Below, piece by piece: positions 1-41,513 of a DNA stretch of 41,513 bases; within the stretch, counting starts at the first letter, position 1; each line of letters opens with the position of its first letter. The notes beneath the pieces are model-generated. The model was not told the origin of the DNA, made no database searches, and saw only the letters and a program-made list of their open reading frames with translations. Origin of the DNA: Actinomycetes bacterium. Its GTDB lineage: Bacteria > Actinomycetota > CALGFH01. Made by a program: the position numbers and the translations under genes. The stretch covers positions 1 through 41,513 of the forward strand of contig DASYUT010000112.1 of NCBI GenBank assembly GCA_036000965.1, given 5' to 3'.

Positions 1-816
1 GGTCTGCACGTCGGACCCGAAGGCCGCGACGTAGGGCTGCAGGTCGGCGTCGTCCTCGAAGGCGCGGGCGCCGGCCGCCTTCCAGGTGCCGCGCTCGCGG
101 CAGGGCGCCTGGGCCAGGTCGGCCGGGCCGACCAGGTCGGGCACGGCCTGCAGCGCGGCCGCGCCCGGGTCGTCGCAGCGGGTCAGGCGCTCCACCCAGG
201 CCTGGACGGTGTCGGGCGCGGTCCGGTCGCTGGGCAGGACCGGCCGGACCGAGACCGGGCCGGCGGCGATCCGCCACGCGCCGCCCTCGCGGCTGGCCCG
301 CCACACCTCGACCGTGCGGCCGGGGGTGAGCCCGTCGAACGGGTCGATGCCGGCCGGGTGGGTCATGTCGGCGGTCACCTCGACCGTGCCGCTCCTGCCG
401 GGCCGCTCGCCGCCGACCTTGACGCCGGTGACGGGGCTGCGGTCGGCCTGCGCGTCGGTCCAGGAGGCGACCGACTTCCAGCGGTCGCGGCCGGCCTCGT
501 CGAGCAGCCGGTAGGAGCTGGCGAAGTCCCCCTTGGCGTTGGCGTCGAGGAACAGCCGCAGCGCGGCGCCGGCGCTGCCCGGCGTGGCCGACCGGCTGGC
601 CCGTTCCGGCGTCGCCGGGGCCGACCCGCCAGAGCCGACCGGGGCGGTCCCGCCGGAGCCGACCGGGGCGCCGGGCAGGTCGAGGCGCTGCACGCTCGGG
701 GTGGGAGCCGGGGTCGAGCTTCCCCGTTGCAGCACGACCGCGGCGCCGACGCCGAGGACGAGGCCGGCCACGCCGATGCCGAGGGCGAGCCGTCTGGTTG
801 CGTTCGGGTACGGCAA
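1..816 (-). CDS. membrane-anchored extracytoplasmic protein, unknown function (C-terminus off window)
   Basis: This frame stays open for 272 codons from a TTG start at 816 to the left edge, so its C-terminus is missing. The start is chosen because GGAGG lies 7 bases upstream. The protein begins MPYPNATRRLALGIG and has one hydrophobic helix at about residues 10-29, without a lipobox cysteine. A low-complexity linker rich in Gly, Ser, Pro, Ala and Thr follows (about 36-75). Then comes a folded part with segments such as ALRLFLDANAKGDFASSYRL and DRWKSVASWTDAQAD. This is the layout of an actinobacterial type II anchored protein with an extracytoplasmic domain, possibly NTF2-like. I do not recognise the family. 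It is easy to miss because it has no ATG and no stop inside the window. Confidence 0.75.
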   Translation of the reverse strand, partial: MPYPNATRRLALGIGVAGLVLGVGAAVVLQRGSSTPAPTPSVQRLDLPGAPVGSGGTAPVGSGGSAPATPERASRSATPGSAGAALRLFLDANAKGDFASSYRLLDEAGRDRWKSVASWTDAQADRSPVTGVKVGGERPGRSGTVEVTADMTHPAGIDPFDGLTPGRTVEVWRASREGGAWRIAAGPVSVRPVLPSDRTAPDTVQAWVERLTRCDDPGAAALQAVPDLVGPADLAQAPCRERGTWKAAGARAFEDDADLQPYVAAFGSDVQT

Positions 817-1439
817 CGCAGAGCCTCCTTCGAGGCGGCGGCGGTGTGGGAACGGGCGCTACGAGGGTCCGCCCCGCCCCTGCCGGGCGGTGCGCTGCGG
901 AGGTCGCCAACGCTGTCATCGAGCCGTTCGTACGGACGGCCGAGAGCGTTCACTCCAGGATCAACCCGAGCGGCATCAAACTATACGTAGTTATTTACGA
1001 CTAGTACCGCCGCCGATACGTCGGTCCTCCGGAGCGCCTGGTACGCGGGTGGAGTCGGACAGCCCTGCCCCGCTCCACAGCAGGCCGCATGCCGGTCAGC
1101 TGGTTGCAGAGGTCCGACCCGAGGGCAGGGCATGTCCCAGCCCTATGCACGACCGTTCGCCTATGCGCGCAGGTCAGACGCGCCGCGCCCATGGCCCCGC
1201 AATCGGGAGCGAAGCACGGGAAGCGGCAGCTCTGATAGACGACGCGGCCCGCCACGGGATAGCTTCCACGGTCAGGGTCGGTCAGCAGAGGTGCCCGGTC
1301 CCACCCCGCACGCCCATGCAAACGGCAGCTCACAGGCCACGTCTGAACTTGCGTACCCTAAGGGGTCCCCGCGGTACAAGTTTGAGTGTTCTGAGGGGTT
1401 GCGGTAGGTTCGCCGTGTGGGGGGCGATTCGACACTTGA
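817..1439. other. gene-poor gap
   Basis: No convincing coding frame is seen in either direction. An AT-rich patch at about 977-1006 holds a short inverted repeat (AACTA, TACG, TAGTT at 979-992). Read leftward it contains TATAGT, a possible -10 box for the gene starting at 816, but no good -35 box is present. The gap also holds one copy of a 54-base dispersed repeat (1124-1177). At its right side, CCTAAGGGG (from 1357) may mark the degraded left end of the ISAzo13 element. Confidence 0.4.
1124..1177. repeat. 54-base dispersed repeat, copy 1
   Basis: It matches 8809-8862 at 47 of 54 positions in the same orientation, including the shared core CCTATGCAC and the shared 3' end GCGCAGGTCAG. The leftward translation of both copies keeps LTCA.RRTVVHR.GTCP, which may mean a common ancestral coding fragment. 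The origin is unknown. Confidence 0.6.
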
Positions 1440-2381
1440 TGGGTCCTCTCAGCAGTCCTCGATAGGGTCCTGCCGCACCTGGGCGAGCGGCATCGACGCC
1501 TGCTCTGCGGGGCGGTCGCCCGCGCGCTGGGCCACGGCGGCGTGACCTGGGTCGCCGAGCTTGCCGGGATGTCGATCCCCACCATCATCCGTGGCGCCAG
1601 CGAGCTCGACGACCCACCCGACCCCTACGGACGCACCCGCCGCCAGGGTGGCGGACCCAAGCGGCTGGTCGAACGCCAGCCGGGCCTGTTGGAGGCGCTG
1701 GACCGGCTGGTCGAGCCCGACACCCGCGGCGACCCCACCTCGCCGCTGCGTGGACCTGCAAGCCCACCCGCAAGCTCGCCGACGCGTTGTGCGCGCAAGG
1801 CTTCCAGGTCAGCGACGACACCGTCGGGCGGCTGCTGCGCGAGCAGGGCTACCGGTTGCAGCGCACCCGCAAGACCTTGGAGGGCGCGGGAGCACCCCGA
1901 CCGGGACGCGCAGTTCCGCTACGTGAACGAGCAGGCCCGCGAGCACCTGGCCGCCGGCCAGCCGGTCGTCAGCGTCGACACCAAGAAAAAGGAACTGGTC
2001 GGGCTGTTCCACAACCCCGGCCGGGAGTGGCAGCCGTCGGGGGAGCCGGTCGGGGTCAACGTGCACGACTTCCCCAGTGACGCGCTCGGCAAGGCGATCC
2101 CCTACCGGGTCTACGACCTGGGCGCCAACGCCGGCTGGGTCAGCGTCGGGGTCGACCACGACACCGCCGCGTTCGCCGTGGCCACGCCTGGCCGCTGGTG
2201 GGAGCAGGCCGGCCGGGTGCTGTACCCCCAGGCGGACCGGCTGCTGGTCTGCGCCGACGCTGGTGGCAGCAACGGCGACCGGGTGCGGCTGTGGAAGACC
2301 GAGCTGGCAAGGTTTGCGGCCGAGACCGGCCTTGCGGTGACGGTGTGCCACGTCCCACCCGGCACCTCGAAATGGAACAAG
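1440..2381 (+). pseudogene. ISAzo13-family transposase, 5' part, decayed
   Basis: From about 1467 the translation (LPHLGERHRRLLCGAVARAL, then RGASELDDPPDPYGR) matches what I recall of the N-terminus of ISAzo13-family transposases. No start codon is visible because a TGA at 1437-1439 precedes the frame. One base is missing near 1749, which pushes the stretch containing WTCKPTRKLADALCAQGF and LLREQGYRLQRTRKTLEGA into the next frame. A compensating indel near 1890 restores the original frame for HPDRDAQFRYVNEQ, VSVDTKKKELVGLFHNPG, GWVSVGVDHDTAAFAVATPG and CHVPPGTSKWNK. The frame is cut at 2381 by the IS110-type element and resumes at 3940. The gene is certainly inactive. The two small indels alone could be sequence errors, but the insertion could not. 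Confidence 0.88.
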
Positions 2382-2395
2382 TCTGCATGACCTGT

Positions 2396-2557
2396 GGCCA
2401 CCCGGGAGTGATGAAATGCTTCGTGTGGCTCGTCGGGCGTGGTCGCCGTCTCGATACTGGAGCACCTGAGCCCGCAACAAGTCTGGTGCAGGGTCCGCGG
2501 GACCTGGGATTGTCGCTGCGAGCACGAACCCCAGATTCGGTTTCCTAACCAGGTCCC
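2396..2557 (+). ncRNA. candidate IS110 bridge RNA in the 5' leader
   Basis: Established background: IS110 elements express a structured bridge RNA from a non-coding end, with one loop pairing to the target and another to the donor ends. Seen here, in order: an imperfect stem (2396-2403 with 2436-2444); a 5-bp stem GCACC/GGTGC (2462-2466 with 2485-2489) whose loop holds AACAAG (2476-2481), identical to the six bases left of the insertion (2376-2381); and a perfect 9-bp stem GGGACCTGG/CCAGGTCCC (2499-2507 with 2549-2557) whose 41-base loop holds ACCCCAGAT (2528-2536), identical to the nine bases spanning the right junction (3933-3941). CTCGAT at 2450-2455 is the reverse complement of ATCGAG, the first six bases to the right of the insertion. 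Exact RNA ends and guide assignments are inferred. Confidence 0.6.
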
Positions 2558-2597
2558 TCCCCGGCGGGTCGTTGTTGGCCCGACGAAGGGAGGAGCC

Positions 2598-3842
2598 GTG
2601 GAACAAGTCCACGATCGGGTCGTAGGGTTGGACGTACATCGCGACGTCGTCGCGGCGTGCGTACGGGTGGCGGGGCCGCGGGGAGGGGTGGCCACCGAGA
2701 AGGAACGGTTCCAGACCACAACGGCGGCGCTGGAGAGGCTCGGCGGCTGGTTGGCCGACCGTCGGGTTTCGCTGGTCGCGATGGAGGCGACGGGCGTGTA
2801 CTGGAAGCCGGTCTACTACGCGCTGGAGTCGCGCTTCGAGGTGTGGCTGTGCAACGCCCATCACGTCAAGAACGTGCCTGGCCGCAAGACCGACATGTCC
2901 GACGCGGAGTGGCTGGCCGATGTGGCTGCCCATGGCATGATCCGGCCCAGCTTCGTGCCACCGCCACCGATCCGTGAGCTGCGGGAGTTGACCCGCTACC
3001 GCAAGACGCAGACTGACGCCCGGGCTGCGGAGATCCAGCGTCTGGAGAAGGTGCTCCAAGATGCCGGGGTGAAACTGACCTCGGTGGCCTCCAAGGTGCT
3101 GACGCAGTCCGGCCGGCTGATGGTCGAGGCGCTCATCGACGGCCAGCGAGATCCGGCGGCGTTAGCCAACCTGGCCAAAGGCAAGCTGCGGCCGAAGATC
3201 CCCGAACTGACCGAGGCGCTCGCCGGGCACTTCGGCGCGCACCACGCTGTCGCCGCCCGCCGCATCCTCGACCACGTCGACTTCCTCGACGCCACCATCG
3301 CGGCGCTGACCGAACAGATCGACGCGCGCACCGAGCCCTTCCAGGCGGCCAAACAGTTGCTGTCGTCCGTTCCGGGATTCGACCGGCTGGTCATCGACAC
3401 CGTGATCGCCGAAACAGGCGCTGACATGAGCAGGTTCCCCAGTCCTGGGCACCTGGCGAAGTGGGCCGGCGTCTGCCCCGGCAATCACGAGTCGGCGGGC
3501 AAGCGTCGCCGAGTTGGGATCACCCCAGGCAACAGCTGGCTGCGGCGCGCCCTTATCGAAGCGGCCCGGGCCGCAGCCAGGACGCGGGGGAGCTACTTCG
3601 GCGCACAGTACCGCCAGATCGCCAAGCGGCGCGGCCCCAACAAGGCCGCTGTCGCCGTAGCGCACAGCCTGAGCGATCTCATCTGGCACCAGCTCACCAC
3701 GGGCGAGTGCTTCCATGACCTCGGCGACGACTACTTCCAGCGCCGCCGCGACCCAGAACGCGAGACCCGCCGCCTCGTTGCCCAACTCCAACAGCTCGGC
3801 TTCCACGTCGCCCTCACACCTTCCCGGGATCCCGCCGCCTAG
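2598..3842 (+). CDS. IS110-family transposase (DEDD recombinase)
   Basis: This encodes the 414-residue recombinase that moves the element, normally guided by the bridge RNA. The GTG start at 2598 is preferred over an upstream GTG at 2439 because GGGAGGAG lies just before it and the leader is needed for the RNA. The N-terminal RuvC-like DEDD domain shows VVGLDVHRDVVAACV, VAMEATGVYWKPVYYALES, and KTDMSDAEWLADVAAHG. A helical middle follows. The C-terminal Tnp (IS116/IS110/IS902) domain shows LLSSVPGFDRL, FPSPGHLAKWAGVCPGNHES, and GITPGNSWLRRALIEAA. Length is normal for the family and no frameshift is seen, so it is probably functional. Confidence 0.95.
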   Translation: MEQVHDRVVGLDVHRDVVAACVRVAGPRGGVATEKERFQTTTAALERLGGWLADRRVSLVAMEATGVYWKPVYYALESRFEVWLCNAHHVKNVPGRKTDMSDAEWLADVAAHGMIRPSFVPPPPIRELRELTRYRKTQTDARAAEIQRLEKVLQDAGVKLTSVASKVLTQSGRLMVEALIDGQRDPAALANLAKGKLRPKIPELTEALAGHFGAHHAVAARRILDHVDFLDATIAALTEQIDARTEPFQAAKQLLSSVPGFDRLVIDTVIAETGADMSRFPSPGHLAKWAGVCPGNHESAGKRRRVGITPGNSWLRRALIEAARAAARTRGSYFGAQYRQIAKRRGPNKAAVAVAHSLSDLIWHQLTTGECFHDLGDDYFQRRRDPERETRRLVAQLQQLGFHVALTPSRDPAA

Positions 3843-3939
3843 CCCGCTCAAGACCCACGACACATCAGGCTGCGCCGAGGGCCGCGGCCGGTCCGCAGGC
3901 GTGCCTGAGCAGGTCCGCTCGGCTTGCATTTCACCCCAG

Positions 3940-4200
3940 ATCGAGCACCGCCTGTTCAGCCACATCTCGACCAACTGGCGTGGCCGGCCGCTGGAGAGCG
4001 ACGAGGCGGCCGTGGAACTGATGGGGGCGACCACCACCCGCACCGGCCTGCGGGTCCACGCCGAGCTGGACCAGGGCACCTACCCCAAGGGGATCAAGGT
4101 CAGCGACAAAGACTTCGCCGCGGTCCCGATCCGCCGCCACGAATTCCACAGCGAATGGAACTACAGCATCGCTCCCAACCCGCTTCCCCGGCCTCCATGA
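3940..4200 (+). pseudogene. ISAzo13-family transposase, 3' part
   Basis: This continues, in the same frame, the gene interrupted at 2381. It starts IEHRLFSHISTNWRGRPLES, contains MGATTTRTGLRVHAELDQGT and YPKGIKVSD, and ends near EWNYSI before a TGA at 4198-4200. These are the familiar C-terminal motifs of ISAzo13-family transposases. CCCTAAGG at 4225-4232 also occurs near 1356-1363 on the other side of the element and may belong to degraded terminal inverted repeats. That last point is weak. Confidence 0.88.
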
Positions 4201-4280
4201 ACCACAACGTTATCGTGCGGAGTGCCCTAAGGCGTCGTTTCGCTCCCTTTGAGCATTCAGCCGTATCGGGCATAGTCTCT

Positions 4281-5954
4281 TCAGCTTGCCTGCTCGGCGA
4301 GGTACTCGTGGACGAGCTGGACGGCGATGGCGCCCTCCCCGACGGCTGATGCGACCCGCTTGATGGACCGGTGGCGCACGTCACCGGCGGCGAACACGCC
4401 GGGCAGGCTGGTCTCCAGGAACAGCGGTGGGCGCACAAGCGGCCAGCCTGTGGGCAGCCCGCCGGCACCGAGGAGGTCACGACCGGTCAGCAGGTAGCCT
4501 CGCTGGTCACACCCAACGGTTTCGCGCAGCCAGTGCGTGCGCGGCTCCGCGCCGATCAGCACGAACAGGCCGGCCGCCGCGACGGTCTGGGTGACGTCGT
4601 TGCGGCCGTCGCGGAGCGTCAGGCGCTCCAGGCGCCCGCTGCCCTGCCCGTCGACCACCTCGGTACGCAGCCGGACGGAGATGTTGGGGGTCGCCTGGAG
4701 CTTGGTGACCAGGTAGTCGGACATCGTGGTGCCGAGGGCCTCGCCGCGGACCAGCACGGCGACCGACGCGGCGTGCTCGGCGAGATGGATGGCGGCCTGC
4801 CCGGCCGAGTTGCCGGCGCCGACCACGAACACCGCTTGGCCTTCCATGGCGTGGGCTTCACTGCCGGCGGCGCCGTAGAACACCCCGGCGCCCGCCAGCG
4901 CCTCCAGGCTGGGCACCCCCAGCCGCCGCCAGGCGACCCCCGGCGCGAGGATCACCGCCCGGGCGGCCACCCCCCGGCCATCGGCGACCCGGAGCAGCCG
5001 CTCGGAGCCACGGGTGGTCAGGCAGGTCGCTGCCTGGGCGAACACGAAGTTGGTCCCAAACAGCCACGCCTGCTCGAAGGTCCGGAACGCCAGGTCATCA
5101 CCGCTGATCCCGTGCGGGAACCCGGGATAGTTGCGGATCAAGGAGCTGGTCCCGGCCTGGCCACCGAACACCTCCGGTTCCAACACCAGCGTGCGCAGCC
5201 CCTCGGAGGCTGAGGAGACCGCCGCGGCCAGCCCGGCGGGGCCGGCACCGACGATGGCGAGGTCGTAGGTTGTCGGCTCGGGACGGGTGCTGGCGCCGAG
5301 GAACTCGGTGAGCTCGGCGTGGGAGGGGTCGACCAGCACCCGGCCGGTGCGGAAGATCACCACCGGGAGCCGGCTGCCGTCCTGGCCGGCCTGCTGCAGC
5401 AGCTGGCGTCCGGCCTGCGAGTCGTGGGGATAGAACCGGTAGGGCATGGCCACGCGGGTCAGGATGTCGCGCAGCTGGTGCGAACCTGGCTCCCACTGCC
5501 GGCCGACGATGCGGATGGCCACAAACGACGGCTCCTGGGTCTTGCTCCAGTCGGCCAGGAACTCGCTCACCGGCGGGTACAGCCACCGCTCCGCAGGCTG
5601 CCAGGGGGTGAACAGGTGGTAGTCGATCTGGCCCAGCGTCATCGCCCGCACCGCCGGGTGGGCCGCGGTGTAGTCCCCCCGGCTCACCAGCAGGACCCGT
5701 TTGGCCGCCGGGTGCACCTCATGGGCCGCCACCAGCAACTCCACCCCGCTCATCTGGGTCATCTGCTGGCCGGCGAGCACCAAGGCGACCTGCTGCGACC
5801 GCGCCGCCAGCTGCCCCAGGGTGGTCAGCGCCGCCGCCGGCGAACCCTCGGCGAGGAGCTGGTAGTCGACCCCGAAGCGGCGGCCAAGGTCGCCCGCCAG
5901 CGCCTCCAGCACCGCGCGGTCCTCATCCACCAGCAACAGCACCGGCGTTCCCAT
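4281..5954 (-). CDS. receiver-like / thioredoxin-fold / FAD-NAD(P) oxidoreductase fusion
   Basis: The 557-residue protein has three parts. Residues 1-125 resemble a response-regulator receiver (LLLVDEDRAVLEAL), but the phospho-acceptor Asp is Gly62 (LVLAGQQM) and the conserved Lys before PW is Thr. Residues about 140-222 look like a thioredoxin fold without CxxC. Residues about 228-557 are a thioredoxin-reductase-type flavoprotein with the FAD site GAGPAG (236-241), a second nucleotide site VVGAGNSAGQAA, and the C-terminal signature GVFAAGDVRHRSIKRVASAVGEGA. The redox CATC motif of true TrxB is absent (VFYGAAGSEA). It is probably a soluble NAD(P)H-dependent reductase whose partner is unknown. 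The start at 5954 is taken at MGTPVLLLV; upstream in-frame starts exist. It is an intact single gene amid decayed neighbours. Confidence 0.85.
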   Translation of the reverse strand: MGTPVLLLVDEDRAVLEALAGDLGRRFGVDYQLLAEGSPAAALTTLGQLAARSQQVALVLAGQQMTQMSGVELLVAAHEVHPAAKRVLLVSRGDYTAAHPAVRAMTLGQIDYHLFTPWQPAERWLYPPVSEFLADWSKTQEPSFVAIRIVGRQWEPGSHQLRDILTRVAMPYRFYPHDSQAGRQLLQQAGQDGSRLPVVIFRTGRVLVDPSHAELTEFLGASTRPEPTTYDLAIVGAGPAGLAAAVSSASEGLRTLVLEPEVFGGQAGTSSLIRNYPGFPHGISGDDLAFRTFEQAWLFGTNFVFAQAATCLTTRGSERLLRVADGRGVAARAVILAPGVAWRRLGVPSLEALAGAGVFYGAAGSEAHAMEGQAVFVVGAGNSAGQAAIHLAEHAASVAVLVRGEALGTTMSDYLVTKLQATPNISVRLRTEVVDGQGSGRLERLTLRDGRNDVTQTVAAAGLFVLIGAEPRTHWLRETVGCDQRGYLLTGRDLLGAGGLPTGWPLVRPPLFLETSLPGVFAAGDVRHRSIKRVASAVGEGAIAVQLVHEYLAEQAS

Positions 5955-6130
5955 CCTCCACCCCCTGGCGTGCCGGCCCGATCGGCGGCCCCACGTCCAC
6001 CCGATGGCCACCAACAGTGTCCGCCAAGCCAGTCATCGGATACAGGACGTCTGGGAACTACATCTAGGCAGCAGCCTCGCGCGCTCGGTGGGCCGAGCGG
6101 CCGTGGACCCCTCAGCGAGGTCGTCGATGG

Positions 6131-7069
6131 TCACGACGTGCGAAGCGGCGCGATCGGCGTGCTCTCCAGACGCCGCTTCCCTACATCGCGTGCTAGTGGC
6201 GGTTGAAGCAGACCAGCGCGCATGCCAACAGCACGAACGCAAAGAACCGGCCCGACCCCCGATCCCAACGCATCGCCAGCCGTCGCCAACAGCTCAACCA
6301 GGACAGCGCCCGCTCCACCCGCCAGCGATGCCGACCCAGCCGTTCCGACGACTCGATCCCACGCCGGGCGATCCGCGCCGTGATCGAGCCTGCCGCCGGC
6401 CACGTACCAGCCTTGACGAGCGAGCTGCTCGATGAGCGCCGTTCGCAGCTCGTTGCTCGGTCCCGAGATGAGCTGGTCGTCGAGCCAGCGACTGAGGAAG
6501 CTGCGCAGGGTTCGGCGCCCTTGTGAGCCCCACTGATTGAGGGCCACCAGCACGCCCTGAACGTCGTCCTCGGTGATGTCGTCGGCGAGCGGCAGCCGTC
6601 CTAGCGGGATACCCGACTCGCACAGAAACGTAGGAATCTGATCCGGCCCATATTCGTCCTCGATCGCCGTTGCGACCTGCTTGAGGATCAGGCGACTGAT
6701 GGGACGGCCGTCATCCTCGGAGGGATCGGGCAACGGCTGGATCACGAGCCTCCCGCGCGCCCGGTCCTGGCCGGCGACCGTGAGCGCAAAACGGCGGATC
6801 TGCTGCAGGTAATAGTGCGGGTTGGAGTCGGGCTGTGGGGGCTGACCGCCAGGCGCCGTGTCCACATGGAAGGTCAGGAGCCCGGCGTCGCGCGCGTTGT
6901 ATAGCTCCTGGACGAAACCACGCCACCGGTGGTCTTCGCTGACGGGTCGACCGGCGATCTCCTCCATGAGCCGCAGGCCGTCGAGGTGCCACGCCGGGGC
7001 GCCGGCGGACTGCTTCTGATGGCGGTCGATGGCCTGGAGAATTTCGATATCGTCCCAGCGCTTTGGCAT
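6131..7069 (-). pseudogene. unknown protein truncated and fused to IS5-remnant sequence
   Basis: The frame runs from ATG 7069 to a stop at 6131 (312 residues). The first 228 or so residues look like a genuine soluble protein (MPKRWDDIEILQAIDRHQKQ, then WHLDGLRLMEEIAGRP, and RTLRSFLSRWLDDQL). It ends in a segment (IEQLARQGWYVAGGRL) that, as I recall, lies near the C-terminus in actinobacterial proteins of unknown function. From about 6390 onward the DNA is an IS5-type transposase tail read out of frame, so the last 84 or so residues are not native. I do not recognise a function for the N-terminal part. Confidence 0.55.
6193..6390 (-). pseudogene. IS5-family transposase C-terminal remnant
   Basis: In a frame different from the overlapping gene, this strand reads ITARIARRGIESSERLGRHR, WRVERALSWLSCWRRLAMRW, then RFFAFVLLACALVCFNRH and a TAG at 6195-6193. 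The pattern R.G.ESS.RLGRHRW..ER.LSWL plus a hydrophobic ALVCF tail is the C-terminal signature of IS5-group DDE transposases, including the last catalytic Glu. The rest of the element is absent. The break near 6390 probably marks a deletion or a past insertion into the 3' end of the neighbouring gene. Confidence 0.75.
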
Positions 7070-7307
7070 GTTGACGCCCTCGTTGAGCCCCGCCGATCAT
7101 TGGCCAGCGATGATCACAGAGTAATCATAGGCACAACCGGGATCCCCAACGACTCGACGTGACCCGCTCTGGCCGAGCTCACCGTGGGCCGTCGGTAACA
7201 GCCACTCGCCCCTGGCACTGCAGAGCAGCAGCCCTGGCCTGCCACCGCGGCCGGACGTGACGACCTCGCGGTGGCGTCCTGGTTCTCGGTGGACGGTGCT
7301 GCGCCTG

Positions 7308-8604
7308 CCGCCACGAGGCGATCGCCCGAGTGCTGGCTGGCAAGGGCGACGGCACGCTCACCGTGATCTCATGGGACGACGAGGATGACCTGCACGAGAA
7401 GCTCGTCGCGTTGCTTGCCAGGACCCCGACCTGGGCATCACGATCGGCGACGCTGGCGCCCTGAAGCGATCGCTCGGCGCGGACCAGACCTATAACGGCC
7501 GCCCGTCGTTCACCCGCGGTCAGGATGGCGCGGGCGCCGAGCGATGGCAGATCCTCACGCCCGTCCGGTCGCGGCCCGGCGGTGTCACCGGCCTCAACCG
7601 GCTCGTGCTCCGGACCTGGCGTGCCGGAGATGCCACCACCGCACGGCGCAGCTTTAAGCTTCCACCCCCATGGGCGCCGACGAGGTTCTGTTCCACGACA
7701 AGGTGATGTGTGCCACCAACCACCGCCACGACGCATACGACCTCCAAGACCGCAAGACGGTCGACGGTGAGGTCGCAAACGGCGAGATCGGCATGGCCGT
7801 CGAGTGGGCGGGTGCCAAGAACCGCAGACCTGACGGCCTGAGGGTCGAGTTCTCCACTCAGCCCGGCCGCCAGTTCACCTTCTGGGCCTCCGAACTCAAC
7901 GCCGACCGTGAGCGGCTGTCGGAGACGCTCGAGGTCGCCTACGCCATGACGGTGCACAAAGCCCAGGGATCGCAGTTCGGCGTCACCCTGGTGGTGATCC
8001 CCAACCCGTGCCCGCTGCTGTCACCTGAGCTGCTCTACACCGCCCTGACCCGCCAGCGCGCCCGGTCGGTCCTGTTCCTCCAAGGCGACCCGTCTGACCT
8101 TCGACTCCCCGCAGGCCCATCGCAATCCGAGACCGCCCGGCGCCTGACCCGCCTGTTCCGGCCACCAAACCCTGTTGCGACGCCCGAGGGCCGGCTGTTT
8201 GACGACGCGCATGTCCACCGCACCGCCAACGGCGAGATGGTCCGCTCCAAGTCCGAGGTCATCGTGGCCAACACGCTGCGCTCCCTTGGCACCCAATACC
8301 TCTACGAGGAGCCGCTGACGATGCCCGACGGGTCGGTGCGGCTGCCCGACTTCACCATCAACAGGATCGGTCGAGCGCCGGTCTACTGGGAGCACCTCGG
8401 GATGCTCGACAAGCCAGGGTATCGCGCCGACTGGACCGCCAAGCGCGCCTGGTATGCCGCTCACAGCATCCTGCCCTGGACCGACGCGGCGGGCCCAACG
8501 GCATGCTCGTGTGGTCCACCGAGCAGCGCACCAGCCGCGGCATCGACGCCGAGGACATCGAACGACTCGCATGTCAGGCGCTCAAGGTAGCGGGGGAACG
8601 CTGA
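7308..8604 (+). pseudogene. RecD/UvrD-type helicase C-terminal half with possible nuclease domain, frameshifted
   Basis: Three frames must be joined to read one protein. The first part has IARVLAGKGDGTLTVISWDD. After a shift near 7420 come QDPDLGITIGDAGALKRSL and AERWQILTPVRSRPGGVTGL. After a shift near 7666 come MGADEVLFHDKVMCATNHRH, VANGEIGMAV, and the helicase motifs AYAMTVHKAQGSQF and LLYTALTRQRARSVLFLQG (UvrD_C_2 type). A C-terminal part with KSEVIVANTLRSLG, LPDFTI and YWEHLGMLD resembles a small nuclease domain. A last shift near 8495 leads to GMLVWSTEQRTSRGIDAEDI and a TGA at 8602. The ATPase N-terminus (Walker A) is missing. Large helicases with such tails are often found in mobile or defence loci. 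Confidence 0.7.
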
Positions 8605-9102
8605 CAAAGGTCGGCCAAAATCCAATGCCGCAGGCCTATCAGCGGATTGTCACATCACCATCACGGGCCGCCTCGCCGAGTTCCTGTCACGCCTGCAGGT
8701 GGGGGAGGGCAATGACACCCGCGACGCTCGACACGACGTTCAACCCGCAGGCCGACTGGGATGAGCTGCGGTGATAGTGGCGGGATGGTGCGGAGGGTTC
8801 GAATGCTCGGGAGGGCACGTCCCAGACCTATGCACAACCGTGCGCCTATCTGCGCAGGTCAGGTTGGCGACCTCGCCGTGGCGGGAGGCGCGGCGGCGTC
8901 AACAGTAATCCGCTTGTCCATGCCGCCGACCCTCCTCTTGCACAGGGGAGTCCTCAGAGGCGAGGGCGCATGGTGAACGAGCCCGAGGTCGCGCCGGAGG
9001 ACCGCTTCGCCGCCTGGTGCTACAACCCGCGGCCCGATCCTCGACGGGACGTCGACACGCGATAGGTTCCCTTCCCTGTGACAGGTTCGTCGGGAGGGGA
9101 GG
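8605..9102. other. gene-poor gap with dispersed repeat
   Basis: No substantial gene is seen. A 31-codon rightward frame (ATG 8970 to TAG) reads VNEPEVAPEDRFAAWCYNPR and has a plausible GAGGCGAGG ahead of it. It could be a small gene or a fragment. The gap also contains copy 2 of the 54-base repeat. Confidence 0.35.
8809..8862. repeat. 54-base dispersed repeat, copy 2
   Basis: Same orientation as 1124-1177, with 7 mismatches in 54 bases. The two copies flank the block of decayed mobile-element genes. Confidence 0.6.
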
Positions 9103-9615
9103 ATGGTAGGGATCTTGGCCGTCGAGGGCGTCAGCACGCAGACACCGCTACTGGTTCAGGTCCTGCCGACCATCGTCGGGGGCATTCTTGGCCTTGCCGG
9201 CGTCGTTTACGGGGCGATGCGCGGTAGCCGCGCCGAACATCGACGATGGCTCCGTCAGGAACGGCTGAAGGTGTACAGCGAGTTCCTCGAGATCGCACAC
9301 AGTGGCCTCGAAGCTGTGAACAGGCTGCTTCTCGAGTCGATTGAAGGCGGCGCTGGGGACCTCAACGCGATCGTGCGCCGCGCCGACCAGACCAGCGATG
9401 CGCTGCAACGTCCGACAGGCAGCATCGCCTTGCTTGGCCCCGGGGGCGTCCATCTGGCGGCAGGAGTGGTCCGCGTGTCGCTTGGCTGGTCGGCCAGGAC
9501 ACTCATCGAGCTGCTCGAGAACCTGGACGAGACCTTACAGCCATGCCCCAGCGACGACCCCGCTGTCGCAACCTATTCGAGCCCGGTCCTGACCAGGAAC
9601 CAGCTGGTCCGATAG
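9103..9615 (+). CDS. small single-span membrane protein, unknown
   Basis: The 170-residue protein starts at an ATG just after GGGAGGGGAGG. One hydrophobic helix lies at about residues 16-39 (LLVQVLPTIVGGILGLAGVV). It is followed by a charged, probably helical cytoplasmic region (RRWLRQERLKVYSEFLEIAH) and a second moderately hydrophobic stretch near GSIALLGPGGVHLAAGVVRV. The layout, an N-terminal helix followed by R.ERL..Y.EFL, is common among uncharacterised actinobacterial proteins. The C-terminus may be shortened. Function is unknown. Confidence 0.6.
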   Translation: MVGILAVEGVSTQTPLLVQVLPTIVGGILGLAGVVYGAMRGSRAEHRRWLRQERLKVYSEFLEIAHSGLEAVNRLLLESIEGGAGDLNAIVRRADQTSDALQRPTGSIALLGPGGVHLAAGVVRVSLGWSARTLIELLENLDETLQPCPSDDPAVATYSSPVLTRNQLVR

Positions 9616-9941
9616 GCCGAAGGCTCATCGGATGCGCTACAGCGCTTCGCGGAGCTGGCAGCCGACGAGATCCAAGGTCCGACTCGCCATCGGCTTCCCC
9701 TCGCAGACCGCCCCAACCTGCTCGCCGCGGTGATCCGCCGGGTTCGTGGTCAGCCCCGGACCCTTGCCCGGCAGGCCGGTCGGTAGCTTCCAGCCGTTGG
9801 TCACAGCGCCCGCTCCTGGACGGCTCAGGGCCTGCTGCCCGCGCTGTGCGTTCGATCCAACAGGCCTGCTCGTCCGGCGCTGCATACCTCGGGGTGTGAT
9901 TACATCGGTACCGCCCGAATCCCCCGACCCCGCCGGAGCCG
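9616..9941. other. gap without a recognised gene
   Basis: A leftward frame (9637-9885) gives GWKLPTGLPGKGPGLTTNPA and ends SRTLDLVGCQLREAL. It has no recognised domain and no strong ribosome-binding site. I see nothing else here. Confidence 0.3.
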
Positions 9942-10591
9942 ATGGTCAGCACCTTCCAGGCGCTCGCCATGGCAGCGCTCGCTCTGCTTCCGGGCGCCAT
10001 GTACGTCTGGGGCTTCGAGTCCAGGGTCGGTGGCCGCTGGGGCATTCAGGCGGCCGACCGCATCCCGCGGTTCTTCGGCTACTCCGCCATCTTCCACGCG
10101 CTGCTGTCACCAGCGACCTACTGGTTCTACGCCAACTACATCCGCACAGAGCATCTCGAGAAGGGGCGGCCACTGCCGCTTTGGCTCTGGGCGGTCGCCA
10201 TCGGATATGTGGTCGTTCCGTACGTCACCGGGCGGGTGATGGGCACGGGGGTCCGGAAGGAGCGGCGCTTGGGCACTCCTGCTGGCCGGCACGGCCCACG
10301 CCCTCGCGCCTGGGATCACCTGCTGAGCAGCGAGCCGGTCGCCTGGGTACGCATCAAGCTCAAGACCGGTCCCTGGATCGGGGGTGCCTTCGCGCTCGAC
10401 CGTCACGGGCGGCGGTCATACGCGGCGGGGTACCCTCATGAGCAAGACCTCTACCTGGCCGAGCAGGCGGAGGTGGACCCTGAGACTGGCGACTTCCAGC
10501 TGGACGAAGACGGGACGTCGTGCTGCTGGGACGTGGGATCTTGCTTCGCTGGAGCGAGATCGAGTACCTCACGTTCACCGATGCTGAGTAG
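9942..10591 (+). pseudogene. DUF6338-like membrane protein, C-terminal frameshift
   Basis: The reading starts MVSTFQALAMAALALLPGAM with a first hydrophobic helix. It continues with FGYSAIFHALLSPATYWFY, a further helix (WLWAVAIGYVVVPYVTG), and a soluble tail (AWDHLLSSEPVAWVRIKLKT, SYAAGYPHEQDLYL, EVDPETGDFQLDEDG). The architecture, a few N-terminal helices and then a WVR.KLK.G.W.GG domain, recalls DUF6338 proteins. At about 10511 one base is out: the expected ending DVVLLGRGILLRWSEIEYLT followed by FTDAE and TAG (10589-10591) lies in the neighbouring frame. In the literal frame translation would run on to 11462 through antisense DNA. Confidence 0.65.
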
Positions 10592-10612
10592 AGACGTGAG
10601 CCGAGAGGAGCC

Positions 10613-10733
10613 TCATGCCGGAGCGGTGACCGGTCCTTCGTTGAACTGCACGACGAAGTTGTGGAGCAGCTCGGGGGTGACCTTGTCGAACCGCCTCTCC
10701 GTCTGCGGCCACCATGGCCCGCTGCGTTGCCGA
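10613..10733 (-). pseudogene. short orphan coding remnant
   Basis: Directly behind the flavoprotein gene, this strand reads WWPQTERRFDKVTPELLHNF and VVQFNEGPVTAPA before a TGA at 10615-10613. Composition and codon use look coding-like, but no start codon is present in this frame. Probably the tail of a lost gene. The family is not recognised. Confidence 0.3.
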
Positions 10734-11329
10734 TCACTGCCTACCGCTCCTGGTTGGCCGGTTCGCGTCCCTTTGGACCTTGCTCGCCTTTGTTGCGGTC
10801 CAAGCAGTCAGCTCGTCAAAGAGTGCGTCCCACGGGAACAGGGCGGCGCCGGGCGCGCCCATGTTCGGTGTCGGCAGCGGATGGCGGTCAGGGTCAAACA
10901 GCACGCGGACGCCGCAGGCGCGCAGCTCGGCGACGCTGCGAACAAAGGCGGGGTGGCGGATCAAGGCGACGTTGGCGGTCGGGACCGCGATGACGGGGAG
11001 GCCAAGCCCGATCGCCTCGTTGAGCAGGCCGAGGGCGAGGGTGTCGGAGATGCCCGCGGCCCACTTGTTGATCGTGTTGAACGTGGCCGGGGCGACCACG
11101 AGCGCATCCGGCGAGGGGAGCACATCGGGCTCCTCGGGGCGCTTGTAGTCGCTGCGGACGGGATAGCCGGTCAACTCGGCAAGGCGTGGGATGTCCAGGA
11201 ACTTCACGGCCGAGGGTGTCCCGACCACGCAGACCTCCCACCCGGCAGCCTGCGTCCGCTCCACGAAGGCGGGCAGGTCGCTGGGGGACGGCCACCACAC
11301 GCGATGACGTACAGGACCCGCCTGGGCAC
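10734..11329 (-). CDS. flavoprotein (PPC decarboxylase-like fold), probable N-terminal frameshift
   Basis: The body of the protein shows AAGWEVCVVGTPSAVKFLDI, DALVVAPATFNTINKWAAGI, SDTLALGLLNEAIGLGLPVI and RHPAFVRSVAELRACGVRVL. This is the pattern of the Dfp/HFCD-type flavoproteins often paired with XRE-TPR regulators in actinobacteria. The likely true start is GTG 11329 (PRRVLYVIACG), with AAGGAG about 12 bases upstream and 26 bases after the regulator gene. That frame moves into the main frame near 11285, implying a one-base indel. Without it, translation would begin at a GTG at 11300. The last 17 or so residues are encoded by a stretch resembling the upstream region of the regulator gene, so the natural C-terminus may have been altered. 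Confidence 0.7.
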
Positions 11330-11355
11330 CGACGGCACGCTCCTTGGTCGAGGGC

Positions 11356-12720
11356 TTATCTCAGCACGCCGATCCGGTCGGCCAGTCCGCGCAGCTCGGG
11401 CACTGCTCCCTTCCGCTCCCGGTGCAGGAACAACTGGACAAGGTCTCGGACCTGGGGATTGAAGTGGACCTCCTCGGACGCCACCTGTTCGGCTCGCAGC
11501 AGCGTAGCGACTGCGGCGGCATCATCACGGCGTTGCCCGTGGCCCCGGGCGAGGTCGATGAAGAAGTGGGAGCGGCGTTCCAGCAGACTCGGCGGGAGCC
11601 GGTCGGGGTCCACCCGCCCCGCTCGGCGGAGCGCTTCCCGGCCATCGCCCAGCTCGACCGAGAGCTGGACGCCGTGGATGGCGAGGTTGGTCGGCCCGAA
11701 GATGGTGTGCAGGTCGGCGTAGTCGTGGCCAAGGCGCCGGCTGGCGGTCTTGGCCTCGCCGAACAGCTCCCAGGTGTCGGCCCATTCGCCCTGCCGGGCG
11801 CTGGCCAAGGCCGCGGTGAGCAGCAGGCCGCCCCAGGCAGCGAGCTGCGCCCGCGATGCCGCCAATCCCGGCTCGAGCATGCTCGCCGCCGACAGCGCTA
11901 CTTCTTTGGTCTCAAGCAGGCGGCCAGCGGGCAGGAACACGTTGGCGAGCCGGTAGTACGCCGATGCGGCCAACAGGGGGTCGTCGAGGCGTTGGGCTGC
12001 TTGGATGGCGCGATCTGACGCGATCGAGGCGAGCTCGGCGTCGCCGAGCCGCTTGAGCATGGCTGACGTGACGTTGTAGGTGTGTACCAGCAGATGGGTG
12101 GCGTGGTCGCGGTGTTGGCCTGGGAGTTCCTTGGCGGCGAGTTCGGTGTCGGCGAGCAGGCTCGGGAGGAGGCCGCCGAGCGCCATATAGCGTGCCTTCT
12201 GGCGAAGCCGCCATGCCCGGGTTACCCGCTGACCAAGGGTGGCGATAGTAAGTGTGGGGTCCGCGCCGTCGCCCGCCAAGCGCCCAGGTGGCCCGTAGCC
12301 GAGGAGCGTCCGGCGGATCGCGGTCACTGTCTCGGGCGCATACGGCTAGCTGGGAAGCTCCATCGGTGCGGTTGTCGTGCGCCCCAGCGCTCCATCCGGA
12401 ATCGGGCTCGCCGTCGCTGCACCCCCAATGGCGCCAACGGAATCCTGGTGATCCACTCTGCCGGCATGACGCCGTGAGCGCCCGTCGATGAACCGATCAC
12501 GAGGGATGCCGAGCACGGCCTCGAAGCGGATGGCGTAGAACTCGCTGACGCCACGCCTGCCGGTCTCCCAGCGGTACAAGGAGTTGCGGTCAACCGCCAG
12601 CTCCCGGCCGCTGCCGTGCTCGGTCTCCCACCGCTGCAACCTGACGACCAGCTCCGGCCGCGACCAGCCGCGCCGCAGCCGCGCCTGGCGCAGCTCGTCG
12701 TGCGGGTCGAGGGGGGCCAT
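11356..12720 (-). pseudogene. XRE-type HTH-TPR transcriptional regulator split by an in-frame TAG
   Basis: The ATG at 12720 follows AGGAG. Residues 1-125 contain an XRE helix-turn-helix (DELRQARLRRGWSRPELVV, then LAVDRNSLYRWETGRRGVS). A TAG at 12348-12346 stops translation after PMELPS. The same frame stays open beyond it and reads PYAPETVTAIRRTLLGYGPP, HLLVHTYNVTSAMLKRLGD, ASAYYRLANVFLPAGRL, and FGPTNLAIHGVQLSVELGDG to IGVLR. This is the TPR-like sensor domain of the same family. One nonsense change therefore splits a gene of about 454 codons. A GTG at 12327 could restart the TPR part alone. With the downstream flavoprotein gene it forms a familiar actinobacterial pair of unknown role. Confidence 0.8.
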
Positions 12721-12760
12721 CTACCGCTCCTGCCAGGCGACCGGTTCGCGTCCTATCCTA
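12721..12760. repeat. regulator upstream segment, partly duplicated near 10741
   Basis: The region just upstream of the XRE-TPR start shares CTACCGCTCCTG, CCGGTTCGCGTCC and ACCTTGCTC, in the same order and orientation, with about 10741-10790 at the 3' end of the flavoprotein gene. The rest of 12721-12978 shows no gene. It separates the leftward regulator from the rightward hisC-like gene and must hold both promoters. Confidence 0.5.
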
Positions 12761-12978
12761 CCTTGCTCCCGTTGTCGTCCGATACGCCTAGTGGGGCATT
12801 GGCCGACGGCATCGGCCGACAACGGCTATCCCCATTGCTCGCATCGCCCGGTTTGATCACCGCCAGGGCGAGGCGGGGGCCCCAGCCCGGCAGACGTTCC
12901 CAGCGCTCATAGCCAGCAGCCTCCGCGGTTCATTTCGCCATGCCACTGCCAGGGGTGCTGCTGTGAAGGGAGCCGTCG

Positions 12979-14172
12979 ATGGACACGCACAGCCGAGGCG
13001 GAAGGACCGGCCGCACCCTCAAGGCAGCCAGCGTGCCCGGCGACGACACCACGGCAACGTCGCCGTACATCGGTAAGGCCGCGATCGTCTCGCCCCTGGG
13101 TTCAAGTGAGAAATCCACAGGCTCTTCAAGCCACGGGGCGGTCACCCCACCCGAGCAGCCTACAGTCCGGTCGCGTCCCGATCTGGCCGCTCATGTGGCC
13201 TACAGCTCGCCCCGGCCGCTGGTGCCGGTGCGGCTGGACACCAACGAGAGCCCCTACCCGCCGTGCGGGGCGCTGCGCGCCGACCTCGCCGAGCTGGCCG
13301 GCGCGCACGACTGGCACCGCTACGGCGACCTCGACGCCACGGTCCTGCGCGAGCGGCTGGCCAGCCTGCACGGCCGCGGCGTGGAGGGCGTGTGGGTCGC
13401 GGCGGGCACCTTCGAGCTGCTGGCGCAACTGTTCCAGGCGGTCGGCGGGGCGGGCCGCACCCTGGGTGTGCTCGAGCCGGCCTGGGGTGGCTACCGGCAG
13501 GTCGCCGCCGCCGCCGGGACCACGGTCATCGATGGCGACCCGGCCGGCGCGGATGTGGTGGTGGTGTGCTCGCCCAACAACCCCACCGGCCACGCCACCC
13601 CGGCCGAGGTGGTCGCGCGGCTGTGCGAGCGGCACCCGGGGCGCCTGGTGATCGTGGATGAGGCGTACGCCGAGTTCGGCAGCCAGCCGAGCGCGGCCGG
13701 GCTGCTGGACCGCTACCCCAACCTGGCGGTGCTGCGCACGTTCTCCAAGGCGCTGGCCCTGGCCGACCTGCGGCTTGGCTACCTGCTCGCCCACCCGGAG
13801 GTGGTCGGGGTGCTGCCCAAGGTGCGGGTGCCCTACCACCCTTCGGGGTTCACCCAGGCGGCCGGGTTGCTGGCCCTGGACTACCTTGCGGAGGTGGCTG
13901 CGACGGTCGCGCTGGTGGTCCGCGAACGCCAGCGGGTCTACGACGCGCTCGCCCAGCTGCCCGGGGTGCGGGTGCGCCCCAGCGAGGCGAACTTCCTGTG
14001 CTTTGCCACCCCCGAGCCGTCCTGGGAGGTCCGCCGCGGGCTGCTGGAGCGTGGGGTGGCGATCCGGGACGTGTCCGGGCTGGCCCACCTGCCCGGCCAT
14101 CTGCGGGTCACCATCGGCGCGCCCGCCGACAACCGGGCGTTCCTGGCCGCGCTCGGGGAGGTGCTGTCGTGA
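12979..14172 (+). CDS. hisC: histidinol-phosphate aminotransferase-like PLP enzyme
   Basis: This is a class I/II aminotransferase of the HisC/CobD-like group, which would convert imidazole-acetol phosphate and glutamate to L-histidinol phosphate. Motifs in order: LDTNESPYPP (substrate loop), GAHDWHRYGD, VVCSPNNPTGHATPAEVV, VIVDEAYAEFG (PLP Asp/Tyr), RTFSKALALADLRLGYLLAH (catalytic Lys), and SEANFLCFAT near the end. The ATG at 12979 has GAAGGGAG six bases upstream. It adds about 60 poorly conserved residues before the HisC core, so the true start could be the GTG at 13033. It overlaps the next gene by GTGA and is therefore translationally coupled to it. The canonical his operon is not visible here, so a related amino-phosphate substrate is possible. 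Confidence 0.8.
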   Translation: MDTHSRGGRTGRTLKAASVPGDDTTATSPYIGKAAIVSPLGSSEKSTGSSSHGAVTPPEQPTVRSRPDLAAHVAYSSPRPLVPVRLDTNESPYPPCGALRADLAELAGAHDWHRYGDLDATVLRERLASLHGRGVEGVWVAAGTFELLAQLFQAVGGAGRTLGVLEPAWGGYRQVAAAAGTTVIDGDPAGADVVVVCSPNNPTGHATPAEVVARLCERHPGRLVIVDEAYAEFGSQPSAAGLLDRYPNLAVLRTFSKALALADLRLGYLLAHPEVVGVLPKVRVPYHPSGFTQAAGLLALDYLAEVAATVALVVRERQRVYDALAQLPGVRVRPSEANFLCFATPEPSWEVRRGLLERGVAIRDVSGLAHLPGHLRVTIGAPADNRAFLAALGEVLS

Positions 14173-14990
14173 CCGGGCGCGGCAGCGGGTGGGTCGGAGA
14201 GCTGGAGTTGGCGCACCTCCTGGCCGACGAGGCCGACCGGGTCAGCCTTGACCTGTACCGGGACGGCGAGCTGCTGGTCGCCAGCAAGCCCGACGCCAGC
14301 GAGGCGACCGAGGCCGACCAGGCGGTGGAGGACTGCCTCCGCGCGCGGCTGGCCGAGCGCCGCCCCGACCACGGCATCCTCGGCGAGGGGCGCGGCGCCC
14401 GGGGCAGCAAGCACTGGCGCTGGGTCATCGACCCGATCGACGCCACAAGGAACTTCATCCGCGGCATCCCCTGGTGGGCCACGCTGCTGGCGTTCCAGGT
14501 GGATGGGCAGGTCGAGGTCACGATGGTGTCGGCCCCGGCGATGGGCTTGCGCTGGTGGGCGGTGCGCGGCCACGGCGCGTGGACGACCGGGCCGCTTGAC
14601 CCGACGCCCCGGCCCCTGGCCGTGTCGTGCATCAGCGACCTCGGCGGCGCGCAGCTCGCCTACGGCGACCTCCGCACCGACCCGTGGTTCCTGGGCCTGG
14701 CCGGGCGGTGCTGGCGCACCCGCGGGATCGGCGACTTCCTGATGTGGTGCCTGCTCGCCGACGGCGCCGTGGACGTCGTGGTCGGCCAGGACGCAGATCG
14801 GCTGTGGGACCTGGCCGCCCCGATTCTGCTCATCGAGGAGGCGGGCGGCTGCGTCACCGACCCCGCGGGCCAGCCCTGGGCCGAGGGGCAGCTCGCCGTC
14901 GCCAGCAACGGGCGGCTGCATCCGGCTGTGCTCGACGCCATCGGCGCTGACCGTGCCCCGCATGCCCTGGCGCGGGACCGGGGCGGCTGA
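14169..14990 (+). CDS. hisN: inositol-monophosphatase-family phosphatase, probable histidinol-phosphatase
   Basis: This is a 273-residue IMPase-fold, Mg-dependent phosphatase. The metal-site motif WVIDPIDATRNFIRGIPWWA and the C-terminal WDLAAPILLIEEAGG are both present. The usual GEE is GEG (ILGEGRGARG), a slight deviation in the first metal ligand loop. Actinobacteria use this fold (HisN) for histidinol-phosphate dephosphorylation. The direct coupling to a HisC-like aminotransferase supports that role over inositol phosphatase. The GTG at 14169 lies in the 4-base overlap with hisC. An upstream extension of the frame is rejected because it would run deep into hisC. Confidence 0.8.
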   Translation: MTGRGSGWVGELELAHLLADEADRVSLDLYRDGELLVASKPDASEATEADQAVEDCLRARLAERRPDHGILGEGRGARGSKHWRWVIDPIDATRNFIRGIPWWATLLAFQVDGQVEVTMVSAPAMGLRWWAVRGHGAWTTGPLDPTPRPLAVSCISDLGGAQLAYGDLRTDPWFLGLAGRCWRTRGIGDFLMWCLLADGAVDVVVGQDADRLWDLAAPILLIEEAGGCVTDPAGQPWAEGQLAVASNGRLHPAVLDAIGADRAPHALARDRGG

Positions 14991-15034
14991 CCACCACCCC
15001 AAGCCCCAGCGCTCCACTTCCCAGCGACCAGCGA

Positions 15035-15052
15035 TCGGGCTGGCTAGCCCGA
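15035..15052 (+). terminator. hairpin after hisN
   Basis: TCGGGCT, loop GGCT, AGCCCGA form a perfect 7-bp stem, 45 bases after the hisN stop and before the permease. There is no T tract, as is common in high-GC genomes. Confidence 0.45.
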
Positions 15053-15098
15053 CGCGTGCCCAACCACCACTTCTCGATGCAACAGGAGGCAGTACCGG

Positions 15099-16638
15099 AT
15101 GCGTTCCGCCCCCGACCGCACCGCACCCACCACCCGCACCACGCCCGATGACGATGCAGACGCCGTACTCCTGCGGCGGTTCGGCTACCCGCCCCAGCTG
15201 GCCCGCACGCTGGGCTGGGGGGAGTCGTTCGGGATGGGGTTCTCGTTCATCTCGGTCACCACCGGCATCTTCACCACCTTCGGCTTCCTCCTGGCCACCG
15301 CCGGGCCCCGCGGCATCTGGACCTGGCCGGTCGCGGTCGCCGGGCAGACCCTGGTCGCGCTGGTCTACGGGGCGCTGGCCGCGCGGGTCCCCCTGGCCGG
15401 CGGCGCCTACCAGTGGGCCACCCGCCTGGCTGGTCCTTCGGTGGGCTGGTGGGTGGGGTGGCTGTCGCTGTCGTTCCTGGTGATCGTGACCGTGTCGGTC
15501 GACTACGCCCTGGTCCAGGCCGCCGTCTGGCCCCTCCTGGCCTCACCCCAACCCCGCGGAGCCTGGCCACAGGCACCCTGGTCGTCCTGACCACCCAGGC
15601 GACACTGATCTGCTTGTCCACCCCGGCGACCGCGCGGCTCAACAATCTCGCGGTCCTCGCCGAGATCATCGGGCTGCTCCAGCTCACCATCGTCTTGGTC
15701 ATTGCGGGCCGGATCGCAGGCATCGGCCACTGGAGCAACCTTGCCAGCACCGGCGCAGTCCCGGCGGCCGGCTGGTGGTCCTGGTTGGGGCCGGGGATGC
15801 TGGCCACCCTGCTCGGCGCCTACACCATCGTCGGGTTCGAGGCGTCGGCCACCCTCGCCGAGGAGACTCGCCAGCCCCGCCACACCGTCCCTGCCGCGAT
15901 GGCCCAGGCCGTCGTGGTCTCCGGGGTGCTGGGGATGGGATTCCTGGTCGCGCTGGCCCAGGCGATCCCCGACCCCGACCGGCTCACCGGCGACACCACC
16001 GCCCCGGTCGCGGCGATCCTGCGCTACTTCCTCGGCGGCCGGATCGAGTTGTTCCTGGCCTTCGTCTGCGTGGCGATCTTCGCGTGCGGCACGGTGATCA
16101 TGGCCACCGCCTCCCGGCTGGCCTGGGCCATGGCCCGAGACCGCCGCCTCCCCGCCCACCAGCTGCTTGCCCAGGTCTCGCGCGCTCGGGGTGGGCCGGT
16201 CTGGGTGGTGCTGCTGGTCGCCGGCGCAAGCGCCCTGATCCTGGTCACCCTGGGGGGAACCCCGACGCGCTCACCACCTTGTTCACCGCCTCCACCCTGC
16301 TGCCCGCGATCCTCTACACCGCCACCGTCGTGCTGTACGCCTGGGTCGCACGCCGCCACCCCCCAGCCTTCGAGACCCCGTTTCAGCTCGGCGTCTGGGA
16401 ACGCCCCGTGGTGATCGGCGCGCTCTGGTGGCTCGGTTACGAGCTGGTCGTGCTGCTCGCCCCGGCCCAGTTCCGCCCTGCCCAGACCTACGCGCTGGGC
16501 GCCGTCGCCCTCGGCGCGGTTGTCCACATGAGCATGCGGATCGTGGACCCAGCCGCGATGACCAGCCAGCTGCCACTCGACCAGGACACCCCACCCCACC
16601 CCGATACCGGGCCGGCCGGCGAGCAGCCCCTATGGTGA
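15099..16638 (+). pseudogene. APC-superfamily amino-acid permease with two frameshifts
   Basis: The ATG at 15099 follows AGGAGG. The N-terminal part has RRFGYPPQLARTLGWGESFG, then FSFISVTTGIFTTFGFLLAT and ARVPLAGGAYQWATRLAG, typical of the APC amino-acid/GABA/choline permeases. A shift near 15545 moves the reading into the frame of LVVLTTQATLICLSTPATAR, then GAYTIVGFEASATLAEET and FACGTVIMATASRLAWAMAR. A second shift at a run of six G near 16255 leads to NPDALTTLFTASTLLPAILY, ending EQPLW. Joined, the three parts give about 12 hydrophobic segments and a normal length near 510 residues. It would import an amino acid or amine. The G-run shift could be a sequencing error; the other is less easily explained that way. 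Confidence 0.75.
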
Positions 16639-16814
16639 CACCCGCTGCCTCCCTCCTGGCGCCGGGCGGGCTGAACGCAGCCGGCGTAGTCGCCATTGGG
16701 CTCGTCATGCTGCTCGGGCTGGGGCTGATCATCGCGCTGCTGGTGATCGACTATCAGGACGAGCGCGCCCACCGGCGGCGGATGGCCCGAGCCCGGCGCC
16801 GACAGCATGGCTGA
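16632..16814 (+). CDS. 60-residue single-span membrane protein
   Basis: ATG 16632 overlaps the permease stop (ATGGTGA), so the two are probably coupled. One strong helix (about residues 18-40, VVAIGLVMLLGLGLIIALLV) is followed by a basic tail (RAHRRRMARARRRQHG). Small proteins like this often accompany transporters, but no family is recognised. Confidence 0.55.
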   Translation: MVTPAASLLAPGGLNAAGVVAIGLVMLLGLGLIIALLVIDYQDERAHRRRMARARRRQHG

Positions 16815-17157
16815 GCCGGTCCAGCACGGCCACGACGCACCTGAGCCCGGGAGCCGCGACACCACCAGCCAGCACGCGCCGGGCGCGCTGGGCGCGCCGG
16901 GGTGGGACCCCGCGGTCGCCAGGGCGGTCCACACCGCCCGGGTCTTCGGCCCCGCCGAGGCCGAGGGTCTCCCAGCCGCCGAGGTGGGGCTGTGTGGGGT
17001 CCCCACGGCACGCTGGGAGCTGGCGGTGGGCGCCCAGGGTGCCGCCCGGCTGCTGTCGGCGCTGTGGGTGGAGGCAACCGCCCGCGGGCTACCGGTCCCC
17101 GCCGAGGTCGCGGCCGCGATCCGGGCCCTGTCGGTATGGTCCAAGGAGCTGATTTAG
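16807..17157 (+). CDS. small soluble protein, unknown
   Basis: 116 residues, overlapping the previous gene by eight bases. The N-terminal 30 residues are low-complexity (Gly, Ala, Pro, Thr). The remainder looks folded (GWDPAVARAVHTARVFGPAE, then GAARLLSALWVEATARGLPV, AAIRALSVWSKELI). It ends convergently against the frameshifted gene on the other strand, their stops interleaving at 17154-17157. Confidence 0.5.
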   Translation: MAEPVQHGHDAPEPGSRDTTSQHAPGALGAPGWDPAVARAVHTARVFGPAEAEGLPAAEVGLCGVPTARWELAVGAQGAARLLSALWVEATARGLPVPAEVAAAIRALSVWSKELI

Positions 17158-17560
17158 GACCTGTCTGGGGGCACCGCCTCGGGCGGCGAGTTGGTGGGGT
17201 CGCTGAGCCGGTAGGTGGGAGGCAGGCCGCCGGTGTCGGCCTGCGAGCGGGGGACGTCGGTGGCCTTGCCCGGGTCGTCCCCGCCGAGGAAGGGCAGGAA
17301 CGAGGCTGCCGCCTGCCGGTCGGCGCCGTCGCGGCCGTCGTCGCCGGCCATGGCCCGCAGGCGGGCGGCGACCTCCTCGGCCCGCCCCGGATGGCGCCGT
17401 CCGGGTGGACGACCACGACGTCGTCGCCCACGCCGTGCAGGCCCCAGAACCCGGCCGCTGTCTGGACGATGCGGGTCGCCTGGCCCAGCTCCTGGCCGCC
17501 GACCGCGGCCGGGCGACCGCCCTCCCAGCGGACCTCGTCGGGACCCAGCTCGCGGCTCAT
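17154..17560 (-). pseudogene. unknown small protein, internal frameshift
   Basis: ATG 17560 overlaps the upstream stop by ATGA. The frame reads MSRELGPDEVRWEGGRPAAV and AAGFWGLHGVGDDVVVVHPD. Near 17390 the coding-like sequence passes to the neighbouring frame and continues AEEVAARLRAMAGDDGRDGA, SFLPFLGGDDPGKATDV and PTYRLSDPTNSPPEAVPPDR to a TAA. One indel therefore separates a gene of about 135 codons. The family is not recognised. Confidence 0.5.
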
Positions 17561-17763
17561 AGCCCGGTCCTCTGCCGCTCGTCCTGGGAGGTGCGCTGCT
17601 CGCCAGTGGCGAGCCAGCGGGCCGTGCCGATCCGGCCCGAGGCGTCGAACGACAGCTCAACCACGCGGTCGCCGTCGGGCGGCAGGGCCTCGACCGGCAG
17701 GCCGGCCAGGGTCGGGGTCTCGGACTCCGCCTCCGGCCGCTCCGGCCAGTCCCGTTCGGTCAT
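17557..17763 (-). CDS. 68-residue acidic protein, unknown
   Basis: The ATG at 17763 has AGGAGG seven bases upstream and is preferred to an earlier in-frame start. The sequence has SETPTLAGLPVEALPPDG and a beta-rich stretch VVELSFDASGRIGTARWLA. It is coupled to the following frameshifted gene by ATGA. Function is unknown. Confidence 0.55.
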   Translation of the reverse strand: MTERDWPERPEAESETPTLAGLPVEALPPDGDRVVELSFDASGRIGTARWLATGEQRTSQDERQRTGL

Positions 17764-17881
17764 GGTGGTCCTCCTGGTCGCACGGGCGCACGCTGCTGCG
17801 TGCTGCCGGTGTCGATTCCCCATCGGGCCGCCCAGGAACCGCCGGGTACCGATTCGCTCCTCGGCCCAGGGCTTCTCGGGA

Positions 17882-18955
17882 TCAGCCGGGGGTGGGGCCG
17901 GGCACGCCGCCGGCGGACAGGATCTGGGCCAGCTCGAAGGCGACCGGCCGCTCGAGCTGCTCGTACGTGCACGAGCTGGGGTCCCGGTCGGGTCGCCAGC
18001 GCTTGAACTGCGCCGTGTGGCGGAAGCGCCTGCCCTCCATGTGGTCGTAGCCCACCTCGACCACCAGCGACGGCGCCAGCGGCTCCCAGGACAGGTCCTT
18101 CTTGGCGTTCCAGCGCGACGGTTCCCCGCCCGGGATGCGCTCGGGGGTGACCGTGCCGAGCCACGGATGCTGCTCGCCGGCCGTGAGGCGGTAGGGCGCC
18201 AGCTCGTCGAGCAGCTCCCGCCGCCGCTCCATCGAGAACGACGCGGCCACGCCGACGTGCTGCAGTCTGTCGCCGTCGTAGAGGCCGAGCAGCAGGGAGC
18301 CGACGACCGGGCCGCTCTTGTGCCAACGGAAGCCGGCGACCACGCAGTCGGCCGTGCGCACGTGCTTGACCTTGAACATCACCCGCTGGTCCTGCTCGTA
18401 GGGCAGGTCGCGCGGCTTGGCCACGATGCCGTCCAGGCCGGCCCCCTCGAACATCCGGAACCAGCGCTGGGCGACCTTCACCGAGTCGGTCGACGGGGTC
18501 AGGTGGATGGGCGCCTCCACCCCGGCGAGGGCCGCGTCGAGCGTGGCCCGCCGCTCGGCGAAGGGGCGTTCCAGCAGGGATCGGTCGTCGAGCGCGAGCA
18601 GGTCGAACGCGATCAGCGAGGCGGGCGTCTCCCGCGCGAGCAGCTCCACCCGGGAGGCGGCCGGGTGGATCCGCTGCTGCAGCGCCTCGAAGTCCAGGCC
18701 GGCGCTCCGGATGACGACGATCTCGCCGTCGACCACGCAGCGGCGCGGGAGCCGCTCGCGCACCGCCTCGACGACCTCGGGGAAGTAGCGGGTGAACGGC
18801 CGCTCGTTGCGGCTGCCGAGCTCCACCTCGTCGCCGTCCCGGAACACCACGCACCGGAACCCGTCCCACTTGGGCTCGTAGAGCATGCCGTCGGGCATGA
18901 TCGAGACGGACTTGGCGAGCATCGGCTTGACCGGGGGCATCACTGGCAGGTCCAT
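17882..18955 (-). CDS. ligC: ATP-dependent DNA ligase, LigC type
   Basis: 357 residues, the length I recall for mycobacterial LigC. It seals nicks using ATP and acts in non-homologous end joining or base-excision repair in actinobacteria. The adenylated lysine lies in LYEPKWDGFRCVVFRDGD. Other ligase motifs are RCVVDGEIVV, LIAFDLLAL, AGLDGIVAKPRDLPYE and FKVKHVRTADCVVAGFRWHK. The OB-fold follows with VGSLLLGLYDGDRLQHVGV and PSLVVEVGYDHM. No polymerase or nuclease domain is attached, unlike LigD. An alternative ATG lies nine bases upstream at 18964. It is last of three leftward genes spaced 18-37 bases apart, and no Ku gene is seen nearby. Confidence 0.9.
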   Translation of the reverse strand: MDLPVMPPVKPMLAKSVSIMPDGMLYEPKWDGFRCVVFRDGDEVELGSRNERPFTRYFPEVVEAVRERLPRRCVVDGEIVVIRSAGLDFEALQQRIHPAASRVELLARETPASLIAFDLLALDDRSLLERPFAERRATLDAALAGVEAPIHLTPSTDSVKVAQRWFRMFEGAGLDGIVAKPRDLPYEQDQRVMFKVKHVRTADCVVAGFRWHKSGPVVGSLLLGLYDGDRLQHVGVAASFSMERRRELLDELAPYRLTAGEQHPWLGTVTPERIPGGEPSRWNAKKDLSWEPLAPSLVVEVGYDHMEGRRFRHTAQFKRWRPDRDPSSCTYEQLERPVAFELAQILSAGGVPGPTPG

Positions 18956-18992
18956 GGCCACCATTCTGCCGCGCCCGCTGGCGAGGGCGGGG

Positions 18993-19502
18993 TCAGGCCC
19001 GCCGGCACAGGCAGCGCAGGTTCCTGATGTCGTAGCAGGTGATGTCGATGTCGACGAAGCCGGAGGCGGTGAGCAGCTCCGCCAGCCAGGCGTCGTCGAA
19101 CAGCGTGTGGTGGGCGTTCCAGATCCAGAGCGGCACGCCGCGCTCGTCGACGCCCTTGTGGGCGGCCCGGTCGGAGTGGCCGCCGAGCAGCCAGTAGTTC
19201 GCCTCCCGGGTCCCGTAGCTTCCCTCCACCCACTGCCGGGCGATGTAGCGCGCGTCCGGCACGCCAATGTCCACCGGCGCGCCCGACCGCAGGACCCGTG
19301 CCCACTCGCGCAGCGTCGGCTCGACGAGCTCCCAGCTCTGGTGCTCGAGGACATGGTTGGCGCGCAGCGCGGTGACGCTCCCGTCCGCGAAGGGGAGCTG
19401 GTCCAGCCGGCAGACCACCTCGATCCCGGGCAGCGGCAGGATGTCGGTATGGACGTCGTAGGCGGCGTCCGGGCGCTCGCCCGACCCGATCTCGAGCTTC
19501 AC
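18993..19502 (-). CDS. class I SAM-dependent methyltransferase
   Basis: 169 residues starting MKLEIGSGERPDAAYDVHTD. The glycine-rich SAM loop is EIGSGERP. ADGSVTALRANHVLEHQSWE matches motif III/IV of type-11 methyltransferases, and EWARVLRSGAPVDIGVPDAR follows. It is short and ends in a cysteine-containing tail (NLRCLCRRA). It lies 18 bases after the acyltransferase gene, so both may modify the same glycan or small molecule. The substrate is unknown. Confidence 0.75.
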   Translation of the reverse strand: MKLEIGSGERPDAAYDVHTDILPLPGIEVVCRLDQLPFADGSVTALRANHVLEHQSWELVEPTLREWARVLRSGAPVDIGVPDARYIARQWVEGSYGTREANYWLLGGHSDRAAHKGVDERGVPLWIWNAHHTLFDDAWLAELLTASGFVDIDITCYDIRNLRCLCRRA

Positions 19503-19520
19503 CCCGCCTCCCCCATGCTG

Positions 19521-20039
19521 TCAGCTGCCCTCCTGGTCGTGCCCGATCGTCCGGACGATCGTCGCCGGCCGGCCGGCGACGATCGTGTACGGGTCGACGT
19601 CGCGCAGAACGAGGGAACCGGCCGCGACGACCGCGTGGGCGCCGATCTCGCACGGGCCGAGCACGAGCACGTCGCTCGCGAGCCAGGCCCCCTCGTGCAC
19701 GACCACGTCCCGGCCGCTCCTGGGGATGGAGGTCTGCCGCTCCCGGCCGAACTTCTCGACGTCGTGGGTGCCGGTGAGCACGGCGACGTTGTGGCCGAAG
19801 AAGGCGTACTCCCCGACCGTGATCGTCCCCGAGGACACGTTGAACAGCGCGTTGTTCACGACGGCGGTGGGGTGGATGCGCAACCGGGACCGGTCGCCGT
19901 GGACCCGGTAGCGGTACAGGGAGTCGTCGCCAGCCTCGCCCGCATCCGGCGTTCCACCCTGCTCGGCAAGGGCTCGGCGGACCAGTTCGTCCACCGGGCG
20001 GGCGAGCAGACGCTGCAGCAGGTGATCGAGCATCGACAT
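19521..20039 (-). CDS. hexapeptide-repeat acyltransferase
   Basis: 172 residues of left-handed beta-helix type. Hexapeptide-like strands run from RIHPTAVVNNALFNVSSGTI through ITVGEYAFFGHNVAVLTGTH to VVVHEGAWLASDVLVLGP and IGAHAVVAAGSLVLRDVDP, ending in IVAGRPATIVRTIG. This is the NodL/LacA/maltose-acetyltransferase pattern, with the catalytic His probably in GTHDVEKFG. The start ATG 20039 has GGAGGAG eight bases upstream, which decides against longer readings. First gene of a leftward run with the methyltransferase and ligC. Confidence 0.8.
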   Translation of the reverse strand: MSMLDHLLQRLLARPVDELVRRALAEQGGTPDAGEAGDDSLYRYRVHGDRSRLRIHPTAVVNNALFNVSSGTITVGEYAFFGHNVAVLTGTHDVEKFGRERQTSIPRSGRDVVVHEGAWLASDVLVLGPCEIGAHAVVAAGSLVLRDVDPYTIVAGRPATIVRTIGHDQEGS

Positions 20040-20133
20040 CGACGGGACTCCTCCGGCCGGCCTCAGGACACATTCCTGGCTGGAACAAACCGATCCTAAA
20101 CCGGCGCCCGGCACCGACGACGAAGCTGCCCGT

Positions 20134-20190
20134 CACGCAAGGGCCGCGACGGCACGCAAGGGCCGCGACGGCACGCAACGACCGCGACCG
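20134..20190. repeat. 19-bp tandem repeat, about 3 copies
   Basis: Unit CACGCAAGGGCCGCGACGG occurs twice exactly (20134-20152, 20153-20171) and once degraded (20172-20190), between prs and the acyltransferase gene. Confidence 0.7.
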
Positions 20191-20245
20191 TGTCCTCGGG
20201 TGGACGCGTGGCCGCCGCCGGCGGTGCCGGCGGCGGTGCGGGTAC

Positions 20246-20264
20246 GGCAGGCCACAAACCTGCC
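20246..20264 (-). terminator. hairpin downstream of prs
   Basis: GGCAGG, a 7-base loop, then CCTGCC. The 6-bp perfect stem lies about 48 bases past the prs stop in the direction of transcription. Confidence 0.4.
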
Positions 20265-20311
20265 AGCCAGGGCACCCGGCACACCGGCGACCCGCGCTTC
20301 AGGCAGCGTGG

Positions 20312-21343
20312 TCAGAGCTGGTTCTGGTCGTGGAAGATCTCGGACACGCTCAGGTCCTCGAACACCGCGCGGATGGCGGCGGCGATGATGTCGGCGATGG
20401 ACAGCACGACGATCTTGTCCAGCCGCCTCTCGTCGGGCAGGGGCAGGGTGTTGGTGACCACGACCTCGTCGATGGGCGCGTTCTTCAGCCGGTCGATGGC
20501 CGGCCCCGAGAACACCCCGTGGGTGGCGGCGGCCGTGACCCGCTCGGCACCGCTGGCCATGAGCGCCTCGGCGCCCTGCACCACGGTCCCGGCGGTGTCG
20601 ATCATGTCGTCGACGATCACGCACTGCATGCCGGCCACCTCGCCGACGACCTCGCGCATCTCGACCTGGTTGGCGATGTCGCGGCTGCGCCGCTTGTGCA
20701 GGAACGCGAGCGGGCAGTTCAGCACGCCCGCGAACTTCTCGGCCGTCTTCACCCGGCCGGCGTCGGGCGCCACGATCACCAGGTCGTGGGTGCCGAAGCG
20801 GGTGCGGATGTACTCGGCCAGCGGCGGCAGGGCGGTCAGGTGGTCGACCGGCCCGTCGAAGAAGCCCTGGATCTGCCCGGAGTGCAGGTCCATGGTGATG
20901 ATCCGGTTGGCGCCCGCGGTCTGGAACAGGTCGGCGACGAGCCTGGCCGTGATCGGCTCGCGGGAGCGCCCCTTGCGGTCCTGGCGCGCGTAGCCGTAGA
21001 AGGGCACGACCGCGCTGATCCGCTTGGCCGACGCCCGCTTGAGGGCGTCGATCATGATGAGCTGCTCCATGATCCGCTCGTTCACCGGCGCGGCGTGGGT
21101 CTGGATCACGAACGCGTCGGTCCCCCGGACGCTCTCCTGGAAGCGGCTGTAGATCTCGCCGTTGGCGAAGTCCCGGATCTCGACCGAGCCGCAGTCGATG
21201 CCGAGGTGCCTGGCGACCTCGCTGGCGAGTTCCTTGTTGGCCCGGCCCGAGAACAGCATCAGGTGCCTGCGCCCGAGGGCCTCGACCATCTTGGGCGTCA
21301 CGCCCTGGCTCACTGCACGCCTCCCCGACTCTGCTTCACTCAT
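20312..21343 (-). CDS. prs: ribose-phosphate pyrophosphokinase
   Basis: 343 residues, class I PRPP synthase, making PRPP from ribose-5-phosphate and ATP for nucleotide, His and Trp synthesis. Visible motifs: LMLFSGRANKELASEVARHL, GEIYSRFQESVRGTDAFVIQ, PFYGYARQDRKGRSREPIT (ATP flexible loop), ITMDLHSGQIQGFFDGPVD, VVAPDAGRVKTAEKF, and the PRPP loop VIVDDMIDTAGTVVQGAEAL. The ATG overlaps the glmU stop by ATGA, giving the glmU-prs coupling common in Gram-positive bacteria. Compared with the family, the N-terminus has about 24 extra residues, so an internal start at LMLFSG is possible but unlikely given the coupling. Confidence 0.96.
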   Translation of the reverse strand: MSEAESGRRAVSQGVTPKMVEALGRRHLMLFSGRANKELASEVARHLGIDCGSVEIRDFANGEIYSRFQESVRGTDAFVIQTHAAPVNERIMEQLIMIDALKRASAKRISAVVPFYGYARQDRKGRSREPITARLVADLFQTAGANRIITMDLHSGQIQGFFDGPVDHLTALPPLAEYIRTRFGTHDLVIVAPDAGRVKTAEKFAGVLNCPLAFLHKRRSRDIANQVEMREVVGEVAGMQCVIVDDMIDTAGTVVQGAEALMASGAERVTAAATHGVFSGPAIDRLKNAPIDEVVVTNTLPLPDERRLDKIVVLSIADIIAAAIRAVFEDLSVSEIFHDQNQL

Positions 21344-22770
21344 TCCCGCCCATACTCGTCTCCATGCGTGGAGTCGGCGACTCGGCCCTGCGCCTCGAGC
21401 TTGCGCCGGCGCCGGCGGGCACCCCAACCCTCGACCGTCCGCTGGTCGGCGCGCTCGATGGCCAGGGCGTCGGCAGGCACGTCCTTGGTGATCGTGGATC
21501 CGGCCGCCGTCTGCGCCCCTGGACCGACCTCCAAGGGCGCAACCAGCATGGTATCGGATCCGATGAAGGCGCCATCGCCGACCGAGATGCGATGCTTGGC
21601 CACGCCGTCGTAGTTCACGAACACCGTGCCGGCGCCTACGTTCACCCCGGCGCCGATGTCGGCGTCGCCGACATAGGTCAGGTGGGGCACCTTGGAGCCG
21701 GGACCGACGCGCGAGTTCTTCACCTCGACGTAGGTGCCCACCTTGCTGCCGGCGGCCAGGTCGGCGCCGGGACGCAGGTAGGCGAACGGCCCGACCTGCG
21801 CACCGGGCCCGATGTGGGCGCCGGTCGCGACCGTCTGGGTGACCACCGCCTCGTCCTCGACCGTGCAGTCCGTGAGGCGGGTGTTCGGACCGATCCGGCA
21901 GCGGGCCCCGACCCGGGTGCCGGCCTCGAGCAGCGTGAGCGGCTCGATGGTGGTGTCCTGGCCGACCTCCACGTCGACGTCGACGTAGGTGATCGACGGG
22001 TCGACCACGGTCACCCCGGATGCCATCAGCGCCTCGAGCAGCCGCCGGCGCAGCACCGCGCCGGCGTCGGCGAGCTGGATCCGGTCGTTGACCCCGCGTG
22101 TCTCGACCTCCGACCCCCGGCACGCGGCGACCACGCCCCCGCGGGCGAGCACGATCGGGATCAGGTCGGGCAGGTAGTACTCACCCTGGTCGTTGTCGGC
22201 CCTGAGCTGGGCCAGCGCGTCCAGCACGGGGCGGCTGAACACGTAGAAGCCGGCGTTGACCTCCCGGACCGCGCGCTGCTCTGGGGTCGCGTCGCGGTGC
22301 TCGACCACGCCGGTGACCGCACCGTCCGGGCCCCGCAGGACCCGGCCGTACCCGGTCGGGTCCTCGGCCGCACAGGTCAGCAGGGTGACGTCGGCCTTGA
22401 GGGTGCGGTGGGTGTCGAGGAGCAACTCGAGGGTGGCCCGGGTGATGAGCGGTGTGTCGCCGTAGAGCACCAGCACCTCGCCGCCGGCCGGGAGCAGGGG
22501 CAGCGCGGCGGCCACGGCGTCGCCGGTGCCTCGCAGCTCCTGCTGGACCGCGAACCCGACGGGACCAAGGCTGAAGCCGGCGACCGCCTTGCGCACCTCG
22601 TCGGCGCCCCTGCCGATCACGAGCACGGTGGAGTCGGCCCGCAGCCCGGCCGCGGCGGCCAGCACGTGCCACAACAACGCCCGCCCGGCCACCAGGTGCA
22701 GCGGCTTGGGGGTCGAGGAGTGGAAGCGCTTCCCTTCCCCCGCTGCGAGCACGACCACACTCAGGCTCAT
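21340..22770 (-). CDS. glmU: bifunctional GlcNAc-1-P uridylyltransferase / GlcN-1-P acetyltransferase
   Basis: 476 residues. Makes UDP-GlcNAc for cell-wall synthesis. The N-terminal pyrophosphorylase domain shows VVVLAAGEGKRFHSSTPKPL (usual form GxGTRM), QQELRGTGDAVAAALPLL, LVLYGDTPLIT and VREVNAGFYVF. The C-terminal left-handed beta-helix shows FAYLRPGADLAAGSKVGTYV, VEVKNSRVGPGSKVPHLTYV, GAGTVFVNYDGVAKHRISVG. The start ATG 22770 has GGAGGGG upstream. It is the first gene of the glmU-prs pair and lies 35 bases from tRNA-Gln. Confidence 0.96.
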   Translation of the reverse strand: MSLSVVVLAAGEGKRFHSSTPKPLHLVAGRALLWHVLAAAAGLRADSTVLVIGRGADEVRKAVAGFSLGPVGFAVQQELRGTGDAVAAALPLLPAGGEVLVLYGDTPLITRATLELLLDTHRTLKADVTLLTCAAEDPTGYGRVLRGPDGAVTGVVEHRDATPEQRAVREVNAGFYVFSRPVLDALAQLRADNDQGEYYLPDLIPIVLARGGVVAACRGSEVETRGVNDRIQLADAGAVLRRRLLEALMASGVTVVDPSITYVDVDVEVGQDTTIEPLTLLEAGTRVGARCRIGPNTRLTDCTVEDEAVVTQTVATGAHIGPGAQVGPFAYLRPGADLAAGSKVGTYVEVKNSRVGPGSKVPHLTYVGDADIGAGVNVGAGTVFVNYDGVAKHRISVGDGAFIGSDTMLVAPLEVGPGAQTAAGSTITKDVPADALAIERADQRTVEGWGARRRRRKLEAQGRVADSTHGDEYGRE

Positions 22771-22805
22771 CTGCCCCTCCAACGACGATGCGAGAAACCC
22801 GGCTG

Positions 22806-22877
22806 CTGGCGGGGAAGGATTCGAACCTTCACTTGACGGCTCCAAAGGCCGCCGTGCTGCCGTTACACCACCCGCCA
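22806..22877 (-). tRNA. tRNA-Gln (anticodon TTG)
   Basis: All arms fold: acceptor TGGCGGG/CCCGCCA, D arm GTGT/GCAC, anticodon stem GCGGC/GCCGT with loop CTTTGGA (TTG), and T stem GAAGG/CCTTC with loop TTCGAAT. The discriminator is G. 72 bases, CCA not encoded. Confidence 0.96.
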
Positions 22878-22967
22878 AGGCTCCACCAGGGCATCGTACC
22901 GAACCGGACTGCCGGGATCCCCCCCGAACTGCTCTTACGGGATCCGGCGTCCCTGCGAGACCCGCCG

Positions 22968-23879
22968 CTACCCGAAGGTCACGCCAGGGACCGGGCCGCG
23001 GGCGACCTCCACGCGGGCGAAGGCCGGACGGACCAGCCGGGCCACCTTGCCGGCGTGCTCCTCGTCGTGGCACAGGCCGAGCATGGTCGGGCCGCTCCCG
23101 CTCATGACCGCGCCCAGCACGCCCGCCTCGAGCAGGCGCTCCTTGCTGGTCCGCAGGCTGGGCAGAAGGTCGAACGCCGCCGGCTCGAGGTCGTTGTGGA
23201 GGTTGGCGCCGACCTGGTCGAGGTCTCCGGCGGCCAGCGCGCCGAGCAGCCCACCCGGCCAGCGCTCGCCGAGGGGCCGGGCCAGGCCGACCTCGTCGAA
23301 GCGGCCGTACACCGCCGGGGTGGCCAGCCCGGTCGCGTCGATGCCGATCACCCACCAGGTTGGCCCCTTGGCCGGGATCTCCTGCATGCGGTCCCCGCGG
23401 CCGGTGGCCAGGCGACTGCCCCCGGTGAGCAGGAAGGCGACGTCGACGCCTACCTCAACCGCCATGGCATGGAGGTTGACCGCGGGCAGGCGCAGGCCCC
23501 AGAGCCGGTCGAGGGCGAGCAGGGCGGCGGCCCCGTCGGCACTGCCGCCGCCGAGGCCGGCGGCCACGGGGATCCCCTTGCGCAGCCGGAACCGGGCCCC
23601 CGGCAGGTCGCGGGTGCGGCGGGCGAGTTCCCGCGCGGCCACCAGCACCAGGTTCGACTCGGTGGGGGGCAGGCCCTCCCCCTCCACCTCCAGGCCCAGG
23701 CCCTCCGGGACGAGCTGGACCTCGAGCTCGTCCCAGAGGCCGACCGCCTGCAGGACCGTGACGACCTCGTGGTAGCCGTCCTCCCGGAGCGCCCCGACCA
23801 GCAGGGCCAGGTTGATCTTGGCCGAGGCACGCGCGCGCAGCGGGGCCGGCGGCGCCTCGGTGGGACTCTGGCTGGACAC
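22968..23879 (-). CDS. ispE: 4-diphosphocytidyl-2-C-methyl-D-erythritol kinase
   Basis: 303 residues, GHMP kinase of the MEP isoprenoid pathway. Motifs: RASAKINLALLVGALREDGY (substrate binding, catalytic Lys region), GIPVAAGLGGGSADGAAALL (ATP P-loop), GVDVAFLLTGGSRLATGRGD (Asp base), and VLGAVMSGSGPTMLGLCHDE. The GTG start at 23879 has GAGGAGG just upstream. It follows rsmA at a distance of 123 bases in the usual actinobacterial order rsmA-ispE. Confidence 0.95.
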   Translation of the reverse strand: MSSQSPTEAPPAPLRARASAKINLALLVGALREDGYHEVVTVLQAVGLWDELEVQLVPEGLGLEVEGEGLPPTESNLVLVAARELARRTRDLPGARFRLRKGIPVAAGLGGGSADGAAALLALDRLWGLRLPAVNLHAMAVEVGVDVAFLLTGGSRLATGRGDRMQEIPAKGPTWWVIGIDATGLATPAVYGRFDEVGLARPLGERWPGGLLGALAAGDLDQVGANLHNDLEPAAFDLLPSLRTSKERLLEAGVLGAVMSGSGPTMLGLCHDEEHAGKVARLVRPAFARVEVARGPVPGVTFG

Positions 23880-24002
23880 GCGCTCCTCCTCGGGCGGCTC
23901 GGGTGCCGGGCCGACAGGCCGGGCATGGTAACGACGTGTCTGGCGCGCATCAACACGCATTCGACGCAGATACGGCGTTCCCGCACCGGCTCGCACGGCC
24001 GA

Positions 24003-25058
24003 TCAGGCCGGCCCGCACGGCCGATCAGGCCGGCCGGGACGGTCGCCGGCCGGCTCCTCCAGCGTACGTGCCGGTGCCGCGAGAGTACGTGCCGGTGCCG
24101 CGAGAGTACGTGCCAGTGCCGCGAACTCCTCGACGCCGAGCCGCTCGGCCCGCAGGGCGAGGTCGACCCCGGCGCGGGCCCCGAGCGCCGCGACCGCTTC
24201 CGGACCGAGCCCTAGGGTCTGCAGCGAGTTGCGCAAGGTCTTGCGGCGCTGCGAGAACGCGGCGTCGATCACGCGGGCGAGCGCCGGCCAGGGAAGGCCC
24301 TCGGTCGCCGGGTGGTCCCGGCGCTGGATGCCGACCAGGACCGAGTCGACATGAGGCTCGGGGATGAACACGCGCCGGCTCACCGGGGCCAGCACCCGCG
24401 CCTCGGCCAGGGCGGCCAGCTTGGCGCTGGGCCCGGCGTAGGCGGGCGTGCCCGGCCTGGCGGCGAGCCGCTCCCCCACCTCCCGCTGCACCATCACCGT
24501 CATGCTGGCGAACTGCGGGAAGGAGGCGAGCACGTGCAGCACCAGGGGCGCGGCGATGTTGTAGGGCAGGTTGGCCACCAGCCGCCGGGCGCCGGGAGCG
24601 AGGGCGGCCAGGTCGGCGCGCAGGGCATCGGCCACCTCGACGACGACCCCAGGGTCGCCCCCCAGCACCTCGGTCAGGGCGGGCAGCAGGCGGCCGTCGA
24701 CCTCCACGGCGACCACTGCCGCCCCTGCCTCGCGCAGCGCGAGCGTGAGGCTGCCGAGCCCGGGCCCGACCTCGAGCACGGTCTCGCCCGGCTCGACCCC
24801 GGCCAGCCGGACCACCTTGCGGGCGGTGTTCGGGTCGGCCAGGTAGTTCTGCCCCAGCGACTTGGCCGGCCGGAGGCCGTGGCGGGCGAGCAGCTCGCCC
24901 ACCCGGGGCGGGGTCAGCAGCCGGACCGGCGCGGGGCCGCCGCCGGGGTCGGCGCCAGGCTGCCCGCCGGGGTCGGCGCCAGGCTGCCCGCCGGAGTGGG
25001 CGCCGGGCTGCCCGCCGGGGTCGGCGCCGGGCTGCCCGCTGGAGTCTACGGCTGCCAT
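24003..25058 (-). CDS. rsmA: 16S rRNA dimethyladenosine transferase with repeat extensions at both ends
   Basis: 351 residues; dimethylates two adjacent adenosines in helix 45 of 16S rRNA. Core motifs: PAKSLGQNYLADPNTARKVV, VLEVGPGLGSLTLALREAG, VANLPYNIAAPLVLHVLASF (NLPY active site), FIPEPHVDSVLVGIQRRD and FSQRRKTLRNSLQTLG. The first 40 or so residues are repeats of an 8-residue unit (GGQPGADP), and the C-terminus repeats LAAPART three times. Both reflect DNA-level tandem repeats. The ATG at 25058 includes the N-terminal repeats. A shorter start just before the core cannot be excluded. Confidence 0.94.
   Translation of the reverse strand: MAAVDSSGQPGADPGGQPGAHSGGQPGADPGGQPGADPGGGPAPVRLLTPPRVGELLARHGLRPAKSLGQNYLADPNTARKVVRLAGVEPGETVLEVGPGLGSLTLALREAGAAVVAVEVDGRLLPALTEVLGGDPGVVVEVADALRADLAALAPGARRLVANLPYNIAAPLVLHVLASFPQFASMTVMVQREVGERLAARPGTPAYAGPSAKLAALAEARVLAPVSRRVFIPEPHVDSVLVGIQRRDHPATEGLPWPALARVIDAAFSQRRKTLRNSLQTLGLGPEAVAALGARAGVDLALRAERLGVEEFAALARTLAAPARTLAAPARTLEEPAGDRPGRPDRPCGPA
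24066..24125. repeat. 21-bp tandem repeat inside the rsmA 3' end
   Basis: Unit GTACGTGCCGGTGCCGCGAG plus A is repeated three times with one or two changes. It encodes LAAPART on the reverse strand and keeps the frame. Confidence 0.75.
24947..25043. repeat. 24-bp tandem repeat inside the rsmA 5' end
   Basis: Four near-identical 24-base units (GGGTCGGCGCCAGGCTGCCC then GCCG) encode GGQPGADP variants and keep the frame. Confidence 0.75.
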
Positions 25059-25153
25059 GTCGCCCCGAGTGTGGCAGAAGCGGACCCGGGGCTGCCGGCG
25101 GGCAGGCCCGGTGGCGGGGCAGGGCAGCGCGCGGCCGGCACCGAGCCAGCCGG

Positions 25154-25963
25154 TCAGGCGACCGGCGCGGGGAGCCGGAAGGCGCGCACGGCGGTCGCGG
25201 TGGTCGCCCGGGCCACCTCGTCCACGCTGGTGCCGTGGACGGCGGCCACGGTCTCGGCGGTCACCGCGACCCGGCCGGGCCGGTTGGGCCGGCCCCGGTA
25301 CGGGTGAGGGCTGAGGAACGGGCTGTCGGTCTCGAGCACCATCCGGCCGAGCGGCACCACCGCGCACGCGGCCCGCTGCTCGGGGGCGTTCCGGAAGGTG
25401 ACCGTGCCCGCGAACGAGACCAGGTAGCCGGCGTCCACGACCCGCCCGGCCATGGCGTCGTCGCCGGTGAAGCAGTGGAACACCACCCGCTCGGGGGCGC
25501 CCTCGCCGTCCAGTATGGCGAGCACGTCCTCGAACGCCTCCCGGCAGTGGACCACGAGCGCCCGGTCGAGCTCGCGCGCCAGGCGGACGTGGGTGGCGAA
25601 GGCGGCCCGCTGCACGTCGCGGGGCGAGTGGTCGCGGTAGTAGTCGAGGCCGGTCTCGCCCACCGCCACGACCTCGGGCCGGGCGAGCAGGCGGCGCAGC
25701 TCGGTCACGGCCTCCGGGGTGAGCTGCACGGCGTCGTGAGGGTGGATGCCGGCGGTGGCCGATACGTCCGGAAGCCGGGCCGCGTTGGCCGCGGCCCCGC
25801 GGCTCGAGGCCAGGTCGACGCCGACGTCCACGACGTGGCCGACGCCCTCGGTCCTGGCCTGCCGGACCAGCTCGTCCGCGCTCCCCTCGAGCAGGTGGAG
25901 GTGGCAGTGGGTGTCGACCAGCACGGGGGGACGGGTCCTCTCGCTCGGCGTCCAGCCGCCCAT
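25154..25963 (-). CDS. tatD: TatD-family metal-dependent DNase
   Basis: 269 residues, TIM-barrel hydrolase. Metal ligands and motifs: LVDTHCHLHLLEGS, ATAGIHPHDAVQLTP, VAVGETGLDYYRDHSPRDVQ, ALVVHCREAFEDVL, VVFHCFTGDD, MVLETDSPFLSPHPYRGRPN. The family shows 3'-5' exonuclease and deaminase-like repair activity. The ATG at 25963 lacks a strong ribosome-binding site. A GTG 14 codons downstream, immediately before LVDTHCHL, is an equal candidate. Elsewhere in actinobacteria tatD sits between metG and rsmA. Here ilvD, a GrpB-type gene and a LuxR remnant intervene. Confidence 0.93.
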   Translation of the reverse strand: MGGWTPSERTRPPVLVDTHCHLHLLEGSADELVRQARTEGVGHVVDVGVDLASSRGAAANAARLPDVSATAGIHPHDAVQLTPEAVTELRRLLARPEVVAVGETGLDYYRDHSPRDVQRAAFATHVRLARELDRALVVHCREAFEDVLAILDGEGAPERVVFHCFTGDDAMAGRVVDAGYLVSFAGTVTFRNAPEQRAACAVVPLGRMVLETDSPFLSPHPYRGRPNRPGRVAVTAETVAAVHGTSVDEVARATTATAVRAFRLPAPVA

Positions 25964-25984
25964 CCTGGCCCAGCCGCCCCTCCC

Positions 25985-26715
25985 CCGCCACCCGGTGCGA
26001 GACGCAGCTCGCCTATGCCGCGCTTGGCGACCTCCCTCTGGACGTGGCCGCACTCGACCGCGTGATCGCAAGCCGCCTTGGCACCGCGCTCCCGAGGCGG
26101 ACGCTCGTCCGTCTCCAGCGCGCGTCCGGCGGCAACCCGCTCTTCGCCCTCGGGATCGGCAGCGCGCTCATCGAGCGCGGCGACCCGCCCGAGCAGGCCG
26201 GTGATCTGCCGATCCCGACCAGTCTTCAGGAGCTCGTCTGCGACCGCCTCGCGCTGCTTCCTCCTCCTGCCCGCGAGGTCGCGCAGATCGCCGCGGCGCT
26301 GTCGCGACCCACGGCGGCGCTCGTCGACGCGGCCATGGGCGGGCGCGGGGCGGGCGCGGCGGTCGAAGCGGCTGTGCAGACCGCTGTGGTGGAGCTCGAC
26401 GGCGAGCAGATCCGCTTCACCCACCCACTGGTCGCGGACGACGTCGCGCTTCGCATCGAGATCGAGGAGGGCCTGGCGTGGTGCCTGCACTCGACGCGCG
26501 GCCTTGCCGCCGCCGAGGCTCACGCCCGCACCGCGCTCGAGCTCGCCGAGTTCGGGGCGCTGTACCGAGACGCCGTGGATCGTGGTGACGAGCACGCGCT
26601 CCCGTTCATCCTCATTCGCTCACGCGCCGAGCTGGCGGTCCGCCTCCCCGCCGAGCGGAGCGCACGCGGCCAGGAAGTGGGGTCGCGCCCAGCCGAACGG
26701 CGGGTTCCCCGCTGA
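25985..26715 (+). pseudogene. LuxR-family ATPase regulator fragment
   Basis: In one frame the DNA reads TRCETQLAYAALGDLPLDVA, then LVRLQRASGGNPLFALGIGS, SLQELVCDRLALLPPPAREV, ALSRPTAALVDAAMGG and VELDGEQIRFTHPLVADDV. These are central-domain motifs of large AAA-LuxR (MalT/LAL-like) regulators. There is no Walker A upstream and no LuxR helix-turn-helix downstream. After RFTHPLV the homology jumps to WCLHSTRGLAAAEAHARTAL and then to unrelated sequence, so internal deletions have occurred. It overlaps nothing essential and lies head-to-head with tatD. Confidence 0.65.
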
Positions 26716-27165
26716 CACGAGCCCGTCAATCCCGGCCGGCCAGCCGATTTCGCAGCCTTCGTCCTCGGCCTACTGTCGAAGGGAGCAAGAAACGGGAACG
26801 AGCAGCCCGCCCGAGACGAAGGAAGGTTCCCATGCGCACGCGACTCACCAGGGCGATCAAGCGCCTCCAGCGCGGCGCGGCAGGCGCCGCGCGTTCCTGT
26901 CGCTCGGCGACCCGGTCGTGCCGACCCTGCGTGGCTGGCCGGTGGCCCCCCCAGGACCACGACGCTGACAAGCCCTGACCCTCCGGCGCTCCATCCACAG
27001 ACGGCGAGACGGCGCCCGCTGGGGCGCTCCACCCCGCTGGGCGCGTCACCCCGCTGGGCGCGTCCGCCCCGCTTCGGCGGCACCGCCGGCGGAGCCGGCG
27101 CGCCACCCCAGACAGCGCCCGCTCGGCGCCGCTCGGCCCGGCGCCGTCACCCGAGCGGCTGGCGG
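26716..27165. other. gap with a possible small gene and GC-rich repeats
   Basis: A 48-codon rightward frame (26832-26978, MRTRLTRAIKRLQRGAAGAA) follows GAAGGAAGG and may be a small basic, cysteine-containing protein, but nothing confirms it. From about 27017 to 27080 an approximately 17-19 bp unit (CCGCTGGGCGCGTC and variants) repeats three to four times. The stretch up to the ilvD stop is rich in GGCGCC-type inverted repeats that could end ilvD transcription. Confidence 0.4.
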
Positions 27166-28845
27166 CTACCCGCAGACGGCGCCCCGCTCGGCGCCGCCCA
27201 CCAGCTTGGCGTACTTGGCCAGGGCGCCGCTCTGGTAGCGGGGCGCCGGCCGCTTCCAGGCGGCACGCCGCCGCTCCAGCTCGGCCTCGTCGACCACGAG
27301 GTCGAGCCGGCGTGCGGGCACGTCGAGGACGATACGGTCGCCCTCCTCGACCAGCGCGATCGGCCCGCCGTCCCACGCCTCGGGCGCCACGTGGCCGACG
27401 CAGGCCCCGAAGGTCGCGCCCGAGAAGCGCCCGTCGGTCAGCAGCGCCACGTCGCGGCCGAGCCCGGCGCCCTTGATCGCGGCGGTGACGGCCAGCATCT
27501 CGCGCATGCCCGGCCCGCCCTTCGGGCCCTCGTAGCGGATGACGAGGACCTCGCCCTTGGCCACCCGCCGCTCGGTGACGGCCCGGAAGCAGTCCTCCTC
27601 CGAGTCGAAGACCCGGGCCCGCCCGTCGAAGGTCAGGTTGTCGACGCCGGGGATCTTCACCAGCCCGCCGGCGGGCGCCAGGCTGCCGTGGAGCACTGCG
27701 AGCCCGCCCTCGGCGGCGATCGGCGAGGCGGCCGGGCGGATCACCTCGCCGTCGACCCCAGGGGCGCCCTCGAGGTTCTCGGCCAGGGTCCGGCCGGTGA
27801 CCGTCATGACGTCGCCGTCGACGTAGCCGCCGTCGAGCAGCTCGCGCAGGACGGCCGGCAGGCCGCCGACCCGGTCCAGGTCGGCCATGACGTACCTGCC
27901 GCCCGGGCGCATGGAGACGATGTGGGGCGTGCGGCGGCTCACCGTGTCGAAGTCGTGCATGGTCAGCTCGACCCTGGCCTCGTGGGCGATGGCGAGCAGG
28001 TGGAGCACCGCGTTGGTCGACCCGGCGGTGGCCATGACCACCGCGGCGGCGTTCAGGAAGGCCTGGCGCGTCATGATCTGGCGCGGCCGCAGGTCGAGCT
28101 CGAGCAGCCGGACCACGGCCTCGCCGGTGAGCCGGGCCAGCTCGGCCCGGCGCTCGGACACCGCGGGCGGGGTGGCCGAGCCCGGCAGGGCCATGCCGAT
28201 GGCCTCGGCCGCCGCCGACATCGTGTTCGCGGTGTACATGCCCGCGCACGACCCGGCCGTCGGGCAGGCGACCCGCTCCATGGCGTCCAGGTCCTCGTCG
28301 GACAGGGTCCCGGCCGCGTTGGCCCCGACTGCCTCGAACATGTCCTGGATGGTGACGTCGCGGCCCTTGAAGTGGCCGGGCAGGATGGTGCCGCCGTACA
28401 GGAATGCGGCAGGCAGGTCCAGGCGGGCACAGGCCATCAGCATGCCGGGCAGCGACTTGTCGCACCCGGCGATCGTGACCATCCCGTCCAGCCGCTCGGC
28501 GTGCATCATCAGCTCCACCGAGTCGGCGATCACCTCCCGGCTGACCAAGGACGCGCGCATGCCCTCGTGGCCCATTGAGATGCCGTCGGAGACCGCGATG
28601 GTGGTGAACTCGAGCGGCACCGCGCCGGCCAGGCGCACGCCGGACTTGGCCGAGTCGGCCAGCTTGTCGAGGTGGATGTTGCAGGGCGTCACCTCGTTCC
28701 AGGACGAGGCGACGCCGACCTGGGGCCGGTCGAAGTCGCTGTCGGTGAAGCCGACGGCGCGGAGCATCGACCGGGCCGGAGCCCGGTCCCGGCCGGCGGT
28801 GACCTCGGTGCTGCGTGGGCGGGCGGGGTGGCGGCTCGAGTCCAT
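27166..28845 (-). CDS. ilvD: dihydroxy-acid dehydratase
   Basis: 559 residues, Fe-S enzyme of valine/isoleucine/leucine and pantothenate synthesis. Visible: [40 protein letters not shown] (cluster Cys), [20 protein letters not shown] (cluster Cys and Mg-site Lys), [20 protein letters not shown] (cluster Cys), [20 protein letters not shown], and [13 protein letters not shown] near the C-terminus. The ATG at 28845 has GGAAG upstream. Length is normal. It is preceded on the same strand by the GrpB-type gene (70-base gap). Confidence 0.96.
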
Positions 28846-28915
28846 GGCGTCTTCCAGGTGCGCGGGGGGTGCCGGGGCGTCCCGGCCGGACGGGGTTGCA
28901 GGAGCGGAGTCTAGG

Positions 28916-29458
28916 TCACGGCGGGTTCCGGTCGCCCGCTCGCGGGTGCAGCGCCGCCTCCACCACCGTTTCGACGAAGCTCCGCTTGCCCTCGGTGTAG
29001 GCGTCGCGGTCGTTCCGGAACCGGGCCGCCAGCCCCCGCTTGAGCCGGGCGTATTCCGCGGCCGCCTCCGGATGGGCGCGCAGGTGGTCGCGGAACGCCA
29101 GGTGCCGGCCGAAGAAGTCGCTGGCCTGCTCCACCATGTGGACGTGGTGGGTGTGCGGGATGCCCTTGTAGAAGTAGCGCCGCTCGGGGATGTCGCTCTC
29201 GAACTCGGGCGCGTAGTCGTAGCCGAGCTCGATGAGGGCGGCGACGGCCTGGCCGGAGCGCTCGATGTCGGCCACACCGACCATGATGTCGATGATCGGC
29301 TTGGCTGGCATGCCGACCACCGCGGTGGAGCCGATGTGCTCGATGATCAGGGCTGCTGGGCCGACGGCGGCGGCGATCCGGTCCCGCTCCTCGGCGAACT
29401 GCTCCGGCCAGGCCGGGTCGTACTCCACGATCTCGACCGGCTCGGATCCCCGGGCCAT
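28916..29458 (-). CDS. GrpB/UPF0157 nucleotidyltransferase-fold protein
   Basis: 180 residues. Motifs [40 protein letters not shown] (GS..V.GL.AKP.ID signature) and [11 protein letters not shown] place it in the GrpB family, whose fold resembles nucleotidyltransferases and which has been linked to dephospho-CoA kinase fusions. The ATG at 29458 is two bases after the metG stop, so it is probably translated with metG. Substrate unknown. Confidence 0.88.
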
Positions 29459-29460
29459 GG

Positions 29461-31044
29461 CTACCCCACCGCTGCGGAGGGTCCCGGGGAGGCCCCGCCA
29501 GCGGGTCTGCCCTCGGCGTCGAGCCGGGGGAACAGGGCGGCGACCCGCTTCACCCGAGCCGCCCTGGGCAGGCCGCCCCAGGTGAGCGCCTCGGGCAGCC
29601 GCGCGTCGGCCAGCTCGCCGGGCGCCCCGACCGCGGTCCAGATGGCGGGCGCCGTCCTGGTCAGCCAGGGCGAGGTCAGGAGGGCGATGATCCGGAGCGA
29701 CTCGGCCGCGGTGTACAGGACCGTGTCCAGGGCGAGGTCGTCGCCCTGCTTGGCCAGGTCCCACGGCCTGCGCTCCGACAGGTAGCCGTTGGCGACACCG
29801 ACCAGCCGCCAGATCCCGGCCAGGGCCTTCTCGTAGGCCAGGTCGCCGTCCAGCGCCGCCCTGGCGTCGGCGTAGGCGCGCTCCGCCGCCTCCTGCACCG
29901 CCACCTCGGCCTCGCCGGCCGGGCCCGGGCCGGGCAGGACGCCGTCCCGGTAGCGCTCGACCATCGCCGTCACCCGGCTGGCCAGGTTGCCGAGGCCGTT
30001 GGCGAGGTCGGCGTTGTAGCGCTCGACCATCGCCTCCCAGGAGAAGTTGCCGTCCTGGCCGAACGCCACCTCGCGCTGGAAGAAGTAGCGGAACGCATCG
30101 GATCCGAACGGGCCGACCAGGTCCTGGGGGGCGATGCCGGTCAGCTTGGTCTTGCTCATCTTCTCGCCGCCGACCAGCAGCCAGCCGTGGGCCTGGACGG
30201 TCCGGGGGACCGGCAGGCCCGCTGCGATCAGGATGGCCGGCCAGATGACCGCGTGGAAGCGGAGGATGTCCTTGCCGACGAAATGGTAGTCGGCTGGCCA
30301 GATCCGCTCGAAGCGCTCGAGGTCGGCGTCCCAGCCGGCCGCGGTGATGTAGTTCTGCAGCGCGTCGATCCACACGTAGATGACGTGCCTGGGGTCCCAG
30401 GGGACCGGGACGCCCCAGTCGAAGCTCGAGCGCGAGATCGACAGGTCCTGCAGCCCCTGCTCGACGAAGGAGCGGACCTCGTGCAGCCGGGCCTCCGGGC
30501 GGACGAAGTCGGGCCGCTCGCGGTACAGGGCGAGCAGGTGGTCGGCGTACTTGGAGAGGCGGAAGAAGTAGTTCTCCTCGCGGACCAGCTCGACCGGGCG
30601 CCCGTGGATGGGGCACTTGCCGTCGACCAGCTCCTCCTGGGTGTAGAACTGCTCGCAGGCCACGCAGTACAGCCCCTCGTAGCTGTCGAGGTAGACGTCG
30701 CCCTGGTCGTACAGCTGCTGCCACAGGTGCTGGACGGGCACGGCGTGGCGCTCCTCGGTGGTGCGGATGAAGTCGTCGTAGGAGATGTCCAGGTCGGCCC
30801 AGGCCCTCTTCCAGCGCTCCACGATCTGGTCGGTCCAGGTCTGTGGGTCGAGGCCCCGGGCCTCGGCGGCCCTGGCCACCTTCTGGCCGTGCTCGTCGGT
30901 GCCGGTGAGGAAGAACACCTGCTCCCCGTGGGCGCGCCGCCAGCGGGCCAGCACGTCGGCGGCCACGGTGGTGTAGGCGTGCCCGATGTGGGGCTCGTCG
31001 TTGATGTAGTAGATCGGGGTGGTGATATAGAAGGTGTCCTTCAC
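29461..31044 (-). CDS. metG: methionyl-tRNA synthetase
   Basis: 527 residues, class I synthetase charging tRNA-Met. HIGH motif in NDEPHIGHAYTTVAADVLAR, zinc-knuckle-like CVACEQFYTQEELVDGKCP, WIDALQNYITAAG, and the KMSKS loop GEKMSKTKLTGIAPQDLVG. No C-terminal tRNA-binding EMAP domain is present. GTG at 31044 has GGAG five bases upstream. Downstream it is followed within two bases by the GrpB-type gene. Confidence 0.96.
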   Translation of the reverse strand: MKDTFYITTPIYYINDEPHIGHAYTTVAADVLARWRRAHGEQVFFLTGTDEHGQKVARAAEARGLDPQTWTDQIVERWKRAWADLDISYDDFIRTTEERHAVPVQHLWQQLYDQGDVYLDSYEGLYCVACEQFYTQEELVDGKCPIHGRPVELVREENYFFRLSKYADHLLALYRERPDFVRPEARLHEVRSFVEQGLQDLSISRSSFDWGVPVPWDPRHVIYVWIDALQNYITAAGWDADLERFERIWPADYHFVGKDILRFHAVIWPAILIAAGLPVPRTVQAHGWLLVGGEKMSKTKLTGIAPQDLVGPFGSDAFRYFFQREVAFGQDGNFSWEAMVERYNADLANGLGNLASRVTAMVERYRDGVLPGPGPAGEAEVAVQEAAERAYADARAALDGDLAYEKALAGIWRLVGVANGYLSERRPWDLAKQGDDLALDTVLYTAAESLRIIALLTSPWLTRTAPAIWTAVGAPGELADARLPEALTWGGLPRAARVKRVAALFPRLDAEGRPAGGASPGPSAAVG

Positions 31045-31248
31045 GGCGACTCCAGGACCCGGATCTCTTCGGATGGGCAGGCCAGCGTGCTCCTTGGACA
31101 GGCGACACATGGGCGGCGGCAGGCGGATAGGCGCCGGTGGGCGACGTTCGCCGCGACGACGACGACCGCCCGGTCCCCGCCATATGGGCAGGAGGCTACC
31201 TGCCCCGGCCGCCAGGTGCCAGCAGGTTCCCCAGGGGCAGGATCGCCG

Positions 31249-32106
31249 CTACCGGCGCGGACCGGCCGAACCGGCCCGGGCGTCGAGGACCGCCTGGTAG
31301 ACCGAGCGGCGCGGGGCTCCGGCGGCGCTGGCCACCTCGCTGATCGCGTCCCTGGTGGTCGCGCCCGCCTCGACCAGCCGGGCCACCTCGGCAGCGAGGT
31401 CGACGGCCCGTAGGTCGTGGTCGGGAGCGCCCCCGACCACGATGGTCAGCTCGCCGCGGGGACCCTGGGCCTCGAGCCGGTCGCGCACCTCCGCAAGCGG
31501 GCCGCGCAGCGCCTCCTCGTGGAGCTTGGTCAACTCCCTGGTGACCGCCGCCGGGCGGTCGGGGCCGAACACCGCTGCCATCGCGGCCAGGGTGGCCAGG
31601 ACGCGGTGCGGGGCCTCGAAGAACACCATCGTGCGACGCTCGCCGGCCAGCTCGGCGAGGCGCCGGTCGCGCGGCCCGGGCTTGCGGGGCAGGAAGCCCT
31701 CGAAGCAGAAGCGGTCGGTGGGCAGCCCGCTGAGCACGAGCGCGGCCAGGACCGCGCTCGGACCCGGGATCACCTCGACCGGAAGGCCGCGGTCCAGGCA
31801 GGCGCCGATCAGGTCGTGGCCGGGGTCGGAGACGCCCGGCATGCCGGCGTCGCTGACCAGGGCGACCCGCTTGCCAGCGGCGATCTCGCCGGCCAGCTCG
31901 ACGGCCCGGTCGCGCTCGTTCGCCTCGTGGTAGCTCACCATGCGCGCCTTCACGCCCAGGTGGGCCAGGAGCTTGCCGGTCTGCCTGGTGTCCTCGCAGG
32001 CGACCAGGTCGGCGTCGGCGAGCGCCCTGGCCAGCCTGGGTGACGCGTCGCCCAGGTTGCCGATCGGCGTGCCGCACACGACCAGCCGTCCCGCCTTCTC
32101 CGTCAT
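31249..32106 (-). CDS. rsmI: 16S rRNA 2'-O-methyltransferase (C1402)
   Basis: 285 residues, SPOUT-unrelated tetrapyrrole-methylase fold. Motifs: LVVCGTPIGNLGDASPRLAR, ADLVACEDTRQTGKLLAHLG, ALVSDAGMPGVSDPGHDLIG, VEVIPGPSAVLAALVLSGLP, and CFEGFLPRKPGPRDRRLAEL. The ATG at 32106 is at the family start. It lies in the common actinobacterial order rsmI-metG, here 204 bases apart, and follows a tandem-repeat block. Confidence 0.95.
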   Translation of the reverse strand: MTEKAGRLVVCGTPIGNLGDASPRLARALADADLVACEDTRQTGKLLAHLGVKARMVSYHEANERDRAVELAGEIAAGKRVALVSDAGMPGVSDPGHDLIGACLDRGLPVEVIPGPSAVLAALVLSGLPTDRFCFEGFLPRKPGPRDRRLAELAGERRTMVFFEAPHRVLATLAAMAAVFGPDRPAAVTRELTKLHEEALRGPLAEVRDRLEAQGPRGELTIVVGGAPDHDLRAVDLAAEVARLVEAGATTRDAISEVASAAGAPRRSVYQAVLDARAGSAGPRR

Positions 32107-32156
32107 TGGCGCCCCCGTCCCGCGTCCCGCGCGCCCGGCGCACTCCCCGCGGGGCA

Positions 32157-32246
32157 GAACCACCACCGTACCCGGCGTGCGGAGGAGAACCACCACCGCA
32201 CCCGGCGTGCGGAGGAGAACCACCACCGTACCCGGCGTACGGGGCA
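32157..32246. repeat. 30-bp tandem repeat, 3 contiguous copies
   Basis: Units 32157-32186, 32187-32216 and 32217-32246 begin GAACCACCACCG and share CCCGGCGT. The first two differ at one base and the third at a few more. There are no spacers, so it is not a CRISPR array. Confidence 0.85.
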
Positions 32247-32411
32247 GCGACCACTGCCGGCGTACCGGGCACACTCGCCGTGCGGAGCGGCGACCACTGC
32301 CGGGCGTACCGGCCACACTCGCCGTGCGGGCAGCGACCGCCGCCAGGCGTACCAGGCACACTCGGCGTGCGGGCAGCGACCACTTCCAGGCGTACGGGGT
32401 GTACCGGGCGG
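32247..32411. repeat. 43-bp tandem repeat, about 3.5 copies
   Basis: Units start at 32247, 32290, 32333 and 32376 (partial), each beginning GCGACC and containing a GCGTACC-type box followed by CACTCGCCGTGCGG or a variant. It directly abuts the 30-bp array and shares the motif GGCGTAC with it. Together the two arrays fill the queA-rsmI gap, where no gene is seen. Confidence 0.85.
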
Positions 32412-32433
32412 GGGTCCCGGACCACGGCCTGGC

Positions 32434-33522
32434 TCAAGCGCGCCGGGCCGGGCGCAGCAGGCAGACGTCGCCGAACTCGTGCCAGAGGTAGCCGGACCGC
32501 AGGGCGGTGTCATAGGCGGCCCGGAGCGTGTCGGGCGCCACGAAGGCGCCGAGCATGTCGAGGTGGCTCGCCTCGGGCTCGTGGAACCCGGTCAGCAGGC
32601 CGTCGACGACCTCGAGGCGGCGCCCGGGGGTGATCCGCAGCCGGGTCACCCCGGAGGAGGCGGCCACCTCCCCGTCGAAGGCGGCCGTCTCAAGGGCCCG
32701 GACCACGGTGGTGCCGACTGCCATCACCCGGCCGTCCAGGGCACGGCAGCGGTTGACCGCCCGCGCGGCGGACGGCGGCACCCGGTACTGCTCGGCCGGT
32801 ACGAAGTCGCGGTCGACGGCCCGGTCGCCGTAGGTGGACAGCCCGGCGTGCAGGCTGACCGAGACCAGCCCGATGCCCCGGCGGCGCAGGTCCTGCAGGG
32901 TCTGCACGGTGAACGGCCGTGCCGCGCTGGCCATCTCGACCGACCCGGGGGCGGCCGCGAACAGCGTCTGGTAGTGGTGGAGGCCCCAGGGCTGGGGCAC
33001 GTAGGCGTAGCGGACGGGTCGGCCGGCCCGGTGCAGGGCGTCCAGCAGCGCCGGGCCGCTCGCGTCGAAGCGAAGCCAGACCAGCGGCCGCGCCTCCTCG
33101 TGGCGACCGAGGACGGTGGCTGCGAGACGGGGGCCGAACCGGAGCCGCTCGCCGGCTGCCAGGGGCGGCAGGAACGGCCGCGCGTCGGTCGCCACCAGCG
33201 CCGGATCGCTGCCGTCGGCCGGCACCCCCAGCGGGAGCGCGGCCCAGCGGTCCCCGTCCCGCGCGGCGAGACGGACCTCGACCGGGGTCCCGGACCGGGT
33301 GCGGCCGAGCAGGCTCGCGGGCAGGGTCCGGGAGTCGTTCACCACCAGCAGGTCGCCCGGGTCGAGCAGCCACGGCAGCTCGTCGAACCGGTGGTGCCCG
33401 ACCGCCCCGGTCGCCCGGTCGACCACGAGCAGGCGGACCCGGTCGCGACGCAGCCCGCGCGCCTCCGGGGGCGCCGGAGCCTCCAGCTCCGGCGGAAGGG
33501 TGAACCTGACGTCGCTCCGCAC
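32434..33522 (-). CDS. queA: QueA-like S-adenosylmethionine:tRNA ribosyltransferase-isomerase
   Basis: 362 residues. QueA transfers the ribose of SAM to preQ1 in tRNA. Visible: RDRVRLLVVDRATGAVGHHR, LDPGDLLVVNDSRTLPASLL, GRPVRYAYVPQPWGLHHYQT, FAAAPGSVEMASAARPFT, VSLHAGLSTYG and LLTGFHEPEASHLDMLGAFV. All these blocks are typical, though YV..PW replaces the common YI..P. Start GTG 33522 with upstream gap of 85 bases to the SDR gene. No other queuosine gene is in the window, so the physiological substrate may be salvaged preQ1 or something else. Confidence 0.85.
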   Translation of the reverse strand: MRSDVRFTLPPELEAPAPPEARGLRRDRVRLLVVDRATGAVGHHRFDELPWLLDPGDLLVVNDSRTLPASLLGRTRSGTPVEVRLAARDGDRWAALPLGVPADGSDPALVATDARPFLPPLAAGERLRFGPRLAATVLGRHEEARPLVWLRFDASGPALLDALHRAGRPVRYAYVPQPWGLHHYQTLFAAAPGSVEMASAARPFTVQTLQDLRRRGIGLVSVSLHAGLSTYGDRAVDRDFVPAEQYRVPPSAARAVNRCRALDGRVMAVGTTVVRALETAAFDGEVAASSGVTRLRITPGRRLEVVDGLLTGFHEPEASHLDMLGAFVAPDTLRAAYDTALRSGYLWHEFGDVCLLRPARRA

Positions 33523-33607
33523 GATCTACCCCTGCATCCCGCCCGCCGCGGCCCGGGCCGGGCCGTGTCGCTCCTCCGGTCCGGCCGGGACCCGGTCGCT
33601 CACCCCG

Positions 33608-34363
33608 TCACCGCGCCCCGGCGGTGGGGACGAACGAGGCTGCCTCGAGCCGCTCGCCGTTCACCGTCGCCGACTCGGAGCTCGCCAGGTGGACGAAGAC
33701 CTCGGTACGGTCCTCGGGCCGGGCCAGGTCGGCTGGATCGTCGTCGGGCAGGGCGGCCGCGTGCATGTCGGTAGCCATGTCCCCGGGGTCGACCGAGTTG
33801 ACCCGGACGCCGGTGCCGTCCAGCTCGCTGGCCCAGATGCGGGTGAGCTGGTCGAGGGCGGCCTTGGAGAGCCCGTAGGCGCCCCAGCCCGCGTAGCCGA
33901 CCACGCCGGCGTCGCTGGAGACGTTGACCACGCTCCCCCACCCGGCGGCCAGCATCGGTCCGAGCAGGGCCCGGGTGAGCAGGAACGGCCCGGTCACGTT
34001 GACGGCGAGGACGCGGTCGAGCGCGGCCGGGTCGGTGTCGATCAGGTAGGGCATCGGCGTCGGGCCAAGCTCGGATGCGTTGTTGACGAGCACGTCGACC
34101 CGCCCGAACGTCGCCAGGGCGGTCGCGGCTACCCGCTCGACGTCGGCTGGGACGCCGACGTCGGCCGGGACGGCCACCGCCTGGGCGCCGAGCGCCTCGA
34201 CCTCGGCCCGGACCGCTTCGAGCGGCTCGGAGCGGCGGGCGACGAGCAGCAGGTCGGCTCCCTCGCGGGCGAACGCGAGCGCGATGGCACGCCCGAGCCC
34301 CTGGGATGCGCCCGTGACCAGAGCGGTCGTGCCGGCCAGGCGGCCGGTTGGAGATGCGGGCAT
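33608..34363 (-). CDS. short-chain dehydrogenase/reductase
   Basis: 251 residues, classical SDR. NAD(P) site TTALVTGASQGLGRAIALAF, DVLVNNASELGP, catalytic Ser in VVNVSSDAGVVG, and YGLSK (Tyr-x-x-x-Lys). RVNSVDPGDMATDMHAAALP matches the usual PG motif region. The Arg in LLLVARRSE after the second strand suggests NADP(H). The ATG at 34363 has CGGAGG about seven bases upstream. Twelve codons further upstream is another ATG without such a site. The substrate is not predictable. Confidence 0.9.
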   Translation of the reverse strand: MPASPTGRLAGTTALVTGASQGLGRAIALAFAREGADLLLVARRSEPLEAVRAEVEALGAQAVAVPADVGVPADVERVAATALATFGRVDVLVNNASELGPTPMPYLIDTDPAALDRVLAVNVTGPFLLTRALLGPMLAAGWGSVVNVSSDAGVVGYAGWGAYGLSKAALDQLTRIWASELDGTGVRVNSVDPGDMATDMHAAALPDDDPADLARPEDRTEVFVHLASSESATVNGERLEAASFVPTAGAR

Positions 34364-34469
34364 CGCGAACCTCCGTTGGTCAGCTTCGCTGGGGCGCATG
34401 GTGCGCCCGCCCTCGCTCTTTTGTCAACGTAAGTATTGAAGAATTCGGGCATCGACCTGGTGGAGGGCC

Positions 34470-34515
34470 GGGTTACCATCCTTGGAGTCGCCGGGTTACC
34501 ATCCTTGGAGTCGCC
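34470..34515 (+). repeat. 23-bp direct repeat upstream of tRNA-Ala
   Basis: GGGTTACCATCCTTGGAGTC followed by GCC occurs twice in perfect tandem. A degenerate third copy, GGTACCATCCTGG, occurs at about 34626-34638 just before the tRNA. Each carries TACCAT, which fits the TAnnnT pattern of a -10 box. The rest of 34364-34647 shows no gene. Confidence 0.7.
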
Positions 34516-34647
34516 GTCGTCCAGGGCCGTCTGCCCGGCTAGCGCGCGCCGGCCCCCCGACTCCGACCGCCTGCCCGGGCCCACCGCCGGGGACCGAATC
34601 ACCCGGAGCGAGCCGGCACGGTCTGGTACCATCCTGGCGCTTGCCAC

Positions 34648-34721
34648 GGGGGTGTAGCTCAGCCCGGCAGAGCGCCTCCCTCGCACGGAGGAAGCCAGGG
34701 GTTCAAATCCCCTCACCTCCA
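34648..34721 (+). tRNA. tRNA-Ala (anticodon CGC), AICE integration site
   Basis: 74 bases. Acceptor GGGGGTG pairs with CACCTCC (one G-U), D arm GCTC/GAGC, anticodon stem CCTCC/GGAGG with loop CTCGCAC (CGC), T stem AGGGG/CCCCT with loop TTCAAAT, discriminator A. CCA is not encoded (CCG follows). The integrase gene ends 93 bases beyond its 3' end, so this end is the likely attL. No second copy of the T-arm/3' end is found in the window, so attR lies to the right of it. Confidence 0.95.
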
Positions 34722-34740
34722 CCGAGGCAAACCCGCAGGT

Positions 34741-34775
34741 CAGGGCGCACGGAGCCAGACGGTTCCGGCGCCCTG
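34741..34775. terminator. strong bidirectional hairpin between tRNA-Ala and int
   Basis: CAGGGCGC pairs with GCGCCCTG (8 bp) and, inside it, CGGAGCC pairs with GGTTCCG (7 bp with one G-U) around a 4-base loop AGAC. It sits between the convergent tRNA and integrase genes, so it can end transcription from both sides. Confidence 0.7.
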
Positions 34776-34814
34776 CTCGCGCCTGGGGCCGGTCGTGTTC
34801 CGTCGTTGTTCCGT

Positions 34815-35891
34815 CTAGGAGACGAACAGCTCGTCCAGGCGGTCGCGCAGGGCAGCGTCCGACTCGGGGAACAGGTGGCCGTAGCGGTCGAGCACGAACG
34901 CGGTCGAGGTGTGCCCGGCCCGGACGGCGACCTCCTTGGGGGAGGCGCCGGCAGCGATCCACAGGGCAACTGCCGTGTGGCGAAGGTCGTGGATGCGGAG
35001 CCCATCCAGGCCAGCCGCGATCGTCGCCGGGCGCCAGATGCGAGCGCGGAACCCGGTCACGCGCAGCGGTCCCCCGCTCGGCGCCCTGAACACCGGATCA
35101 GTCGGCCGGCCCGGTGCTCGCAGGTGGATCGCCAGCTCGTTGACAACCCGTTGCGGCAAGCCAACCTTGCGGCGGCTCGCGCGCGTCTTGGGCAGCCCGA
35201 ACAGCAACCTGCCCTCAAGCTCAACCAGGATCTCGGCCACGTCGACCGTGCCGCGCACGAGGTCGACGCGACTGCGGCGCAGGCCGGCCAGCTCCCCGAT
35301 GCGCAGGCCTCCGTAAGCGCCGACAAGGACCAGGGCGCGGTAGCCAGGACGGATCGCGTCTGCGATACAAGCGACCTCAGCCGGGTTGAGGAACCGCATC
35401 TCCTCGCGCTCGACCCTCGGCAGGGCCACGCCCCGGCAGGGCGTCTGCGTCAGCATGCCGCTGTCGACGGCGGCCGTCATGACCTTGGCGAAGAGCTGGT
35501 ACGCCTTCTGCACCGTGGCCGGGGCCAGGCGCCGGCCGGTCAGCCAGGCGACCCAGGCGCGGACCTCGCGTTGGCTGATCGCGTCCAGCGGCATCGCCCC
35601 GAAGCGCGGGAGCACGTAGACGCGGAACGCCATCTCATCCCGAATGCGAGTCTTGGGGCGCAGGTTAACCACGCTCCCCCACCATTCGGCATGCCAGTCG
35701 GCGAACAGCGTCCGGCCGTGCCTGGGGTCGACCCAGGCGCCTTTGAGCTTGGCGGCCTCCTGCTCGGTGAGGAACGCCTCGGCGTCCTTGCGGCGGGTAA
35801 AGCTCTTGGAGCGCTCCCGACCGGTGGGGTCGATGTAGCGGGCGACGTAGCGGGTGGTGCCGTTGCGGTTGCGGCGGTCGATGTGGGCCAT
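34815..35891 (-). CDS. int: tyrosine-recombinase integrase of the AICE
   Basis: 358 residues. The N-terminal arm-binding-like part is MAHIDRRNRNGTTRYVARYI followed by DPTGRERSKSFTRRKDAEAF. A SAM-like core-binding domain spans about 60-155. The catalytic domain carries the full set: Arg197 (GGLRIGEL), a Lys in the beta-hairpin (LPKTRASRR), His301 and Arg304 (HDLRHTAV), His327 (AGHTSTAF) and Tyr337 (LDRYGHLF). It should integrate and excise the element at the tRNA-Ala 3' end. It follows rep by 19 bases and is probably co-transcribed with it. Confidence 0.95.
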   Translation of the reverse strand: MAHIDRRNRNGTTRYVARYIDPTGRERSKSFTRRKDAEAFLTEQEAAKLKGAWVDPRHGRTLFADWHAEWWGSVVNLRPKTRIRDEMAFRVYVLPRFGAMPLDAISQREVRAWVAWLTGRRLAPATVQKAYQLFAKVMTAAVDSGMLTQTPCRGVALPRVEREEMRFLNPAEVACIADAIRPGYRALVLVGAYGGLRIGELAGLRRSRVDLVRGTVDVAEILVELEGRLLFGLPKTRASRRKVGLPQRVVNELAIHLRAPGRPTDPVFRAPSGGPLRVTGFRARIWRPATIAAGLDGLRIHDLRHTAVALWIAAGASPKEVAVRAGHTSTAFVLDRYGHLFPESDAALRDRLDELFVS

Positions 35892-35910
35892 CGCGGCGGC
35901 ACCCCCTCTC

Positions 35911-37344
35911 TCAGGCAGCAGCCCGCCGAGCGCGGGCGGTCGATTCGTGGTCACGGGCACGCGCGGCGGCAGCTTCGGCCAGCCAGGCGTCCCCGATGGT
36001 CGAGTAGCCCGAGCCCTTGTAGGTCCAGGTGCCAAGCACCACGGCGGCGTCCTGGTCGGCAGCACGCCGGCCCCAGACGTCCAGGGGTTCGCCACCCCGC
36101 AGGCGCCGGCGGACCGCCCAGGCGGCCCGGGCGCGGCGCAGCGCGGTGAACGTGGTGGAGTAGCGGCGGCTCTTGGTCGACCAGTGGCCCCGGAACCCCA
36201 GCGCGTGCGCCCACTGCCGCAGCCGCAGGCCCGCCAGGGCGGGATGGGCGCCGAGGTCCCAGCAGGTGCGGACCAGCCGGGCCAGGTGCGCGCCGACCCT
36301 GAGGTGGTCCAGCTCCTCGGCCTTGCGGATGCGGCGGTCCAGGCCGGCGAACGCCTCGGTGGCCTTGGTGGCGTACTTGGCGAGGTAGTTGGCGACCGCC
36401 TCGGCCGACAGGTCCCCGGGGTCGCCGCCGGTGATGGCGCGCACGTCGAGCTGGGTCCCCCAGCCGGCGAGCCGGGCCGGCCCCTCCGCCACCGGCGGGT
36501 AGGGCACGGCGGCCGGGTGAAAGTCCCCGCAGCCGAGCGCCGCCAGCCGGACCGCGGCGGCCAGCAGCTTGGCGGTGAACGGCACCGGCGGCGGCGTGAC
36601 CCGCTCCGGGTCGTCGGCGGGTGGGGTGGCGTCGAGGCGGATGACGGCGTGGAAGTGGACCGCGCCGCGGGCCTGGTACTCGGCAACCTTGGTGTAGCGC
36701 ACCCGCACGGTACGTCTGACCTCGGCCTCGGGCCAGCCGAGCAGGTGCGCGAGCGCGCGGTAGACGTAGACACCCATGGTGCGCCGCCACAGCTCGGGCG
36801 CGACCGCGTTCCACAGCGCCAGCCCCTGGTAGTCAAAACAGTCGGCGCACAGCGGCTGCCCCAGGGTGCGCGTCTCGGTCTCGGGGTGGCGGTGCCAGCA
36901 CGCCTCCCGGCGGCCGTGCGGGCAGCGCTTGTTGGGGTCGCGCGGGTGGCAGGGCAGCGGGTTGCCGTGCTGGCTCCGGCGGGTATGGACCGGGCCGAAG
37001 CCGGGCGCGGTGAAGGTGGCGAACAGCCGCGGATGCCTGGTCACGGTCTCGGGGATGCCCTTGCCGCCGCGCAGGCCCGCGGTGATGAGCTGGCGGGCGT
37101 CGCCGGCGTAGGTCTTGGCGCACGCCGGGCAGCGGCTCGCGCGCCGGTTCCCACAGGCCTTGAGGAGCACCCCGCCCGGCTCCTCGTCGGTGGAGTACGC
37201 CTGGCGGGCCTCGCCGGTGCGCCGGTCGACGTGCTCGATGGTGCCGGCCAGGCGGACCGGCCGGACGCAGAAGCCCGGGGTGAACGTCGCCGGGTCGGTG
37301 GTGGCCGCCAGGTGGTCGACGGCGGCGAAGGACGGTGGGGCCAC
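35911..37344 (-). CDS. RepSA-type replication initiator (HUH)
   Basis: 477 residues. A zinc-binding cluster near residues 64-75 (CGNRRASRCPACAKTY), further Cys/His pairs (CPHGRREACWHRH, CADCF), the HUH motif GAVHFHAVIRLD (His230, His232), and two candidate catalytic tyrosines in VANYLAKYATKATE (Tyr320, Tyr324) match the rolling-circle initiators of pSAM2-like AICEs. It would nick the element's origin for replication of the excised circle. The GTG at 37344 has GGAGGGAGG upstream. An origin is expected nearby but I could not mark one. Confidence 0.92.
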   Translation of the reverse strand: MAPPSFAAVDHLAATTDPATFTPGFCVRPVRLAGTIEHVDRRTGEARQAYSTDEEPGGVLLKACGNRRASRCPACAKTYAGDARQLITAGLRGGKGIPETVTRHPRLFATFTAPGFGPVHTRRSQHGNPLPCHPRDPNKRCPHGRREACWHRHPETETRTLGQPLCADCFDYQGLALWNAVAPELWRRTMGVYVYRALAHLLGWPEAEVRRTVRVRYTKVAEYQARGAVHFHAVIRLDATPPADDPERVTPPPVPFTAKLLAAAVRLAALGCGDFHPAAVPYPPVAEGPARLAGWGTQLDVRAITGGDPGDLSAEAVANYLAKYATKATEAFAGLDRRIRKAEELDHLRVGAHLARLVRTCWDLGAHPALAGLRLRQWAHALGFRGHWSTKSRRYSTTFTALRRARAAWAVRRRLRGGEPLDVWGRRAADQDAAVVLGTWTYKGSGYSTIGDAWLAEAAAARARDHESTARARRAAA

Positions 37345-37419
37345 GGTCGACCTCCCTCCGGTGGACGCGAAGAGGGGAGCCGGCCAGGGCGCCAGCTCCC
37401 CTCGGGGTAGTAGATGGAT

Positions 37420-37587
37420 TCAGCGGTCGTGCTCGTCGAGCTGGCGGTGCAGCTCGGCGGCGGGGATGAAGTAGGTGTCCCAGCCGGCCGTGGCTGGCGA
37501 GGCCCGCTCGATCCACAGGCCGTTGGGGGTCAGCTCGACCTGGATGCCCTCGGTCGAGGTCGTGTCTGGGGTGGTCAGGTCGGCCAT
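37420..37587 (-). CDS. 55-residue AICE protein, unknown
   Basis: ATG 37587 with GAGGAGGG upstream. Sequence features: VELTPNGLWIERASPATAGW and FIPAAELHRQLDEHDR. It lies at the place where other AICEs carry small genes, possibly xis, before rep, but it shows no clear helix-turn-helix. It overlaps the previous gene by 13 bases. Confidence 0.65.
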   Translation of the reverse strand: MADLTTPDTTSTEGIQVELTPNGLWIERASPATAGWDTYFIPAAELHRQLDEHDR

Positions 37588-37850
37588 CGTGGCCCTCCTC
37601 GTGGTGCCGGCCAGCCCGCCACCTGACGGCGGCGCCGCGGACGGCGAGCCCGGCGACGCCGGCCAGCGCGGGCGTTGCGCACGCAGACCGCGCCGCAGGC
37701 CAGCACTGCCACCGCGGTGCCGGGTTGGCCGGTGGCGAGCGCGGCGGCCAGCCACAGCCCATAGGCGAGCGCGGCCAGCAGCCAGCCGGCCCGCATGCGG
37801 TTGCCGGCCAGCCACAGCCCCAGCGCGGCGGCCAGCGCGGCGGCGATCAC
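37575..37850 (-). CDS. small AICE membrane protein, possible Spd-type
   Basis: 91 residues from a GTG in the GTGA overlap with the upstream gene. Two or three short hydrophobic helices (IAAALAAALGLWLAG, AGWLLAALAYGLWLAAALAT, AVAVLACGAVCV) precede a very basic tail (RAGRRRRARRPRRRRQ). Position and topology recall plasmid-spread (Spd) proteins of actinomycete elements. That function is inferred from context only. Confidence 0.65.
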   Translation of the reverse strand: MIAAALAAALGLWLAGNRMRAGWLLAALAYGLWLAAALATGQPGTAVAVLACGAVCVRNARAGRRRRARRPRRRRQVAGWPAPRGGPRWPT

Positions 37851-38173
37851 GGGCCGGCCTCCGACAGCGCAGGGCCGTGCCAGACGACTCCTCGGGCGAA
37901 GCCGCCCCGCACGACCGCCTTGCGGGCGCGGGCGCACTCGACCTCGGCCGCGCCGTAGCCGGCCTGGACCGCCAGCGCGTACAGCACTTGGAGCACGTCG
38001 CCCAGCTCCTCGAGCAGCTCGGCGCCGGTAGCCGCCGTGGCCGCCTCGTGGGCTTCCTCGAGGAGCTTGGCGCGCAGCCAGGCGGCGTACTCGTCCGGGA
38101 CGGCCAGGTGGTAGGCGCACCGCTGGCCGGTCGCGGCCATGATCGCGGGCACCTGGTCGCGGATCAGCTTCAC
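37847..38173 (-). CDS. MazG-like all-alpha NTP pyrophosphatase
   Basis: 108 residues. KLIRDQVPAIMAATGQRCAY and AKLLEEAHEAATA followed by ELLEELGDVLQVLYALAVQA carry the EExxE...ExxD metal-binding pattern of the MazG/phosphoribosyl-ATP pyrophosphohydrolase superfamily. It would hydrolyse nucleoside triphosphates to monophosphates. The GTG overlaps the translocase stop by GTGA and its own stop overlaps the next gene by GTGA, so it is embedded in the transfer operon. It may clean non-canonical nucleotides or act in a toxin-like or defence role. Confidence 0.82.
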   Translation of the reverse strand: MKLIRDQVPAIMAATGQRCAYHLAVPDEYAAWLRAKLLEEAHEAATAATGAELLEELGDVLQVLYALAVQAGYGAAEVECARARKAVVRGGFARGVVWHGPALSEAGP

Positions 38174-39615
38174 GCCGCCCCCTCCCCCACACCCCGCGCA
38201 CCGGGTGGCGGGAGCATGGCCGTGTCGGCGTGGGCGGTGCGCAGCAGCTCGGCCCGGCGGGCGAGCTGGCCCAGGTCGTCATCGGTCAGGTAGCAGGTGC
38301 GCAGGCGGACCGGGCTGCCGCCCTCGTGGAGCAGGAACCCGATGCCCCGGTGAGCCGCGTCGATCGAGGCGGCGGTGAACCCGGCGGTCGACCAGCCTTG
38401 CCCGAGGATGGTGTCACTCATCTGCGGGGTGGTGCAGCGGAACGCCCAGCGGAACGCGAACAGGTCCCGCAGGTAGGTCGGGATGGTGTCGCCGGACGGC
38501 TTCTGCGTGGCCGCCAGGACGATCACCCCGGCGGCCCGGCCCCGGGAGACGAGGTCGCGGAACAGGTTGCCGGCCTCCTTGTCGCCGGTCCGGTTGCCAC
38601 TGTTGAGGTAGAACGCCAGCTCGTCGCAGACGACGACCTTGAGCGGCCAGCCATCGGCGCGGCGGATCTTCCGCTGCCGGTTGGCGACCAGCGCCAGGTA
38701 GCGCGCGTCCATCTCGGTCACCAGGTCGCGGAGCACGTCGATGGCCTCGTCTTGGCTGGGGCCGACGGTGCGCGCGGCACAGCCGACCCAGGGGGCCAGC
38801 TCGACGTACTTGCCGTCCAGCAGGGTCAGCTCGCACAGCGGGTCCAGCGCCGCGGTGGCGGTCAGCATCGACTGGCCCACGCTCTTGCCCGAGCCCGGCT
38901 CGCCGCCGATGAGCACGTTGTGCTCGATCAGCGAGACCAGCACCGGCCCCCCGTCCTCGTCGACGCCGACCGGGACCGGCGCCCACAGCGACAGCCACGG
39001 CGCGGCCAGATGCGGCCACGCCAGCCCAGGCAGGTCGGCCAGGGGGTCGCGGCGCACCACCACGACGCGGGCGTAGCGGGCGTTCGCGGGCTCGCGGGTG
39101 ACGCGCAGCTCGCGGGCTTCCAGGAACCCGGCGACCGGCTCGGCGGCCTTCTCCAACGCCTCCACGGCCTGCCCGGCGGGCATGCGCACCGAGAGCAGGT
39201 CCCCGGCGGGGACCACCCTGGCCCGCGCGACCCTGGGGACGCGGTCGTTTGGGGTGGCCAGCTCGGCGTGGCGGCACGCCAGCGTCCAGCGCCGCCGCAG
39301 GTGCGAGCGGTGCAGCACCCCGGCGAGCCGGCACCGGACCGGCGGGATGAGCACCAGGGCCAGGGCGCCGGCCAGGATGAGCGCGCCGGCCTGGCGGTGC
39401 CCGCCCACCCGGGGCGAGAGCCCCACGTACAGGACGGCGAGCAGGGCGACGGCGGCCAGCTCGACCCGGTACGCCCACGCCGGCCGGACCACGGTGAGCC
39501 ACACCAGCGTGCCGGTGCGGACCCGGGGGACGGGGCGGGTGGTGACCGGGGCGTGCTCCCACATCGGTGGGCCGGCCCGGTAGGTGCGGGCGGGATCGGT
39601 AGGATGCCACTGCAT
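38170..39615 (-). CDS. FtsK/SpoIIIE-type DNA translocase (TraB/TraSA-like)
   Basis: 481 residues. Two transmembrane helices at about 50-66 and 77-92 anchor it. A linker domain follows. The RecA-like motor has Walker A GGEPGSGKS (237-245), Walker B KVVVCDELAFY (about 326-336), and VSRGRAAGVIVLAATQKPSG. In AICEs such a protein moves double-stranded DNA between mycelial cells. The start ATG 39615 has GAAGGAG upstream. A C-terminal DNA-recognition helix-turn-helix is not obvious, but the tail LTDDDLGQLARRAELLR is helical. Confidence 0.92.
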   Translation of the reverse strand: MQWHPTDPARTYRAGPPMWEHAPVTTRPVPRVRTGTLVWLTVVRPAWAYRVELAAVALLAVLYVGLSPRVGGHRQAGALILAGALALVLIPPVRCRLAGVLHRSHLRRRWTLACRHAELATPNDRVPRVARARVVPAGDLLSVRMPAGQAVEALEKAAEPVAGFLEARELRVTREPANARYARVVVVRRDPLADLPGLAWPHLAAPWLSLWAPVPVGVDEDGGPVLVSLIEHNVLIGGEPGSGKSVGQSMLTATAALDPLCELTLLDGKYVELAPWVGCAARTVGPSQDEAIDVLRDLVTEMDARYLALVANRQRKIRRADGWPLKVVVCDELAFYLNSGNRTGDKEAGNLFRDLVSRGRAAGVIVLAATQKPSGDTIPTYLRDLFAFRWAFRCTTPQMSDTILGQGWSTAGFTAASIDAAHRGIGFLLHEGGSPVRLRTCYLTDDDLGQLARRAELLRTAHADTAMLPPPGARGVGEGAA

Positions 39616-39642
39616 CTTCGGGACTCCTTCGGGGATGCGACA

Positions 39643-39675
39643 GGGGGCCGGGCGCTCACGACGCCACGGCCCCCA
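39643..39675. repeat. intergenic hairpin, copy 1
   Basis: GGGGGCCGGGCGCTCACGAC followed by GCCACGGCCCCC. Ends form GGGGGCCG/CGGCCCCC. It lies between the zinc-ribbon gene stop and the translocase start. It differs from copy 2 at one base. Confidence 0.75.
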
Positions 39676-39692
39676 CTCAGTTGCCCGGCGGG

Positions 39693-39866
39693 TCACGCCG
39701 GGTCCGTCAAGCCGAGCAGACCGAGCAGGTACACCCATGCCTGGGCTCGGGTGACGTCCTCATACGACTGCTCGAAGGTGATCGGCGGCAGGCCACAGCA
39801 GCTCGGCTCGGGTCCTTCCCAATGGCGCCCGCAGCGCTGGCAGACCCGCAGGATGATCCGGTCCAT
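39693..39866 (-). CDS. 57-residue zinc-ribbon-like protein
   Basis: ATG 39866 with AAGGAG upstream. MDRIILRVCQRCGRHWEGPE and SCCGLPPITFEQSYED carry a CxxC and a CC pair, suggesting a small metal-binding knuckle. It is framed on both sides by the duplicated hairpins. Function unknown. Confidence 0.65.
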   Translation of the reverse strand: MDRIILRVCQRCGRHWEGPEPSCCGLPPITFEQSYEDVTRAQAWVYLLGLLGLTDPA

Positions 39867-39894
39867 CAACTCACTCCTTGTCGTGCACGGGATA

Positions 39895-39926
39895 GGGGGC
39901 CGGGCGGTCACGACGCCACGGCCCCC
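39895..39926. repeat. intergenic hairpin, copy 2
   Basis: Same hairpin as 39643-39675, here between the SCO3933-like gene and the zinc-ribbon gene. Confidence 0.75.
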
Positions 39927-39946
39927 CACAGGTCCTGGGGATGGGG

Positions 39947-40279
39947 TCAGCTCGCCTTGCGGTCGGCGATCGGCTCGACCGCGCCCGCGCGGAACGCCAC
40001 CCCGCTGCGGCCGTTGTTGGCCCACGGGTTGGCGACCAGCTCGACCACCCGCACCGGGGTCCCGGGCGGGACCGGGCGGGGGTCGGTCAGCTTGACGGTG
40101 ACGATCTCCGACCGGGGCCGGCCGGCCTGGTCGGTGTAGAAGCAGATCAGCTGGACCTGGGCCAGCGGCAGGCCGGTGTCCCGGTCCCGCTTGGGCTGCT
40201 TGGACTCGAAGTCCAGCACCGGCTCGAAGTCGGAGCCGACCGTGAAGCTCATGCCGGTGGTGTCGATGACCAGTCGCAT
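39947..40279 (-). CDS. SCO3933-like AICE accessory/regulatory protein
   Basis: 110 residues. MRLVIDTTGMSFTVGSDFEP, LDFESKQPKRDRDTG and WANNGRSGVAFRAGA match the small conserved proteins that I recall being annotated as SCO3933-family regulatory proteins in Streptomyces AICEs. ATG 40279 has AAGGAGGG upstream. The role is not established. A predicted OB-like beta fold is plausible. Confidence 0.75.
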   Translation of the reverse strand: MRLVIDTTGMSFTVGSDFEPVLDFESKQPKRDRDTGLPLAQVQLICFYTDQAGRPRSEIVTVKLTDPRPVPPGTPVRVVELVANPWANNGRSGVAFRAGAVEPIADRKAS

Positions 40280-40301
40280 TGCTTTTCCCTCCTTGGGGGT
40301 C

Positions 40302-40487
40302 CTACCAGCGGTTGGCCTGCTGGCCTTCGCCGTAGCCCCAGGCGTAGCCGCCCCAGCCCTGCGGGTTCTGGGTGGCCGGGGCGCCGTAGTCGTTGCCGGT
40401 GATCCCGTCGCTGTAGCCGTCGTCATAGCCGCTGTTCCAGTCGGCGGCGTCGCCGCCGCAGCCCAGCAGGCTGCTCAGCCAGCCCAT
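40302..40487 (-). CDS. 61-residue Gly/Tyr-rich protein
   Basis: ATG 40487 has AAAAGGAGG six bases upstream, one of the best ribosome-binding sites in the window. Low-complexity sequence (DWNSGYDDGYSDGITGNDYG, then GWGGYAWGYGEGQQ) follows a short start MGWLSSLLGCGGD. First gene of the leftward AICE operon. The aromatic/Gly bias suggests disorder or self-association. Confidence 0.6.
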   Translation of the reverse strand: MGWLSSLLGCGGDAADWNSGYDDGYSDGITGNDYGAPATQNPQGWGGYAWGYGEGQQANRW

Positions 40488-40758
40488 CGGTGCCTCCTTT
40501 TAGGCATGCGTCACCAGCCCCGCATGGGAGGCTGGGTGGTGGCGGTCTCGGTCCGCGCGCGCTCGGCTCGCCTTGCTGACCCCTTGCCCGCCCTCCGTCG
40601 GGATGGGTGCCGCCTGCTCGCTGTGGAGTTGGGAAGGTGCGGTGTCGTCGTGGTGGTCTGGTCAGTGGTGCCGCGCCCGCGCGCCCGCTATGCAGTTGTG
40701 GAGGTGGCCTGGTGCCTCCTCTCGTCTAGCGACTCCCCCTCCGGGGAACTACACTGTT
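40488..40758. other. leader between the AICE promoter and its first gene
   Basis: About 270 bases of untranslated leader if the promoter at 40759-40787 is used. A hairpin CCAGCC/GGCTGG (40514-40535) lies just before the ribosome-binding site of the first gene, and GAGAGGAGGCACC occurs without a start codon near 40707-40719. No gene is seen. Confidence 0.45.
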
Positions 40759-40787
40759 AACGTAGAGTAGACAAGCTTGTCTGTCAA
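40759..40787 (-). promoter_or_regulatory. leftward promoter of the AICE operon
   Basis: Read leftward: TTGACA (40787-40782), a 17-base spacer, then TACGTT (40764-40759). The -35 box is consensus and the -10 box fits TAnnnT. It would drive the accessory-tra-rep-int genes. The first operator palindrome occupies most of the spacer. Confidence 0.65.
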
Positions 40788-40802
40788 GCTTGACCTTCAA
40801 GA
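40769..40802. promoter_or_regulatory. tandem palindromic operators of the GntR regulator
   Basis: AGACAAGCTTGTCT (40769-40782) and GTCAAGCTTGAC (40783-40794) are perfect palindromes that abut, with centres 13 bp apart. CTTGACCTTCAAG (40790-40802) is a further inverted repeat overlapping the second. They lie 18-51 bases before the GntR start and over the leftward promoter, as expected of an autoregulating KorSA-type repressor. Confidence 0.75.
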
Positions 40803-40819
40803 GCATGTGACGAGGCCAT

Positions 40820-41513
40820 ATGACCGAGGAACCCATCACGCGCAGGATCGCCAACGAGCTACGCCAGCAGATCGAGAACGGAACCCTAGGCCCTGGTGCA
40901 CTACTGCCATCCGAACCCGAACTGGCACGCCAACACGGCGTCAGCCGACAAACCGCCCGAGGGGCACTACAGATTCTTGAGCAAGAAGGCCTCGTCGCCG
41001 TACGGCCGCGACGAGGACGCATCGTACGTAGCCGCAACCGCCTGTACTGGCGACTATCAGAGTTTGAATTACCGGAGAACACCGGACTCATGTCATCGGA
41101 CGCATGGGAAGCAGACATCGAGAAGCAGGGTCATGATCCGACTCGACAAGAACTCACAGTCGAGACGATCTACCCACCGGCTACGATCGCAGCAAAGCTC
41201 GGCCTTGACCCTGACAAAGATCTATGCGTTGTCCGGCGCCGAGTGCGTTACATCGACAACGAGCCAGCAATCATCTCTGACGACTATTTCGATGAGCGAA
41301 TTGTACGAGGAACAGAACTAGCGGAGCAACGAGACACCACACGTGAAGACATCCTCAAGGAAGCCGGCTACGAACAGACCTACGACATTGACGAAATCAT
41401 TACTCGTATGCCCACTCCCAGCGAGAGCCGGCGGCTCTCACTCGCAGCAGGCACCCCAGTTGCCGAACACTTCCGAACCGGCTACACGCGAGATGACAAG
41501 CCGGTGCGCGTCA
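40820..41513 (+). CDS. GntR/HutC-family repressor, KorSA-like (3' end off window)
   Basis: 231 codons are visible. The N-terminal winged helix is ITRRIANELRQQIENGTLGP, then LLPSEPELARQHGVSRQTAR and LVAVRPRRGRIVRS. A UTRA-type effector domain follows with LTVETIYPPATIAAKLGL, CVVRRRVRYIDNEPAIISDD and TRMPTPSESRRLSLAAGTPV. In pSAM2, KorSA represses transfer and replication. Codon use is clearly less GC-rich than in its neighbours, suggesting a different recent source. The start at 40820 has GAGG four bases upstream. Confidence 0.92.
   Translation, partial: MTEEPITRRIANELRQQIENGTLGPGALLPSEPELARQHGVSRQTARGALQILEQEGLVAVRPRRGRIVRSRNRLYWRLSEFELPENTGLMSSDAWEADIEKQGHDPTRQELTVETIYPPATIAAKLGLDPDKDLCVVRRRVRYIDNEPAIISDDYFDERIVRGTELAEQRDTTREDILKEAGYEQTYDIDEIITRMPTPSESRRLSLAAGTPVAEHFRTGYTRDDKPVRV

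Follow-up and report, generated by a model that had tools for sequence, protein, structure and literature searches.

The window analysed here, a 41,513-nucleotide stretch of contig DASYUT010000112.1 from an Actinomycetes bacterium (assembly GCA_036000965.1), carries between positions 2382 and 3937 an insertion element of the IS110 family, which sits inside an ISAzo13 transposase gene and is flanked by AACA-AG on its left and ATCGAG on its right (Table 1). Its 414-amino-acid DEDD/Tnp_20 recombinase scored above cut-off for both PF01548 and PF02371, and could be aligned with the solved recombinases of IS621 (8wt6) and ISCro4 (9t56) so that the DEDD motifs and the catalytic-serine region lie in register; in sequence it is very distant from that of IS621. 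A decayed recombinase fragment about 95% identical to it lies on another contig of the same genome (C153, 1148-1791), and a BLAST search found no leader match beside that fragment. Just 3' of the element, on the minus strand (4281-6014), is a long open reading frame that by eye appears to combine a response-regulator domain with a thioredoxin-reductase-like flavoprotein.

Table 1. Features of the IS110-family element and its insertion site (window positions; LE and RE, left and right element ends).
Feature	Position	Strand	Basis
ISAzo13-type (PF07592) transposase gene, left part	1542-2381	+	Pfam match, profile positions 2-229 of 308
Left host flank AACA, read by target loop	2376-2379	+	equals leader 2476-2479; covaries across 69 elements
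Core AG, left junction (CT on opposite strand)	2380-2381		empty site GGAACAAGATCGAG with AG once
Bridge-RNA leader (predicted), 216 bases, left tip to recombinase start	2382-2597	+	conserved in homologues, covarying structure
Left element tip TCTGCATG	2382-2389	+	first two bases TC are the partner of the handshake guide
5' stem-loop	2388-2400	+	consensus helix 1, compensatory changes
Inverted repeat, left copy TGAAATGC	2412-2419	+	inverted repeat of 3926-3933, covarying
Target-binding hairpin (predicted)	2442-2489	+	outer helix 2442-2448/2484-2489 is consensus helix 2, 99.3% of cells paired
Left target guide TCTCGAT	2449-2455	+	6/7 complementary to right host flank from 3940; family test
Right target guide and core, AACAAG	2476-2481	+	covariation with left flank
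Target-loop handshake guide TC	2482-2483	+	equals LE+1,+2, covarying
Donor-binding hairpin (predicted)	2499-2557	+	outer stem 2499-2507/2549-2557; inner helix 2511-2516/2522-2526
Short candidate left donor guide GATT, opposite AGTC of left tip	2508-2511	+	family consensus GANTG only
Right donor guide and core, ACCCCAG	2528-2534	+	equals RE tip 3933-3939
Donor-loop handshake position AT	2535-2536	+	in window, identical to bases 1-2 of right host flank
IS110-family recombinase, 414 aa, GTG start, intact	2598-3842	+	PF01548 E=2e-25, PF02371 E=2.9e-22
Inverted repeat, right copy GCATTTCA	3926-3933	+	inverted repeat of 2412-2419
Right element tip ACCCC, partner of right donor guide	3933-3937	+	own-RE guide match
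Core AG, right junction	3938-3939		sequence; right-end guide match
ISAzo13 transposase gene, right part (IEHRLFSHI...)	3940-4200	+	Pfam profile positions 229-308 of 308

The two pieces of the interrupted gene adjoin exactly at Pfam profile position 229: the left part ends with GTSKWNK at the junction, and the restored protein reads GTSKWNK/IEHRLFSHI. An uninterrupted ISAzo13 gene carrying GGAACAAGATCGAGCACC is present in another genome of the same phylum (L127). Because that gene is uninterrupted and holds AG once, the filled site corresponds exactly to target plus element plus one extra AG core; the empty site and the abutting profile halves thus both place the insertion at a short core without target duplication, as is typical of the IS110 family. 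With the target written as GAACA-AG-ATCGAG, the junction of the circular form, running from right end to left end, is GCATTTCACCCC-AG-TCTGCATGACC. The left half of the interrupted gene also appears to be frameshifted (1740-1900, with the continuation in another frame near 1787), so that the gene may have been inactive in any case. An element 74% identical to this one, in another actinobacterial assembly (L009, 1131-1260), occupies the same IEHRLF codons of an ISAzo13 gene and has the same right tip. The exact 12-base target AACAAGATCGAG also occurs unoccupied at three further places in the genome of the window (L149, L150 and L151), within ordinary-looking genes.

The earlier note on this stretch had pointed to short matches between the loops of the leader and the sequences on either side of the junctions. 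The loop sequence AACAAG is indeed identical to the left target flank followed by AG, and the identity runs further than had been noted, as AACAAGTC is shared between leader positions 2476-2483 and positions 2376-2383, which take in flank, core and the element's first two bases. CTCGAT (2450-2455) is, as described, complementary to ATCGAG (3940-3945) in the right flank. The junction sequence occurs a third time where the recombinase gene begins (GGAACAAGTC); this copy was set aside as a coincidence of codons, since relatives of the element do without it.

Since matches of this length could arise by chance, as the earlier note itself had cautioned, 91 homologous elements were gathered by contig scan and genome searches, and the leaders of 86 were aligned. 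The flanks were then compared in register in the 69 elements that have AG at the aligned left-junction column, with the left tip positioned from the alignment and hence independently of its loop match. This analysis revealed that the 3' strand of the first loop equals the left flank at positions -5 to -1 in 34, 49, 54, 62 and 60 of the 69 elements, respectively (17-24 when shuffled), and equals LE+1 and LE+2 in 63/69 and 61/69 (expected 49.5 and 22). Beyond the flank, core and first two element positions almost all of the match signal disappears. An exact match to four nucleotides of the left flank was seen in 42 of the 69 elements, against a shuffled mean of 1.7 and a maximum of 8 in 5000 shuffles; because the elements are related, the number of independent events is below 69 and these shuffle figures are not strict probabilities. 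The 42 exact matches comprise 30 different 4-base guides, which shows repeated retargeting and not a single inherited site.

On the other, 5' strand of this loop the corresponding signal is real but less strong. When this strand was compared with the complement of the right flank, 159 matches were counted in 59 elements, against 112 in shuffled sets (0/5000 reaching the observed number). At least 5 of 7 positions match in nine elements, where one would be expected, and the window has 6/7; in many elements the match is weak (1-3 of 7), and in the window the guide has AC, not CT, at the core position. Covariation of leaders with differing targets, the absence of which the earlier note had named as grounds for refutation, is very strong at 2476-2481 and weaker but significant at 2450-2455. 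Four plasmid elements (L130-L133), fetched once the rule had been fixed and held out until then, behave similarly: three of the four have the left match, with the repeats GCAGGTCAGCG, CGAAGAGAT and TGAATAGTTG linking left flank and loop. Taken at the level of sequence, homologues at other targets carry other, fitting guides, and the matches are not chance.

The same logic extends to the second loop, which the earlier note had matched to the right end of the element across the junction. In the window, ACCCCAGAT at 2528-2536 recurs at 3933-3941. Across the family, the right donor hexamer, consisting of four bases plus AG on the 3' strand of the second loop, is found at the element's own right end in 60/63 elements, as compared with 7% for the hexamers of other elements; 27 different sequences are represented among these right-end matches, and in the held-out plasmid elements the right-end guide recurs in 4/4, one of them with a changed core. 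When the register was shifted, positions reached significance only where the alignment had fixed it. The part of the match that does not generalise is its final AT, which lies in the host flank: the equivalent donor-loop handshake match was seen in 20/59 elements family-wide, against an expectation of 14-17, and is weak or not significant.

For the left end of the element, LE positions were scanned in two dimensions against every leader column; no convincing diagonal emerged and hence no long left donor guide, in line with what had been noted before. The left end is not wholly without a guide, as it is partly matched by TC at 2482-2483, immediately after the core in the target loop. For the short GATT (GANTG in the family), no covariation with AGTC was seen across the family.

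Near its ends, the element also has a sub-terminal inverted repeat, which measures 8 bp in the window and 4-10 bp in relatives. It is placed asymmetrically, about 5 bp from the right core and 31-37 bp from the left core (in the window, 5 bases inside the right tip and 31 bases inside the left tip), and it covaries: the base at RE-10 is complementary to that at leader position 2417 in 58/59 elements (expected 20). What reads this repeat could be a protein or the RNA itself. One way in which the RNA might do so is as a fifth guide outside both loops, in which the leader copy would pair with the right-end strand opposite to that read by the right donor guide and so offset the missing left donor guide, an idea that we regard as rather improbable.

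The guides are embedded in a conserved structure. A consensus computed with RNAalifold from 25 leaders consists of the 5' stem-loop, the helix closing the target loop and the inner helix of the donor loop. In it, 96% of cells pair and two-sided changes occur at 9/16 pairs; none of 500 shuffles equalled this and no slide came close. The perfect 9-bp stem that had been described as closing the last loop is present (GGGACCTGG at 2499-2507 with CCAGGTCCC at 2549-2557), and the outer stem of the donor hairpin is maintained by covariation, with a stability score above 100/100 swaps and a register that varies between subgroups. Swapping of longest duplexes gave no signal for the outer stem of the target loop (own 14.2, swapped 14.4), because this short helix is nearly invariant; its support comes from the consensus structure. 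In the single-sequence minimum-free-energy fold of the window's leader, the 5' end pairs with the 3' strand of the 9-bp stem, unlike in the comparative structure. The three hairpins proposed earlier thus hold as three structured units in a comparative model, and not as the minimum-free-energy fold. An Rfam search of the window at gathering thresholds returned two tRNAs only and no bridge-RNA family match, and inspection by eye of the junction between right and left ends led us to claim no promoter there.

These data bear on two readings in which the loops would not act as guides. As the left match crosses the recombined junction, taking in target, core and two element bases just as a copied junction would, the matches might be duplications or leftovers of insertion, such as a copied stretch of target. 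Yet the matching segments lie at one fixed place in a conserved fold and end at the loop borders, there are matches to the right end as well, and those to the right flank take the form of the inverse complement; the bases that span the junction are, moreover, accounted for by the handshake pairing known from IS621. We give this reading almost no credence. The same applies to the proposal that the leader merely serves to regulate or attenuate expression of the recombinase gene, with the target chosen by the protein. The leader does lie directly upstream of the gene, and in ISPpu9 small RNAs had been considered modulators of recombinase expression, but an attenuator gives no reason to expect that the leader should match host DNA beyond the element. 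Such matches are the strongest signal observed, and this reading too is highly improbable.

How the guides are oriented relative to the gene and the element ends was then compared with known systems. In the group to which the window belongs, AG lies on the gene strand; the right flank is complemented by the first guide, and the left flank plus core is repeated in the second. According to the IS621 report (PMC11208160), the gene strand of IS621 carries CT, its first guide repeats the left target with the core, and its second complements the core plus right target. The IS621-type polarity, in which CT lies on the gene strand and the match to the bottom strand comes first, is thus absent from the window. 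A control copy of IS621 agrees with the published order: its junctions are ATCAGGC-CT/TGTATT on the left and AACAGTAT-CT/ACGTG on the right, and in its leader ATCGGGCCT precedes GCGTAG, with ACAGTAT occupying the 5' side of the donor loop. The CT strand in the window's group runs antisense to the recombinase gene, and on that strand the guides follow exactly the IS621 order. This resolves the odd order of the two target segments, for which the earlier note had offered a target read on the CT strand as a way out: per strand the order is that of IS621, and what is reversed is the polarity relative to the gene and the ends.

The handshake bases lead to the same orientation. In IS621 these bases, as handshake guides are defined in PMC11208158, pair with the left donor after strand exchange. 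Here they match the left tip, and the left end would therefore be the left donor, which in IS621 is the right end; with CT lying on the strand antisense to the gene, the two ends swap donor roles. As judged from sequence, the flip is backed by two independent features, namely guide order with core strand, and the handshake match to the left end. It could instead be supposed that this is a bridge RNA of ordinary IS621-type polarity, with the gene strand as top strand and the observed order a coincidence of short matches, given that in IS621, the best-studied member, the gene strand carries CT and the bottom-strand match leads, and that ISEc21 is reported to be alike. In the relatives of the window, however, the gene-strand core is AG, the matches to flank plus core and to the right end fall on the 3' strands of the loops in dozens of elements, and the handshake bases match the left end, not the right; for the window's group the in-register family test contradicts ordinary polarity, which we consider very unlikely.

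Taken together, the sequence comparison, which provides the guide-target and guide-donor matches, the handshake match, the structure, the junctions and the polarity, makes it very probable (roughly 0.92) that the leader encodes a bridge RNA, of flipped polarity, by which the IS110 recombinase can link the circular element to a single selected DNA sequence. On the CT strand, the 5' strand of the first loop would match the left target half, CTCGAT, and its 3' strand would pair with the core and the right target half (the AACA-AG side); the two bases that follow the right target guide and core would pair, after strand exchange, with the element's first two bases as a handshake; and the 3' strand of the second loop would pair with the core and the right element tip. 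The element would thereby be steered into the conserved KWN-K/IEH codons of the ISAzo13 gene, for a net change of the element plus one core. By analogy with IS621, the RNA would be transcribed from the circle junction, processed and bound in a ribonucleoprotein; the serine-mediated strand exchange, the recombination and which strand swaps first are likewise taken from that analogy.

The window's element shares features with each of the better-known types. Like IS621 (Durrant et al. 2024, PMC11208160; Hiraizumi et al. 2024, PMC11208158), it has an RNA upstream of a DEDD/Tnp_20 recombinase, a target loop that precedes the donor loop, a 5' guide identical and a 3' guide complementary to the same target strand, on which the core is CT, a handshake guide after the target-loop core, and insertion without duplication. 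It differs from IS621 in that its left end is the putative left donor and its right end the right donor, in that its strong donor guide is on the 3' strand (the right donor guide) and not on the 5' strand, in its 414-amino-acid recombinase and in its longer sub-terminal inverted repeat. With the IS1111 seekRNAs (ISEc11, ISPa11 and ISKpn4; Siddiquee et al. 2024, PMC11187229, from which their guide order was taken) it shares a gene-strand order in which the top-strand complement comes before the bottom-strand match, an order reported for IS1111 members, whereas in ISEc21, the sole IS110 member tested there, the complement comes last. Sub-terminal inverted repeats occur in both, of 7-17 bp in IS1111 and of 8 bp in the window (4-10 bp in its relatives), where the copies are asymmetrically placed. 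The RNA, however, lies downstream in IS1111 and upstream in IS110 (PMC11187229), as it does in the window, and the recombinase has 414 amino acids, not 330-350, so that the published description sets the element apart from IS1111. ISEc21 (PMC11187229) likewise has an upstream RNA and hits conserved codons of another transposase gene (one of the IS3 family, where the window has ISAzo13), but its reported order has the bottom-strand match first and its recombinase has 358 amino acids; the inverted repeat of the window is also longer than the 2-3 bp reported for IS110. The subgroup that contains IS110 itself has transposases of 395-455 amino acids (PMC11187229). The window's group thus has the guide order of IS1111 together with an RNA placed upstream, as in IS110, and recombinases as long as those of the subgroup around IS110.

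Bridge RNAs have only recently been described as programmable guides for recombination, and what is known of their mechanism in detail comes from IS621 and a small number of relatives. The seekRNA study concluded that guide order separates IS1111 from IS110 (PMC11187229); finding the IS1111 order together with the IS110 RNA position in one group indicates that order and RNA position are separable, and that polarity differs within upstream-RNA elements. The group is large, with recombinases of about 400 amino acids, and spans several bacterial phyla; the literature examined gives no experimental description of it, and the flipped polarity may already be partly drawn for ISAar29 and ISHne5 in the extended data of PMC11208160. 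The ready assignment of guides, target, donor and handshake makes reprogramming tests direct.

In a tree, IS621 and ISEc21 both sit on very long branches, and we therefore make no claim about ancestry or about where the polarity flipped. From an automatic repeat search, polarity could not be called safely in far IS110 lineages (L134-L147). One of these, on contig C222 of the window's own genome (L139), has the 12-base direct repeat CAGGTGAGCACT, its copies 98 bases apart, upstream of a distant IS110 recombinase of 416 amino acids; this spacing is close to that between flank and guide in the window's group, which possibly points to the same guide logic in another lineage.
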